DNA of 58,713 bases from Cytophagales bacterium. GTDB taxonomy: Bacteria > Bacteroidota > Bacteroidia > Cytophagales > UBA9547. Of the stretch, positions 1 through 58,713 are shown in pieces (within the stretch, counting starts at the first letter, position 1; each line of letters starts with the position of its first letter). The stretch lies in contig JAAFIH010000006.1 of assembly GCA_013297755.1 (NCBI GenBank), forward strand, positions 84,802 to 143,514, written 5' to 3'. The notes below the pieces were generated by a model, which saw nothing but the letters and a program-made list of their open reading frames with translations, was not told the origin of the DNA and did not search any database. The translations under genes were made by a program, and so were the position numbers.

Positions 1-1440
1 TAATTGCTCAATACTGCTCCTAATACGGTTGCATTGATTGGGTATGTACCTACTGGACTTGCATTGGTAGCTGTGGTGGCATAGTTGTATGTTACCGCAT
101 CTGGGTTTATCAAGCCTGCAATCGATGAGGTTAATGCTGGTACATTGTCGCCTTGTGTCATGCTTTGGTTTAGGACTTGGACTGTCAAGTTGGCCTTGGT
201 TATCGTTATCGTATATCCTCGTGTGGCTGTGCAGCTGCCTATATTGCTGCTGCCTGTTACACTAAAATTATACGTTCCTACTACTGTGCCTAATCCTGTC
301 AATGCTCCTGTGCTATTGTTTAAGGTTATGCCATTAGGTAATGTGCCATTGCTTACTACAAAGGTGCTTGGTGTTAATGCTGCTGTGATTATGTCGTTGT
401 AGTTGGCTCTATACTCGTTTTGGGTCGTGGCCAACGCTCCTAAACTTTGGGTATTGACTTGTATATTGATATTATTTGAGGCTACACTGCCCCCTAAACC
501 TGTTACGGATACAAAGTATAGGCCTGTAGTAGTGGCTGTTACATTGGTTAGTGTAAGTAGGGTGCTTGTTTGGCCTGATATGATTGCATTGTCTTTGTAC
601 CATTGGTAGGTTAAATTATTGCCTGTGGCGGTTACTGATAATGGTATCGTTACGCCTGAGCATACCGTTTGGCCTGTGGTTTGGGCTACTATGTTCGTTG
701 CTTGGGGTACTATCGTTAAAATACCTGCGTTTACGACTAGGTTGTAATTGCTCAATACTGCTCCTAATACGGTTGCATTGATTGGATACGTACCTACTGG
801 ACTTGCATTGGTGGCTGTGGTGGCATAGTTATACGTAACAGCATCTGGGTTTATCAAGCCTGCAATCGATGAGGTTAATGTTGGTACATTGTCGCCTTGT
901 GTCATGCTTTGGTTTAGTACTTGTACTGTCAAGTTGGCCTTGGTTATCGTTATTGTATATCCTCGTGTGGCTGTGCAGCTGCCTATAGTGCTGCTGCCTG
1001 TTACGCTAAAGTTATACATTCCTACTACTGTGCCTAATCCTGTCAATGCTCCTGTGATATTGTTTAAGGTTATGCCATTCGGTAATGTGCCATTGCTTAC
1101 TACAAAGGTGCTTGGACTTAATGCTGCTGTAATTATGTCGTTGTAATTGGCTCTATACTCGTTTTGGGTCGTAGACAACGCTCCTAAACTTTGGGTATTG
1201 ACTTGTATATTGATATTATTTGAGGCTACACTGCCGCCCAAGCCTGTTACGGATACAAAGTATACGCCTGTTGTAGTGGCTGTTACATTGGTTAGTGTAA
1301 GTAGGGTGCTTGTTTGGCCTGATATGATTGCATTGTCTTTAAACCATTGGTAGGTTAGGCCTGTACCAAGTGCATTGACAGTAAGAGGTAAAGTTATACC
1401 TGAACACACAGTTTGAGATGCAGCAATACCTGTAATTGTT
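1..1440 (-). repeat. 744-bp in-frame tandem repeat (Ig-like + He_PIG-like + MBG-like)
   Basis: The sequence at 1 recurs at 745 with few differences, giving a period of 744 bp, exactly 248 codons. Each unit encodes an Ig-like domain, a putative-Ig (He_PIG-like, GTLPNGITLNN...TGALTGLG) domain and an MBG-like domain (TYNYATTATNASPVGTYPI). The second unit fades near 1370-1440, where it joins the preceding Ig-like domain. More copies probably continue to the left of the window. Confidence 0.85.
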
Positions 1441-4400
1441 GGTGCATAAATAACTGGCACTGGTGAAGATACAAGGTTAGAACTTGCACCATTCATAGCA
1501 AAACCAGATAAAGCACCATTAATGCCTGCCAAAGTTGTTCTATTAATTATAGTTGTAATGTTTGTATTATTATTGCCAGGAAAAGGAGTTTGATTAAAAT
1601 CATAATAAGCGAGTAAGTTGGGTTCATTACCAACTAAAGGTGTTGTTAATTGATTTCTGATTTGAGATTGAGTAAGTGTTGTGTTCCAAAAACTAAGATT
1701 ATCTAAAATCCCTGGATATTTACCACCCAAATCTGGTCTCATACCAACTATTAAACTTTGGCTTTGTAAATTATAATTTGTAAGATTATTACCAGTAGAA
1801 ACTAAGCTCTGCAAGTTTCCATCGACATAAATATTAATTCCACTAATACTTTGATTTCCATTATAAGAAATGGCTGCAAAATGCCAACTTCCATCATTAA
1901 AAGTATTTGAAGAATTTACATAAATGGCATTTGGAAAACCAACTAATGCAAAACCAACAGCACCTGATTGTAAGTAAGATTCTATCCCATTTGAACTAGA
2001 AACATTAGAAAAAATCATCCTCTGAGTAAGATTACTGGTGGTATTAAACCAATATGTCATAGAAAACATACTTGTACCTGTAAAACTTAAAGCATTACCC
2101 AAAGTAATATTATTACTAGCACCACCAAAATCCAACGCATTTTGGCAATTACTCACCCCAAAATTGATTCCATTTGATGTAATAGCACCACCTAAACCAG
2201 CAACAGATACAAAATAAGTACCTGTAACTGAAGCCAAAAGTGTGGTTGTGGTAGCACCAGCAATTGCAGTGCCATTTCTAAACCATTGATACGCCAAGCC
2301 TGAACCTGAAGCGGTTACGCTCAATGGTACAGTTACGCCAGAGCATACCGTTTGGCTGTTTGAAATCCCTAGAATGGTAGGTGAAGTGAAAGCATAAGCT
2401 CCATTGATAGTTGTGATAGAAGCCACCCAATTGGATGTACTATTATTAAGTGTAAAATTAGTTAAAGTTCCATTTCTATTATTTCCAGATAGGTCAGTAA
2501 GGGTGGTCAAACCTGCATTGTTTCCACTTGGGATACCTTGGTTAAAATCATAAGCAGCTATAAGTCCTGGGAATGTAGCATTTATGGTTCTATACAGATT
2601 GGCTTGAATATCTTGAGCAGATAATTCTACATTCCAAATACGCACATTATCCATTTGCCCATTAAAAAGATTTTGATTTGGATCGTAAGCTCCTAAATGT
2701 ACCAATGTACCAGCAGTATTGTTAGGCACATTGTTTGCACTAGCCACTCCAATACCATTTTTATATAGTTTCATTTGTTGGGTTGTGGCATTATATGTTA
2801 CCGCAAAATGATACCAAACGCCATTGGTAAGAACCCCACCAGGATCTACTACTGACACTACTGCATCTGTATTGCCGGCAGAAACAGTGCCATTGTTTGC
2901 CCAAAATACATGCGTATTTGTTGCTGAACCACCTGAAATAATATTATTACCAATTACGGCAGCGTTTAGTTTTATCCATGCCTCTTTGGTATAACTTGGG
3001 GTGAGTATATTGCCAAGGGTAACATAAGAACCCAAGAAATCCAAGGCATTGTTGCAACCCACATTTATTGCAATACCAGTGCTAGTTGCGTTTCCTCCCA
3101 AGCCAGAAACTGACACAAAATAAGTACCTGCACTTGTAGCCGTAACTCCTGTAAGTGTGAGTGTAGAAGCAGTAGCACCAGATATTAAACTACCATTTCT
3201 AAACCATTGATACACCAAGCCAGAACCAGTGGCAGTTACACTCAAAGGAACTGTTACGCCAGAGCAAACGGTTTGTGAAGCTGTAATTCCAGTAATAATA
3301 GGGGCTGTGAACGTAAAAGTGCCTGCAACTGTAGATAACGAAGTTACAAAATTGTTCGTAGCTCCAGTTCTAGCTAACGCTTGGAATCCAAAATGAAGGT
3401 TTCTACCTGATTTATCTAATACTTGGGAGATAGCAGTGTTGTCACCAGAAGGTATCCCTTGATTAAAATCTAATGCCAACACTAAACCTGGCATTGAGTT
3501 TACAGTAGTTTTATTCCAATTGCTTGCAATGTCTGATGCAGACAAAGCAATATTCCAAGCCCTAAGTTCATCTAATTGACCTTGAAAATATCTTGAATTG
3601 GCTCCTGCATTGAGTCCATTTCCTATACCATCATAACCTCCTATATATACATTAGCAGCATTTGGTGTAAGGGTAAAATTCCAATCGGTTTGAGAAACAA
3701 AGTTTCCGTTGATATATAGTTTTAAATTATTATTAGTGATTGTAGCATCATAAACCACTGCGGCATGATACCACTGATTAAGCACTGTACTAAAGCCTGT
3801 ATTCCAAGAAATAGGATTTGTCCAAGTACCTAAACGAGATTGTACTACGCACAGTTTATCGGCACCACCAGTCTCTCCAAAATTGATCATCCAGCCTCTG
3901 TTATCGCTATCGTCATCAAACTTACTTATCACAGTAGCCCATTGATCACCAGTTCTTCTAAACCAAAACTCTACTGTATATTGGTTGGTAAAGTCCAATG
4001 CATTATTATCAGGCAATGACATTGCTCCTAAATTTGCAGTAAAATCAAAAGCATTGTTGCAACCTACATTTATTGCAATACCAGTGCTAGTTGCATTTCC
4101 ACCCAATCCTGATACAGACACAAAATAAGTACCTGCACTTGTAGCCGTAACACCTGTAAGTGTAAATGTAGAAGCTGTTGCTCCTACAATGGCTACACTG
4201 TTTCTAAACCATTGATACGCCAAGCCTGAACCAGTGGCAGTTACACTCAAAGGAACTGATACACCAGAGCAAACGGTTTGGGATGAGGTAAGGCCTGTGA
4301 TGGTAGGGGCAGAAAAAACGAATGGAGCTGTAATAGTAGTAGTATTAGTTGCAATCACAAAGTTTGAAGTGGCTCCATTGAGTGTATAATTTGAAAATGT

Positions 4401-7400
4401 GCCTGTATTTCCATTGCCACTTTTATCTAAAATTGTGGTTAAACCTGTGTTGTCCCCTGATGCTATACCTTGATTAAAATCATAATATAATACCAATCCT
4501 GCAACAGTATTTGAAAAATTCTTGAAACGATTATTTTGAATATCTTGCTGTGAAAGCATAATGTTCCAAACTCTTAATTCGTCCATTATTCCTAAGAAAT
4601 AATTACCATAAGGTGTACTAAACCCTACTTTTAAAGTATGATTTTGAGGAATATTGCTTGTTTGACTAGGAGTTGATATTGTTTCTTTTAATCCATTAAT
4701 ATAAAAATCTACTGTTCCAGAATTTTTATTCCATGCTACTGCCACATGATTCCAAGTATTATCAGATACATTTTGTGTGCCAACATATTTACGCCAAGTG
4801 CTTATTCCTACTCCATCCACCCAAGGCTCTAAATGTAGCTTTCCGTTGAAAATATAAAAATTGTAGTCGCCATCTTTCCTAACTATTGAGCGTGCATCAG
4901 CAGTAGAATTGACTAAATTAACCCAAGCCTCAATAGTTAATTGATTAGCTCCAAGATTATTTAATATAGGATTTGAAGCTGTTGCTATTTGATTAAGGGC
5001 ACCATTTATATGCATTCCATTGTTACAACCCACTCCAAAACTTATGCCACTAGAAGTTGCATTTCCACCCAATCCTGATACAGACACAAAATAAGTACCT
5101 GCACTCGTAGCTGTAACTCCTGTAAGTGTGAGTGTAGATGCAGTTGCACCAGCAATTAAGGTATTGTCTTTAAACCATTGATACGCCAAGCCTGAACCTG
5201 TGGCAGTTACACTCAAAGGAACTGATACACCAGAGCAAACGGTTTGGGATGAAGTAAGGCCTGTGATGGTAGTTGGTGTAAAGATATAATTGCCTGTAAT
5301 TGTTGTTTGAGTAGAACTTACAAAGTTTGAACCACTGCTTGTCAAACCAAAACCTGTGAGCGTGCCATTATTGCCTAATCCGCTTTTATCAAAAACTATA
5401 GAAGTACCTATATTATTGCCTCCTGGAATGCCTTGATTGAAATCATAATACAAAATCAATCCAGGTACTGTATTCGATACATTTCTATTAAGATTTAACT
5501 GAATATCTGCTTGAGTTATTGCCCTATTCCAAATGCGTACCTCATCCATTGACCCAGTTAAAAATTCTGTTGATGGATTATACCCTATGCCTAAATTTTG
5601 TGAACCACCATTGCTGCCTGGCGTAAAACTTGATATAGTTTCTCTTACGCCATTGATATAAAACTCTGCTACATTGTTTCTATAACTTACCGCTATATGA
5701 TTCCACACGCCATGAGTTACATTTTGGGTGCCAATGTATTGCCTCCAAGCGGGATTGCCCATGCCATTTGGCCAAACTTCTAGGTATAGTTTTTGATTAA
5801 AAATAAAGAAATTATAATCGCCAACTTTTCTTACAATGGACTGAGCAGGTGATGAACTAGGTATATTCAACCAAGTTTCAAATGTAAATTGATTGGTAGC
5901 CAAATTATTGAAAACAGCATTTGCTGGTGGAGCAACGCCATCGTTAATGCCATCAAATACCAAGGCATTGTTGCAACCAATACTCAAACTAGCACCAGCC
6001 GAAGTTATGCTACCAAAACCATTGCTTACTACTGCAAAATATGTGCCAGATGTAGTAATACCTGTTAATGTCAATGTAGCCATATTTTGCCCAACTATAG
6101 AGTTGGCATTTCCTTGCAAGTACCAAGCATAGTTTAATCCTACACCTATGGCATTTACAAATAAATTTGTAGTTACCCCACTACATACCGTTTGGTTAGC
6201 TGGAGATGCTATTAAAGCAGGTGCACTAAACGAATTATCAGAAGCTAATTGCACATTTTCTGGATTTGAAGGCTGAGGATTACCTGTAAAACCTACTCTT
6301 AGCGTAAATGTACCCGTAGTAGTACCGTTAGAATATAATGTACCAAGACTAGCAGATCCACCAGCTCTAGCAACACCATATAACAAACCATTTTTAGCTT
6401 GATACAAAGACCCGTTGGGGACAGAACCATCACTATTACTATTAGTAAAATCTTTGAATATAGTGCCCCCTGTACCATTACTATTCATTTTAAACATTGT
6501 ACCTTGACCAAATGAACCACCAGAACTAAATAGCCCATAAAATGCACCATCTGTTGCCTGAAAAAGTTTACCATTTGGAGAAGCTCCAGTTCCATTGATC
6601 GGATTTTGTATAATTACAAATTCACCACTTGTGCTTACCTTAAAAAAAGATGAATTATTGGTTCCACCATTGCATAGACCATATAGCCAACCATCTGTAC
6701 CTAAAGCGAGCAAACCTTTTGGGCCAGAACCGTTCTCTGTGTCAGCAACAACTATATGTCTAATAACAGTATATGTACCACTATTGGTAATTCTAAAAAT
6801 TGTGCCTCTGGTTTCAGCACCTCCACTTGTACAAATACCATATAAATGACCATCAGTACCTAATGTTAGTCCAGTAGGTGAAGAGCCAGTTGCAGAGGCA
6901 CAATCATATAATTTTATAAATGTACTACCTGTGCTGTTTATTTTGTATATTGTACCCACACCATTTGCTCCACCGCTGCTATTCGCACCATAAAACCAGC
7001 CATCGCTACCTTGTACTAAGGTATGATTGGGATTAAAACCTGTTCCAGAGCTGTTATTTAAACTATTGAAGTCAAAAAGTTTTTGAAAAGACCCAGATGG
7101 GCTAATTCTAAAAATAGTACCATTACCGTTGGCACCACCTGCAATGTTTGTTCCATAAAACCAACCATCGTTTCCTTGTACCAATCCAGCTTGCAAATTA
7201 GATCCATCGGCAGTTCCACTAGGTACAAAAGATTTTACTACAGTTACAGCATTGGTTCTGGTGTTATATTTATAGATAGTACCGCCATTACTCGTACCCC
7301 CAGTAGATGAAGTACCCCATAACTCTTCGCAAACGGGGTCGAGTGTTATGTTAATACCACTAGAAGTTACATTACCACCCAAACCTGTAACCGATACAAA

Positions 7401-10400
7401 ATAAGTTCCAGCACTTGTGGCTGTAACTCCTGTAAGTGTAAATGTAGATGCAGTAGCACCTGCAATAGCTACACTATTTCTAAACCATTGATAAGCCAAG
7501 CCTGTACCTGAGGCGGTTACACTCAAAGGAACGGTTACGCCAGAGCAAACGGTTTGGGATGATGTGATACCCAAAACACTTGGCACACTATATATATATG
7601 TACCCAAAACTGTGCTACCACCAGTGGCAGCTACATAGTTACTTGTGGTTGGTGCTGTTAAACCAAAATTAATTAATGTTCCGTTTGCTCCTATACCCGA
7701 TTTGTCTAGCAAAGTAGTTTGGCTAGTATTGTTGCCGCCAGGTAGGCCTTGGTTAAAATCGTAATACACCACCAAACCTGGGGTAGTAGTAGATAAATTT
7801 TTGAAACGATTGGCATCTATATCTGTTTGGGAGAGAGCAATATTCCAAATACGGACTTCGTCCATTTGTCCATTATAAAAACTTGCAGAGCCCATTTCAC
7901 TACCTAATCTACAAATATTGCTACCAACAATGCTACCAGTAATAGCAAAACTACCTATTAAAACGCCATTTCGATATATTCTTTTGGTTTGCCCATCGTA
8001 AGTAGCGGCTATGTGTACCCATTGATTAGTGTAATTGGCAGGCACAATTGATATGTCTAGCTCATCCCATGCATTACCTTGATTTCTAGTTCCAAAAGAT
8101 AAAATGTTTCCATTGTTTTGGAAAGAGAAAAGAAATCCATTACTAGTAACTCCATCTGTTCGGAAAATTTCATAAAAACTGTTTGTAGTTATGTTTGCAG
8201 GATTTACCCAAGCCTCTAAGGTAATTTGATTTGCAGGTGCACCCGCAAAAGTTAATGGAAAAGTAACATTATCGTTATCGCCAAAAAACTGTAAGGCGTT
8301 GTTGCATGCACCAGCTACCGATACTGTAATTGGGGTACGAGTAGCAGAAACCAAATTATTGCCACTGAATGATATAATAACTAAGCCATTTGAAGTAACA
8401 TTGGATGTTGCACCATTTGTATTTATTTGATTGGTACCGCTATTGAATGAACCACCGCCACCAGCAGATTGTCCACTTATACCACCTGCACCACCAGAAT
8501 ATCCACCACCAGCACCTGAAGTTCCTTGGCAGCACCATTCTCCACCAGAGCCGCCACCATATCCACCTACACCACCTCCAGCACCACATGAGCCTCCACC
8601 ACCCCCTGTACCACCGCTGATAAAACTAAGACCAGGACCAGGAGGAGAACCACAAGAAGAAGTTCCACCATTCCCAGTTAATCCACCACCTCCTGCTGAA
8701 CCAGGACTACCAGCTCCACCATTTCCACTTGTACCTCCAATATAAGAACCACCTGAACTATTGCCTCCATTGTTCGTAGTTAAGCCAGGTTGTCCGTTAA
8801 TTGATCCTGCTCCATTTGCTCCACTACCACCACCTGCAATACAAAATGGATTGTTACTATTGTCTGTTACAAAAGTACCTCCTCCACCACCACCTGCATT
8901 GGTACTGTTACCGCCAGCACCGCCAACTAAAACTTTGAGTACTTGGCCAGGGCTTACTGCAAATGTACCCTGCATAGTAGCACCTGTACCCGCATTTATA
9001 GAGGCGTAACCAGTAGCGAGCCCACCCGAAGCCCCTCTAGATAAAATAGTGATACTCGTAACCCCGGCAGGTACTGTATAGTTTTGCATACTACCTGTAA
9101 AATTAAATGTAGTAGAAGCTGCATTTACAGTAGCCGCCTCAGCAAAGTAAGTAGTGGTTGTTGAAGGATTTACTGCAAAAGTAGAACCACTCGTAGTTGT
9201 ACCCAATGCTGTACCGCCAGTAGAAACTGTGTACCAAACTATATTGTTGCCTGTAGAGGTGCCCGTAAGCAATACGCTACCACCAGCACATACCGAACTA
9301 AGATTGGCAGAAATTACAGGACCAGCTAGACTACCTGTTCCTCCAACTGCAAAATCATAACTCGATTGAGAACATGAATTATTTAGAATAGTAACAGTAG
9401 CTGCTTTTGTTCCTAATGAAGTTGGGCGGAAAGAAAGATTAAAAGTAGTAGCGCTGCTACCTGCAAGTGTAGCAGGAAAACTGATTCCCGAAACTGTAAA
9501 CATACTTGCATCGGCTCCACTCAGGTTTATACCCGAAATACTTAAACTACTAGAGCCTGTACTCTGAATTGTAAAATTTTTGGTAATGACAGAACCAGTG
9601 ATGGTTGTGCCAAAATCGGTACCAGTAGCAGTACTTGTGCTAACTGTTCCTCTTGCAATGGTAATGCCATTGCCCTGCATATTTATTTCTTGAGAATTGA
9701 CAGTTAATGATAATCCACTCGAAGTTGTAGCACCACCAAAGCCAGAAACGGATACAAAGTAAGTACCAGCACTCGTAGCTGCAACTCCTGTAAGTGTGAG
9801 TGTAGAAGCTGTAGCTCCTGCAATGGCTACACTATTTCTAAACCATTGATACGCCAAGCCCGAACCAGTTGCTGTAACTGAAAGTGGAACGGTTAAGCCA
9901 GAGCAAACGGTTTGAGAAGAACTGATGCCAGTGATACTAGGGGCAGCAAATGTGTAAGCACCAATAACAGTAGTTTGAGCAGAACCAACAAAATTGGAAG
10001 TACTGCCATTTAAAGTTATATTAGTGAGAGTACCATTAAATCCATTTCCACTTTTATCTATTGCAGAGGTAATAGTAGTATTATTTCCAGAAGGGATTCC
10101 TTGGTTAAAATCCCAGTAGCCTACCAAGCCTGGTGTGGTTGTTGATATATTTCTAAATCTATTGTTTTGAATGTCTTGTTGCGATAGTGTTATGTTCCAA
10201 ATGCGAGCTTCGTCTATGATTCCATTAATATTAAATGCAGCTGCTTCATAATTTCCAATTCTTAAAGGTACACTTGATGGTACTATTGTAAATGCACTAC
10301 CAATAAATGTAGATGGTATCATAACTCCATTTACGTACATTGTAGCTACACCTTGACTAAGGCTGACTGCTACATGCGACCAAACGCCAACAGGAACAAC

Positions 10401-13400
10401 ATTTATATTAACGGAAGCATAATAACCGTTTTGAGCTTCAAAATTTAATTTTCCATCACCATTGACTACACCCCATGAATTAATAAACATTGCCCAACCT
10501 GGGGTTCCGTTGCCTCCAGTTTTTTTACTAAAAATAGTGTTCATATAATCTCCTGCAATGGTATTTGGTCTATTAAACACCCACGCTTCGGCAGTAAAAT
10601 TAGGACTGAGGTTGAGAGCAGCTATATCTCCAACTACAACTTCATCGTTGCCTCCATCAAAATCTAGTGCATTATTACAATTCGGAAACACAACTCCAGT
10701 AGAAGTAGAAGTTCCAAATTCGCTTGTAATTTGTACTATATATGTGCCTGTTGCACTGGTAAGAGCAGCTGTTAAATTTAAGGTAGGGGTTGTTTGTCCA
10801 CTTATGGCAAGTCCATTTCTAAACCATTGATAGGTAAAACCACTTCCCTGCCCAGTAGCTGTGATGGTATAATTAGCAGAGCCATTGATACAAACTGTAG
10901 GGGGAGTACCCATATTGGCAAAAGGTGCACCAAACTGGTAAGCCCCTGTAATGGTAGTGATAGAACCTACCCAGTTGGAAGTATTACCGCCTAAAGTAAG
11001 ATTGCTAAAGCTATTTAATGTTCCATTGTGATTGCCCCCTGCTTGGTCTATCAATGTAGTAACTCCAGTATTAACTCCCCCACCGATTCCTTGGTTAAAA
11101 TTATAAGCAGCTACCAATCCTGGCAAATTGCCATTGATGGTTCTATATACATTGGCTTGAATATCGTTGGGAGTACGAGCTACGTTCCAAACTCTTAATT
11201 CATCTATTTGCCCATTGAATTTGTTACAAGTACAACCACCATTACTTCCTTGGCGACCTATAATTGGATTGCCACTTGGATTTAAAATAAAATTAATGCC
11301 AATAGTTGTTTGCAATAATCCATTCACAAAAAAAGATAAAACTGGATTATTATAAGTAACCGCAACATGAGTCCATGTATTGTTAAGAATAGGTACACCA
11401 GAATCAAACCAATAAGGATTAGCAGAAGGATCTGAATTGTAAAATCTAAGTGTCCCATCTTGAACTTGAAAAATGTATGACCTATCAAGAGATCCATTTG
11501 AAGGTCCTTTAGAAAAAATAGTCATTTTACCATTACTACCAGCTTCAGGACGCACCCATGCTTCCATTGAAAACTGTGTACCAAAATTAAAATCATTTGG
11601 GTTATTTACTATCTCTACCCAAGGACCTGGTTGACCAGAAGTGATGTCTCCATTAGTCAAGAACTGCAAGGCATTATTACATGCTGTAATGGTAGTAACA
11701 TTCGAAGTTGCACTCCCTGCAATATTACTAGCCACTACATAATAAGCTCCTGAAAAACCAGACGTAAGTGAAATGGTATTTGCTCCAGCTATGCTTACGC
11801 CATTTCTAAACCATTGGTAATTGAGAAAACCACCGGTAAAGTTGGCTGTAATGGCTGCATTTACGCCACATACCGAAAGTGGGTTGGATATGGAAACAAA
11901 TGTGGGGGCTGGGGTAGACCAGGTGTTAAGTAATATTGCTGGAAACAGCACACTTGAACCATTGTATAATCCAACAGCAATGTCTGATTTACCATCTAAA
12001 TTCAAATCACCAATTGTAATTTGTGCTGGATTGTTAGTTATGTTAGTTACTGTAAAATCTAGCTTTGCACCAAAAGTTCCTAGTCCCGTGTTGGTCAAAA
12101 TACTTATCGTACCAACATTATAGTTACCCACTATCAAATCTGAAAAACCATCCCCATTTAAGTCAGAATTTCGTAAACCAAATGGTCCAGAACCTGTTGC
12201 ATAATTTACAAAAGTTCCGAAACCACCTGCTCCTGTTCCTGTAAGTACACTAATTACATTACTAGCAGTAATTGCAGCTGCTATATCGATGAAACCATCG
12301 TTATTAAAATCTCCTATAGTTACACCACTTGATCCACCTGCTGTTGTGTAATCAACTTTTGCTCCAAATGTGCCAGTCCCAGTTCCAGTCAAAACACTTA
12401 TAATAGATGTACTTGTGCTACCCAACAATAAATCAAGATTTCCATCTTTGTTTATATCACCAATATCTATTCCCCACACATTACTTTGAGCTGGGTAATT
12501 TGCACCTGTGGCAAAAGTGCCATTTCCATTATTAATAAATATGCCTACAGTACTGGTACTTGGTTGAGTAACAGCTAAATCCATTCTGCCATCTCTATTG
12601 AAGTCGCCCCCAGCTAATACATTTGGCGAAGGAGCGGTATTGTTGACAGTTCCAGATCCAAAAGCACCCGATCCAGTGTTTGTAAATACTGTAAAATTTG
12701 CACCTGAGTTATTTACAATAGCAATATCTGCCCTTCCATCTCCATTATAATCGGCAGCAACCAAACTTACTGAACCACCACCTGCACCTGAAGGATAATT
12801 TCCTATATTGGCAAAAGAGCCTGTTCCTGTTCCTGTAAGTATGCTAAAGTTATTGCTGTTGACATTTGCAGTTGCCAAATCAGGCAAACCATCTCCGTTA
12901 AAATCTGCAATAGCTACTTGATAAGGAGCGTTTCCAGTGACAGGGTTTATAATATTACCTAACAGAGTACTCGCAGGATACACCACGCCACTTACCCAGT
13001 TGGAACCAGTGCCTGTGAGGGCAAAATTGGTTAAAGTACCATTTTGAGGAGTGCCAGCAATATCTGTGAGGGTAGTAAAGCTAGTGTTATTGGCTGCTGC
13101 CACTACACCATTTTCGTTGAATGTGTAGTAAGCCGCAAGGCCAGCCTCGATGCCATCTAAATCTCTGTTATATGAATTTTGAATTTGGGCTGCCGTGCGG
13201 GCAGTATTCCATATACGTACTTCGTCTATCTGGCCATTAAAAAAATCTGCTGGTGCACCTCCAGTGTTTTGATGCCTAGACCCAATATACACTTGTTCGG
13301 TTGAAGCTGTAAAAAATATACCAGTAGTACTTGTTTGCAAAACTCCATTGATGTAAATAGTCAATGTACCTGTGCTGGCAGTGTATGTGCAAGCGATATG

Positions 13401-13898
13401 GTTCCAATTGGTTGGGTTTGGTATAGATGCAGCAATACCAGCCCCACCGCCTCTTGTAAAAAAAACACTACTTCCACTGGTATAAACAAGCCATCCTGCA
13501 GTCGAGTTCCAGTTTTCTTTAGTTACAATGCCATACCACCCACCAACGCCCGACCATCGCATCCAAGATTCTACTGTAAAATCAGTTGTAAAATTAACAT
13601 TAGAGATATTTCCACAATTTACAAAATCATTGGTGCCATCAAAAGTCAAACAATTGTTGCCATACCCAAGTGTAAAGTTCATTACTCCTAATACCTCTTC
13701 CATTCCGCCAATATCGGCAAAGCCATTGGAGGTCATAAAATCGCCATTGTAGGCCAACATATCAGATACACCCAGAGTGGATGTTTCTAGGGCTACATCA
13801 TTTGTAGCGACATAACTAATGGTGTAAGGCGTTTGAAATTGGCCCCACCCCACTAGATGCAAACCGATAGAGAGCAATAGTATATAAATTTTATTCAT
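1..13898 (-). CDS. Giant secreted multidomain LamG/Ig-like adhesin-type protein (3' end beyond window)
   Basis: One minus-strand frame runs open from the ATG at 13898 to the window edge, about 4,632 codons; the reading phase found at the two ends is the same. Residues 1-20 form a signal peptide (ends LVGWGQ). Modules in order, by approximate nucleotide span: LamG-like 13660-13000; FG-GAP/VCBS repeats 12960-11960 (recurring DFNGDG, DLNLDGK); LamG-like 11690-10990 and 10690-9980; choice-of-anchor-D-like 9700-9360; glycine-rich 9110-8340; LamG-like 8310-7600; GloVer-type (TIGR03803-like) repeats 7330-6250; five more LamG-like units down to 1470; then Ig-like, He_PIG-like and MBG-like units. Most LamG units are followed by an Ig-like domain (YQWFRN, VTATSAGTYFVSV). 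Such proteins are usually exported by type IX secretion; the expected C-terminal sorting domain lies outside the window. The role in adhesion or gliding is inferred. I read it in segments, so a pair of compensating frameshifts cannot be wholly excluded. Confidence 0.88.
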   Translation of the reverse strand, partial: MNKIYILLLSIGLHLVGWGQFQTPYTISYVATNDVALETSTLGVSDMLAYNGDFMTSNGFADIGGMEEVLGVMNFTLGYGNNCLTFDGTNDFVNCGNISNVNFTTDFTVESWMRWSGVGGWYGIVTKENWNSTAGWLVYTSGSSVFFTRGGGAGIAASIPNPTNWNHIACTYTASTGTLTIYINGVLQTSTTGIFFTASTEQVYIGSRHQNTGGAPADFFNGQIDEVRIWNTARTAAQIQNSYNRDLDGIEAGLAAYYTFNENGVVAAANNTSFTTLTDIAGTPQNGTLTNFALTGTGSNWVSGVVYPASTLLGNIINPVTGNAPYQVAIADFNGDGLPDLATANVNSNNFSILTGTGTGSFANIGNYPSGAGGGSVSLVAADYNGDGRADIAIVNNSGANFTVFTNTGSGAFGSGTVNNTAPSPNVLAGGDFNRDGRMDLAVTQPSTSTVGIFINNGNGTFATGANYPAQSNVWGIDIGDINKDGNLDLLLGSTSTSIISVLTGTGTGTFGAKVDYTTAGGSSGVTIGDFNNDGFIDIAAAITASNVISVLTGTGAGGFGTFVNYATGSGPFGLRNSDLNGDGFSDLIVGNYNVGTISILTNTGLGTFGAKLDFTVTNITNNPAQITIGDLNLDGKSDIAVGLYNGSSVLFPAILLNTWSTPAPTFVSISNPLSVCGVNAAITANFTGGFLNYQWFRNGVSIAGANTISLTSGFSGAYYVVASNIAGSATSNVTTITACNNALQFLTNGDITSGQPGPWVEIVNNPNDFNFGTQFSMEAWVRPEAGSNGKMTIFSKGPSNGSLDRSYIFQVQDGTLRFYNSDPSANPYWFDSGVPILNNTWTHVAVTYNNPVLSFFVNGLLQTTIGINFILNPSGNPIIGRQGSNGGCTCNKFNGQIDELRVWNVARTPNDIQANVYRTINGNLPGLVAAYNFNQGIGGGVNTGVTTLIDQAGGNHNGTLNSFSNLTLGGNTSNWVGSITTITGAYQFGAPFANMGTPPTVCINGSANYTITATGQGSGFTYQWFRNGLAISGQTTPTLNLTAALTSATGTYIVQITSEFGTSTSTGVVFPNCNNALDFDGGNDEVVVGDIAALNLSPNFTAEAWVFNRPNTIAGDYMNTIFSKKTGGNGTPGWAMFINSWGVVNGDGKLNFEAQNGYYASVNINVVPVGVWSHVAVSLSQGVATMYVNGVMIPSTFIGSAFTIVPSSVPLRIGNYEAAAFNINGIIDEARIWNITLSQQDIQNNRFRNISTTTPGLVGYWDFNQGIPSGNNTTITSAIDKSGNGFNGTLTNITLNGSTSNFVGSAQTTVIGAYTFAAPSITGISSSQTVCSGLTVPLSVTATGSGLAYQWFRNSVAIAGATASTLTLTGVAATSAGTYFVSVSGFGGATTSSGLSLTVNSQEINMQGNGITIARGTVSTSTATGTDFGTTITGSVITKNFTIQSTGSSSLSISGINLSGADASMFTVSGISFPATLAGSSATTFNLSFRPTSLGTKAATVTILNNSCSQSSYDFAVGGTGSLAGPVISANLSSVCAGGSVLLTGTSTGNNIVWYTVSTGGTALGTTTSGSTFAVNPSTTTTYFAEAATVNAASTTFNFTGSMQNYTVPAGVTSITILSRGASGGLATGYASINAGTGATMQGTFAVSPGQVLKVLVGGAGGNSTNAGGGGGGTFVTDNSNNPFCIAGGGSGANGAGSINGQPGLTTNNGGNSSGGSYIGGTSGNGGAGSPGSAGGGGLTGNGGTSSCGSPPGPGLSFISGGTGGGGGSCGAGGGVGGYGGGSGGEWCCQGTSGAGGGYSGGAGGISGQSAGGGGSFNSGTNQINTNGATSNVTSNGLVIISFSGNNLVSATRTPITVSVAGACNNALQFFGDNDNVTFPLTFAGAPANQITLEAWVNPANITTNSFYEIFRTDGVTSNGFLFSFQNNGNILSFGTRNQGNAWDELDISIVPANYTNQWVHIAATYDGQTKRIYRNGVLIGSFAITGSIVGSNICRLGSEMGSASFYNGQMDEVRIWNIALSQTDIDANRFKNLSTTTPGLVVYYDFNQGLPGGNNTSQTTLLDKSGIGANGTLINFGLTAPTTSNYVAATGGSTVLGTYIYSVPSVLGITSSQTVCSGVTVPLSVTASGTGLAYQWFRNSVAIAGATASTFTLTGVTATSAGTYFVSVTGLGGNVTSSGINITLDPVCEELWGTSSTGGTSNGGTIYKYNTRTNAVTVVKSFVPSGTADGSNLQAGLVQGNDGWFYGTNIAGGANGNGTIFRISPSGSFQKLFDFNSLNNSSGTGFNPNHTLVQGSDGWFYGANSSGGANGVGTIYKINSTGSTFIKLYDCASATGSSPTGLTLGTDGHLYGICTSGGAETRGTIFRITNSGTYTVIRHIVVADTENGSGPKGLLALGTDGWLYGLCNGGTNNSSFFKVSTSGEFVIIQNPINGTGASPNGKLFQATDGAFYGLFSSGGSFGQGTMFKMNSNGTGGTIFKDFTNSNSDGSVPNGSLYQAKNGLLYGVARAGGSASLGTLYSNGTTTGTFTLRVGFTGNPQPSNPENVQLASDNSFSAPALIASPANQTVCSGVTTNLFVNAIGVGLNYAWYLQGNANSIVGQNMATLTLTGITTSGTYFAVVSNGFGSITSAGASLSIGCNNALVFDGINDGVAPPANAVFNNLATNQFTFETWLNIPSSSPAQSIVRKVGDYNFFIFNQKLYLEVWPNGMGNPAWRQYIGTQNVTHGVWNHIAVSYRNNVAEFYINGVRETISSFTPGSNGGSQNLGIGYNPSTEFLTGSMDEVRIWNRAITQADIQLNLNRNVSNTVPGLILYYDFNQGIPGGNNIGTSIVFDKSGLGNNGTLTGFGLTSSGSNFVSSTQTTITGNYIFTPTTITGLTSSQTVCSGVSVPLSVTATGSGLAYQWFKDNTLIAGATASTLTLTGVTATSAGTYFVSVSGLGGNATSSGISFGVGCNNGMHINGALNQIATASNPILNNLGANQLTIEAWVNLVNSTADARSIVRKDGDYNFYIFNGKLHLEPWVDGVGISTWRKYVGTQNVSDNTWNHVAVAWNKNSGTVDFYINGLKETISTPSQTSNIPQNHTLKVGFSTPYGNYFLGIMDELRVWNIMLSQQDIQNNRFKNFSNTVAGLVLYYDFNQGIASGDNTGLTTILDKSGNGNTGTFSNYTLNGATSNFVIATNTTTITAPFVFSAPTITGLTSSQTVCSGVSVPLSVTATGSGLAYQWFRNSVAIVGATASTFTLTGVTATSAGTYFVSVSGLGGNATSTGIAINVGCNNAFDFTANLGAMSLPDNNALDFTNQYTVEFWFRRTGDQWATVISKFDDDSDNRGWMINFGETGGADKLCVVQSRLGTWTNPISWNTGFSTVLNQWYHAAVVYDATITNNNLKLYINGNFVSQTDWNFTLTPNAANVYIGGYDGIGNGLNAGANSRYFQGQLDELRAWNIALSASDIASNWNKTTVNSMPGLVLALDFNQGIPSGDNTAISQVLDKSGRNLHFGFQALARTGATNNFVTSLSTVAGTFTFTAPIITGITASQTVCSGVTVPLSVTATGSGLVYQWFRNGSLISGATASTLTLTGVTATSAGTYFVSVSGLGGNATSTGIAINVGCNNALDFLGSYVTLGNILTPSYTKEAWIKLNAAVIGNNIISGGSATNTHVFWANNGTVSAGNTDAVVSVVDPGGVLTNGVWYHFAVTYNATTQQMKLYKNGIGVASANNVPNNTAGTLVHLGAYDPNQNLFNGQMDNVRIWNVELSAQDIQANLYRTINATFPGLIAAYDFNQGIPSGNNAGLTTLTDLSGNNRNGTLTNFTLNNSTSNWVASITTINGAYAFTSPTILGISNSQTVCSGVTVPLSVTASGSGLAYQWFRNGTAIAGATTTTLLASVTGTYFVSVAGLGGAITSNGINFGVSNCQNALDFGGASNNITLGNALSFTGTSMFSMTYWFNTTSNLTQRMIFSNVSSSNGIESYLQSGAVGFALVGFPNAIYVNSSNTFNDGSWHFAAISYNGNQSISGINIYVDGNLQSLVSTGNNLTNYNLQSQSLIVGMRPDLGGKYPGILDNLSFWNTTLTQSQIRNQLTTPLVGNEPNLLAYYDFNQTPFPGNNNTNITTIINRTTLAGINGALSGFAMNGASSNLVSSPVPVIYAPTITGIAASQTVCSGITLPLTVNALGTGLTYQWFKDNAIISGQTSTLLTLTNVTATTTGVYFVSVTGLGGSVASNNINIQVNTQSLGALSTTQNEYRANYNDIITAALSPSTFVVSNGTLPNGITLNNITGALTGLGTVVGMYNFSVTGSSTIGSCTATRGYTITITKANLTVQVLNQSMTQGDNVPTLTSSIAGLINPDAVTYNYATTATNASPVGTYPINATVLGAVLSNYNLVVNAGILTIVPQATNIVAQTTGQTVCSGVTIPLSVTATGNNLTYQWYKDNAIISGQTSTLLTLTNVTATTTGLYFVSVTGLGGSVASNNINIQVNTQSLGALATTQNEYRANYNDIITAALTPSTFVVSNGTLPNGITLNNSTGALTGLGTVVGTYNFSVTGSSNIGSCTATRGYTITITKANLTVQVLNQSMTQGDNVPALTSSIAGLINPDAVTYNYATTATNASPVGTYPINATVLGAVLSN

Positions 13899-13957
13899 TC
13901 TATTTTATTTTTTTAAAATTATTAATTTTGTTTATATTTTTTTATTAAATTTTTTTT

Positions 13958-14252
13958 CTATGGTATTATTACTTTAGCAATTCCTTTGTGGGAACTACTA
14001 AAAACCTCAAATTTATTTTCAAAAACCCCACCCAAGCCAATTTCTGTTACGATGCCACAGAATCCAAAAGGGAGGGCTTTTCTACCATTACTTGGTCTTC
14101 TAGGCCAACAAACCTTTAATAAATGAATTTGTTGGAGATCTCTACTCAATTCCTTCTAGCAACACCAACAAAGTCGAAAATTTTTTTCCTATAATATTAT
14201 TACTTTAGAAATTCCTTTGTGGGAAATTCTAAAAACCTAAATTTATTTTCAA
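13958..14252. repeat. Intergenic 66-bp direct repeat with hairpin, plus one TTCTGT hairpin
   Basis: The 382-bp gap between the giant gene and the collar-domain gene holds no convincing gene. A 65-68-bp segment at 13958-14025 recurs at 14190-14252; both contain an imperfect hairpin (arms TTTAGNANTTCC and GGGAANTNCTAAA, loop TTTGT). Between the copies, at 14042-14062, lies a TTCTGT/ACAGAA hairpin with a 9-nt loop that belongs to a dispersed family in this window. A 63-codon frame on the minus strand covers the repeat but looks fortuitous. The structure could act as terminator or leader between the two minus-strand genes. Confidence 0.7.
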
Positions 14253-14280
14253 ATTTCCCATAAATCATTGTTCAAAGATA

Positions 14281-15216
14281 TTAAAATTTTATGATATAAT
14301 ATACAGCTACATTTTCTGGTCGTGTTTCATTGCCACCTGTTGCATTTGTTGTAAATGAAAATGAATGGGAATGGTCGCCTGCAGCTCCAGTTGAATAAGT
14401 ACCTGCATATTCTGCTATGCCATTACCAGTTCCGCTACTTTTTCTATCCCAACTTTGAGCTGTTGTATAATTATGACTATGATTTCCATTAGTGCTAGTA
14501 CTGCCACTACCTGAGTGATTATGTGTTCTGGTTTCGTCATTTTGCAAAGTGCCTACGTTGTTTCCAGTGTTTCCACCACTAGCTATGGCTATTCTTGTAG
14601 CTCGGTCGTCATCCCTGGCCGAAGCACTTGATACTCCTCTTAAAAATAAACCTCTCATGTCGGGCAGATTAAATTGGGTTACATTGCCACCCCAAGCATT
14701 GCCCAGTACAGAGGATAGTTCGGGGTAGTCGGCTTTGTTTAGCAATTGCCCTTCGCAAAGTAAATACCCTTGTGGAATATTTGCAAGCAATCCTGCAAAT
14801 GCTATAACAGTACCTACAGGGTTGCCATTGCCAGCCGTGCGGGCATAGGGTACACTCAATAATTCGGTTTCGGTAGTTGTGGTCCAGTTTCCAGAAGTTC
14901 GTACTTCTACTTTGAGCCAGTAATTGGTTCTCGAAAAAGGTAATTTAGAAAAAGTAGTCATAGATTGCGAACCTACTACAGCCGAAAACACTCCATACAA
15001 ATCGGTAGTACGTGTGTGGGTTTCGGTATAGTGTATAGAGCTTGGTTGCCCTGCAGGATAGAGTGAGTACCTGATTTCTACAGGTCTGTTGCGCAAGCCC
15101 ACCCCCTGAGCATCGCGTGCATATCCCTGAAAATTGAAGCCTTTGTTGTCTTGAAACTGAGCTTTAGCAAAATACGAAAATAATATAATCGAAATTGAAA
15201 TAAATAATTTTTTCAT
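14281..15216 (-). CDS. Secreted phage tail-collar-domain protein
   Basis: The 311-aa product has a signal peptide (residues 1-19, ending FAKAQ), an N-terminal domain (about 20-130) of the type that precedes tail-fibre-like domains in Bacteroidota (HYTETHTRT, LLSVPYA), and a phage tail collar domain at about 133-195 (PQGYLLCEGQ, FNLPDMRGLFLRG). The C-terminal part is rich in Gly, Ser, Thr and His (THNHSGSGS, NHSHNY, DHSHSF), as in collar-domain fibre tips. The same N-terminal domain opens the repeat protein at 19107-21764, so the two are modular relatives. It reads in the same direction as the giant gene downstream but is separated by 382 bp of repeats. Surface display is inferred; no sorting domain was recognised. 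Confidence 0.85.
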   Translation of the reverse strand: MKKLFISISIILFSYFAKAQFQDNKGFNFQGYARDAQGVGLRNRPVEIRYSLYPAGQPSSIHYTETHTRTTDLYGVFSAVVGSQSMTTFSKLPFSRTNYWLKVEVRTSGNWTTTTETELLSVPYARTAGNGNPVGTVIAFAGLLANIPQGYLLCEGQLLNKADYPELSSVLGNAWGGNVTQFNLPDMRGLFLRGVSSASARDDDRATRIAIASGGNTGNNVGTLQNDETRTHNHSGSGSTSTNGNHSHNYTTAQSWDRKSSGTGNGIAEYAGTYSTGAAGDHSHSFSFTTNATGGNETRPENVAVYYIIKF

Positions 15217-15590
15217 TTGGGTTTAATTAATTGTTTGTTTTAAGCCCCCATACCCCCGAAGGGGGCTTAAGAGCTGATTTTTTTTAATTTTTTTATGCTT
15301 TCGCATTTTTTTGCCCTCACCCCCAACCCCCTCTCCAAAAGAGAGGGGAGTAAGGATTTTTTAAAAGCCCCCAAACCCCCGAAGGGGAAATTGCGTTTAT
15401 AGGAATTTTTTTGTCTTACTCTAAATCCTTTTTTAACCCCACCCTAAATCCAATTTCTGCTCCGATTCCGCAGAATCCAGAGGGGAAAATTGCGTTTATA
15501 GCAATTTTTTTGCCTTACTCTAAATCCTTTTTTAACCCCACCCTAAATCCCTCCCCTTAAGGAGGGACTTAAAAAGCTGATTTTTTTAAT
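15217..15590. repeat. Hairpin-module mosaic, left bracket of the hepT/mntA pair
   Basis: No gene. In order: a TAAGCCCCC/GGGGGCTTA inverted repeat at 15241-15269; an ATGC-TTTC-GCAT hairpin at 15295-15306; a CCCCTCTC/GAGAGGGG hairpin within 15313-15358; then a segment of about 228 bp (15363-15590) made of AAATTGC hairpins, CCACCCTAAATCC linkers, a TTCTGC/GCAGAA hairpin (15455-15475) and a TCCCTCC/GGAGGGA hairpin. This last segment recurs in the same order and orientation at 16240-16472, on the other side of hepT/mntA. Confidence 0.8.
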
Positions 15591-15938
15591 TTATAATTCT
15601 TTATTTTCGTTTAATTTTTCTAAAACTTCCAAATATAACATTGGTAAATGTCTTTTTAAAATTCCCCAAACTATTTCATCGTCTACTTTATCGTATTCGT
15701 GTGCAATAAAATTTCTAAAAGATATAATTTTTTTAGCATTTTGAAGTTCCAGTTCATTTGCCAAAAGTCTTTTACAACATTCGCCTATAATTTCAATGTT
15801 TCTTTCGGTAGCTTTTTTAACTAAAATATTATTTTTAAAAGTATCAAAAGAATATATTTCATGGACAAAATCATTTATTTGTTCAATCGAAAGTTTTATA
15901 TCTTCTAAGTACTTTTCAATTTTATGCACTATAAACAA
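15591..15938 (-). CDS. hepT: HepT-like HEPN ribonuclease toxin
   Basis: The product of about 115 aa is an all-helical HEPN protein of the HepT (DUF86) family. It carries the full RX4HXY signature RNFIAHEY near its C-terminal third, the nuclease motif whose tyrosine is AMPylated by MntA in characterised HepT/MntA pairs. The gene overlaps the end of the upstream mntA by 17 bp, a typical two-gene toxin-antitoxin arrangement. No ATG is available: the frame opens with TTG at 15938, and a GTG at 15929 three codons later is an equal candidate. Length is normal for the family. The pair lies between two direct repeats of about 230 bp. Toxicity is inferred from the intact motif. Confidence 0.9.
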   Translation of the reverse strand: MFIVHKIEKYLEDIKLSIEQINDFVHEIYSFDTFKNNILVKKATERNIEIIGECCKRLLANELELQNAKKIISFRNFIAHEYDKVDDEIVWGILKRHLPMLYLEVLEKLNENKEL

Positions 15939-16227
15939 GTATTTTATCTTGATTGACTGATTGAATAAAATACTTATTTTGTATTGCTTTTTGACTCACC
16001 AAATCTACTTTTCGTTCAAATAAAAGTTGCAAATCTTCGTACAAGTCCAAAACATTGTCGCACACTTGTAAAGGATTTTGCTCTTTCAAAATATACAAAA
16101 GATCTATATCGCTATTTTTTTCATCAAAATTTCCATTGGCAGCTGATCCAAAAAGATATAGCTTTTCAACCCCATATTTTACACATAGTAGATTTAATTT
16201 TTCGGAATAACTTTGAATAAAAAACAT
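15922..16227 (-). CDS. mntA: MntA-like minimal nucleotidyltransferase antitoxin
   Basis: The 101-aa product matches the MNT nucleotidyltransferase fold. GSAANGNFDEKNSDID holds the GS motif and the first two acidic residues of the GSX10DXD signature, and a later acidic residue in the KVDLV segment fits the third metal ligand. In known systems MntA neutralises HepT by transferring AMP to the tyrosine of RX4HXY, and that tyrosine is present in the partner here. It starts at a clear ATG and is the first gene of the pair; its TAA stop lies inside the beginning of hepT, so translation is probably coupled. The 5' side meets repeats almost at once (from 16240), leaving little room for a separate promoter. 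Confidence 0.9.
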   Translation of the reverse strand: MFFIQSYSEKLNLLCVKYGVEKLYLFGSAANGNFDEKNSDIDLLYILKEQNPLQVCDNVLDLYEDLQLLFERKVDLVSQKAIQNKYFIQSVNQDKILVYSA

Positions 16228-16553
16228 TTTTTTATTTTTTAAAGCCCAAAAAAACCTCGAAAGGAAAAATTGCGTTTATAGCAATTTTTTTTGCCTCACC
16301 CTAAATCCTTTTAAAAACCCCACCCTAAATCCAATTTCTGCTCCGATTCCGCAGAATCCAAAGGGAAAATTGCGTTTATAGCAATTTTTTGGCCTCACCC
16401 TAAATCCTTTTAAAAACCCCACCCTAAATCCCTCCCCTTAAGGAGGGACTTAAAAGCGGATTTTTTTTTAATTTTTTTATGCTTTCGCATTTTTTTTGCC
16501 TCTCCCCCAGCCCCCTCTCCAAAAGAGAGGGGAATTAAATCTGATTTTTAAAA
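16228..16553. repeat. Right bracket of hepT/mntA and left bracket of DUF2442/DUF4160
   Basis: No gene. The part at 16240-16472 repeats 15363-15590 in order and orientation, including a TTCTGC/GCAGAA hairpin at 16336-16356. It is followed by the ATGC-TTTC-GCAT hairpin (16479-16490) and the CCCCTCTC/GAGAGGGG hairpin ending in GGAATTAAATCTGATTTTT (about 16497-16550). This last pair of modules recurs in degraded form at 17080-17160, beyond the DUF4160 gene. Confidence 0.8.
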
Positions 16554-16790
16554 TTATAATTCATAGCTATTTTTGTACAAATATTTTGGATCAAAATCGG
16601 CTTCATTTTGCCATACAACCGAATCGAATGCTACCGAAACTGTATTAAACAATGGCACATTTTTTAATTCATTAAAAATGCCATTTTCTAAATGTGGTTT
16701 CATATCAAATACTTTTACTTTTGCGTTTTCAAACGTCAATTCTAACTTATAATCTTGCAAAGGTATTACTTTTTTTACAGACCAGTACAT
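16554..16790 (-). CDS. DUF2442 family protein
   Basis: The small 78-aa protein fits the DUF2442 family: an opening segment on how the protein views its surroundings (VKKVIPLQDYKLELTFENA), a VFDMKPHL segment, and a C-terminal WQNEADFDPKYLY matching the usual W-x-x-x-x-D-ID/D-P-xxLY ending. It starts 7 bp after the stop of the DUF4160 gene, so the two form a tight pair. DUF2442 and DUF4160 genes are commonly adjacent in bacteria and have been proposed as toxin-antitoxin-like pairs; no activity is shown for either. The pair is bracketed by direct repeats (16476-16550 and 17080-17160). Confidence 0.82.
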   Translation of the reverse strand: MYWSVKKVIPLQDYKLELTFENAKVKVFDMKPHLENGIFNELKNVPLFNTVSVAFDSVVWQNEADFDPKYLYKNSYEL

Positions 16791-16797
16791 ACATTTA

Positions 16798-17064
16798 TTA
16801 TTTTAATGGGTCTATCATAAATGGTTTCTCGCCATTTTGGCACAATTTCCAATCTGCTAACAACTCTTCTCTATGTATTTCTATCCAAGCCAAAACCAAT
16901 CGCAACTGTCTAGTAGGAATTGCACCCTCCATAATTTGACAATTCTCAATATTTATTACCACAATATCATTTTGATAATGGACATGAATATGAGGCGGAT
17001 TGTGTTCTTTTGGCCCAAAGTACATTCTTATTATTATTCCAAAAAACATTGATAATGTTGGCAT
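16798..17064 (-). CDS. DUF4160 family protein
   Basis: The 88-aa product has the core of DUF4160: an opening MPTLSMFFGIIIRMYFGP, then EHNPPHIHVHYQ with its histidine cluster, and a C-terminal LAWIEIHREELLADWKL. It begins at a good ATG and is the first gene of a two-gene unit with DUF2442. The histidine-rich HIHVHY segment suggests a metal or nucleic acid ligand, but that is a guess. Function is unknown; a role as one half of a toxin-antitoxin-like pair is inferred only from size, pairing and the neighbouring hepT/mntA unit. Confidence 0.85.
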   Translation of the reverse strand: MPTLSMFFGIIIRMYFGPKEHNPPHIHVHYQNDIVVINIENCQIMEGAIPTRQLRLVLAWIEIHREELLADWKLCQNGEKPFMIDPLK

Positions 17065-17760
17065 TATAATTTAAGTTTTTATGGTTTCACATTTTTTTTT
17101 ATTCTTTCAAATCCCTGACCCCTCTTCAAAAGAGAGGGAATTAAAGCTGATTTTTAACACCACCCTAAATCCATTTTTAACCCCACCCTAAATCCCTCCC
17201 CAGAGGGAGGGACTTAAAAAGTGGATTGTTTTAATTTTTTATGCTTTCGCATTTTTTTTGCCTCTCCCCCTGCCCCCTCTCCAAAAGAGAGGGGAGTAAG
17301 GAATTTATTAATTTTTTATGCTTTCGCATTATTTAAAACCCCACCCTAAATCCATTTTCTGCTACAATGCGGCAGAATCCAAGGAGAAAATTACGTTTAT
17401 AGCAATTTTTTTGCCTCACCCCCTGCCCCCTCTCCAAAAGAGAGGGGAGTAAGGAATTTATTAATTTTTTATGCTTTCGCATTATTTAAAACCCCACCCT
17501 AAATCCATTTTCTGCTCCCATGCTACAGAAGCCAAGGGAAAATTGCGTTTATAGCAATTTTTTGGCCTCACCCCCTGCCCCCTCTCCAAAAGAGAGGGGA
17601 GTAAGGAATTTTTTAATTTTTTATGCTTTCGCATGATTTAAAAACCTGTCCCTAAATCCCTTTTTTGCTACCATATCGCAGAATCCAAAGGGGAAATTGC
17701 TTTAATCCCAATTTTTAATCTTCAAAATTGCTTTAATCGCAATTTTTAATTCATAATTCA
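17065..17760. repeat. Tandem hairpin-module array (153-bp period) with no gene between modules
   Basis: After a degraded ATGC-stem and CTCTTC-stem copy (17080-17160) and a CCTCCCC hairpin module (about 17175-17222), the module ATGC-TTTC-GCAT occurs at 17241, 17318, 17471 and 17623. The last three intervals of 153 and 152 bp each contain, in order, CCACCCTAAATCC, a TTCTGC-type hairpin (17357-17377, 17510-17530, 17663-17683), an AAATTGC/GCAATTT hairpin and, in the first two, the CCCCTCTC/GAGAGGGG hairpin. The array ends with two more AAATTGC-type hairpins near 17694 and 17728. No coding potential is seen. Confidence 0.8.
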
Positions 17761-17789
17761 CAACCCTAGCTTATAAATTGAGGCAGTTG

Positions 17790-18010
17790 TAAATTAATAA
17801 TGATTTTGATTTCATGTAAATTGTATAGGCAGTTGATTTGTGCCGTTTATCTACAATTATTTGTGTGTTTTATACCAAAAATAGTTTTGGTAATATGCCT
17901 GTTTCCTGTCCGTTATTAGGCAAAGCCAAATAACTGTGGATGGTTTTATAAGTAATAAAAAGTAAAGATAATTTTAAATTTTAGAATTAAAAATAAAATA
18001 AAAAAAATTT
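17790..18010. other. Conserved noncoding segment 3' of RAYT copy 1
   Basis: This segment has a diverged counterpart at 25660-25870 beside the second RAYT. Conserved blocks include a GCAGTTGATTT block, TTCCTGTCCGTTATT, GGCAAAGCC (a small hairpin) and GTAAAGATAATTTTAAA. It has no open frame of note. It lies downstream of the transposase on its strand and beyond the REP array. It may be a structural RNA, the outer end of the element, or simply inherited flanking DNA. Confidence 0.5.
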
Positions 18011-18061
18011 TTTTGTTTAATCTGTGATAATGTGGATAAATCGCTTGGTAATGGTTTCTTC

Positions 18062-18250
18062 CCAACTGGTGCAAGCGTCTCAACTGGTGCAAGCGTCTCG
18101 CTTGTACCCTTATTTTTTTAAGCATCTCGCTTAATGTATCAAATAACCCAACTGGTGCAAGCGTCTCGCTTGTACCCTTATTTTTTTAAGCATCTCCAAC
18201 TGGTGCAAGCGTCTCGCTTGTACCCTTATTTTTTTAAGCATCTCGCTTAA
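18062..18250. repeat. REP array on the 3' side of RAYT copy 1
   Basis: Four units (the first truncated) of CAACTGGTGCAAGCG-TCT-CGCTTGTAC occur here; CAAGCG/CGCTTG forms a perfect 6-bp stem around TCT. Between them lie TTAAGC/GCTTAA mini-hairpins (loop ATCTC). These units are the reverse complement of the type found on the other side of the gene, so the transposase sits between inverted REP arrays. Confidence 0.88.
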
Positions 18251-18254
18251 TGTA

Positions 18255-18812
18255 TCAAACAATTATAATATCTAACATACCTTTCTGATCTGTCATATAA
18301 TCTACTGCACTGCTATAAAGCCAATGCTGCGGTTCTGCTACAAAACCAGCCTCTACTGGGTTTTGATGAATGTATGTTAGCTTCTGCTTAAATATTTCAT
18401 TTGAATCCAACACAATAGGATGGCTATCTTGAATCCAAAATTGAAAATCTGTATTGTTGCTATTCTTTATTCCTGCCCGTTGCATCATCCAATACATCCA
18501 CTCTCTTCTACTTTCGCCTACGGCATTTTGGTCTTCTAATAATTTGCGAATACTCCTTGATGTAAAACTTTTGAAATCTCTAACTGTCCCTACCAAATCG
18601 TTTGTACCATCACTACCTATAATCATGTGTATGTGGCTTGTCATCAAACACCAAGCATATACTTGTAAACCTTTATTCTTTTGGCAGTATTTTATGCTTT
18701 CTAACAACACATTCCGATATTCATTTCTTATAAAGACATCAATCCAGTTTATAACCGTAAACGTAACAAAATATAGCTTTTGCTGATCTTTGATTTTGTT
18801 TTTTCTGCTCAT
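18255..18812 (-). CDS. REP-associated tyrosine transposase (Y1_Tnp, RAYT), copy 1
   Basis: The 185-aa product belongs to the IS200/IS605-related Y1 transposase superfamily in its REP-associated (RAYT) branch. The HUH motif is SHIHMII around residue 60 and the likely catalytic tyrosine is in KLTYIHQNPVEAGFV near residue 150; this YxxxNP(V)xAG ending is typical. Such enzymes nick and join single-stranded DNA at REP hairpins and are single-copy housekeeping-like or spread with REPs. REP hairpins flank the gene on both sides in inverted orientation. A second copy at 26305-26862 differs at only a few residues. The gene looks intact from ATG to stop. Confidence 0.92.
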   Translation of the reverse strand: MSRKNKIKDQQKLYFVTFTVINWIDVFIRNEYRNVLLESIKYCQKNKGLQVYAWCLMTSHIHMIIGSDGTNDLVGTVRDFKSFTSRSIRKLLEDQNAVGESRREWMYWMMQRAGIKNSNNTDFQFWIQDSHPIVLDSNEIFKQKLTYIHQNPVEAGFVAEPQHWLYSSAVDYMTDQKGMLDIIIV

Positions 18813-18867
18813 AATGCAAATTTAAAAAAAATGTAGAAAAGGTACAGTTTTTGACAAATTTATATAA

Positions 18868-19092
18868 TTGAAGCGGGACGCTTTGTGGTTATGGTACAAG
18901 CGTGACGCTTGCACCAGTGGGGGCGGACGCTTGCACCAGTGGTACAAGCGGACGCTTGCACCAGTGGGTGTAATTAAAGCGGGACGCTTTATTGAAGTAG
19001 GCACAAGCGGACGCTTGCGCCAATGGGGGTGACGCTTGCACCATTGGGATTAACACTTGCGATAGCTGGAGGACGCTTGCGCCAGTGGGGTA
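18868..19092. repeat. REP array on the 5' side of RAYT copy 1
   Basis: About eight units of (G)GTACAAGCG-GA-CGCTTGCACCAGTGG and shorter forms (AAAGCG-GGA-CGCTTT; one with TGA between the arms) fill the gap between the transposase start and the repeat-protein gene. Orientation is opposite to that of the array at 18062-18250. A 60-codon frame on the minus strand is only a translation of the array. Confidence 0.85.
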
Positions 19093-19106
19093 GCTGGGGA
19101 CAATTG

Positions 19107-21764
19107 TTAAAAAGTACGAATAGATCGAACATGGTATATATTTGACCTAGAAGCAAATGCATTTAAGAGGCCATTATTGAAATTAATTGCACGTGCTGAA
19201 ACCGAATCAAACGCATCACTACACCAGTAAAATCCAGTAGTAAACCCTCCTATTGCTATTCTATTGACATATAATTGATTCAACTCGCTAGTTGACGGCA
19301 AAAACCAATCATCATAACTATTAAGGACTAAATCAGCACAAACTTGGGCAGCATAGCTCCCTGCACCTTGAGCTGCTACGATGGCAATTGTATTGGCATT
19401 ACCAAAACCAATAGAAAAGCTGGTTGAGATAAAAAAAGAATTGCCCCATTGTATGCCTATACTTTGGTCAATAGGTGCCGCAATTAAGCCATGTTGAATA
19501 TTAGCATCGTAGCCAGGGTCACCAGACTGCAAAATATAGGCTATAATACCGCCTCCAAATGATTGCCCAATTTGTAATGGAGGACAAGGTCCCCAAGTTG
19601 GAACTCCATCGCAATATGTCAAATTAGCTCCTCTTACCGTTGCTGGAGCTACAGTTTGCCAATTTGTACCATTAAAAAACATCATTGTACCTGCAACTGT
19701 CGTTTGTGGTAGAGGACTAGTAGCATTTATATTGTAATTTGGGTAATTTCCAGTTATACTTGCTATTCCACTTCCTGTTAAGGTTATAGCAAAATCAGGT
19801 AAAGTGTTTATTATTTGGTTGCTGCCTGTTATGCTTATACCTGCACCACCTGTATATGTAGTAGGTGCCGCTCCTGTAACCGTAAAAGCAGGGTAAGTGC
19901 CTGTAATGGTTACATTTACACCTGTAATTGTAATAGGTACATCAGGAGAAGTATTTATGATTTGGTTCGTTCCGTTAATGGTTATACCAGAGCCTCCAGT
20001 TAAAGTTGTAATTGTAGGTTTGTTGGTTAAATCATTATAACTGCCTGTAGTGGCAACGGTTGCAAAAGTTAGTTTATTTGTCAAATCCAAATAAGAACCT
20101 GAGAAGGAAGCTGGAATAATGGGTTTGTTTGTTAAATCATTGTAACTTCCTGTAGTGGCAACGGTGGCAAAAGTGGGTTTACTGCTCAAATCTAAATATG
20201 AACCTGAGAATGATGCTGGGATAATGGGTTTATTCGTTAAATCATTATAACTGCCTGTAGTGGCAATGGTAGCAAAAGTTAATTTATTAGTCAAATCCAA
20301 ATACGAACCTGAAAAGGAAGCTGGAATGATGGGTTTGTTTATCAAGTCATTGTAAGAGCCTGTAGTAGCTACAACCGCAAAAGTAGGTTTGCTGCTCAAA
20401 TCTAAATATGAACCTGAAAACGAGGCTGGAATAATGGGTTTATTTGTCAAATCATTATAACTGCCTGTAGTGGCAACAACCGCAAAAGTGGGTTTACTAC
20501 TCAAATCTAAATATGAACCTGAGAATGATGCTGGGATAATGGGTTTGTTCGTCAAATCATTGTAGCTGCCAGTAGTGGCAACCACTGCAAACGTAGGTTT
20601 GCTGCTCAAATCTAAATATGAACCTGAAAAGGAAGCTGGAATGATGGGTTTATTTGTTAAATCATTATAACTGCCTGTTGTTGCTACCACTGCAAAAGTA
20701 GGTTTGCTACTCAAATCCAAATATGAACCTGAAAAAGAGGTTGGAATGATGGGTTTGTTGGTCAAATCATTATAACTGCCAGTAGTGGCAACCACTGCAA
20801 ACGTAGGTTTGCTGCTCAAATCTAAATATGAACCCGAAAACGAAGCTGGAATAATGGGTTTGTTTGTTAAATCATTATAACTGCCTGTTGTCGCAACAAC
20901 CGCAAAACTAGGTTTGCTGCTCAAATCTAAATACGAACCTGAGAAAGATGCTGGAATAATGGGTTTGTTCGTTAAATCATTATAGCTGCCTGTAGTGGCA
21001 ACAACCGCAAAAGTGGGTTTGCTACTCAAATCTAAATACGAACCTGAGAATGAGGCTGGAATAATGGGTTTGTTTGTTAAGTCATTGTAACTACCAGTAG
21101 TTGCCACCACTGCAAAAGCGGGTTTGCTACTCAAATCTAAATATGAACCTGAAAAGGAAGCTGGAATGATGGGTTTGTTCGTTAAATCATTATAACTGCC
21201 TGAAAATGGTGTTGGAATAGTTGGTTTATTCGTTAAGTCATTATAATTACCTGTAAATGTGTTGTTTACAATTACAGGTTTATTTGTCAAATCGTTATAA
21301 TTTCCACTAAAATTATTTCCAGATGTTGTGGGTTTGTTTTTCACATTTGTCCAATCCACACTACTTGCACTGTTGGCATGCATCGCAAAAGGTACACTCA
21401 AGAGCTGACTTGTGGTGGCTGCCACATAATTATTTCCACCTGTTGGGTCGATTTCTGATTTTAGGAAATAAGGTCCGTTTGCCCAATTGATGTTGGCAAA
21501 AGTTCCAGATATGGCATTGCCTCCACCTACTTCGAGTGTAAAGAGTCCGTTGGCATTGGTAGATGGTGTATGCGTTTCGCTATACAAAACTGCACCATTT
21601 GCCGAACCTTGTATAATACTCAAACGCACTCCTACACCGCTATTTGTAATCAATGCCCCCGAACCATTGCGAACTACTGCCTGAAAACTAAATTTGTTTG
21701 GACTTTGTGCGTTAGACATCACAGACAAAATACTGATCGAAAGTGTTACTAATAATTTTTTCAT
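19107..21764 (-). CDS. Secreted tail-fibre-like repeat protein with C-terminal Lcl_C (DUF1566) domain
   Basis: The 885-aa product has a signal peptide (residues 1-20, SVMSNAQ), an N-terminal domain to about residue 135 (FSFQAVVRNGSG, LYSETHTPST, LLSVPFAMHA) shared with the collar-domain protein at 14281, a few imperfect YNDLTNKP units, then eleven 35-residue repeats (residues about 188-573; SYNDLTNKPIIPASFSG followed by SYLDLSSKPTFAVVATTG), a glycine-rich linker, and a C-terminal DUF1566/Lcl_C domain (DWFLPSTSELNQLY, YHVRSIRTF). YNDLxNKP repeats are common in phage tail fibres and probably form a trimeric beta fibre. It is likely a surface fibre with a C-terminal binding head; function is inferred from architecture alone. 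Confidence 0.88.
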   Translation of the reverse strand: MKKLLVTLSISILSVMSNAQSPNKFSFQAVVRNGSGALITNSGVGVRLSIIQGSANGAVLYSETHTPSTNANGLFTLEVGGGNAISGTFANINWANGPYFLKSEIDPTGGNNYVAATTSQLLSVPFAMHANSASSVDWTNVKNKPTTSGNNFSGNYNDLTNKPVIVNNTFTGNYNDLTNKPTIPTPFSGSYNDLTNKPIIPASFSGSYLDLSSKPAFAVVATTGSYNDLTNKPIIPASFSGSYLDLSSKPTFAVVATTGSYNDLTNKPIIPASFSGSYLDLSSKPSFAVVATTGSYNDLTNKPIIPASFSGSYLDLSSKPTFAVVATTGSYNDLTNKPIIPTSFSGSYLDLSSKPTFAVVATTGSYNDLTNKPIIPASFSGSYLDLSSKPTFAVVATTGSYNDLTNKPIIPASFSGSYLDLSSKPTFAVVATTGSYNDLTNKPIIPASFSGSYLDLSSKPTFAVVATTGSYNDLINKPIIPASFSGSYLDLTNKLTFATIATTGSYNDLTNKPIIPASFSGSYLDLSSKPTFATVATTGSYNDLTNKPIIPASFSGSYLDLTNKLTFATVATTGSYNDLTNKPTITTLTGGSGITINGTNQIINTSPDVPITITGVNVTITGTYPAFTVTGAAPTTYTGGAGISITGSNQIINTLPDFAITLTGSGIASITGNYPNYNINATSPLPQTTVAGTMMFFNGTNWQTVAPATVRGANLTYCDGVPTWGPCPPLQIGQSFGGGIIAYILQSGDPGYDANIQHGLIAAPIDQSIGIQWGNSFFISTSFSIGFGNANTIAIVAAQGAGSYAAQVCADLVLNSYDDWFLPSTSELNQLYVNRIAIGGFTTGFYWCSDAFDSVSARAINFNNGLLNAFASRSNIYHVRSIRTF
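20046..21203 (-). repeat. Eleven 105-bp in-frame tandem repeats
   Basis: Each unit of 105 bp encodes 35 residues. Most substitutions between units are synonymous; protein variants are few (PAF/PSF/PTF, PTSF for PASF, and LDLTNKLTFAT in two units near the C-terminal end). Alternating AVVATTG and ATVATTG forms suggest expansion by unequal exchange. Copy number is likely to vary between strains. Confidence 0.9.
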
Positions 21765-21875
21765 TTTTTTTTAAGGTGTTAAGGTAAAAATGTGTTAAGG
21801 TGTTTGGGTTTTATGGTTTTAATGTCTGATTTTTAAATTATTTATATTTTTGACGTTTGCATTTTAGATATTCCA

Positions 21876-21915
21876 AGTTTTTAGATGTTCCTCTTTTTTA
21901 ATAGGTGGAACGTCT
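21876..21915. repeat. Left bracket repeat of the DUF6934 module
   Basis: A segment of about 38 bp (TTTTTAGATGTTCC... GGTGGAACGTCT) recurs at 22637-22674 with about six differences, on the far side of the two-gene unit. It forms a hairpin with arms AGATGTTCC and GGAACGTCT (one G-T wobble). No gene lies between 21765 and 21953. Confidence 0.65.
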
Positions 21916-21953
21916 GAGAAAGGTTGTGTTTAAAACTTTGAGTATCATAATAA

Positions 21954-22112
21954 TTATTTTACACCAATTTTAGGAAGTCCAATAGTTCTCAAGGCTTCGT
22001 TTGCTTTATCTACTTTATCTTGAAAAATTGGCATTTTCAAATACTTTTCAAGTGAGTTGTCAATTCTTACAATCGGTATTTTTCTTTCGTTTAATTCTTG
22101 AATTGTTTTCAT
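21954..22112 (-). CDS. Small 52-aa partner protein of the DUF6934 gene
   Basis: A short frame from ATG 22112 to TAA 21954 encodes 52 residues, opening MKTIQELNERKIPIVRID and ending with IGLPKIGVK. It starts 24 bp after the stop of the DUF6934 gene on the same strand, inside the pair of repeats that bracket that gene. Its codon use looks like a real gene, and the charged, amphipathic sequence suggests a small helical protein. I do not recognise a named family. The tight linkage suggests a two-component module, perhaps toxin-antitoxin-like, but this is inference. Confidence 0.6.
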   Translation of the reverse strand: MKTIQELNERKIPIVRIDNSLEKYLKMPIFQDKVDKANEALRTIGLPKIGVK

Positions 22113-22136
22113 TTTATTACTATTTATGTTTTAAAT

Positions 22137-22583
22137 TTATATTATTTTTCTTCTTACTAAAAAAGCACTATAATTAATATCTTTTTGAAATTCTTGCCAT
22201 TCGCCTTGCCATTGTCCAAATACATGAAAATCGCTTTTTATTTCATCTATATACTTTGCAATCCCCATTCTGTAAAGCCTAGTCCTTGTTTTTGTGCTTC
22301 CCGTTGCATATACCCAAGCATCTTTATTTGCATCTGTAAACATATATACTGCAGCAACAACAGTTGCTAATACCTGTTCGCTATCACCATTATTTGAAAC
22401 TACTTTGTCATCTATATCATCTGTTTCAAGGTTTTTGTCTCCGAACGCAAGATTATAATATCCTTTCAAGGCAGTTTCACTAAACTTGATTAGTTTTTGT
22501 ATTTGCCCTTTTGGTCCTTCACTCGCAAATGCATATACTCTTAATGTTTTTTCCGCTATTAGCTCGTAGCGTGGTAATTTCAT
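22137..22583 (-). CDS. DUF6934 family protein
   Basis: The 148-aa product resembles the DUF6934 family common in Bacteroidota: SEGPKGQIQKLIKFS, YYNLAFGDKN, the acidic DDIDDKVVSNNGD, EQVLATVVAAVYMFT, DAWVYATGSTKTRTRLYRMGI and a C-terminal NYSAFLVRRK. Family function is unknown. The conserved GSTxxRTRLYR segment suggests a nucleic acid or phosphate binding surface, but that is a guess. It is the first gene of a two-gene unit with the 52-aa frame downstream. Hairpin-containing direct repeats lie at 22637-22674 upstream and 21876-21915 downstream. The start ATG at 22583 fits the family N-terminus. Confidence 0.85.
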   Translation of the reverse strand: MKLPRYELIAEKTLRVYAFASEGPKGQIQKLIKFSETALKGYYNLAFGDKNLETDDIDDKVVSNNGDSEQVLATVVAAVYMFTDANKDAWVYATGSTKTRTRLYRMGIAKYIDEIKSDFHVFGQWQGEWQEFQKDINYSAFLVRRKII

Positions 22584-22636
22584 TTTTTAATCCTTATAGA
22601 TGCCTAGACTTTTTACATATTTTTTTAATTACTTAT

Positions 22637-22674
22637 TTTTAGATGTTTCTCTTTTTTAAAAAGTGGAACATCAA
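22637..22674. repeat. Right bracket repeat of the DUF6934 module
   Basis: Counterpart of 21876-21915: TTTTTAGATGTTTC... AGTGGAACATC. The hairpin arms GATGTTTC and GGAACATC pair on the plus strand with one G-T wobble, at a different position from the wobble in the other copy. Confidence 0.65.
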
Positions 22675-22696
22675 CTCCTTTTGGGGATTTTGGGCT

Positions 22697-23680
22697 CTAC
22701 CAATAATCCGAAGGTGATTTTATTTTCAATTTTGGATGAATACGATAGCCCAACAAAAATTCTAAACTGCCATTGGTATAAGATGCAATGTTTGAAATGC
22801 CATAATCATACGCCACAGCAATCTCAAATTTTTCGGAAATTAAAGTTCCAACGAACAGCGAAACGGCATCGGCTGTTCTGTAATTAAAACCTCCAAAAAG
22901 TATATTTTCATACTTTACTTTCATATTAAAATCTACACTTGGTGCAGGGCTTTGCCATCCATATTTTAATAACATGGATGGAACTAAACTGATGGAATTA
23001 TTGAGCATAAACACATAGCCACCTTGTAAGAAAAAATGTTGGGCATAATAATTATTTCTAGCATATTTTGATTCTGATAAACCGTAAATACTGCCTTTGA
23101 TGGCGTTGAAAAGCAGATTTTGTGCCGAAAGCCCAACAAAAAACTTATCGCTATACAAATACAAACCTGCACTTAAATCAGGAGTTGTGCTATTGATATT
23201 CGTTAGCGGCACAGAAATATTATTGCTTTCATCAAACAATTTTATTCTTGAAACATCCGTAGAAAAACTTTTGATACCAGCCGAAACTCCAAACGAAAGC
23301 CTCGTTTTTCTAGTCAATTTAAAATCATACGCATAACTTCCTTGCACACGAATGGTATTTAATGGGCCCGTTTGGTCTTTCAAAATAGTAGCTCCCCAAC
23401 CGTGATGATAGGTTTTAGCATTTCTGGTTTTCTTACTATTTTGAGGATGCTCCTTGCCCACGTGTCCATGCATGGTTACATACATGGTTACAGGCGAATC
23501 TTCAATTCCTAACCATTGTTTTCGATAATTTGCTTTAATATCAAAATGGCTTGTTGTGCCAGCATAAGCAGGATTGAGTATATATGGGTTAAGAATATAT
23601 TGTGTGTATTGCGGAATTTGCTGGGCAAAAACAGATAAATTCAAAGTAAAAAATAGGAATAAGGTGTATTTTAATTTCAT
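22697..23680 (-). CDS. PorP/SprF family type IX secretion system membrane protein
   Basis: The 327-aa product has a signal peptide (about 1-19, LNLSVFAQQ) followed by the family opening IPQYTQYILNPYILNPAYAG and a repeating beta-barrel pattern that ends in EFLLGYRI. PorP/SprF proteins are outer-membrane partners of type IX secretion; SprF-like members are usually next to the large adhesin they help to export or anchor. Here the nearby surface proteins are the tail-fibre-like protein, the small type B sorting-domain protein at 24969 and the giant adhesin. The upstream region has a perfect AGTATGT/ACATACT inverted repeat at 23758-23773 that might be an operator or leader hairpin. Length is usual for the family. 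Confidence 0.92.
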   Translation of the reverse strand: MKLKYTLFLFFTLNLSVFAQQIPQYTQYILNPYILNPAYAGTTSHFDIKANYRKQWLGIEDSPVTMYVTMHGHVGKEHPQNSKKTRNAKTYHHGWGATILKDQTGPLNTIRVQGSYAYDFKLTRKTRLSFGVSAGIKSFSTDVSRIKLFDESNNISVPLTNINSTTPDLSAGLYLYSDKFFVGLSAQNLLFNAIKGSIYGLSESKYARNNYYAQHFFLQGGYVFMLNNSISLVPSMLLKYGWQSPAPSVDFNMKVKYENILFGGFNYRTADAVSLFVGTLISEKFEIAVAYDYGISNIASYTNGSLEFLLGYRIHPKLKIKSPSDYW

Positions 23681-23773
23681 TAATATTTTATTTTAATCTT
23701 ACTTTTTGTAGTTTTAATTTGATTTAACTTTTATTTCAATTATAACATTATGGCTAAAGTATGTTGACATACT

Positions 23774-23918
23774 AAAACAAACCCCTATCCCAACCATTTG
23801 CACAAAGCCTCGCTCAAAACTTTCGTTTTGCCGTCCAAAAGGGAAAGGACTTTTTGACCGTCAATTTGAAACCTACATGCATTTTCATATTTTAATTTTT
23901 ATATACAAAATCATCAAC
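23774..23918. repeat. Left bracket repeat of the HEPN/MNT module
   Basis: About 145 bp beginning ACCCCTATCCCAACCAT and ending near CATCAACCAC; it recurs at about 24772-24920, beyond the HEPN gene. It contains a perfect CAAAAC-TTTC-GTTTTG hairpin. The rest of the gap between porP and the MNT gene shows nothing else apart from the AGTATGT/ACATACT hairpin at 23758-23773. Confidence 0.8.
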
Positions 23919-23939
23919 CACTTAACCTCCCTAACACGC

Positions 23940-24248
23940 TTACAACTCAATTCCATTTTTATTAATTTCCGCGATAAAAGCATCTCCATTGTTAAAATAA
24001 TTTGTATTAAAATGATGAACTTCAATATAAGGAAATTTGATGTTTATTTTTGAGGTTAATTTATTATTTAAAATGCTATTGTTTGAAAATTGAGAAGAAA
24101 CCAAAGCTAAATCAATATCCGAAAAATCATTAAAATTATTTTGTGCATAAGAGCCAAACAAAATAGCCTTTTGTATCTCTAAATTATTTTTTTTACATAA
24201 ATCTACAAACTCCCTCGCTTGATTTATGGCAGTTTCTGTTGTAAACAT
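23940..24248 (-). CDS. MNT-family nucleotidyltransferase domain protein
   Basis: From the ATG at 24248 the product has 102 residues; an earlier in-frame start at 24287 would add 13 residues deep within the upstream gene and is less likely. GSYAQNNFNDFSDIDLALV gives the GS motif and DID metal ligands of minimal nucleotidyltransferases, and EVHHF supplies a further position near the third acidic site. It overlaps the 3' end of the HEPN gene by 25 bp. Gene order (HEPN first, MNT second) is the reverse of the hepT/mntA pair at 15.6-16.2 kb, so the two pairs are not recent duplicates. It probably modifies or neutralises its HEPN partner. Confidence 0.87.
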   Translation of the reverse strand: MFTTETAINQAREFVDLCKKNNLEIQKAILFGSYAQNNFNDFSDIDLALVSSQFSNNSILNNKLTSKINIKFPYIEVHHFNTNYFNNGDAFIAEINKNGIEL

Positions 24249-24616
24249 TTTAATATATTTTCGGTTTTGGTTAAATATTGTAAGCAAGTTTCCTGTGAAA
24301 TAGTTTCATCCAATTTTTCAGCATAATGCGGATAACGACCTTTAATTTGAAAAACATTCATTTCATTAAAAAACATTAAATCTTCATCCTCAAATATTTC
24401 TCCAGTTTGAGTGATTAATCGTAATAAATTGTGAACCAAAGGAGGTGTGTTTGTTTCGTTTTTGTAAATCCAAAGCGCTTTACACATTTTCTCCAAAGAT
24501 AGATGAGCCCAAAATAAACTTTGAGCATAGTGATTGGCTTTATATAAAACTAAAGCACAATCAAAATCATCATAAACTTGGTCTGACCAATATTTTATAT
24601 GTTCTTCTTTAGTCAT
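24224..24616 (-). CDS. HEPN domain protein
   Basis: The 130-aa helical product fits the HEPN family (PF05168 type): WSDQVYDDFDCALVLYKANHYAQSLFWAHLSLEKMCKAL-type opening helices, HNLLRL, and GRYPHYAEKL near the C-terminus, where family members usually have RYPDY. No RX4-6H ribonuclease motif is visible, unlike the HepT at 15591, so it may be a non-nuclease HEPN that binds a substrate or nucleotide for its MNT partner. It is the first gene of the pair and starts at a good ATG. The pair lies between direct repeats of about 145 bp. Confidence 0.87.
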   Translation of the reverse strand: MTKEEHIKYWSDQVYDDFDCALVLYKANHYAQSLFWAHLSLEKMCKALWIYKNETNTPPLVHNLLRLITQTGEIFEDEDLMFFNEMNVFQIKGRYPHYAEKLDETISQETCLQYLTKTENILKCLQQKLP

Positions 24617-24771
24617 TTTAACTCAATCAATCGTTTTTTTAAAAATCTTTTCAACTTTTTAATTACCCTCTCCATCGTGTTCTTAGGCACACAAAACTCA
24701 AATAAATAAGGTGTTTTGTTTGCCATAAACCACAGAGTGGAGATTAAAATTAGTAATTTTAAAATACTTAA

Positions 24772-24920
24772 AACGAACCCCTATCCCAACCATCCGCACA
24801 AAGCCTCGCTCAAAACTTTCGTTTTGCCGTCCAAAAGGGAAAGGGCTTTTTAGTCTTCAATTTGAAACCTAGATGCATTTTCATATTTTAATTTTTTAAA
24901 CACAAAACCATCAACCACAT
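24772..24920. repeat. Right bracket repeat of the HEPN/MNT module
   Basis: Second copy of the repeat at 23774-23918, same orientation, about 90% alike by eye, including the CAAAAC-TTTC-GTTTTG hairpin. The remaining part of the gap (24617-24771) shows no gene; it is AT-rich with no clear signal. Confidence 0.8.
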
Positions 24921-24970
24921 TACACATTACACATTACTCATTACGCATTACGCATTACGCATTACTCATT
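24917..24970 (-). repeat. Heptamer microsatellite at the stop codon of the sorting-domain gene
   Basis: On the coding (minus) strand the TAA stop of the neighbouring gene runs directly into about seven 7-bp units of the form GTAATGN (TAATGAG, TAATGCG, TAATGTG). Slippage here could alter the 3' end but not the protein. Confidence 0.8.
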
Positions 24971-25466
24971 ATTTAAGTATTGTAACCGAACCTGTAAGAA
25001 CTTTTGAGCCATCTTTTCTGTCTATCACGTACCAATAAGCAGAAGCGGGTAAATCGCCACCATCCCAAGGCGTATCTTTGATTTGTTTGCCTGTGGTTTC
25101 AAAAACGGTAATCCCATTTCGATTAAAAACTTTGATGGTAGCATTATTTGCTAAATTAGCTTTTGATAAATTCCAATAGGCATTGCCATCGGCAGAACTT
25201 GGCGTAAAGGCATTAGGTATAAAATCACTTTTGGGTAATTCTATTTCTGCAATGATAGGAATAAGAAAATAGGGCTGTTGTATTCCAAGATTAATACTAA
25301 AATTGCCATCTACAAGGGCAGAAGTATAATCAATTTGCCCCACCGAAAACGACATAGAACATTCTGGACTTGTGGCTTCGCCACCTGTGCTTAAAATGGT
25401 GTGTTGAGCATTGCAAAAGACTATTTTTAATAAAAATAAAATTATATATACTTTCTTAGAAATCAT
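24969..25466 (-). CDS. Small secreted protein with type B (CHU_C-like) type IX sorting domain
   Basis: The 165-aa product has a signal peptide (1-20, KIVFCNAQ), a short N-terminal segment common in Bacteroidota secreted proteins (STGGEATSPECSMSFSVGQ, NLGIQQPYF), and a C-terminal gliding-motility-associated domain from about residue 80 (FIPNAFTPSSADGN, IKVFNRNGITVFET, WDGGDLPASAYWYVI, TGSVTILK). Proteins of this kind are exported by type IX secretion, and the PorP/SprF gene at 22697 would be a fitting partner. It has almost no passenger between signal peptide and sorting domain, so it may be a small surface protein or the remnant of a larger one. Confidence 0.9.
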   Translation of the reverse strand: MISKKVYIILFLLKIVFCNAQHTILSTGGEATSPECSMSFSVGQIDYTSALVDGNFSINLGIQQPYFLIPIIAEIELPKSDFIPNAFTPSSADGNAYWNLSKANLANNATIKVFNRNGITVFETTGKQIKDTPWDGGDLPASAYWYVIDRKDGSKVLTGSVTILK

Positions 25467-25660
25467 TTTACTGCTGTATTTTAAAGTAATTTATTGTTTT
25501 TAATTGTTATAATTGATGGTAAAAAACTCCTAAATTAATGGAGTAATTTTTTTGCCTCACCCCCTACCCCCTCTCCAAAAGAGAGGGGAAGTAGGAATTT
25601 TTAAATTTTAGAATTTTATTTCATAATAACCATTCTTTATATGCCGAAAATTAAAAATTA
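25467..25660. repeat. Gap with CCCCTCTC hairpin module
   Basis: The stretch upstream of the sorting-domain gene has an ACTCC/GGAGT hairpin near 25527-25545 and then one copy of the GCCTCACCCCC...CCCCTCTC-CAAAA-GAGAGGGG module at about 25553-25600, the same module seen six times at 15.3-17.6 kb. No gene is seen. Confidence 0.75.
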
Positions 25661-25870
25661 ACTAAGATTTTGATTTCATTTAAATTGTATATGCAGTTGA
25701 TTTTTTACTGCCAAGAAACAATTATTTGTGGACTTGATACCAAAAGTACATTTGATAATATGCCAGTTTATTCCTGTCCGTTATTTGGCAAAGCCAAGCA
25801 ACTGCGGATATAGATAAGAGTAATAAAAAGTAAAGATAATTTTAAAATGTAGGAATAAAAATAAAATTGA
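25660..25870. other. Conserved noncoding segment 3' of RAYT copy 2
   Basis: Counterpart of 17790-18010, roughly 70-75% alike by eye and with indels, whereas the RAYT genes themselves differ at only about 3% of residues. Shared blocks are GATTTCAT, GCAGTTGATTT, CCTGTCCGTTATT, GGCAAAGCC and GTAAAGATAATTTTAAA. A GCAGT/ACTGC hairpin is possible near its start. Confidence 0.5.
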
Positions 25871-25945
25871 AAAAAAAGTTTTTTTATGTTTTGCCATAAT
25901 GTAGATAACTTTTGCAAACTGGAGTCGGCAGATAAGCTACTAACC

Positions 25946-26296
25946 CAACTGGTGCAAGCGTCTCGCTTGTACTCTTATTTTTTAAGCATCTCGCTTAATA
26001 TACCCAACTGGTGCAAGCGTCTCGCTTGTACTCTTATTTTTTAAGCATCTCGCTTAATATATCAAACAATTATAATATCTAACATGCCCCAACTGGTGCA
26101 AGCGTCTCGCTTGTACCCTTATTTTTTAAGTATCTCGCTTAATATATCAAACAATTATAACCCAACTGGTGCAAGCGTCTCGCTTGTACTCTTATTTTTT
26201 AAGCATCTCGCTTAATATATCAAACAATTATAATATCTAACATGCCCCAACTGGTGCAAGCGTCTCGCTTGTACCCTTATTTTTTAAGCATCTCGC
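25946..26296. repeat. REP array on the 3' side of RAYT copy 2
   Basis: Five units of CAACTGGTGCAAGCG-TCT-CGCTTGTAC at about 25950, 26004, 26091, 26163 and 26248, each followed by a TTAAGC/GCTTAA mini-hairpin. Two of the intervals also carry TATCAAACAATTATAA, which copies the last codons and 3' flank of the transposase, so whole gene-end plus REP units have been duplicated. Confidence 0.88.
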
Positions 26297-26304
26297 TTAA
26301 TGTA

Positions 26305-26862
26305 TCAAATAATTATAATTTCTAACATGCCTTTCTGATCTGTCATATAATCTACTGCACTGCTATAAAGCCAATGCTGCGGTTCTGCTACAAAACCAGC
26401 CTCTACAGGGTTTTGATGGATGTATGTTAGCTTTTGCTTAAATATTTCACTTGAATCCAATACAATAGGATGGCTATCTTGAATCCAAAATTGAAAATCG
26501 GTATTGTTGCTATTCTTTATTCCAGCCATTTGCATCATCCAATACATCCACTCTCTTCTACTTTCGCCTACGGCATTTTTGTTTTCTAATAATTTACGAA
26601 TACTCCTTGATGTAAAACTTTTGAAATCTCTAACTGTCCCTACCAAATCGTTTGTACCATCACTACCAATGATCATGTGTATATGGCTTGTCATCAAACA
26701 CCAAGCATATACTTCTAAACCTTTATTTTTTTGGCAGTATTTTATGCTTTCTAACAACACATTCCGATATTCATTTCTTATAAAGACATAAATCCAGTTT
26801 ATAACCGAAAACGTAACAAAATATAGCTTTTGCTGATCTTTGATTTTGTATTTTCTGCTCAT
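26305..26862 (-). CDS. REP-associated tyrosine transposase (Y1_Tnp, RAYT), copy 2
   Basis: The 185-aa product is a close copy of the protein at 18255-18812, with a handful of changes (for example IYVF for IDVF, ENKNAV for EDQNAV, QMAG for QRAG). The HUH motif SHIHMII and the KLTYIHQNPVEAG tyrosine segment are intact. It is again flanked by REP arrays in inverted orientation. Two near-identical full-length RAYTs within 8 kb are unusual, since RAYTs are mostly single-copy; local duplication or gene conversion would explain it. Homologous recombination between the copies could remove or duplicate the 7.5 kb between them. Confidence 0.92.
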   Translation of the reverse strand: MSRKYKIKDQQKLYFVTFSVINWIYVFIRNEYRNVLLESIKYCQKNKGLEVYAWCLMTSHIHMIIGSDGTNDLVGTVRDFKSFTSRSIRKLLENKNAVGESRREWMYWMMQMAGIKNSNNTDFQFWIQDSHPIVLDSSEIFKQKLTYIHQNPVEAGFVAEPQHWLYSSAVDYMTDQKGMLEIIII

Positions 26863-26919
26863 AATGCAAATTTAAAAAAAATGTAGATAAGGCACATTTT
26901 TTGACAAATTAATATAACT

Positions 26920-27345
26920 AAAACGAGACGCTTTATTGAAGTAGGCACAAGCGGACGCTTTGAAAAGGTAGGCACAAGCGGACGCTTGCGCCAGTGGGGT
27001 CAATCCAGTTTATAACCGTAAACGTAACAAAATATAGCTTTTGCTCATCTTTGATTTTATATTTTCTACTCATAATACAAATTTAAAAAAAATGTAGATA
27101 AGGCATATTTTTTGACAAATTTATATAACTAAAGCGAGACGCTTTATTGAAGAAGGCACAAGCGGACGCTTGCACCAGTGGGATATTTTTTTTAATAAAG
27201 CGGACGCTTTGAAAAGGTAGGCACAAGCGGACGCTTGCACCAGTGGGGTAAATACAAGTTGGGTTAAAAGCGGACGCTTTGAAAAGGTAGGCACAAGCGG
27301 ACGCTTGCGCCAGTGGGGGTAAAGACACCTACCTCATGGGAAATT
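26920..27345. repeat. REP array on the 5' side of RAYT copy 2, with embedded RAYT fragment
   Basis: Units of CAAGCG-GA-CGCTTG followed by CACCAGTGG or CGCCAGTGG recur at about 26945, 26967, 27160, 27222 and 27295, mixed with AAAGCG/CGCTTT short forms. A fragment of the RAYT 5' end sits at 27001-27073, and its upstream sequence continues to about 27135. An 81-codon frame across the array is fortuitous. Confidence 0.85.
27001..27073 (-). pseudogene. Truncated 5' fragment of a third RAYT
   Basis: From an ATG at 27073 the frame reads MSRKYKIKDEQKLYF and continues to about codon 24 (VINWI), matching the RAYT N-terminus, then breaks directly into a REP unit at 27000. Sequence upstream of the ATG also matches that of the two full copies. 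It is a remnant of a third copy or the product of an aberrant REP-linked event. Confidence 0.85.
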
Positions 27346-27357
27346 TATTTTTCAACC

Positions 27358-28164
27358 CTATCTCAATGGACTATCTTTTTCTTTTGCAAAATGGTTGAAA
27401 ACCATTTTATCCATCAATCCAGGCAGTAGTTTATTCATCCATACTGTAAGTTTGCCTTGTGAGGTCATTATAATATCTCTTTTTCTTTTTAAAACGCCCT
27501 CGTAGATAATAGTGGCTACTGTGTCGGCTGTCATTATTTTTGTTTCTTCTAAAGGCGATTCGCCTTGAATAGATCCGTTGGCCACCAAGGCAGTATTGCG
27601 AATATTAGAAGCCGTAAATCCTGGGCAGGCGAGTAATATATGTACATTTTTCTTTAATACTTCTGTCCTTAGGCTTTCTAAAAAACCGTGCATCGCAAAT
27701 TTAGAGGCAGAGTATCCAGCTCTGGCGGGCAAACCTCTAAAACCAGCAATAGACGATACTCCAACGATGCTTCCTTGCGATTTCAAAATGTGGGGCAACG
27801 CAAACTTACAAGCATAAACAGTTCCCCAAAAGTTGGTATCCATCAATTTGTGTAACACATCTACATCTACATCGGCCACTAATGCACGCATAGATATACC
27901 TGCATTGCAAATAAGTACATCCAATTTGCCATATTCTTTGATAGCTCTTTGTATTAAAAGGGAGCTGTCTACTTGATTGGCCACATCGCCAACTACCGAC
28001 ACTACTTGTATATTTTTGGCTTTTAGGTTGTATTCGGCCTGCATTAAATTTTCCATATTGCGACCCGAAATTACCAATTTGGAACCCTCGATCCCAAATT
28101 TATAGGCCAAAGCCAAACCAATTCCTGACGATGCACCTGTGATTACTACAACTTTATCTTTCAT
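27358..28164 (-). CDS. Short-chain dehydrogenase/reductase
   Basis: The 268-aa product is a classical SDR: TGASSGIG nucleotide-binding motif at residues 10-17, DVANQVD for the adenine pocket, CNAG in place of NNAG, and the catalytic Ser (GVSSIAG) with YxxxK (GYSASK). It resembles the DHRS7-like or sorbitol/acyl-type SDRs in which a C-terminal region (about 195-268) includes a possible membrane-associated helix (KLLPGLMDKMVF). Substrate cannot be told. It stands alone: 210 bp of AT-rich DNA separates it from the methyltransferase upstream, and downstream lies the REP array. Confidence 0.9.
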   Translation of the reverse strand: MKDKVVVITGASSGIGLALAYKFGIEGSKLVISGRNMENLMQAEYNLKAKNIQVVSVVGDVANQVDSSLLIQRAIKEYGKLDVLICNAGISMRALVADVDVDVLHKLMDTNFWGTVYACKFALPHILKSQGSIVGVSSIAGFRGLPARAGYSASKFAMHGFLESLRTEVLKKNVHILLACPGFTASNIRNTALVANGSIQGESPLEETKIMTADTVATIIYEGVLKRKRDIIMTSQGKLTVWMNKLLPGLMDKMVFNHFAKEKDSPLR

Positions 28165-28374
28165 TTTTGCATTAAATAAGTTTAAAATATGATTAATTTT
28201 CTACAAATTAATTTGATTAGAAATTACCAAAATAAGTAGAATTGAATCAATTAATTTTTTGTTTGAAGTTGATTTTATTTTTAAAATTTAATTAAAGAAT
28301 ATATTTTGGGGAAAATAAAATTTAATTTTTTTAAATCTTTTAAAAGTTTCCTTAAATCATTGATTACCACACTT

Positions 28375-29877
28375 TTAATTGCCAAACATATCTTTAGAAA
28401 GGCCCTCTGGTGTTTTTCGATTTGCTTTTTTTAAAACATCTACTGTGGGTAAATACATTTTTTTGCCATCCAATATATGTTGCACATTGATAACTTCTAT
28501 TTTTGGATAGCTATGTCCAAACATTTTATTTTGATAATTTCCATATTTGGTAGCTTCTTTTACCAAATTGGGCATATCATAAAGGGTTAGCAAGTATCCA
28601 ATAACGGCATTTTCTCTCTCCATAGTGCCAAACAAATCACGAATTACTGTGGGTGCGAGTGTTTTGCTAGATTTTACCGAGAAAATTGCTTGTTCTAATA
28701 TTTGTTCTTGTTTTTCGTTGAAGTCTATCACAAAAGCAGTGCCATCAATGCCACCATCGCTACCTTTTTTGTCGTTGATAACTGCCCTATTGTTTGAGAA
28801 AGTTAAGATTATCCATTTTTCAAATTCTTTTCTTACCCTGTCGTCTTGCTTGTTTGCCAAGGCGATGGCACTTTCAAAATCTTCGGGAATGCCAGAAATA
28901 GTAAAGCAATTTTTTTCTAAAATAGATTTCCCAAAACTATCCTCTAATCGTTTCATTATTAGAGAAATAGATTGATAAGTAATATCTATGCCTATCCAAT
29001 GACGATTCAATTTTTGAGCCACAGCAATCGTTGTGCCACAACCACAATAAGCATCCAAAATTACATCGCCTTCGTTTGAGCTAGCTTTTATGATTCTTTC
29101 TAGCAGTGCTTCAGGTTTTTGAGTGGGATAGCCAAGTCTTTCTTTTGACTGTGAATTGATAGGAGATATTGGCCACCAGTCTTCAGGTATTTTTCCTAAA
29201 TCATGGGGAGCATATATTTTTTCAGAACCATTGTGGCTTCCCCATGATTTTGGAGATTTATATTTTTCTGTATCTAAATTGTAAGGTATCCTCACTGCAT
29301 CTGCATTGAAAGTAACTTTTTCGCCTTTTGAATACCTTAAAATAATATCATGTTTTCTTGCAAAATCATCATTTGGTCTTCCTCCTCCAGAATAAGCCCA
29401 TATAATTTCGTTTCTAAAATCTCCGCCTTGCGAACAAAAAATGGCATCTAAAACCAATTTTAAGTAATGGCTTGCTGTTGGGTCGCAATGCAAGTAAAAA
29501 GAGCCAGTAGGTTTTAGTACTCTATAGATTTCGGCTATGCGCTGGGTCATACTGACCAAATAAGCCAACAAACTGCCTTTTCCTAAGACTTTCTCAAGCC
29601 CTATGACGAGGAAAATGCTTTGTTTGGTAAAAACTCCGTTTTTATTACTCGTAATCTCTTCTAATCCTTCGGTAGCTATGCTGTTCCAGGTCCAAGTATC
29701 TACAAAAGCTTGTGCTTGAGCTACATCTTCTTTACCAATATTATTATAAATTTGATTATAATTTCGTTTAGAATTAAATGGCGGATCTATGTAGCACAAA
29801 TCTACTGTTTCATCTTTTACGTTTTTGCGTAAAACTTCTAAGTTATCACCATAATACAATTTATTTTTTTGCTCCAT
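28375..29877 (-). CDS. N6/N4 DNA methyltransferase with C-terminal restriction-nuclease-like domain
   Basis: From the ATG at 29877 the product has 500 aa; an upstream in-frame start at 29919 would add 14 poorly fitting residues. Motif IV DPPF is at 31-34 and motif I DAYCGCGTT at 275-283, the order of beta-type N6/N4 methyltransferases; the region between (about 100-260) holds the target-recognition part. After about residue 340 comes a second domain with GSDGGIDG (372-379) and FSVKSSK (399-405), then RDLFGTMERENAVIGYL. This spacing resembles the PD-(D/E)XK nuclease core (D...xVK) seen at the C-terminus of some standalone methyltransferases. No separate restriction gene lies nearby. It may be a single-chain restriction-modification enzyme or a methyltransferase with an inactive nuclease domain. 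Confidence 0.85.
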   Translation of the reverse strand: MEQKNKLYYGDNLEVLRKNVKDETVDLCYIDPPFNSKRNYNQIYNNIGKEDVAQAQAFVDTWTWNSIATEGLEEITSNKNGVFTKQSIFLVIGLEKVLGKGSLLAYLVSMTQRIAEIYRVLKPTGSFYLHCDPTASHYLKLVLDAIFCSQGGDFRNEIIWAYSGGGRPNDDFARKHDIILRYSKGEKVTFNADAVRIPYNLDTEKYKSPKSWGSHNGSEKIYAPHDLGKIPEDWWPISPINSQSKERLGYPTQKPEALLERIIKASSNEGDVILDAYCGCGTTIAVAQKLNRHWIGIDITYQSISLIMKRLEDSFGKSILEKNCFTISGIPEDFESAIALANKQDDRVRKEFEKWIILTFSNNRAVINDKKGSDGGIDGTAFVIDFNEKQEQILEQAIFSVKSSKTLAPTVIRDLFGTMERENAVIGYLLTLYDMPNLVKEATKYGNYQNKMFGHSYPKIEVINVQHILDGKKMYLPTVDVLKKANRKTPEGLSKDMFGN

Positions 29878-29949
29878 TCGCTGAAAGGTGTGTTTTTGTT
29901 TAATAAACAACCTAAACACTACTTATTTTGTATATTCTATCGAAATATT

Positions 29950-30729
29950 TTAATTATTGCCTTCAGTATCTGATTTATATTTTTTGAAAGCTTTATAAAT
30001 TGAGTTAGCTATGTCGTCTTGGTTTTCGGGATCTTTCAAAAATTTTTCTTCTTCTTCGTTTGTCAAATATCCTATTTCTATCAAAGCACTAGGCATGGCA
30101 GTTTTCCATAATACCAAAAAACCAGCTTGTTTTACCCCACGACTTGTGCGGCCCAGGCCTTCTTTGAACTCGTCTTCTACCAAAGATGCAAATTTGATAC
30201 TTTGAGAAAGGTAAGCATTCTGAAAATTTTGTAACATAATATATGCCATTGGCGAATTGGGGTCAAACCCATTATAATTGTCTTTATAATTGTCTTCTTT
30301 TAAGATTACATCGTTTTCACGTTTGGCCACTTCCATGTTGCTTTCGGTTTTGTGGAGACCCATTGTATATGTTTCAGAACCCGAAATGTGTGCTGAGGCC
30401 GAATTGCAGTGGATAGAAATAAAAAAATCTGCATTGTTTTTGTTGGCTAACCCTGCTCGATCGTGTAGTTCTATAAATTCGTCTTTATCTCTGGTATATA
30501 TTACTTTTACATCAGGCATTTTTTCACTAATTTTATTACCTAAAGCTAGGGCTACAGCCAAAGCAATGTGGGCTTCTTTGTGTTTTTTGCCATGACAGCC
30601 TATATCTTTGCCTCCATGCCCAGCATCTATGACTATTTTTTTAACTTTAATACTTTTTTTGTTTACTGTATGATAGGAGCAAAGGAAAAAAATAAATGAA
30701 ATTGAAAATAAGATACTAAACTTTTTCAT
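29950..30729 (-). CDS. N-acetylmuramoyl-L-alanine amidase (Amidase_3)
   Basis: The 259-aa product has an N-terminal hydrophobic signal (residues 1-18) and one Amidase_3 domain. The zinc ligands and catalytic residues are visible: DAGHGGKD (His), KEAHIAL (Glu), SIHCNS (His) and the late ALIEIGYLTN (Glu). It cleaves the amide between muramic acid and L-Ala of the stem peptide in the periplasm. A cysteine at about residue 17 (FFLCS) lies in a weak lipobox context, so lipidation is possible but not convincing. It diverges from lptD with only 33 bp between the start codons, so their promoters must overlap; this amidase-lptD linkage is common in Bacteroidota. Confidence 0.93.
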   Translation of the reverse strand: MKKFSILFSISFIFFLCSYHTVNKKSIKVKKIVIDAGHGGKDIGCHGKKHKEAHIALAVALALGNKISEKMPDVKVIYTRDKDEFIELHDRAGLANKNNADFFISIHCNSASAHISGSETYTMGLHKTESNMEVAKRENDVILKEDNYKDNYNGFDPNSPMAYIMLQNFQNAYLSQSIKFASLVEDEFKEGLGRTSRGVKQAGFLVLWKTAMPSALIEIGYLTNEEEEKFLKDPENQDDIANSIYKAFKKYKSDTEGNN

Positions 30730-30762
30730 GGTTTTATAATTTAAGCAATTTTAGCTTTACAT

Positions 30763-33705
30763 TTGCTAAAATTTTTAAAAAGGAATTTTACACTGAAAAC
30801 AATCATTTTAAAAACTGCGTTTTTTATTTTTTTGTATATTTTAATATCGCTACCTGTGTACGTAGATGGGCAAGATTTGTTGAAAAAACAAAAAAAACCG
30901 TCTACTAAACAATTAAAAGGTAAAAGTATAAATAAAGATTCATTATTTACCAACATAAAGGGAAATGATACATCAAAAACTTTAAAATCAGGCGATTCGC
31001 TCAAGCTAAAACGGCCACCAAAAAGCGATATTGAAACTACTATTTTTTATGAAGCCGAAGATTCTATTGTGATGGATGCCCAAGCCAAAACTGCTCAACT
31101 ATACAATAAATCTAAAGTTGATTATGGCAGCAAAAGTATTGTAGCAAATACTATTGATATGGATTATAATACGCACATCATCAATGCAAAAGTAGGAACT
31201 GATTCTTTGGGGCAAAAAATAGGGGTTCCACTAATGAAAGATGGCAAAGATAATTATGAAGCCCAACAAATAAAATACAATTATAAAACCCAAAAAGGAC
31301 AAATTAAAGGGGTTATAACCAAACAAGGCGATGCTATCATTCATGGCAATGTAGTAAAAAAAGAACCCGACAATGTAATGTTTGTAAAAAAAGCCGAATA
31401 TTCTACCTGCGATTACAGAGAACCTCATTTTTGTGTAAAAGCCACAAAAATAAAAATGATTCCAGGTAAAAAAATCTACACAAAAGCCTTTAATATGCAA
31501 GTAGATGACATTCCTACTATTCTGGCTTTTCCGTTTGGTATATTTCCTATGACCAAAAAGCGTGCATCTGGTATCATTATGCCAAGCTATGGCGACAATG
31601 CCACCCGTGGATTTATGCTCCTAGGTGGGGGCTTTTATTGGGCGGTCAATAACTATTTGGGTCTGAAAGCTACAACTGATTTTTATACTGTTGGCGGCAA
31701 TGTATGGAACGGAACTGCCGATTATAGAAGTAGGTATGCTTTTCAGGGAAATATGCAGTTTTCTTACAACGATTCGTACCAAACCAAAGACAATCCTGCC
31801 AATCAGGGACAACAAAATACAGTAATGCTTCGCTGGACACATAGCACACTAAGCAAAGGAACTGGGCGACTATCGGCAAGTGTAAACTATTCGTCTTCTA
31901 AATTTTTTACCAATACTTCTTACGACCTCAATCAGCGACAACTAGGCCAAGTTCAATCCAACATTAGTTACTCCAACGAAATCAAAAAAACACCTTTCAA
32001 TTACACCTTCAACGCTCGTATGAACCAAAGTATTTCTACTGGAGTACAAGATTATACACTCCCTTCTGTGGGGTTGAATATGCGACAAATATACCCTTTA
32101 AGAAATGTACCAGTAATCAATAAATTAGAACCTGTAAAGAAATTAAACTTTAGAATAAGCACTCAATTTGATAATCAAATTCAGAATATAGTAAAACCTT
32201 ACAATCCTGGATTTAGTACCAGTAATCTTGGGTACGAGCAAGTAAAACCCGAACGCTCTTGGTACAACAACATAGACAAAGACCCTACCCAATTAGCAAA
32301 ATTCAAAGCTGATTCGGCCAATTTTATTCAAAAATTGCCTATTTATGATACTATATTAAAAAATAAAACCAAGCCAGACACTTTATTTACAAAAGACGCC
32401 AAATTTCTCGAAAAATTTGTAGGTAACTCTCGCTGGACACTTACCCAAAACGTAACTATTGGAACTACTATTCGATTTTTAAAATATTTTAATCTTAATC
32501 CATCCATTGGTGGCAATCTGCGCTATTTTGGAAAAAGATACGATTTTACAGATTTTGACACTGCCGGCATAGATGGAAACACCAACAAAGCTCCATCCTT
32601 TAATATCAGAAATCAACTTGGTATAGTCTATGATTACACCTTAGGGGCCAACGTAACTACACGTATTTATGGTACTTATTATATCAAAAAATGGAACATC
32701 GAAGGCATACGTCATACAATGATACCCACTGTGGGCTATAGCTACACCCCTGACTTTTCGGCACAAGATTTTGAACGTGTATTGATCAATGGTATTCGCA
32801 AAAACGATGGCTACGACCCTAATTTGGCCTATAAAAGAATGAACATTTTTACAGGAGCCACAGGCACTGCCACCAATGGCATAGCTCGTAGCAACCTTAA
32901 TTTTTCGCTTGGCAACCAAATAGAAATGAAAATAAGAGACAAAAAAGACACAGCCAAAATTAGCTATAAAAAAATCATGTTGATAGATAATTTTAGTATC
33001 ACAACGGCACATAACCTAGCAGCCGATTCTTTTAATTTATCGCCTTTCAATCTCAACGCTCGTACACGAATATTGATGTTTGATATTAACTTTACGGCTT
33101 CGATAGACCCATATTACTACGCCACTACGAGCAACAACCAACGAAGGCGAACCCGCTATATGTCGTGGGAGCGTCTGTTTAAAGGCGAAAATGCAGTGCC
33201 AAAAAGTTTTGGTTGGTTTGGCCCCATGACCAATGCTAGTCTTACCATAGCAACCACATTTAAGCCCAAAGGCAAACCACATAAAATACCAACAGTAATG
33301 GATGGTGGCGATTTGTTTTTCAACCAAAGAGCATCAGGCCCAGTTTTTGTAGATTGGAATTTGCCTTGGAGCTTATCCACCAACTATGCCATGACTTTTA
33401 ATAGATTTCAGGGTGGCGCCCAAAATCTTGTAGACAAATCTGTATATGGCCACAATATTGCATTAAATGGCGATATTAGTATATCGCAATATTGGAAACT
33501 CTCTGGAGGCACTGCCTTTGATGTAAGACGAAATCAATTATCGACCACTCGTGTATCCATTTTTAGAGATTTGCATTGCTGGCAAGCCTCTATTACTTGG
33601 ACATATTTGCCTGCTTCAAACACAGATGCATTTTTTGCAACCATTGGCATAAAATCTCCATCTCTACGTGATTTGAAATTTGAACGTAGAGGACAACCAT
33701 TTTAA
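30763..33705 (+). CDS. lptD: LPS assembly outer-membrane protein LptD (Bacteroidota type)
   Basis: The 980-aa product has a signal anchor or signal peptide near residues 10-36 (ends VYVDGQ), an OstA/LptA-like domain at about 95-220 (FYEAEDSIVMDAQAKTAQLY, GKVxY-type repeats and ATKIKMIPGKKIY) and then a long beta-barrel ending in RRGQPF. It inserts LPS into the outer leaflet of the outer membrane. The frame has no ATG before about residue 104, which lies inside the OstA domain, so it must start at a non-ATG codon; TTG at 30763 gives a complete signal peptide and is preferred. The conserved YSTCDYREPHFCV segment carries the two cysteines common in this family. It diverges from the amidase gene. 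Confidence 0.9.
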   Translation: MLKFLKRNFTLKTIILKTAFFIFLYILISLPVYVDGQDLLKKQKKPSTKQLKGKSINKDSLFTNIKGNDTSKTLKSGDSLKLKRPPKSDIETTIFYEAEDSIVMDAQAKTAQLYNKSKVDYGSKSIVANTIDMDYNTHIINAKVGTDSLGQKIGVPLMKDGKDNYEAQQIKYNYKTQKGQIKGVITKQGDAIIHGNVVKKEPDNVMFVKKAEYSTCDYREPHFCVKATKIKMIPGKKIYTKAFNMQVDDIPTILAFPFGIFPMTKKRASGIIMPSYGDNATRGFMLLGGGFYWAVNNYLGLKATTDFYTVGGNVWNGTADYRSRYAFQGNMQFSYNDSYQTKDNPANQGQQNTVMLRWTHSTLSKGTGRLSASVNYSSSKFFTNTSYDLNQRQLGQVQSNISYSNEIKKTPFNYTFNARMNQSISTGVQDYTLPSVGLNMRQIYPLRNVPVINKLEPVKKLNFRISTQFDNQIQNIVKPYNPGFSTSNLGYEQVKPERSWYNNIDKDPTQLAKFKADSANFIQKLPIYDTILKNKTKPDTLFTKDAKFLEKFVGNSRWTLTQNVTIGTTIRFLKYFNLNPSIGGNLRYFGKRYDFTDFDTAGIDGNTNKAPSFNIRNQLGIVYDYTLGANVTTRIYGTYYIKKWNIEGIRHTMIPTVGYSYTPDFSAQDFERVLINGIRKNDGYDPNLAYKRMNIFTGATGTATNGIARSNLNFSLGNQIEMKIRDKKDTAKISYKKIMLIDNFSITTAHNLAADSFNLSPFNLNARTRILMFDINFTASIDPYYYATTSNNQRRRTRYMSWERLFKGENAVPKSFGWFGPMTNASLTIATTFKPKGKPHKIPTVMDGGDLFFNQRASGPVFVDWNLPWSLSTNYAMTFNRFQGGAQNLVDKSVYGHNIALNGDISISQYWKLSGGTAFDVRRNQLSTTRVSIFRDLHCWQASITWTYLPASNTDAFFATIGIKSPSLRDLKFERRGQPF

Positions 33706-33827
33706 ATATAATTATTGTTTAGTTAAGATATGTATATAAATCGGCTTTTTGAAAATATTGATTTTATTGCACACAAAATATTTTATTTAATTTGAAAACA
33801 TAAATAGTTTTAATCAAATCTCTTAAA

Positions 33828-33950
33828 TCAAACCGAAAAATTAAAATTACATTCCTATAATTTTTTCCCACTTGGATTCTGTGGCATCGTAACAGAAATT
33901 GGTTTGGGTGGGGTTTAAAATAAAATTGTAATATTTGTTTTTCGGTTCAA
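33828..33950. mobile_element. MITE-like element, 123 bp (copy A)
   Basis: Imperfect terminal inverted repeats of about 24 bp (TCAAACCGAAAAATTAAAAT... against TTGAACCGAAAAACAAATAT...) enclose a CCCAC/GTGGG outer pair and a TTCTGT/ACAGAA hairpin (33877-33897). The element at 42164-42287 is the same sequence in opposite orientation with about seven differences. No coding capacity. The rest of the 260-bp gap after lptD shows nothing else. Confidence 0.75.
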
Positions 33951-33965
33951 TATAAATTTTTAAAT

Positions 33966-34622
33966 ATGAAAAATATCATTTTAATACCATTATCTATTTT
34001 TTTTATCATAGGATGTAATAAAAAATCAACATCAGAAAATACAATTAGCACACAAAAATCAGATACAATAGACCCTAAAAATGAAATACAAGTATGGAAA
34101 TCAGAATTATTAAACCAAAAATTGATAGGCAAATCTTGTAATTATGAATCTGTATTAGGTAAAGAAGCCGAAAAATGGACTTCAGAAAATCAAAATTTGT
34201 ATGATGGCCTGCCAAGCGATACAGCTATTCATATTGGAAAATCTGATTTTGATAATGATACCAAACCAGATATTATTTTATATTTTATAAGCCAAAATTG
34301 TACAGGGCACAATGGAGGTACACCATCGTTTGCTAAAATTATTTATGCTAATGGAAAAAGCGATGCTGCAATTATGACCAAAATATATGATGCTATTTTA
34401 ATTGAATACAATAAAAAAAGAGACATAGATAAAAACCTAAAACAAATTTCAAATGCCTACTTAAAAGAATCTATCACCATTACTTTTGATGATTCTATAC
34501 ATGGCCAATGCTCCATTTATGCCCAAGACGATGCCCATTGTTGCCCCTCTTATACAGGCGCTTATATTTATAATGCTGTATCAAATCGTTTGGAATTAGA
34601 TATAAATGAATCTGAAAAATAA
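33966..34622 (+). CDS. Lipoprotein of unknown function
   Basis: The 218-aa product has a lipoprotein signal peptide with lipobox FIIGC (cysteine at residue 17) followed by a Ser/Thr/Lys-rich linker to about residue 40. The mature part has four to five cysteines (SCNYE, NCTGH, QCSIY, HCCPS), suggesting disulphides or metal binding, and a DFDNDTKPDIILYF segment that resembles a single FG-GAP/VCBS-type calcium loop. I do not recognise a family. The gene starts 15 bp after the MITE-like element, which must therefore lie in its promoter or leader. It converges on rsgA with a strong hairpin between. Confidence 0.8.
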   Translation: MKNIILIPLSIFFIIGCNKKSTSENTISTQKSDTIDPKNEIQVWKSELLNQKLIGKSCNYESVLGKEAEKWTSENQNLYDGLPSDTAIHIGKSDFDNDTKPDIILYFISQNCTGHNGGTPSFAKIIYANGKSDAAIMTKIYDAILIEYNKKRDIDKNLKQISNAYLKESITITFDDSIHGQCSIYAQDDAHCCPSYTGAYIYNAVSNRLELDINESEK

Positions 34623-34649
34623 AAAAAAATTAATATTTTTATCAATGTC

Positions 34650-34726
34650 GTTTACTTAAGCATTTTTTTATTGCCTCTATCTTAGTATTTCTCCAAAGGA
34701 GAAAGATAATCTAATTATTAAGTAAA
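34650..34726. terminator. Bidirectional terminator-like nested hairpin
   Basis: A perfect TTTCTCC-AAA-GGAGAAA hairpin (34688-34704) lies inside an outer TTTACTTAA/TTAAGTAAA pair (34650-34658 and 34718-34726), between the convergent lipoprotein and rsgA genes. Confidence 0.65.
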
Positions 34727-34760
34727 AGAAATTGATATTTTTATATTAAATCAATAAATA

Positions 34761-35684
34761 TTATTTTCTGTTGTCATCGTTTTGTAACATACTGACATAG
34801 CTTTTGTACCTAGAAAAAGCTATTTTATTACTTTTTACAGATGCTATAACTATACAATTTGGTTCGTTGATATGTTGGCAATTATGAAATTTACACTCAC
34901 CAATCAAGGCCCTCATTTCTGGAAAATAATGTGAAATCTCTTCTGGTTCTATGCCCGTAAGTCCAAATTCTTTTATACCAGGTGTGTCAATTAAAAAAGT
35001 ATAGTTGTCGAGTGCAAACATTTCGGCAAATGTAGTTGTATGCACCCCTTTTTGAGCAAAATTAGATACAGCAGATGTTTTTTGTGCCAGTTGTGGAAAC
35101 ATTTTGTTCATTAGAGTAGATTTGCCTACGCCCGAGTGTCCACCAAAAAGTATGGTTTTGCCTTTGATGTGCTCTTTTATTGTGTCTATGCCATGTCCAG
35201 TATCAGCCGAAATTTTAAAACATTGGTATTGCAAAGATTCATACAAAGTACACAACTCTATAAAAGTATCGTTTTGATTGCTGTTCCAAAGATCACATTT
35301 GTTGAAAATAATCGATACTTTAATTCTAAACGATTCAGCTGCTGTCAGAAATCTATCAATAAAACCAAGAGATGTTTCAGGCATGGCCAATGTAGCAATC
35401 AAAAATATTTCGTCTATATTAGAAGCAATAATATGAGCATGCTCTGATTTGTGAGCCGATTTTCGTATTAAATAATTGGAACGATCACAAACATTAGTAA
35501 TAATTACTTTGTTTTCGCCATTATTTTCTAATTCAAATGTTACAACATCGCCAACAGCAATAGGATTGGTTAGTTTTGAGTCATTTATTTTAAATTTTCC
35601 ACGTAATCGTCCTTTAAAAACCAATTGATTTTCGCCCAAAATATCGTACCAAGAGCCAACTGATTTTAATATTTTGCCTTGCAT
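34761..35684 (-). CDS. rsgA: Small-subunit ribosome biogenesis GTPase RsgA
   Basis: The 307-aa product has an N-terminal OB-fold (1-75), a circularly permuted GTPase domain with G4 NKCD before G1 GGHSGVGKST and G3 DTPG, and a C-terminal zinc finger (Cys, His and Cys in GECKFHNCQHINEPNC). RsgA checks the maturing 30S decoding centre. It is the last gene of a run of four on the minus strand (terB, thioredoxin, DUF6952-like, rsgA) with gaps of 35-70 bp, so co-transcription is likely. Length is typical. Confidence 0.96.
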   Translation of the reverse strand: MQGKILKSVGSWYDILGENQLVFKGRLRGKFKINDSKLTNPIAVGDVVTFELENNGENKVIITNVCDRSNYLIRKSAHKSEHAHIIASNIDEIFLIATLAMPETSLGFIDRFLTAAESFRIKVSIIFNKCDLWNSNQNDTFIELCTLYESLQYQCFKISADTGHGIDTIKEHIKGKTILFGGHSGVGKSTLMNKMFPQLAQKTSAVSNFAQKGVHTTTFAEMFALDNYTFLIDTPGIKEFGLTGIEPEEISHYFPEMRALIGECKFHNCQHINEPNCIVIASVKSNKIAFSRYKSYVSMLQNDDNRK

Positions 35685-35729
35685 GGTATAGAAATTTAAA
35701 AGTAATGAAAGAAAAATTAAATCAGAAAA

Positions 35730-35972
35730 TTAGTTTATAGAATTTCTTACTCTACCCATATACGTTCTAAAAGCAGTATTGTAGTCTACTTGTTTGTCAA
35801 TCATTTCATTTTTTATCCAAATAGCTGATAAAATATGGGTTAGTTGCTCACCCTCGTCTTCTCCAAGGATTTCAATAGACAGTGGTTCACCATCCAATAA
35901 TAATTGTTCTGCTTGGATTAATTGGTCTAAAGTATAATTTTCGGTGGCGTGTTTTATGGCAGGTAGTTTCAC
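35730..35972 (-). CDS. DUF6952-like small protein
   Basis: From the GTG at 35972 the product has 80 aa and opens MKLPAIKHATENYTLD, which fits a small Bacteroidota family (DUF6952-like, KLPxIKH opening) usually found next to thioredoxin. A longer frame from a TTG at 36035 would add 21 hydrophobic residues, but that TTG lies 6 bp after the thioredoxin stop and the extension is not conserved-looking. The rest is acidic and helical (ILGEDEGEQLTHILSAIWI). Function is unknown; linkage to thioredoxin suggests a redox role. Confidence 0.72.
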   Translation of the reverse strand: MKLPAIKHATENYTLDQLIQAEQLLLDGEPLSIEILGEDEGEQLTHILSAIWIKNEMIDKQVDYNTAFRTYMGRVRNSIN

Positions 35973-36040
35973 ATTCAAAAATAATAAAATTATACAATAG
36001 AATATTTTTATAGGTTTTATCGTTTGGTTAATCAAAAATA

Positions 36041-36355
36041 TTACTCAAATTTGAGCAACATTTCTTCAACAATTTCAATTTTACCTGTAGCTACGCCTTC
36101 TATACAAACACCGCTTTTTACAATAGCCATAAAAGGCAAATTAGTAACATTTGCAAATTTTCTAGCCTGTGGGCTTTCTTCAGCGTTTACTTCTACAAAA
36201 GTAATATGAGCATATTTAGCATCTTCAGAAATGCGCTTATATTTTGGTGCCATAAGTTTGCATGTGCCACACCAATCAGCAAAATATTTGACAACTACAT
36301 TTTTATGTTGTTCAACAATGGATTCAAAATCTGAGTCATTTGCTAGGATTACCAT
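36041..36355 (-). CDS. Thioredoxin family protein
   Basis: The 104-aa product has the length and fold order of cytosolic thioredoxin, with active site WCGTC (Thr replaces the usual Pro between the cysteines) at about residues 28-32 and the cis-proline in NLPFMAI. The changed dipeptide is expected to shift the redox potential. There is no signal peptide. It is flanked by terB upstream (35 bp) and the DUF6952-like gene downstream, likely in one operon. Confidence 0.93.
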   Translation of the reverse strand: MVILANDSDFESIVEQHKNVVVKYFADWCGTCKLMAPKYKRISEDAKYAHITFVEVNAEESPQARKFANVTNLPFMAIVKSGVCIEGVATGKIEIVEEMLLKFE

Positions 36356-36390
36356 TTTATTTTTTGATTAAAATTGTAATATTTTAAAAA

Positions 36391-36825
36391 TTATTCTTTA
36401 TTTTTAATTAATAATATTTCTACTGCATTTTTGGCTAAATCATCAGAAATACTAAGCCCTGTTTTTAATTTTTCGATCAATTCTTTTTCTTTTTGAGCAA
36501 TTACACCATCAGACAAAACAACATCAACAACAGTTACAAACAATTTATCTTTATTCTTTTCAGAAATAAGAGGTATAGCTACTTCAACCATTTTTTCAAA
36601 ACTACCTGCAGCTTTGTAGTTGGCAGCAATAGTTTTGAATACTTCATTGATATTGGTACCTTTAAACATTTTGTTGTGAGCCACCATTTCTATCAAGTCG
36701 TGTACTTCTTCTTCAGAAATTTCTCCATCTATGGCCATAGTTGCATATATGATGGCTGCATAGGCCTCCTTTTCTGATTTTATTTCTGGTTTACTTACTT
36801 TTAGTATGCTATCGAAAAACCCCAT
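36391..36825 (-). CDS. TerB-like protein
   Basis: The 144-aa all-helical product matches the TerB family: AAIIYATMAIDGEISEEEVHDL and a second EF-hand-like VVDVVLSDGVIAQKEKELIEKL segment, each with acidic residues that bind metal in known TerB. No other ter genes are nearby, so a tellurite role is doubtful; standalone TerB-like proteins are widespread. A second, distant TerB-like gene is at 57910. It heads the run terB-thioredoxin-DUF6952-rsgA and is 59 bp from the glycosyltransferase upstream. Confidence 0.85.
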   Translation of the reverse strand: MGFFDSILKVSKPEIKSEKEAYAAIIYATMAIDGEISEEEVHDLIEMVAHNKMFKGTNINEVFKTIAANYKAAGSFEKMVEVAIPLISEKNKDKLFVTVVDVVLSDGVIAQKEKELIEKLKTGLSISDDLAKNAVEILLIKNKE

Positions 36826-36884
36826 TGTAGTACGTTTTTAATTGGATAAATTTATTTTCAAATCAACAAAATATTATTTAATAT

Positions 36885-37673
36885 TCAATTTTTATTAGAT
36901 AGTTTTTTTTTAAATATTTCTTTTAAAATGTAAAAAATAAAAAGCGTGTTAGTAATTAAATATCTTTTCCAGAGTCTTTTTGGTTCTTGCATGAGTCTGT
37001 AAAGCCACTCTAAACCAGAATTTTCCATCCATTGAGGTGCTTTTTTAAGAATACCAGCATGGAAATCGAAGGCTGCTCCTACAGCAAGCATAGAGGCATT
37101 TATTTTGTCGAGGTGGTTGGCCACCCAAATTTCTTGTCTAGGGCAGCCCCTTCCAATAAATACTATGTGAGCATTAGAGTCATTAATCTTTTTGATGTCC
37201 TGCAAATCTTCTTCTGGGCTTGCTTCTCTAAACCGATCTTCGTGGAGACCAACAATTTTAACATTTGGAAATTTAGTTTCAACAAATTTTGATAACTTTA
37301 TTAGTGTTTCTTTTGTACTACCATACAAAAAAATATTTAAACCAAGTTCATTGGCTTTTTCTAATACTTTAATTACTAAATCGGGCCCACTTACCCTTGT
37401 TTTAAGTTTTAAATCATAAAAAAAGTTTAAAGCCCAACGTATAGGCTGGCCATCTGGGGTTACAATATTGATTTTATAAACGGCTTCTTTGACTTCGATT
37501 TTTTGTTTAGCCGTTATTAAACCGTGAACAGCTAACGATGTTACGCCAAAACTTTTTCTTATTAAAGCATTTTCGATTATTGCTTGTACCACAATATCAT
37601 ACGTAATTCCATTAAAAGGAATCTTAAAAAGTGAAAACTGACTTAGCTTTTTTTGCGTTAAAGTTTTTATCAT
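36885..37673 (-). CDS. WecG/TagA/CpsF family glycosyltransferase
   Basis: From the ATG at 37673 the product has 262 aa (a TTG nine bases earlier is the alternative). Family motifs are clear: NIVTPDGQPIRWAL, SGPDLV, FIGRGCPRQEIW, AVGAAFDFHAG and GLEWLYRLMQEPKRLWKRYL. These enzymes transfer N-acetylmannosaminuronic acid, N-acetylmannosamine or a similar sugar to a lipid-linked acceptor in surface-polysaccharide or teichoic-acid-type synthesis. The C-terminal hydrophobic and basic end (FIFYILKEIFKKK) suggests membrane attachment. No other polysaccharide gene adjoins, so its pathway is not clear. Confidence 0.94.
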   Translation of the reverse strand: MIKTLTQKKLSQFSLFKIPFNGITYDIVVQAIIENALIRKSFGVTSLAVHGLITAKQKIEVKEAVYKINIVTPDGQPIRWALNFFYDLKLKTRVSGPDLVIKVLEKANELGLNIFLYGSTKETLIKLSKFVETKFPNVKIVGLHEDRFREASPEEDLQDIKKINDSNAHIVFIGRGCPRQEIWVANHLDKINASMLAVGAAFDFHAGILKKAPQWMENSGLEWLYRLMQEPKRLWKRYLITNTLFIFYILKEIFKKKLSNKN

Positions 37674-37859
37674 ATAGCTCAATGCTACTTCTATGAACTT
37701 ATTATGGTATATTTTAATATCTTCTAGAAACTAAATGATAACTAAATCAGTATTTTTAAATAAATCTTTTTTATAAAATATTAATTATCTCAAATTATAA
37801 TATAAAATATTAAAAAAATTGTTTTCTTTATTAACGTAGTTTTTTCAGTTTATTGTATT

Positions 37860-38327
37860 TTATTTTAATAATTCTTTTCTTTTAAGAATGCTTTCTAAAA
37901 ACCTCATTTCTGTGTCTGTATTAAATATTTTGTAGGGTAAATAAAAAAACTGAGCCTTCGATAGCATCAACATATAGGCATCTTTGGTTTGAACAGCTCC
38001 AGTGATTTTGTCCCAAGCTATCTGCATACCTTGTTTTGCATTGAGTTTTACTAAAATCTGGCGGCTATCTATTTCAAACATGTATTTATCAAACATCATT
38101 TGGCTATCGGGCATCATCGTAACGCCATAGAATTGCACAAACCAAAACAATATATACAAACCAGGAATAAGTACTACTGCAAACATCCACCACCACGAAA
38201 AATAGAGCAACCCAGCCAAAACAATAGGTGCAAACACGATATACCATTGTTTTTTAAGAAAATTGAGCATACTTATTTTTATGTATAGCTTTTTTTCTAA
38301 TTGATATTTTTTTGTTTTAATAATCAT
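37860..38327 (-). CDS. YcxB-like membrane protein
   Basis: The 155-aa product opens MIIKTKKYQLEKKLYIKISM, as do related Bacteroidota proteins, followed by two close transmembrane segments (about 28-70) and a C-terminal YcxB-like domain (DSRQILVKLNAKQGMQIAWDKI, TKDAYMLMLSKAQFFYLPYKIF). Function of the family is unknown. It stands alone with AT-rich gaps of about 180 bp on each side. The ATG at 38327 is kept because the opening residues fit the family; an internal ATG at 38270 would remove them. Confidence 0.85.
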   Translation of the reverse strand: MIIKTKKYQLEKKLYIKISMLNFLKKQWYIVFAPIVLAGLLYFSWWWMFAVVLIPGLYILFWFVQFYGVTMMPDSQMMFDKYMFEIDSRQILVKLNAKQGMQIAWDKITGAVQTKDAYMLMLSKAQFFYLPYKIFNTDTEMRFLESILKRKELLK

Positions 38328-38513
38328 AAATGATTCTAAATCTTAATTTGGGAGTACAAAGATACAATTTATTTTAAATTATTTTGATTTGATTTTAAAA
38401 ATTATAAATAGTATAATTATTAGATTTTTTTTAAATTTTCTTTTTTAAAATATAAAAAAAGCAAATTTTTAAATAATCACTAACAAAGTTTGATTCTTTA
38501 ATAATTTATCCTT

Positions 38514-39506
38514 CTACATTACTAGCCTTATGATGCCGTTTTCTTCAGCAATTTTGTTTGAATTGTCGTTTTGGATATACATAAAACTATCTAAGTCTAC
38601 AAAATCGGTCATGGAGGCAAGGGCAAATGCGTGAGCTATGCCAACGGTGGTTTCTACCATGCAACCAATCATGGTTTTTAGCTCAAATAGCTTGGCTTCT
38701 GCTAACAAATGTTTGGCCTGCAAAATACCACCAGTTTTCATCAATTTGATATTTACACCATGAAATTGGCGTTTTATTTCTGCAAAATTGGGTTCTGAAA
38801 TGATAGATTCGTCTGCAAAAATATCTATCACAGATTGGTGTTTTAGGTACATATATTGATCCATAAATGCAGCTTTCATGGGTTGTTCTATGAAAGCAAT
38901 ATTGTAATTTTTGATTTTATCGATATACCTAAGCAAGTTTTCTACATCTGTCCAGTCTTCGTTGGCATCAATCATAATTTTAGCATCAGTAATATTATGA
39001 ATTTCTTTGGTCGTTTCTAGAGCCGTTTGTTGGTTTACTTTTACTTTTATGGATTGAAAACGATGTAAATTGTTTTGTAAAAAAAAATTATTTAGCTCGC
39101 CAATGTCCATTATTGGTATTGTAAACGAAGTAATAGTTTGATGTATGGGTTTGATATTTAAGTATTGAAATGGGGTAGTTTGATTTTTTTTATTTTGTAA
39201 ATCAAAATAGGCATTCAAAATACCAGCTTTCAGGGATTGGCAAATTTTAAACGATTGTAATAATTCAGTAATTTGATCAGTATTTTTAACAATAGGTAAT
39301 TCATTGTTCAACATCATGGCAAATTCCGACAAAATCAACTCTGGAGTTTCGTGGTATCTGATATTTGGAGCCACTTCGCCTATACCTTCAAAGTTGTTTT
39401 GTTTTACTTTTATGTAAAAATTGATTTTGGTATCTGTGGCATTCCTCGAAAGTTTCCAAGTAAATTTTAGGTTTAGTTGTAGTTTTTCGATTGTCCAAAC
39501 AAGCAT
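38514..39506 (-). CDS. Enolase-superfamily dipeptide epimerase-like protein
   Basis: The 330-aa product has the enolase-superfamily capping domain and barrel: KxK acid/base motif in SIKVKVN, metal ligands in MIDANEDW (Asp), AFIEQPM (Glu) and FADESI (Asp), the second catalytic lysine in NIKLMKTGG, and the late GCMVETTVGIAHAFALA and DLDSF typical of muconate-lactonising/L-Ala-D/L-Glu epimerases. It probably epimerises dipeptides released from peptidoglycan; exact substrate is not predictable. It stands alone; a strong hairpin at 39639-39672 separates it from the gene upstream. Confidence 0.9.
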   Translation of the reverse strand: MLVWTIEKLQLNLKFTWKLSRNATDTKINFYIKVKQNNFEGIGEVAPNIRYHETPELILSEFAMMLNNELPIVKNTDQITELLQSFKICQSLKAGILNAYFDLQNKKNQTTPFQYLNIKPIHQTITSFTIPIMDIGELNNFFLQNNLHRFQSIKVKVNQQTALETTKEIHNITDAKIMIDANEDWTDVENLLRYIDKIKNYNIAFIEQPMKAAFMDQYMYLKHQSVIDIFADESIISEPNFAEIKRQFHGVNIKLMKTGGILQAKHLLAEAKLFELKTMIGCMVETTVGIAHAFALASMTDFVDLDSFMYIQNDNSNKIAEENGIIRLVM

Positions 39507-39638
39507 GAGATTATTAAATTGAGGTTTCTTTTTACAAAAATGCTAAATTATTTCATTTTTTGGTTCAATTATAAAAAATTGTAAGCTTTAAACTGGTATA
39601 TAAGTAATAAAAAAATAGAATTAAAATTAGTTTTAAAC

Positions 39639-39672
39639 AAAAAGTCGTAATTTTTTACAATTACGACTTTTT
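39639..39672 (-). terminator. Strong intrinsic terminator downstream of the 39683 gene
   Basis: A perfect 14-bp stem, AAAAAGTCGTAATT and AATTACGACTTTTT, with a 6-nt loop (39653-39658). It starts about 10 bp after the stop of the minus-strand gene at 39683. The A5/T5 ends give the U-tract on either strand. Confidence 0.88.
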
Positions 39673-39682
39673 TATTTTTTAT

Positions 39683-40675
39683 TTAAAATAACCAATTAAG
39701 AGGGTCTCTATACACTACATTTTGAGGCTGATTGGTACCATACGCAACCCCTACAGCCTTGTAGGCATCGATTCTTCTTTTTTCTAAATCTATATTCATG
39801 TCAAATTGACGCATTTTAAAATCCCATTCACGTTTATCAATTTTCAACATTCGGGCACCAATAGTTTTGGCCAGTTGCTCGGCTTCTTTGTAGCAGGAGG
39901 CTTCTGGGTCGATAGTTCCCAAAAATTCGGCTGCTTTTTCGGCTCCCTCTTTGTAAGGGTTGGCGTTCCAAGCATTGCGAGCATTCATCAAATTCATTTT
40001 GCATTGTCTATCAATAAATTTTTGATAAATAGGAGCAATCGTACTTAGTGATTTTGTATAGCAATCTTTGCAAACTTCTGGTACAGAAATAAGTTGAGCT
40101 ATGGCTTGTTCAAATTTACGCTGGTCGCTCAGTGCATTGGCATTTTGAATAATAAAATCGCACCTGGTATTATAAAATTCGAGTACTTTATTTTTACTTT
40201 CTTCGATAAATAATTTTATTTCAGGGTTTTTAGGGTTTATGTTTCTGATGGCGTTGATATAGGCTTTGATTTCTGTTTGGCCAACCCCTTTGGCAGGCAT
40301 ATTAAATGCACCCAAGTTGGTTTTGGTTTGAAAATCGGCTACATAAAAAGTTACATCCAAATCTATGGTAGACATGGCTGGCATGGTTGGGGTTACATTT
40401 TTGTCGTTTTCGATGACATTGGCCGTAATTATAAATCTAGGGTCGTTGGTAGAGCCGCCCAAGCCATTTTGAGAGGTAACTTGGCTGAGCTTATTTTTCA
40501 ACAAATTGCCACAGCCTTCAGGCAGGTTGGTAGAAACTCTATCTGGTAGTACTGTAGTGAGGACAATTCGGCCTGCATCGTCAAGTTTGCCAGCTTTGTT
40601 TTGTGCATTTGTTATCAATGTAGAGGTTGAAATAACACAACCCAAAAAGATATTTTTTGCAATTTTATTCTTCAT
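39683..40675 (-). CDS. Secreted protein of unknown function
   Basis: The 330-aa product has a signal peptide (residues 1-24, TLITNAQ). The mature part begins with a beta-rich domain (about 30-150) resembling curli-accessory or LPP20-type folds (RFIITANVIEND, DLDVTFYVADFQTKTNLGAF), then a helical part with several cysteines (TRCDF, VCKDCYTK, RQCKM, SCYKEA) and a repeated pattern of x-A-x-x-L of the TPR kind. I do not recognise a named family. It diverges from phoD with 41 bp between starts, so the two share a promoter region. Confidence 0.78.
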   Translation of the reverse strand: MKNKIAKNIFLGCVISTSTLITNAQNKAGKLDDAGRIVLTTVLPDRVSTNLPEGCGNLLKNKLSQVTSQNGLGGSTNDPRFIITANVIENDKNVTPTMPAMSTIDLDVTFYVADFQTKTNLGAFNMPAKGVGQTEIKAYINAIRNINPKNPEIKLFIEESKNKVLEFYNTRCDFIIQNANALSDQRKFEQAIAQLISVPEVCKDCYTKSLSTIAPIYQKFIDRQCKMNLMNARNAWNANPYKEGAEKAAEFLGTIDPEASCYKEAEQLAKTIGARMLKIDKREWDFKMRQFDMNIDLEKRRIDAYKAVGVAYGTNQPQNVVYRDPLNWLF

Positions 40676-40716
40676 TTTAAAATTATTGGTTAGTTTTAGT
40701 TTTTAAATAGCATTAT

Positions 40717-42054
40717 ATGATACCAAACAAAACATTTTATTATACGATAATTACATTAATAGTTACAATAAATTCAGTTTTTTCTCAAAATATTCAATCA
40801 GGGCCCATGGTAGGCTATTGCGAAATGCGAGAAGTTTTGGTTTGGGTACAAACCAAATCAGAATCAAAAGTGAAACTTAAATATTGGGTTACGACCAATC
40901 CAGGCACTTTTTTTGTGTCAGATGAAATTTCTACTCAAAAAGAAAACGCTTTTGTAGCAAAATTGATTGCCGACAAAGTGCAACCCTCGCAAAGATATAA
41001 TTATCAAATTTTGGTCAATGGCAAAGCCGAAAAATTGGAGTATCCTTTACAATTTCAGTCTAAGGCTATGTGGGAGTTTCGTGGCGATGCTCCAGATTTT
41101 AAGTTTGCTCTTGGCAGTTGTGCTTATGTAAACGAAACCATCTACGACCGCCCAGGAGAGCCTTATGGTGGCGAATACACTATATATAATAGTATTTACG
41201 AAAAAAAACCCGATTTTATGATTTGGGGTGGCGACAATTTGTATCTTAGAGAACCCGACTGGGACACCCAAACAGGCATTTTTCATAGATATACCCACGC
41301 TCGATCGCTCAAAGAATTGCAACCTTTGTTGGCTTCTACACATAATTATGCCATCTGGGACGACCATGATTTTGGCCCCAACGATTCTGATAGAAGTTTT
41401 TACAACAAAGAAAAAACCACTGAAGCCTTTAAGCTATTTTGGGGAAACAACACTTATGGCATGGCTGGGTTGAAAGGTACTACCCATCAATTCAAATGGA
41501 ACGATTGTGAGTTTTTTATGCTCGATGATAGATATTATCGCTCGCCAGGCCGCAGAAAAGGCACAACAGCAACCATCCTAGGCGATACACAACTCGAGTG
41601 GTTGATAGATGCATTGGCATATAGCAATGCTGCTTTCAAATTTATTGTCGTTGGTAGTCCATTTTTGAGTTCTGCAGCTACCAAAGAAAATTTTATAAAT
41701 TACTCAGATAGAGAAAAAATATTAAAGCACATAGCCGATGAACGAATCAATGGCGTAGTATTTTTGACTGGCGATAGGCATTTTACTGAAGTTTCAAAAA
41801 TGGAGCGATCTGGGGCTTATCCATTGTATGATTTTACAATTTCGCCTTTGGGTAGTTCGCCTTACAAAAATGCTTCAAAAGAAATTAATTTCTATAGAAT
41901 ACCTGAATCTTTGTTGATAGAACGCAATTTTGGGACAATAGAAGTTACAGGCACTAAACAAGACAGGCAATTAAAATTATCCACTTTTAATGTAAAAGGC
42001 GAAGAAAAATACAGCCTTACTATCAAAGCCAAAGATTTGAAATTTGGGCAATAG
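40717..42054 (+). CDS. PhoD-like alkaline phosphatase
   Basis: The 445-aa product has a signal peptide (1-23, NSVFSQ), an N-terminal fibronectin-like domain (25-115) and a PhoD-type metallophosphatase domain: ALGSCAY, WGGDNLYLREPD, AIWDDHDFGPNDSD, FMLDDRYYRSPG and VVFLTGDRHFTEVS carry the metal ligands. Known PhoD proteins are Ca/Fe-dependent phosphodiesterases/phosphomonoesterases in the periplasm or outside. A hairpin terminator follows at 42064-42099. It diverges from the unknown secreted protein. Confidence 0.94.
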   Translation: MIPNKTFYYTIITLIVTINSVFSQNIQSGPMVGYCEMREVLVWVQTKSESKVKLKYWVTTNPGTFFVSDEISTQKENAFVAKLIADKVQPSQRYNYQILVNGKAEKLEYPLQFQSKAMWEFRGDAPDFKFALGSCAYVNETIYDRPGEPYGGEYTIYNSIYEKKPDFMIWGGDNLYLREPDWDTQTGIFHRYTHARSLKELQPLLASTHNYAIWDDHDFGPNDSDRSFYNKEKTTEAFKLFWGNNTYGMAGLKGTTHQFKWNDCEFFMLDDRYYRSPGRRKGTTATILGDTQLEWLIDALAYSNAAFKFIVVGSPFLSSAATKENFINYSDREKILKHIADERINGVVFLTGDRHFTEVSKMERSGAYPLYDFTISPLGSSPYKNASKEINFYRIPESLLIERNFGTIEVTGTKQDRQLKLSTFNVKGEEKYSLTIKAKDLKFGQ

Positions 42055-42063
42055 AAATAGTAA

Positions 42064-42099
42064 TTTTAGGTAAAATATAAAACTTTGTTTTACCTAAAA
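42064..42099 (+). terminator. Intrinsic terminator of the PhoD-like gene
   Basis: A perfect 12-bp stem TTTTAGGTAAAA and TTTTACCTAAAA with a 12-nt loop, starting 9 bp after the stop codon. Confidence 0.85.
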
Positions 42100-42130
42100 A
42101 TAAAAGTTAGACAAGGCAAACGCATTTAAA

Positions 42131-42154
42131 AAGTTATAAGTTATAAGTTATAAA
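42131..42154 (+). repeat. Heptamer repeat (AAGTTAT)3
   Basis: Three exact 7-bp units, 77 bp after the phoD stop on its coding strand. The same heptamer, on the coding strand, follows the etfB stop at 51509-51536. Confidence 0.85.
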
Positions 42155-42163
42155 ATTTTTAAA

Positions 42164-42287
42164 TTGAAACTAAAAACAAATATTACAAGTTTATTTTAAA
42201 CCCCTCCCAAACCAATTTCTGTTACGATGCCACAGAATCCAAGTAGGAGAAAAATTATAGGAATGTAATTTTAATTTTTCGGTTTGA
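42164..42287. mobile_element. MITE-like element, 124 bp (copy B, opposite orientation to copy A)
   Basis: Reverse complement of 33828-33950 with about seven differences and almost the same length. TTCTGT/ACAGAA hairpin at 42217-42237. It lies between phoD and the cyclophilin gene, at the 3' side of both. Confidence 0.78.
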
Positions 42288-42334
42288 TATAAATGCGTTT
42301 CCCTTGAAAGTAATGTACACTATTGTATATGCTA

Positions 42335-42772
42335 TTATTCTTCAGTAATGACTATTTTTTCTATAGCATCGCCTTGTCTGATGGCATCTAGTACATCGTG
42401 GCCGCTAACCAAAGTGCCAAAAACGGTGTGTTTTCGGTCCAAATGTTGTGTACCTGCTCTGCTGTGGCAGATAAAAAATTGTGAGCCACCTGTGTCTTTG
42501 CCTGCATGAGCCATAGATAACATACCTCTATCGTGATATTGTTTTTCGGCATTGGTTTCGCATTTGATAGTGTATCCAGGACCACCAGAACCGTTTTTTC
42601 GTGGGCATCCACCCTGAATTACAAAATTGGGTATTACCCTATGAAAATTTAAACCATCGTAAAACCCATTTTGGGCAAGTTTTACGAAATTGGCAACTGT
42701 ATTTGGTGTTTCTTTCTCGAACAACTCGGCTTTCATGGTGCCTTTTGCGGTAGAAAATATGGCGTATTTCAT
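42335..42772 (-). CDS. Cyclophilin-type peptidyl-prolyl cis-trans isomerase
   Basis: The 145-aa product is a minimal bacterial cyclophilin without signal peptide, thus cytosolic: [15 protein letters not shown] (catalytic Arg), [14 protein letters not shown], and the closing LDRKHTVFG with V/I-rich end. It speeds proline isomerisation during protein folding. Some residues of the catalytic strand have His (FFICHS) as is common. It stands alone between the MITE-like element and a gap of about 200 bp. Confidence 0.95.
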
Positions 42773-42920
42773 TGTTTAAAATATTTTTTTGCAAATGTAG
42801 TTTATTCTTTTGCTTTTTAAAAATAGTGAAATTGGAAATTTAAAGACGAAAGGTAGGGACAAGGCATGCCCTGTAATTAGAACATACCAAGAATGACTTG
42901 GCAAAATGTTAAGTTTAAGT

Positions 42921-42959
42921 TTACGATTTCATTTTACGAAAATGTAAAGCCACTGAATA
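42921..42959. repeat. Left bracket repeat of the DUF5618 gene
   Basis: ACGATTTCATTTTACGAAAATGTAAAG-type segment that recurs in diverged form (about eight differences and one gap over 39 bp) at 43420-43459, beyond the gene. It holds a perfect CATTTT-ACG-AAAATG hairpin. Otherwise this gap shows nothing. Confidence 0.5.
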
Positions 42960-42986
42960 AAATATTACGTTTACTGGTTGAGTGAG

Positions 42987-43379
42987 CTAAACACATTTAA
43001 TTTTTACCCATTGCAATATTTTTTCAGCATCTTCAAATCCTTCTTGTGCTAATTTTACTTTTCCATGTCCATCGTAGCCCATTACTAAATGAAAAATTTG
43101 ATAAGTAGTATCAAAATAATTGAGAACTTTTTTGTCTAATTTGGCTAATTCTGATTTGTACCAATCTACCGATTTTCTGCCTTTTTCTTTTGATAAAATG
43201 ACACTATCCAAAGCCACCAATACGCCAGAATAAGCTGCATGACCCACTAACTTGATATATTTTTTATCTTGATAATAACCATCCTCTTTGTTTGCCTTGG
43301 TAGATAATATTTCTTTGGCATTATCAATATATCGTTGTGCTTCAGATAATTGATTTTTCAATGCCTTAATATTTTTTTG
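42987..43379 (-). CDS. DUF5618 family protein
   Basis: The product of about 130 aa is helical and matches the DUF5618 family: LSEAQRYIDNAKEIL, GYYQDKKYIKLVGHAAYSG, VALDSVI, KGRKSVDWYKSEL and LVMGYDGHGKVKLAQEGFEDAEKIL. No ATG is available before residue 90, so it starts at a non-ATG codon; TTG at 43382 is the natural choice and the coordinate given here is one codon inside it. The family resembles HEPN-like helical bundles and often sits near transposon or toxin-antitoxin genes, but its function is unknown. It lies between diverged direct repeats (42921-42959 and 43420-43459). Confidence 0.85.
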   Translation of the reverse strand, partial: QKNIKALKNQLSEAQRYIDNAKEILSTKANKEDGYYQDKKYIKLVGHAAYSGVLVALDSVILSKEKGRKSVDWYKSELAKLDKKVLNYFDTTYQIFHLVMGYDGHGKVKLAQEGFEDAEKILQWVKIKCV

Positions 43380-43419
43380 CAAATATAAGGACTTTTTTGG
43401 TTTATAATGTAATCTTAGA

Positions 43420-43459
43420 CTACAATTTCATTTGCGAATATGTAAGGCAAATGTATAAA
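43420..43459. repeat. Right bracket repeat of the DUF5618 gene
   Basis: Diverged copy of 42921-42959 (CTACAATTTCATTTGCGAAT...). Its hairpin is weaker. The gap of 265 bp to the deacetylase gene shows no other feature. Confidence 0.45.
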
Positions 43460-43647
43460 CTTTTTTCTAATGGGTGGGCATAAAGACATTGAATTTTTTT
43501 TCTTGGAGCAAAAACTGAAAAATGAAAGTAAGGAGAAAAGAGAGTAAGAGATTTTGCTATTGAAACTACAAAATCCAAACATAATACTTCAAAATTAGAA
43601 TTAAATTCTTTAAGTTTGTGTAAGTATAAACTAAATTCTAAAACACT

Positions 43648-44631
43648 TTGAAAAATGCAATTTTTAAGAAAGTAAACTGGTTTTATTCATTATTTTCGAT
43701 TGATTTTTATTTGGCGGTAACACAACAAAAATTAGTTTTACCATTTTACCACTGCGTTACTAGTCAACCCAAGCCCCATCTCAAACATTTGGGTTATTAT
43801 CGTTCAAATGAAGCATTTAATAATGATATAAATTTCTTCAACAATCACTTTCAAAGTATTGAAATTAAGAAAATACAATATAATAATATACAGCAAAAGA
43901 CCTTTCATATTAGTTTTGATGATGGACTTTCAGAAGTTTACTCTGAAGCAGTACCATTACTACTAAAACATAAAACGCATGCTACTTTATTTATAAATTC
44001 TGATTTTATAGATAATATAGCTATGTTTTATAGGCACAAAATCAGTTTGTTAATAGATGAGATTTCTAATTCAACCTCAAATCTATCTAAAATTGTAACT
44101 TTTTTTGATTGTGAAAAGCAAGATATTTATCAAAAAATCAACAAGTTAAATGATGAAAATCAAATCTCAGAAATTGCTAAATTATTAAAAATTGATTTTG
44201 ATTTATATTTACTGGAAAATAAACCCTATTTAACACATAAACAACTTCAAGAATTACAAAAAATGGGTTTTACAATAGGAAATCATTCAAAAAATCATCT
44301 TAATTTTAATGCCATTTCATTTGAACAACAACAATACCAATTAACAACAACAAATAGATTTTTACAAACAAATTTAAAAATCAATGAATTTTATTTTTCG
44401 TTTCCTTATGGTGATGAAAACATCAAAAACGAGTTTTTTGAATTTATGTACTCAAACCAAAATATTTTATATTCTTTTGGTATTTCTGGATTAAAAAAAG
44501 ACGACTATAGTAAACACCTTCATCGTATTCCAATGGAATATGATGGACTAACTGCTGAACAAATTATAAAATTCGAGTATTTTTATTTCTTACTAAAATC
44601 GACAGTTGGAAAAAATAAAATTAAAAGATGA
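43648..44631 (+). CDS. Polysaccharide deacetylase family protein
   Basis: The 327-aa product has the NodB-type motifs FHISFDDG (motif 1, with the DD metal and base residues) at about residue 88 and IGNHSKNH (HxxxH, metal ligands) near 212, with YYRSNEAF and FYFSFPYGDEN as later motifs. A helical insert of about 70 residues separates motifs 1 and 2. It most likely removes an N-acetyl group from a glycan or a lipid-linked sugar. There is no signal peptide. The frame begins with TTG at 43648; there is no in-frame ATG nearby. It overlaps the next gene by 4 bp (ATGA), so the pair is translationally coupled. Confidence 0.88.
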   Translation: MKNAIFKKVNWFYSLFSIDFYLAVTQQKLVLPFYHCVTSQPKPHLKHLGYYRSNEAFNNDINFFNNHFQSIEIKKIQYNNIQQKTFHISFDDGLSEVYSEAVPLLLKHKTHATLFINSDFIDNIAMFYRHKISLLIDEISNSTSNLSKIVTFFDCEKQDIYQKINKLNDENQISEIAKLLKIDFDLYLLENKPYLTHKQLQELQKMGFTIGNHSKNHLNFNAISFEQQQYQLTTTNRFLQTNLKINEFYFSFPYGDENIKNEFFEFMYSNQNILYSFGISGLKKDDYSKHLHRIPMEYDGLTAEQIIKFEYFYFLLKSTVGKNKIKR

Positions 44632-45398
44632 TAAAGAAATTATATAAAAAACTTGTTTCTGAAAGAAAACGTAATAAAATATTAGATTATATCAGAAAAA
44701 TAAAAGCCATTTTTTTGAAAGGTAATCAGTTTTATTGTGTATGTTGCAATAAATCTTTTCGATTATTTTTGAGTAAAAGTAATGGAATAGAAACAAGAAA
44801 TCATGCCATTTGTCCCAATTGTGGCTCACTTGAACGCACAAGATTGCTTTATTATTATCTCAAAAACGAAACACAAATTTTTACTAATCAACCATTTGTA
44901 TTACATATTGCTCCAGAAAATAATTTAAAAAACCATTTCTATAATAATCCTAATTACTTTGATGTTGATATTAACCCAGATTTGGCTACTTATCAGATGG
45001 ATATTACAAAAACAACTTATCTTGATAATACTTTTGATTACATCATTTGTTCGCATGTATTAGGTCATATAAAAAACGAAAAAAAAGCCATTGAAGAGCT
45101 TTACAGAATTTTAAAAATAGGTGGCACACTTATTACGTTAACCTTATTAAATCTAAAGGCTGAAAACACACTTGAAAATTCAAATTTAAAATCTGAAACT
45201 CAAAAACTTGAAAATTATGGAGAAAAAGATTTAGAGCGTTTGCATGGCAAAGATTTTATAAAGCGACTAGAGCAACCTAATGTTTTTGTAGAAGAAATTG
45301 ACTATACTACTCGTTTTACTGAAATAGAAAAAAATAAATTTGCTTTAGGTAATGGTAAACGTGAACTAATTTTTAAGTCAATCAAAAATAATAAATAA
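44628..45398 (+). CDS. SAM-dependent methyltransferase with N-terminal zinc-ribbon-like motif
   Basis: The 256-aa product opens with a basic stretch and CVCC ... CPNC (about residues 38-65), the spacing of a zinc ribbon, followed by a class I methyltransferase fold: VLHIAPENNLKNHF (modified motif I), YQMDITKTTYLDNTFDYIICSHVLGHI (motifs II-III) and YRILKIGGTLITLT. Proteins with this zinc-ribbon plus methyltransferase layout occur in surface-polysaccharide loci. Overlap with the deacetylase gene supports a joint role in modifying a glycan, which is inference. Confidence 0.86.
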   Translation: MIKKLYKKLVSERKRNKILDYIRKIKAIFLKGNQFYCVCCNKSFRLFLSKSNGIETRNHAICPNCGSLERTRLLYYYLKNETQIFTNQPFVLHIAPENNLKNHFYNNPNYFDVDINPDLATYQMDITKTTYLDNTFDYIICSHVLGHIKNEKKAIEELYRILKIGGTLITLTLLNLKAENTLENSNLKSETQKLENYGEKDLERLHGKDFIKRLEQPNVFVEEIDYTTRFTEIEKNKFALGNGKRELIFKSIKNNK

Positions 45399-45823
45399 AG
45401 AGCCAAGCCACTTAATATTACAATAATTAAAATTATTTTTTATTCAAAATTTGTTTTTTATTTCTAACATTTTAAATATCAAAATCAGAATTTAATTTTC
45501 AAAGTTGTAATTTCTAGATTTTTCAATTTTTTTGTCTTTTATTTATGAAATAGTATTTTATTAATCTTTTAAACAAAGTCATTTTTATTTCCCAAAAAGT
45601 CTCTTTTTAAAAACATAGTATTATTACTCCTATAAATATAATCACTGAAAAAGATGCTAGGCTATATTTTTTTAAATATAATAATTTCCAAAAATCTTCA
45701 TTTTATTGACTCCTTCATTTGAGGCCAAAAAAAGTTTTAAGCTAAGCATTCAGGCTGAATTAAGATTTTTTAAAAAAAATAATTTTAAAGGAAAGTACAA
45801 ATAAATAGACTAACCTCAAAATC
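45399..45823. other. 425-bp AT-rich gap between convergent genes
   Basis: Contains one weak terminator-like hairpin, AATAATT-AA-AATTATT followed by T-run (45422-45437), just after the methyltransferase stop, and a TTCAG/CTGAA mini-hairpin near 45751. Otherwise nothing: no frame with plausible coding use and no repeat shared with the rest of the window. Confidence 0.6.
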
Positions 45824-46735
45824 TTACTCATGTCCGCCAGATTTGAGCATTTTCCTTGCATGAAAAATTGCAGGTAATATGGCTTCTAATGATTCTTGAG
45901 CACCTTTGGTGCTACCAGGCAGAGTAATAATTGTAGTATTAGCAATTGTGCCTACAACACTTCTCGAGAACATTGCCAATGGAGTTCGTTGTTGCCCATG
46001 GTGTCTCATGGCTTCGGCTATACCTGGTGCAGAGCGTTCGATAATTTCTTCAACAGCAGTTACAGTGTTATCTCTAGGGCTTAGACCAGTGCCACCAGTT
46101 GTAAAAACGTATGCTATATCTTGCAACACCCATTCTTTTATTGTTTGTTGTATAGTGTTTTTATCATCTGGAATAACTTTGTAAGTAATATTTTCGATAT
46201 TCTGCAAAGCCAGCATTTCTTTTATTTTTATGCCAGAATTATCTTGTCTTGTACCATTAAAAGTAGAATCAGAACAAACCAAAACTGCACAATTTGGCGG
46301 TGTATTAAAATACTTTTTATCAGATTTGCCACCTTTTTTTTCTATCAATTTTATTTCTCCTATTACCAGTTCTTTGTCCACAGGCTTTAGCATATCATAA
46401 ATAGTAAGGGCTGCTACTGACACTCCAGTAAGGGCTTCCATCTCTATACCTGTTCTTCCTATAAATTTCAAAGTAGATTTAATCGATATTCTTGCAGGAT
46501 TATGATTTATCTCAAAATCCATATCCATACTATCGATACCCACTGGATGGCAATGAGGTAATAATTGGTCTGTTTTTTTGGCAGCAAAAAATCCTGCCGA
46601 ACGGGCAAATTCAAAAATATTTCCTTTTGGAATTTCATTATTTTCAATCAATACTAGTGTTTCCTTAGTACAAAAAATTGTAGCAGTGGCAGTTGCTATT
46701 CTCAGTGAACTAATTTTGGATGTAATATCACGCAT
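45824..46735 (-). CDS. moaCB: Bifunctional molybdenum cofactor protein MoaC-MoaB fusion
   Basis: The 303-aa product joins MoaC (residues 1 to about 140) and MoaB/MogA (about 147-300). MoaC marks are AAKKTDQLLPHCHP and TGIEMEALTGVSVAALTIYDM with the catalytic lysine; the MoaB part shows VLVCSDSTFNG, FTTGGTGLSPRD and ITLPGSTKGAQES. MoaC makes cyclic pyranopterin monophosphate with MoaA; MoaB/MogA-type domains adenylylate molybdopterin. The fusion is common in Bacteroidota. No other cofactor gene lies in the window, so it is an orphan here; the rest of the pathway would be elsewhere. Confidence 0.95.
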   Translation of the reverse strand: MRDITSKISSLRIATATATIFCTKETLVLIENNEIPKGNIFEFARSAGFFAAKKTDQLLPHCHPVGIDSMDMDFEINHNPARISIKSTLKFIGRTGIEMEALTGVSVAALTIYDMLKPVDKELVIGEIKLIEKKGGKSDKKYFNTPPNCAVLVCSDSTFNGTRQDNSGIKIKEMLALQNIENITYKVIPDDKNTIQQTIKEWVLQDIAYVFTTGGTGLSPRDNTVTAVEEIIERSAPGIAEAMRHHGQQRTPLAMFSRSVVGTIANTTIITLPGSTKGAQESLEAILPAIFHARKMLKSGGHE

Positions 46736-46935
46736 TATCCATTATATAAAATTTGTTTTTTTATTACCAACATAACTAAACCAGATGGTAGAATTATGAA
46801 AACAATATAAATTTAAGATTTTAAAAAAGCATAAAATTTCGTAAAAAGTAAATTTATGCGTAAAATAACAAAATGTATGATTTAAAATAAACTATTATTT
46901 TAAAATATTGAAGTCATACTTATAAATTTTGAATT

Positions 46936-47445
46936 TTATTTACTTGGCTTGTAAGTGGCCTCAAAATCTTGCCAAGATTGTCGTTTGAACACATCTTCGC
47001 CATAAAATTTGATAATTTTGTCGAAAGTAGGCACATCTAAATAGCCAGGAACTGGCGATAACATTTCAAAATTTTCGTCTAAATATACTGTTGTTGGGTA
47101 AGAGGTAACCTGAAAAATTTGCCCTGCCAATTCTCTTTCGCTCATTCTTTTTCCTTTATATTCAAATGTTTTCATGCTTTCGGCATCTAATTTTACAGCA
47201 TAATATTTTTTATTGACATAATCAGCCATTTTTTGGTTACTAAATGTAGAGGCATCCATTTTTTTGCACCATCCACACCAATCAGTGTATACATCTATAA
47301 AAATTTTACGTTTCGATTTTTTTGATTCTTCCAGTGCTTGTTCAAAACTTATCCAATTGATGGGCGATTTTTCGGCTGGTTTAAAACCCATTAAAAAACA
47401 AACGAATATAGCTACTACGATTGATTTAGATATTGTAATTTTCAT
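46936..47445 (-). CDS. Secreted thioredoxin-family (Thioredoxin_7-like) protein
   Basis: The 169-aa product has an N-terminal signal or anchor (1-22, VCFLMGFKPAEK) and a thioredoxin-like domain with DWCGWCKKMD active site near residue 57, as in DsbD-terminal-type or DUF255-like thioredoxins, a SYPTTVYLD cis-Pro loop and an insert (TFEYKGKRMSERELAGQ) between them. It probably works in periplasmic disulphide reduction or cytochrome maturation. It is 28 bp downstream of the permease-DtxR gene on the same strand, so the two may be co-transcribed. Confidence 0.9.
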   Translation of the reverse strand: MKITISKSIVVAIFVCFLMGFKPAEKSPINWISFEQALEESKKSKRKIFIDVYTDWCGWCKKMDASTFSNQKMADYVNKKYYAVKLDAESMKTFEYKGKRMSERELAGQIFQVTSYPTTVYLDENFEMLSPVPGYLDVPTFDKIIKFYGEDVFKRQSWQDFEATYKPSK

Positions 47446-47473
47446 TTTTTAGTAATATTATGATAGTTAAAGT

Positions 47474-48946
47474 TTAAATTTTTACGTTTATTTTTTCGGC
47501 ATCAACAATGTTTATTTCTACCTCAGCTTGATTTACTCGTATTGTAACGGATTGCGTGCCAATTTGTTGTACTACAAAGTTAGTATGAGGCAAAATTCCT
47601 AATTTCCACAATTCTTTCAAAGCATCTGTTTGTTTTTCTGATATAATTCCAGACTGGCCTACGCTTAATTGGGTAAGTTTTGAACTTGTATATTTTATTT
47701 TTGGGATTGGCGAGCCATGTGGGTCGTTGGATGGATAGCCTAAGTCTTTTTCGATTTTATCTACAAAATGCCGAGGAAGCAGATGTTCGAGCGCTTCTGC
47801 AGATTCGTGAATTTTATCCATTGGTACATTCATTTGATTGACCAAGTAACTTTCCCAAACCCTGTGGGCACGAATCAAAATATCGGCCTCGTGGATTCCA
47901 CTTGATGTAAGTTTGACAATATTTTTGGTGTAATTTATATGTTTGTGGTATTTCAAATGCAATAAATGCAATCTTAACAAACCATTAGATACAAAATTGG
48001 CTTCAAATTTTATTTGTTCAAAAGTAAGATTATTTAATACATTGTTTTTATAAATATACTTTAATAAATCTTGTTGTTGAATGACGTATTTTTTTCTTAA
48101 TTTCATTAAATATCTTACTATAACGCCACGTTTTGGAGAAAAAAGCAACGAAACACCAAACAAAAAAGCCCCCGTAAGTGTCATGGCTGGGCCTGGTGTG
48201 GTTTCATAGGATGCTGCTATTAAAAAACCAAAAGTTGCCGACACAAAACCTATAATTCCAGATAAAATAACCATTTTTTTGAGCTTATCAGTAAGTAAAT
48301 AAGCCGTAGATGCAGGTATGATAAGCATAGCTACTACCAAAATTACCCCTACTGATTGCAACGAAGCAACTATAGTAAGCGATAACAAAAACATTAAAAA
48401 ATAATGCACCACTGCCACAGATATACCAATAGTGAGAGCAATAAGTGGGTCGAAAGTAGTAATAAAAAAGTATTTAAAAAATAAAAAGATACTAGCAACT
48501 ACATAAATTCCAATGATACCAGTGAGCCACAAATCGGCATCGGAAACACCCAAAACATTACCAAAAAGAAAATCTTTCATATCAAGGTGTATGCCTTGTT
48601 TTTTGGTAAGCCAAGATATTCCTATAATGCCAAGTGCAAACATGGCCGTGAATACAATTCCAATGGATGCATCGTCTTTGGTAATAGAATTGTGTTGAAT
48701 CCAAGTAATAAGAGCAGAAGTAAGCAACCCTGCCAACACCGCTCCAGCAAAAATAGCCAAAGGATTATGGCCAAAAAGCATAAATCCAACGACTACGCCA
48801 GGCAAAATAGCATGCGAAAGTGCATCGCCAATCAAGGCCATACGCCTGAGGATAACAAAACAACCCAAAATACCGCAAGTAATTCCTACTACTGAGGCAG
48901 CAATGAGGGCTCTGATGGCATAGTCGTAATGTAATATTTCAAACAT
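47474..48946 (-). CDS. Metal ABC transporter permease fused to a DtxR/MntR-like regulator
   Basis: The 490-aa product has an ABC-3 (zinc/manganese-type) permease at residues 1 to about 270 with eight to nine membrane segments (RRMALIGDALSHAILPGVV, ASLQSVGVILVVAMLIIPA), followed by a cytoplasmic part resembling DtxR/MntR: a winged-helix-like segment (about 290-345), the dimerisation/metal-binding helices with HRVWESYL...VPMDKIHESAEALEH and LGYPSNDPHGSPIP (350-425), and a FeoA/SH3-like tail (430-490). The metal ligand positions (His, Glu, Glu, His) appear retained. The fusion suggests that the permease senses cytosolic metal directly. No ATPase or binding-protein gene adjoins. Metal is likely Mn, Fe or Zn; which cannot be told. 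Confidence 0.93.
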   Translation of the reverse strand: MFEILHYDYAIRALIAASVVGITCGILGCFVILRRMALIGDALSHAILPGVVVGFMLFGHNPLAIFAGAVLAGLLTSALITWIQHNSITKDDASIGIVFTAMFALGIIGISWLTKKQGIHLDMKDFLFGNVLGVSDADLWLTGIIGIYVVASIFLFFKYFFITTFDPLIALTIGISVAVVHYFLMFLLSLTIVASLQSVGVILVVAMLIIPASTAYLLTDKLKKMVILSGIIGFVSATFGFLIAASYETTPGPAMTLTGAFLFGVSLLFSPKRGVIVRYLMKLRKKYVIQQQDLLKYIYKNNVLNNLTFEQIKFEANFVSNGLLRLHLLHLKYHKHINYTKNIVKLTSSGIHEADILIRAHRVWESYLVNQMNVPMDKIHESAEALEHLLPRHFVDKIEKDLGYPSNDPHGSPIPKIKYTSSKLTQLSVGQSGIISEKQTDALKELWKLGILPHTNFVVQQIGTQSVTIRVNQAEVEINIVDAEKINVKI

Positions 48947-49087
48947 AAAGTAAAGTTAATAAAAATTTGGAATTTCTATCCATTTGACAATTTATTTTGT
49001 GAAACAAAACCTAAATTAATAAATAACACAGTTTTAATCAATTCAAAATGTGTTTTTTAAAAGTATATTAGTGTTTTTTTAATAATT

Positions 49088-50239
49088 TTGAGTACATTTA
49101 CTCAAAATCTTATTTGTTTGTATCAAATTGCTGTTGTTGGTGGTGGACTTTCTGGCCTTAGTTTTGCTATATTAATGGCTCGAAAAGGCTATTCTGTTAT
49201 CCTTTTTGAAAAAGAAACTTACCCTTTGCATCGTGTTTGTGGAGAGTATATTAGCCTCGAAAGTTTAGATTTTATTACTCAACTTGGCATTTCTATTGAT
49301 GCTCTGAAAATACCAATAATCAAAAAAATAGGTATCAGCTCGCCCAGTGGCACTTATTTGAGCCAATCATTACCTTTGGGTGGGTTTGGTATTAGTCGTT
49401 ATTTATTAGACTATTCTTTAGCAAAGATTGCCACAAAAGAAGGAGTAACATTGCTCGAAAAAACACCCGTAAACGATGTAATATTTCATAACAATTTTTT
49501 TGAAATTGATACTTCTAATCAAAAATATAAGGCCAACATTTGTGTAGGTGCTTTTGGCAAACGCTCAAACCTAGATGTAAGATTTAATAGAAATTTTATC
49601 ATAAATCCAGCCAAAAGTAAACGAAATTTTATAGGTGTAAAATACCATCTAAAATTGCCTTTTGACAACGATTTGATAGAATTACACAATTTTGAAGATG
49701 GATATTGTGGCATATCAAGAGTCGAAAACGACATCACTTGTATGTGTTATATCACCACTGCTGAAAATCTAAAAAAATATGGCACTATTGAAAATATGGA
49801 AAAAAACGTGCTTTTCAAAAACGAATTTTTAAGAAAATATTTTACCACAGCTACATTTTTATTTGCCAAACCAGTAACTATTGCTCAAATAAATTTTTCA
49901 GAAAAAACTTTGGTTCAAAATCATATCTTATTTTGTGGCGATAGTGCAGGGCTGATAGCTCCACTTTGTGGCAATGGTATGAGTATGGCCATGCACGCTG
50001 CCACCTTGCTAGCTAGCGAAGTTGATTTTTATTTCAAAAATGATTTTAATAGAGCCATTTTAGAAAAAAATTACCAATCTGTTTGGAGAAAAAACTTCAA
50101 AACCAGATTATTTGTTGGACGTTGGATTCAGTACATGTTTGGTAAGATTTTTATTACAAATATAGTAGTTGGAGTTTTAAAATATTTCCCTAAAATAGTA
50201 ACTTTAATTATAAAAAATACTCATGGAAAGCCATTCTGA
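49088..50239 (+). CDS. FAD-dependent oxidoreductase (geranylgeranyl reductase-like family)
   Basis: The product of up to 383 aa has the Rossmann motif AVVGGGLSGLSFAILMARKG, the substrate-side HRVCGEYIS, and the late FCGDSAGLIAPLCGNGMSMAM flavin motif of the geranylgeranyl reductase/FixC-like group. There is no ATG before the Rossmann motif. The frame opens with TTG at 49088; a second TTG at 49118 would give MYQIAVVGGG, a more usual distance to the motif. A TAATTTTG at 49084-49091 matches the Bacteroidota -7 consensus (TAnnTTTG) and would favour the later start. Related oxidoreductases occur with type III polyketide synthases or flexirubin genes, but none is in the window. Confidence 0.88.
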   Translation: MSTFTQNLICLYQIAVVGGGLSGLSFAILMARKGYSVILFEKETYPLHRVCGEYISLESLDFITQLGISIDALKIPIIKKIGISSPSGTYLSQSLPLGGFGISRYLLDYSLAKIATKEGVTLLEKTPVNDVIFHNNFFEIDTSNQKYKANICVGAFGKRSNLDVRFNRNFIINPAKSKRNFIGVKYHLKLPFDNDLIELHNFEDGYCGISRVENDITCMCYITTAENLKKYGTIENMEKNVLFKNEFLRKYFTTATFLFAKPVTIAQINFSEKTLVQNHILFCGDSAGLIAPLCGNGMSMAMHAATLLASEVDFYFKNDFNRAILEKNYQSVWRKNFKTRLFVGRWIQYMFGKIFITNIVVGVLKYFPKIVTLIIKNTHGKPF

Positions 50240-50283
50240 TTGGTTTTATAAAAAGTAAACATATTTCTATATCAAACAAAAAA

Positions 50284-50308
50284 TTACCCTCAAAGAATTT
50301 GAGGGTAA
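50284..50308. terminator. Bidirectional terminator between the oxidoreductase and etfA genes
   Basis: A perfect 11-bp stem TTACCCTCAAA/TTTGAGGGTAA with a GAA loop between two convergent genes. Confidence 0.85.
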
Positions 50309-50370
50309 TAAATATTAGTTTACAAAGCAAAATAATATTAGTACAAATTTAAGATTCAATCAAAGTATAT

Positions 50371-51318
50371 TTATCTATAATTTTTTGCTGCTAAAGTAAG
50401 TTTTGGCAATATATCAAAGGCATCGCCTACTATACCATAGTCGGCTGCTTTGAAAAAAGGAGCTTCAGGATCAGTATTGATTGCAACCAATATTTTTGAA
50501 GAATTGACACCTGCCAAATGTTGAATGGCCCCAGAAATACCAACTGCGAAATATATATTTGGAGCTACTTTTACGCCCGTTTGGCCCACATGCTCGTGGT
50601 GAGGTCGCCAATCCATATCAGATACTGGTTTAGAGCAGCCTGTGGCAGCACCCAGGGCTTTTGCCAAATTTTCGATCAAGTGCCAGTTTTCTGGCCCTTT
50701 GAGTCCACGACCACCAGAAACTACAATTTCTGCATCAGTTAGTAATATATCGCCTTTAGTTTTATTCGTTTCCGTAATTTTTAAATGATTAGTACTAATA
50801 TCTTCTTTATAAGTCTCTACACTAGCAATATCGCTAGTTGGTTGCGTAGAAATGGCATTTTTTCGCAAAACAAGTACTTTTTTGGCTTGTTTTATTTCTA
50901 CTTTTGCAAAAGCCTTGCCAGTATATATGCTTCGTTTTACACTGAAACCATTAGCAGTATCAGGTATTTCGACCACATTGTTTACAATAGCTGCATCAAT
51001 TTTGATGGCCACAGATGCTGCCACAGCATCAGCCATGATAGATTTTGGGAATATGACTGTAGAGGCATTATTCTTGGTAGCAATATTTGCAACTAAAGTA
51101 GCAATATTCTTACTAATAGATACATCTGTATCAACATAAATTAATGTAGAAATACCATAGTTGCCAATCAAAGCTAGTTTGGTCACATCTGCTTTGCCAA
51201 TAGCAATGGCCAAAGCTGAGTCTCCCATTTTTTTGGCTAATTCAGCTGCCATTTGAGCAACTTCTAAAGATGTTTTTTTGATGTCTCCATCAGCGATTTC
51301 AATATAAGAAAGTATCAT
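50371..51318 (-). CDS. etfA: Electron transfer flavoprotein subunit alpha
   Basis: The 315-aa product has the ETF alpha N-terminal domain and the C-terminal FAD domain (about 195-310) with GGRGLKGPENW, SDMDWRPHHEHVGQTG, YFAVGISGAIQHLAG and INTDPEAPFFKAADYGIVGD. With EtfB it carries electrons from acyl-CoA dehydrogenases to the quinone pool. etfB is upstream on the same strand but 216 bp away, a wide gap for a pair that is often a few bases apart. Confidence 0.96.
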   Translation of the reverse strand: MILSYIEIADGDIKKTSLEVAQMAAELAKKMGDSALAIAIGKADVTKLALIGNYGISTLIYVDTDVSISKNIATLVANIATKNNASTVIFPKSIMADAVAASVAIKIDAAIVNNVVEIPDTANGFSVKRSIYTGKAFAKVEIKQAKKVLVLRKNAISTQPTSDIASVETYKEDISTNHLKITETNKTKGDILLTDAEIVVSGGRGLKGPENWHLIENLAKALGAATGCSKPVSDMDWRPHHEHVGQTGVKVAPNIYFAVGISGAIQHLAGVNSSKILVAINTDPEAPFFKAADYGIVGDAFDILPKLTLAAKNYR

Positions 51319-51508
51319 TTTATTTATTTATTAATAGTAATAATATTTTTTTTTATAACAAAATAAACCAAGAAATCATGTCAAATTTAGTAATTATTAT
51401 AAATAACTTTCAAAAATATTAACCCAATTAATTTATTTTAATATGCCAAAGACTCAATGACAAAATGCTTTTAAATGTTTAACAGTTTGATTATACAGAA
51501 GAAAATTC

Positions 51509-51536
51509 ATAACTTATAACTTATAACCTATAACTT
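51509..51536 (-). repeat. Heptamer repeat at the etfB stop codon
   Basis: Four 7-bp units (ATAACTT on the plus strand, one ATAACCT) overlap the TAA stop of etfB; on the coding strand they read AAGTTAT, the same unit as after phoD at 42131. The remaining etfB-etfA gap shows nothing else of note. Confidence 0.85.
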
Positions 51537-52275
51537 ACAAAACTTTTGCTTCATTTTTGAGTAATTCAAATAGTTTTTCAGGTGTAGAAGCGTCTATCAT
51601 TTTACACCCAGATTTGGCTACAGGCAAATCGTAACTCAAAGTGAGTGCTACATTTTGTGTTTCTACAGGTGCTATTACTTGATAGGGTTTCGATTTGGCC
51701 GACATGATACCACGCATATTTGGTATTTTCCATTCTGCAATAGGCTCTTGGCAACCAGCCACCAAGGGCATTTGACATTCTATAACTTCTTTTCCACCTT
51801 CAATTTCTTTGTGCATAGTAGCTATATTTCCAGTAATATCAAGTTTCATAATAGGCGAAATCACTGGAATTTGTAGCATTTCGGCCACCAATCCATGTAC
51901 CATGTTTCCATTAAAATCTATAGATTCTCGCCCCATCAAAATCAAATCATATTTGTTTTGTTTGGCAATAGCAGAAATTTGGGTAGCTACAAACATGGCA
52001 TCTAGCGGCTCTGCATCAATTCTAATGGCATCGTCTGCACCAATGGCTAGGGCTTTGCGAATGGTATTTTCGCTTTCTGCCGTTCCCACATGCAAAACTG
52101 TGATCGAGCTTCCTGCCTGTGCATCTCTTAATTCTACGGCTCTAGCAAGGGCATACTCATCGTAAGGGCCAATAATAAACTGAACATTTTGGGTATTAAA
52201 TTTTGTATTATTGTCAGTAAATGTAATTTTTGATGTAGTATCAGGCACATGTGTGATACATACTAATATTTTCAT
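51535..52275 (-). CDS. etfB: Electron transfer flavoprotein subunit beta
   Basis: The 246-aa product shows the ETF beta fold: MKILVCITHVPDTTSKI, FIIGPYDEYALARAVELRD, HVGTAESENTIRKALAIGAD, LILMGRESIDFNGNMVHG and the AMP-binding region, with the CQEPIAEWKIPNMRGIMSAK closing segment. It partners EtfA downstream. Its start lies 279 bp from the divergent MORN-repeat gene; the gap is AT-rich and no clear promoter could be fixed. Confidence 0.96.
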   Translation of the reverse strand: MKILVCITHVPDTTSKITFTDNNTKFNTQNVQFIIGPYDEYALARAVELRDAQAGSSITVLHVGTAESENTIRKALAIGADDAIRIDAEPLDAMFVATQISAIAKQNKYDLILMGRESIDFNGNMVHGLVAEMLQIPVISPIMKLDITGNIATMHKEIEGGKEVIECQMPLVAGCQEPIAEWKIPNMRGIMSAKSKPYQVIAPVETQNVALTLSYDLPVAKSGCKMIDASTPEKLFELLKNEAKVL

Positions 52276-52554
52276 AATTAATCTTATTTAAAATTTATTA
52301 CTTTTTTGAAAATCAAAACTATGCTATTATTTGATTTATCTTGATACATAAACCCATTTGAAATCAACCAATTATGCAAAATTTAATTTTATAATATATG
52401 TTAATTTTAGTTCGTTCATTATATCCTTTAATACTTGATGTAATAAAATATGTTACAATTTTTTACAATGTTTTTTTGGAAAAGGTTTAAAAAAAATCAA
52501 CATCCATAATCAACTATTAATAATTAATGTAGAACTTTGTAACATAACAAGACT

Positions 52555-54411
52555 ATGAAAACAATCATGGCAAAACTAATGCCTTTATTTTTTATTTTTT
52601 TATCCTCAATACATGTTTTTGGCCAACGAAAACAAATTAAAAACTATTATGACAACGATAAAACACAAATCAAAGAATTATATCATACCCTAAGCAACGA
52701 TACTTCTGTGTTGGATGGGTTGTATAAAACATATTACCAAGATGGTAAAGTAAAAACTGTAGGATTTTACACCAAAAGTCAAGCGACAGATTACTGGGAA
52801 TATTTTTATCAAAATGGTAATCTAAAAATGGAGGGAATCATTAATAATTTTTTTAATCAAGGTCATTGGATATTCTATTATGAAAATGGAAAAAAAAGCA
52901 TGGAAGGAAACATGACTAAGGGTAAGAAAAATGGATTTTGGCGTTTTTATAATGAAGATGGTAATATTAAAAGTGAGGGTAGCATAGAAAACGACAAAAA
53001 TGAAGGTCTTTGGAAATATTTTAATGAAGACGGTAACCAAAAAGCTACTGCACTTTATTTTAAAGGAATTGGTTTATACACCGAAAATTATCCTAATGGA
53101 GTAATAAAAATGCAAGGAAAGATTAAAAATAATAAAAGTGATAGTATTTGGAAATATTACTATCCTTCTGGCAAATTGAAATCTACTGGAAATGAAGAAA
53201 GAGGTATAAAGGTAGGAAATTGGAAATTTTATTACGAAAACGATTCTTTATCACAACAAGGTGAGTACGACCAAGGAAAAACCATTGGAATTTGGAAATA
53301 TTACTACGACAACGGCAAATTAAAAGCTCAAGGTGGCGAAAAAGATGGTATAAAAGATGGATTTTGGCAAATGTATTACCCTGATGGCAAACTCAAAGCT
53401 GAAGCCAATTATGATAAAGGAAATGGCCAATATATAGAATATCACTCCAACGGACGGCTCAAAGCAAAAGGTAATATTGTAAACGGAAAATACGATGGTT
53501 TATGGCTTTTTTATTACGAAAACGAACTTTTCAAAGAAGGCGAATGTCAATATTCTAATGGAGAAGGGTGGTACACTGGCATGTATATAGATGGCAAAAA
53601 AAAGACAGAAGGCATGTTAAGAAATGGTGCTAAAGTTGGGGTTTGGCGATTGTATAAAAAAGATGGTACTCTAGCTGGGTTTTACAAAACATCAGAAATA
53701 GACGATGATAATGCTACTCATACACAACCCTATATTGTGCCGCCACAAAATACTACCATTGCTGGAAAACCTGTATCTAAAATTCCACCAAAACCTAAAA
53801 AGAAAAACATTTTTGAAAAAATATTACTCTATAAGCCTGATCCTAATATTTACAAAACTTTTATTATTGGCACTGATCCAGTTCAATTCTTGTCAGGTGG
53901 CCTACCCATTTTTATTGAATATTATGTACAAGAAAAATTTGGATTAGAATTATCATTAACTTACTATAAATCTCCATTCTTCAAAAATCCTGCAAAGCTA
54001 TTCGATAGAGAAATTTTTAATGAAGGTTTAGGATATGGTGTAAGGTTTAAAAAATATTTTAGTAATAAAGATTTTATTGGGCGACCCTACATGGGAGGCG
54101 AATATAGGTATAGAAACTTAAAATATGCCTCAAACTATACAGATACTACGGCCTCTATCATTCAAAAATCAATAGTACAAGTAGTAGAAAACAGCCACGA
54201 GCTTGTACTTGTGATAGGAGATAGATTTATGAACAAACAATACAAAAGTGGTATTTCGGTAGATATTTTTATGGGTATAGGTATAGGCTACAAGATAATT
54301 ACACCAAATTATAGCCGAACAAAAGATAAAGATGCTATTTTTAATGATATTTTTAAAAATAATTGGTACATCCCCTTTAGGTTTGGTATTTCTGTAGGAT
54401 GGGCTTTTTAA
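52555..54411 (+). CDS. MORN-repeat protein with outer-membrane barrel-like C-terminal domain
   Basis: The 618-aa product has a signal peptide (1-24, HVFGQR), about thirteen MORN_2-type repeats at residues 40-380 (YYENGKKSMEGNMTKGKKNG, YYDNGKLKAQGGEKDG and alike), a proline/lysine linker near 390-425 (PPKPKKKN), and a C-terminal domain of about 190 aa that alternates like a small beta-barrel (LELSLTYYKSPF, YGVRFKKYF, GRPYMGGEYRYRNLKY, VDIFMGIGIGYKII) and ends in Phe (FGISVGWAF), as outer-membrane proteins do. MORN_2 repeats of YwqK type are common in Bacteroidota; their function is unknown. The layout suggests that the MORN fibre is held at the outer membrane by the barrel. Confidence 0.85.
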   Translation: MKTIMAKLMPLFFIFLSSIHVFGQRKQIKNYYDNDKTQIKELYHTLSNDTSVLDGLYKTYYQDGKVKTVGFYTKSQATDYWEYFYQNGNLKMEGIINNFFNQGHWIFYYENGKKSMEGNMTKGKKNGFWRFYNEDGNIKSEGSIENDKNEGLWKYFNEDGNQKATALYFKGIGLYTENYPNGVIKMQGKIKNNKSDSIWKYYYPSGKLKSTGNEERGIKVGNWKFYYENDSLSQQGEYDQGKTIGIWKYYYDNGKLKAQGGEKDGIKDGFWQMYYPDGKLKAEANYDKGNGQYIEYHSNGRLKAKGNIVNGKYDGLWLFYYENELFKEGECQYSNGEGWYTGMYIDGKKKTEGMLRNGAKVGVWRLYKKDGTLAGFYKTSEIDDDNATHTQPYIVPPQNTTIAGKPVSKIPPKPKKKNIFEKILLYKPDPNIYKTFIIGTDPVQFLSGGLPIFIEYYVQEKFGLELSLTYYKSPFFKNPAKLFDREIFNEGLGYGVRFKKYFSNKDFIGRPYMGGEYRYRNLKYASNYTDTTASIIQKSIVQVVENSHELVLVIGDRFMNKQYKSGISVDIFMGIGIGYKIITPNYSRTKDKDAIFNDIFKNNWYIPFRFGISVGWAF

Positions 54412-54437
54412 TAGATTATTATAAAGAATTATTACTT

Positions 54438-54941
54438 TTATAACTCTATTTTATTAATATACAAACGCCCAAGTAAAAGCAACCACCAACCCGAAAGCAA
54501 AGCCATAAACACATATACAATGATGCCGAAACTATGAAAAGTACTAAATTCAACTACATTTAATAGGTATAAAAACAAAAACAAACAACCCAGAAAAACA
54601 TTAAAAAAAGTAGCAAAACTATTGAGCCATACAAAATGTGCTTGCACCAAGCCCTCTCTATGGTCGGCCGATGAAAGCCAAAAACTTTTGTTGGGCAATG
54701 GAAACAAAGAAAACGGAACACCAAAAATTACTTTTTTGGCAATCAGCACAAGCATATTGATAATAAAAAATAATATCAACCCTGCATAAAATAAAAACGA
54801 CTTAGACTTAAATTCTTTTAGACCATTTGTGGCATCAAGGCCAACGGCCACATAATCAGGAAATTGATAATAAGAAAATATGATATTTAAAAAAAAAAAA
54901 ATAATGGATAAAATATATAAAAATTTAACGAGTGATTTCAT
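54438..54941 (-). CDS. Integral membrane protein, four segments, DUF1648-like
   Basis: The 167-aa product has four clear membrane segments (about 8-26, 48-68, 108-128, 136-156). The loop after segment 1 (YYQFPDYVAVGLDATNGLKEF) and the PLPNKSFWLSSADHREG loop resemble DUF1648-type membrane proteins. Function is unknown. It converges on the MORN-repeat gene with only 26 bp between the stops, and follows the outer-membrane protein gene on the same strand after 51 bp. Confidence 0.75.
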   Translation of the reverse strand: MKSLVKFLYILSIIFFFLNIIFSYYQFPDYVAVGLDATNGLKEFKSKSFLFYAGLILFFIINMLVLIAKKVIFGVPFSLFPLPNKSFWLSSADHREGLVQAHFVWLNSFATFFNVFLGCLFLFLYLLNVVEFSTFHSFGIIVYVFMALLSGWWLLLLGRLYINKIEL

Positions 54942-54992
54942 TTTTTACGAATTAATTTATTAAAGAAAAAGAATCTAATATTTTAAAATAAG

Positions 54993-55577
54993 CTATTTAC
55001 TAAAGAATCTATATCCAAGATAGAAAGAGAAACCTATGTTATTATATCCTGATTGTCCTGTTGGTAATCCATCTTTAGTGAAAAAATCAGTTTTTAACAC
55101 TGTTACAAAACCTAATTGTGGTCTAACACCTATCTCTAATTTTTTGGAAATTGTAGTTGAAATATCTAAATTTAATCCAAAATCAATAGAATTATTTAAA
55201 GCAGAAAAAGAAAAAGGATGATTTCCTGTTTCTGAAACTAATATTGAATAAGCAATATATGGCCCAAAAGCAATACCTATCTTATCTTTTATTTTATACT
55301 TTATAAATAAAGGCAATTCAATATAAGATAAATTTACAAAATCTGTTCCTTTAACAGCATAAAGTATTTCAGATTGTAAATAAAATTTATTTTTAATTTT
55401 TTTTTCTAAAAATAAGCCGCCCAATCCTCCAATTTTTAATCCTTGAGAAGTATATTCTTCAAACATATATGGATAGCTATATCCAGAAAAAACTAATCCA
55501 CCTTTGACTCCTAAACTAAAATCATTATTTGCAAATAAATTAATTTGTAAAAGTAATAATATTAAAAATAATCTCAT
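54993..55577 (-). CDS. Outer-membrane beta-barrel protein (PorT-like/OMP_b-brl_2)
   Basis: The 194-aa product has a signal peptide (1-17, QINLFANN) and a small barrel pattern: SLGVKGGLVFSGYSYP, GGLGGLFLEKKIKNKFYLQSEILY, LPLFIKYKI, GIAFGPYIAYSI, and a closing FSFYLGYRFFSK with terminal aromatic strand. Such PorT-family-like barrels are numerous in Bacteroidota and mostly of unknown function. It sits between gyrB (102 bp away) and the membrane protein at 54438. Confidence 0.88.
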   Translation of the reverse strand: MRLFLILLLLQINLFANNDFSLGVKGGLVFSGYSYPYMFEEYTSQGLKIGGLGGLFLEKKIKNKFYLQSEILYAVKGTDFVNLSYIELPLFIKYKIKDKIGIAFGPYIAYSILVSETGNHPFSFSALNNSIDFGLNLDISTTISKKLEIGVRPQLGFVTVLKTDFFTKDGLPTGQSGYNNIGFSFYLGYRFFSK

Positions 55578-55679
55578 ATTAATAAATCTAAAATTTATAG
55601 AATGTATTATTTAATAGTACATTCTATAAACAACATAAACAAAAAAAGGTTATAAACTTTCCAAAAGTCCTAATATTTT

Positions 55680-57734
<2,055 letters not shown>

Positions 57735-57909
57735 CTATGAAATAAGTGTTTTGCCAAAAAAAAATCAATTTAGATAATAAATGTTGAAAACAATAAATTC
57801 AAAATTTTTGATTTAAAAAAATAATAATTTAATTTCTATTATTTTACATACTAAATTAAAAAAAACCGAAAGTGTGAATTCAAAAAAATTATAAACAAAA
57901 ATAATATTA

Positions 57910-58341
57910 CTATTTAATTAAAAAATAAAGTCGCTTTTTGGTTTCTTCTAAATTGTTACCAATAGTAATATTTTGAATGATAGTATCAACTAATTCGTCT
58001 ACAATAGTTGATGAAAAACCAGTTTTCACGGCAAATACTTTGCACATTTTGAGTTCTCGGGCGTCTATATGGTTATCGGCCATCATCATTTTGACAAGGT
58101 CGAAGATTTGGTCAAATCGATGTATGTTTGAGTCTATATCAAAATTATTTTTTTTTTGAATCAATAATTTAAGTTTATCTACTTCGTTGTGCGAAATTTC
58201 GTATTTGGAAGCTATATTTTTGAGAAACTGGTACTCGTTGTCGTCTAATACGCCATCGGCCATGGCCATTATCATCAAGTTTTTGAGATGTGATTTACCT
58301 TTTTTCTTGGTAGGGCTTAAAAAAAAGTCTAATATTGACAT
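57910..58341 (-). CDS. TerB-like protein
   Basis: From the ATG at 58341 the product has 143 aa, opening MSILDFFLSPTKKKGK; an ATG at 58380 would add 13 residues. The body is TerB-like, with two acidic-turn helix pairs (MIMAMADGVLDDNEYQFLKNI and MMMADNHIDARELKMCKVFA). It is only distantly like the TerB-like gene at 36391. There is no ter cluster. The 260-bp gap to gyrB is AT-rich and would hold the gyrB promoter; no gene is seen there. Confidence 0.82.
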   Translation of the reverse strand: MSILDFFLSPTKKKGKSHLKNLMIMAMADGVLDDNEYQFLKNIASKYEISHNEVDKLKLLIQKKNNFDIDSNIHRFDQIFDLVKMMMADNHIDARELKMCKVFAVKTGFSSTIVDELVDTIIQNITIGNNLEETKKRLYFLIK

Positions 58342-58713
58342 GGCATGTAAGTTATCTGTAAACAAAGTGCAATCTATCATTTTATTTTATATAGTTTTAA
58401 AATAAATTAAAAAAATTAGATTTTAATAATCAATGTTGTTTAATTAACATTCAAATTATCTTTTTCTTTTGGAGAAAAACTAAGACAGAGATAATAAAAA
58501 ATGATTAAGTAATGGATGTATTAGAAGTATTGTTTTATTACAACATCGTAAGCATAAAAAAACTAATATTTTGAAAAGAATAATTTTTAACCCAACTTGT
58601 ATTTACCCTACCCCAAAAACCGAAATTCTAACCTAATTTTTTAGTTTTTTCATCTATTTTAGAGTATTTTTAATTTATTTTCGATACCAATAATTTATAA
58701 GTGCCTGATTATC
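58342..58713. other. AT-rich right end of the window
   Basis: No coding frame, repeat or RNA gene is visible from the TerB-like start to the window edge. It presumably holds the promoter of the minus-strand gene and part of the next intergenic region. Confidence 0.5.

Follow-up and report, generated by a model that had tools for sequence, protein, structure and literature searches.

A mosaic of palindromic modules in a Cytophagales genome, three of them resembling the ends of DUF559 elements

The window analyzed here is a stretch of 58,713 nucleotides from a Cytophagales bacterium. Between positions 15217 and 17760 it contains a mosaic of short palindromes, in which six hairpin module families, M1 to M6, were recognized with profiles built from the window copies (Table 1). 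M1 consists of the tag CCTCACCCC followed by the hairpin CCCCTCTCC, M2 of the tag CCCACCC and a TCCCTCC hairpin, and M3 of the tag AAGCCCCC and the hairpin CCCCGAAGGGG, which reads CCCC-CGAA-GGGG in the first copy of the mosaic. M4 joins the M2 tag to a TTCTGC hairpin, M5 is an AAATTGC hairpin and M6 is the hairpin ATGC-TTTC-GCAT. Every hairpin type named in the preliminary description of this DNA was found, and its claim of multiple families stands, with six in place of its 'at least five'. CCACCCTAAATCC, which it took for a linker, is the 5′ tag common to M2 and M4.

Table 1. Positions of the modules, array units and neighboring features in the window.
Feature	Position	Strand	Basis
M4, outside mosaic	14025..14067	+	profile match
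M3, tag AAGCCCCC	15238..15264	+	nhmmer E 4e-4; fold z -3.8
M6, ATGC-TTTC-GCAT hairpin	15286..15309	+	profile match
M1, tag CCTCACCCCC + hairpin CCCCTCTCC; DUF559-end type of this genome's own leuS element	15311..15356	+	profile match
M3, 3′ end fused to M5	15361..15388	+	profile match
M5, AAATTGC hairpin	15388..15410	+	profile match
M4, M2 tag + TTCTGC hairpin	15436..15482	+	profile match
M5	15486..15510	+	profile match
M2, tag CCCCACCCTAAA + TCCCTCC hairpin; DUF559-end type of the leuS element in congeners	15534..15572	+	profile match
M5	16266..16290	+	profile match
M4	16317..16363	+	profile match
M5	16366..16389	+	profile match
M2	16415..16453	+	profile match
M6	16470..16493	+	profile match
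M1	16495..16538	+	profile match
Presumably DUF2442	16554-16790		tentative name
M1, diverged	17103..17146	+	profile match
M2	17179..17217	+	profile match
M6	17232..17255	+	profile match
Array unit 1, order M1-M6-M4-M5	17249..17401	+	sequence comparison, profile matches
Array unit 2	17402..17553	+	94% identical to unit 1
Array unit 3	17554..17706	+	86% identical to unit 1
M5, closing composite	17724..17747	+	profile match
M1, solitary (L015)	25551..25595	+	profile match
M4, within MITE-like repeat L023	33871..33914	-	profile match
M4, within MITE-like repeat L030	42202..42243	+	profile match

At a cut-off of E ≤ 0.01 (nhmmer), the 2.5 kb of the mosaic gave 30 profile matches, a count that is partly circular because the models derive from those copies. 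This compares with 17 independent matches, which fall at 14 separate places, in a 400-kb sample from elsewhere in the same genome; the sample comprised 20 stretches from contigs already in the hit lists, so that the background is raised, if anything. The one copy tested of each module folded better than its shuffles (z -2.3 to -5.0). No known RNA family reached its gathering score in 14800-18900.

All 30 matches lie on the plus strand, and the modules are single copies in the same direction, not inverted pairs. M4 also occurs apart from the mosaic, at three places in the window and in 13 hits of the 400-kb sample, as does M1 at one place in the window (Table 1). The modules are separate units, as had been proposed, and not one long repeat decayed to different degrees. 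They are joined into composites whose order is only partly shuffled; the free shuffling first suggested did not hold. M5 follows M4 in all five places of the mosaic, and two blocks, M4-M5-M2 and M2-M6-M1, are found two times each, which indicates that composites were copied in part as blocks. The regular array with no gene in it that had been described was also found: it consists of three head-to-tail units of 153, 152 and 153 bp (17249-17706), and there is no open reading frame longer than 50 aa inside it.

The starting point for the idea of a connection with DUF559 was that genes of this family lie near GGAGAGGGG repeats, and the idea was then tested. DUF559 genes proved to be flanked by inverted tag-plus-hairpin ends, and M1, M2 and M3 match such ends. 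Terminal inverted repeats scoring at least 30 were present at 52 of 74 scored named loci, compared with 5 of 168 control ORFs from the same loci (p 3e-25); the named loci, of which there were 80 before scoring, had been drawn with a profile (A2) made from seven proteins whose loci mostly had palindromes. No repeat above the cut was found at the other 22. Leaving aside three named loci that duplicate loci of the order set (L165, L203 and L205), the count was 49 of 71. At the order level, in a sample ranked by protein score, repeats were present at 23 of 29 loci, and the positive control, the RAYT loci of the window genome, gave 8 of 9.

Among 111 DUF559 loci, the same window module occurred on both flanks at 32 for M1, 12 for M2 and 9 for M3, with 0 of 278 control pairs for each. 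When the three duplicates were removed and new cut-offs were derived from the reduced control set, the counts were 39/108, 18/108 and 13/108, respectively, vs. 0/266 control pairs. M4, M5 and M6 were found on both flanks at none of the 111 loci. DUF559 loci of different lineages have ends that match within a locus and differ between loci, as expected for an enzyme and ends that co-evolve. There are also 14 short elements, 112-223 bp long, each with two inverted M1 ends. Eight lengths between 2 and 10 nt were tried for target-site duplications in 37 elements, and no significant excess was seen (lowest p 0.05, at 6 nt).

Many DUF559 elements are in-frame inserts of LeuRS, IleRS or MetH, or stand at the end of PurL, and of 114 strong matches to DUF559 in the order, 50 sit in open frames of at least 300 aa. 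In the window's genus, DUF559 genes with M1, M2 and M3 flanks all occur. In metH, two congeners have an M3-flanked DUF559 that the window genome lacks, and in ileS a single congener has an M1-flanked one. One LeuRS site shows 91% identity between species in the host protein and 46% in the insert, and the ends of the insert belong to M1 or to M2, depending on the species. The LeuRS inserts are under purifying selection (dN/dS 0.14 and 0.08). Palindromes themselves lie in frame within LeuRS, ValRS, IleRS and MetH among three congeners, and the ValRS proteins of the three contain different palindrome peptides at shared sites. Within the genus a given gene may or may not hold an element, and the palindromes at a single position can differ; this is good evidence of mobility.

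Across 194 genomes, M1 goes with DUF559 (43/91 vs. 8/103; within-family permutation p 0.0035). The corresponding correlation for M3 was not significant (11/91 vs. 5/103; within-family p 0.26). Six DUF559-negative genomes were rechecked with a second profile, A1. G061, with 235 M3 copies, had no DUF559 by Pfam or by A1 at E ≤ 10, and none was found by either in G027 (16 M1) or G031 (11 M3). G045 (14 M1) was negative by Pfam, yet matched A1 with an E of 2e-12, which shows that the Pfam labels are incomplete. A single DUF559 gene, of M1 type, is present in the window genome, on a different contig from the mosaic; the M2 and M3 copies of this genome are therefore without a cognate enzyme. From viral contigs, 37 relatives of DUF559 were retrieved.

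Annotations of DUF559 call it either a domain of unknown function or a Vsr-type repair enzyme. Its members are small Vsr-like proteins, predicted to be PD-(D/E)XK endonucleases, and the family profile matches the 'mobile intron protein' of solved structure, PDB 3r3p (E 9.9e-7), and the endonuclease-like protein 3hrl (E 3e-33). D44, E55, D57 and H61 are invariant in 29 domains and are the predicted active site, of Vsr type. In Caulobacter, the DUF559 protein VsrA is reported to be needed for the DNA damage response in cells without a cytosine methyltransferase, and it is read there as acting in mismatch repair (PMC12907096).

We consider it reasonably probable that the mosaic consists of nested solo modules, among which M1 to M3 are kin to the ends of a mobile DUF559 element that moves them or once did so. 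The predicted nuclease would recognize the C-rich tag with its hairpin, probably in the form of a folded strand or a cruciform, and would nick or cut there. Copying repair or strand transfer could then bring the element, or a short copy that is non-autonomous and moved in trans, to a new position. New copies would have a target preference and would sometimes land in or beside another hairpin. Intergenic copies would accumulate and nest, and tandem duplication might then produce the composites of the window and its 153-bp array. Copies in genes would persist only where the reading frame was kept, which may account for the DUF559 domains and palindrome-encoded peptides of LeuRS, IleRS, ValRS, MetH and the end of PurL.

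It is possible, but in our judgment unlikely, that another enzyme, be it a transposase of the RAYT/HUH type or one as yet unknown, moves the palindromes, with DUF559 as a passenger or as a homing endonuclease that enters existing palindrome pairs. The window genome has ten RAYT matches, one gene lying ~500 bp from the mosaic; the M3-rich genome G061 has no detected DUF559, and short palindrome pairs without DUF559 exist. However, nine RAYT loci of the window genome carry other palindromes. M1 to M4 were below cut-off at all nine, and the short, AT-rich M5 and M6 came near their own cut-offs and never exceeded them (M6 equals its cut-off at L008). RAYT is thus not supported as the mover of M1 to M6 in this genome, and the lineage-specific matching ends of DUF559 loci are as co-evolution would predict.

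That these are ordinary short repeats and terminator hairpins, built up through slippage and recombination and not through a dedicated enzyme, is improbable. T-runs do follow several of the hairpins, and the tandem array and block duplications represent local recombination, but terminator-like sites number 1 in 15217-17760, against 1.9 expected in shuffles. Orthologous genes of congeners contain different modules at the same sites, and M1 to M3 are associated with one gene family, unlike the controls. Empty cassette sites in a row, as first proposed from the regular 153/152-bp spacing, would resemble an integron; this reading, with which the small gene pairs between composites are consistent, can be dismissed: the attC core (GTTRRRY, RYYYAAC) has no match on either strand of the mosaic, the units are tandem composite copies, and relatives of the small genes at three congener loci (L337, L340 and L341) have as their sole module one M4, ~290 bp from the match in L340, so that these pairs are not supported as module-flanked travelling cassettes. 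The first interpretation of the mosaic is partly supported.

The DUF559 elements resemble several known systems. REP/RAYT systems (REPtrons) have short tagged palindromes, present as dispersed copies and inverted pairs, and a nuclease gene between its own palindromes (PMC6006769, PMC3733652). DUF559 genes likewise lie between inverted copies of their own dispersed palindrome. In contrast to RAYT, an HUH (Y1) transposase, DUF559 is a PD-(D/E)XK Vsr-like protein; its tags are C-rich, of the CCTCACCCC, CCCACCC and AAGCCCCC types, and not GTAG; and insertion into genes, in frame, involves the complete gene-bearing element. Palindromes in frame are also found in the Rickettsia palindromic elements, which occur in metabolic genes (PMC10969869), and in REPs that have a CGTC tag with A-T pairs at the stem foot. 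No transposase is reported to have been found for the CGTC class (PMC3733652). Some DUF559 elements have GACG a few bases past the C/G-rich stem. By motif search and reading, however, scattered CGTC motifs and no CGTC-type flanking palindrome were seen at 16 DUF559 loci outside Bacteroidota, and CGTC REPs are not supported as DUF559 palindromes at these loci. DUF559 resembles Vsr and the Vsr-fold homing endonucleases in its profile match (3r3p) and its conserved acidic/His positions; it differs in that no intron or intein was seen at its elements, and in that the ends are palindromes. The short non-autonomous M1-ended elements resemble MITEs in their inverted ends, and differ in that these are themselves hairpins and that the 37 elements gave no target-site duplication.

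There is perhaps an even chance that these elements form a mobile class across phyla, in which a Vsr-like DUF559 protein co-evolves with C-rich tag-hairpins, moves itself and short non-autonomous copies, and inserts again and again, in frame, at the same permissive loops of essential enzymes. REP/RAYT would have its PD-(D/E)XK counterpart in such a class, from which much of the palindromic intergenic DNA of Bacteroidota, the mosaic included, would derive. No link of the DUF559 family to palindromic repeats or tRNA synthetase insertions appeared in the literature searched, which comprised few subscription papers and no bioRxiv preprints. Should DUF559 move these palindromes, there would be an immediately testable candidate for the mover of a class of repeats that is abundant in bacteria. 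A large set of unusual essential enzymes, tRNA synthetases and methionine synthases among them, would then be explained as in-frame homes of a selfish nuclease, and would document in nature at which sites a large enzyme can accommodate an extra domain.

M4 originates at least partly from M2 palindromes in which the TTCTGC hairpin has taken the place of one arm, a nested origin that is visible when locus L106 is compared with L100.

The hairpin mosaic reported in the preliminary description was borne out. The region 15217-17760 contains three composites assembled from six short hairpin modules (M1-M6), every module in the + orientation. Module profiles match 30 times in these 2.5 kb, whereas 400 kb sampled elsewhere in the genome give 17 matches at 14 places. 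The composites are most likely stacks of DUF559-type element ends (M1-M3) accompanied by three accessory hairpins, DUF559 being a family of small Vsr-like endonucleases; the original observation as a whole was right. The 153-bp tandem section was likewise confirmed, with three units of 153, 152 and 153 bp at 17249-17706. This array is a composite copied in tandem and not, as had been proposed, a row of empty cassette sites; attC cores, expected of an integron cassette array, were sought and not found. Tandem growth of composites is not confined to the mosaic, since a second tandem, of ~50-bp M3+M5 units, lies at C67:92400-92826 of the window genome. Short tandem-repeat runs (e.g. TTGATTATTGATT, AACTTATAACTTATAAC, TTAATTGTTAATTG) adjoin modules at L020, L022, L029, L035, L039 and L040. 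Both small gene pairs between composites have congener relatives with 67-75% DNA identity, and the first gene of the second pair is presumably DUF2442.

Features of the mosaic region and the gene that follows it
Feature	Position	Strand	Remark
Composite 1	15238-15572	modules +	hairpin modules by profile
HepT-like/nucleotidyltransferase gene pair	15591-16227	-	between composites
Composite 2	about 16240-16538	modules +	hairpin modules by profile
Small gene pair, second gene DUF4160	16554-17064	-	between composites
Composite 3	17103-17747	modules +	hairpin modules by profile
RAYT gene (PF01797)	18255-18812	-	next gene after mosaic region

The modules are independent rather than one long decayed repeat, because M1 is found alone at 25551 and M4 is present without the others at many places, some within a longer MITE-like repeat. 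The claim of shuffled order thus stood as to separateness but not as to free order: M4 is followed by M5 in 5/5 places, and the blocks M4-M5-M2 and M2-M6-M1 each occur twice by module-profile matches. CCACCCTAAATCC, previously taken for a linker, is instead a tag common to M2 and M4. M4 can be read as M2 carrying a second-order hairpin, since the orthologous leuS elements of two congeners differ at their right ends: one (L100) has an unmodified M2 palindrome there, and in the other (L106) a TTCTGC hairpin substitutes for one arm and the frame is kept. The MITE-like repeat has the M4 hairpin mid-element at L023, L025, L026, L027, L030, L032, L033, L034 and L038; most copies end in TATAT..AACCGAAAA / TTTTCGGTT..ATATA.

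The window genome has one DUF559 match, in frame within leucyl-tRNA synthetase (LeuRS), with inverted M1 modules on either side; the family is present in 91 of the 194 genomes of the order. Terminal inverted repeats were sought within 350 bp of the best 30 order-level loci by protein score, and 23 of the 29 scorable loci reached at least 30 points, as did 8/9 of the window genome's RAYT loci, the positive control. In a further set of 80 named loci, almost entirely from records labelled Bacteroidota, 74 were scored and 52 reached this cut-off vs. 5/168 control ORFs from the same loci (49/71 without three loci that also belong to the order set). The flanking repeats are alike within one locus and unlike between loci. 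An outside set without a control of its own, 16 loci chosen from 43 matched plasmid-collection records, reached 30 points at 8/16 (Deinococcota 2/2, Pseudomonadota 6/13, Cyanobacteriota 0/1); the single cyanobacterial locus scored 27 points and has M1-like ends. With the window modules as probes, both DUF559 flanks were matched by M1 at 32, M2 at 12 and M3 at 9 of 111 loci and by M4, M5 and M6 at 0/111, compared to 0/278 control pairs for each module. When three duplicate loci were removed and the 99% cut-offs were set anew from the reduced controls, M1, M2 and M3 gave 39, 18 and 13 of 108, M4-M6 0/108 and controls 0/266.

D44, E55, D57 and H61 are invariant in an alignment of 29 DUF559 domains, and the profile built from it matches two solved structures, 3hrl, an endonuclease-like protein, and 3r3p, a mobile intron protein. 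In Caulobacter, the DUF559 protein VsrA is reported to be needed for the DNA damage response of cells without a methyltransferase, and is interpreted as a mismatch-repair enzyme (PMC12907096). In vivo cutting by DUF559 is plausible in view of that role, though the function described there differs.

Across the 194 genomes M1 has 898 exact-pattern copies and the reversed pattern 1. M1 occurs in 43/91 DUF559-positive vs. 8/103 negative genomes (within-family permutation p 0.0035), and all 12 genomes with at least 20 copies are positive. For M3 (506 copies, 16 genomes) the association was not significant (11/91 vs. 5/103; within-family p 0.26), and one genome, G061, has 235 copies with no DUF559 found, in a family where 9/15 genomes, G061 not among them, have it. 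M3 may therefore be moved by another enzyme, or persist beyond its own. A profile recheck of six DUF559-negative genomes gave a match in G045 (E 2e-12) and no credible match in the other five.

At least 14 short elements, 112-223 bp long and bounded by an inverted pair of M1 ends, occur in five genomes; they were chosen as close opposite pairs among the M1 matches listed. The DNA just outside these and 23 M1-type elements with DUF559 (37 in all) is self-complementary more often than expected by chance, with 6.05/14 matches vs. 3.95 in permutations, or 4.03/11 vs. 2.95 when the initial three bases, possibly part of the element ends, are left out. Hairpins may thus be preferred targets in some cases; strong self-complementarity is rare (4/37 reach 8/11), L212, L213 and L216 having near-perfect palindromes. 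Target-site duplications, expected of a MITE of a DDE transposon, were looked for and none was found.

Sites that are occupied in one genome and empty or differently occupied in another are evidence of movement within the window's genus, represented by three genomes. Methionine synthase (MetH) contains an M3-flanked DUF559 in both congeners, G020 and G065, and a short linker at the same place in the window genome; IleRS contains an M1-flanked copy in G065 only. In LeuRS of the window genome and G065, the host sequence ahead of one shared site is 91% identical but the insert 46%, and the insert ends are of M1 type in one genome and of M2 type in the other, which indicates replacement or independent entry. 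Purifying selection acts on the inserts (dN/dS 0.14 and 0.08) as on their hosts (0.06 and 0.03). Where the LeuRS editing domain begins, the three species have, in turn, an inverted pair of M3 modules, a single M3-like palindrome and a single M2, and in ValRS the palindrome-encoded peptides differ at sites common to species. Methionine synthase of the window genome (L265 107-5971 (+), C3:5706 on; also L226) also has an in-frame insertion of three similar ~190-aa copies with weak similarity to PBECR3, a phage-Barnase-EndoU-ColicinE5/D-RelE-like nuclease (E 1.3e-6, 28.7 bits vs. a cut-off of 30). In G065 a single copy of similar appearance, without a Pfam match, occupies this position, and G020 has none.

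Residence in host genes is common. Among 114 matches in the order (E<=1.2e-22), 50 lie within open frames of 300 aa or longer and 40 within frames of 700 aa or longer; a part of these frames was identified. Pfam hosts in 16 scanned frames were LeuRS (9), PurL-type GATase_5 with DUF559 C-terminal (3), MetH (2), IleRS-like (1) and N-formylglutamate amidohydrolase (1). Long frames make up 62/80 named loci, a set biased by a query drawn mostly from gene-embedded DUF559, and the 250-aa limit for frames cut by contig ends admits some uncertain ones. Two sets of these frames were examined by Pfam. The LeuRS editing domain was found in 23/25 of set A4; in set A3 (n=37) the first 25 of 48 families included class I tRNA synthetase domains (12), RecG wedge (7), UvrD (3), GATase_5 (3), chorismate synthase (2), MetH (1) and aconitase (1). 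Seven copies probably embedded in RecG-like helicases, judged by frame length (L140, L143, L145, L168, L189, L204, L206), are without flanking palindromes and score 18-24 for inverted repeats, so that some DUF559 copies look old and those in RecG are possibly domesticated.

Judged by searches for an HUH enzyme, a GTAG tag, attC cores and target-site duplication, the DUF559/module system is a member of none of REP/RAYT, RPEs and homing endonucleases. It resembles REP/RAYT in layout, but neither the HUH enzyme nor the GTAG tag was found in it; it has entry into genes in common with RPEs, and site re-use in common with homing endonucleases. The window genome has 10 RAYT (PF01797) matches (L001-L010), among them a second in the window at 26305-26862 (-). 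They fall into three or more groups distinguished by their palindromes, namely GGTGCAAGC..GCTTGTACC, CGCCCTCGTTTGCAACGGGGGCG and CGAAGTCTGGAGACTTCG; L010 has no clear palindrome.
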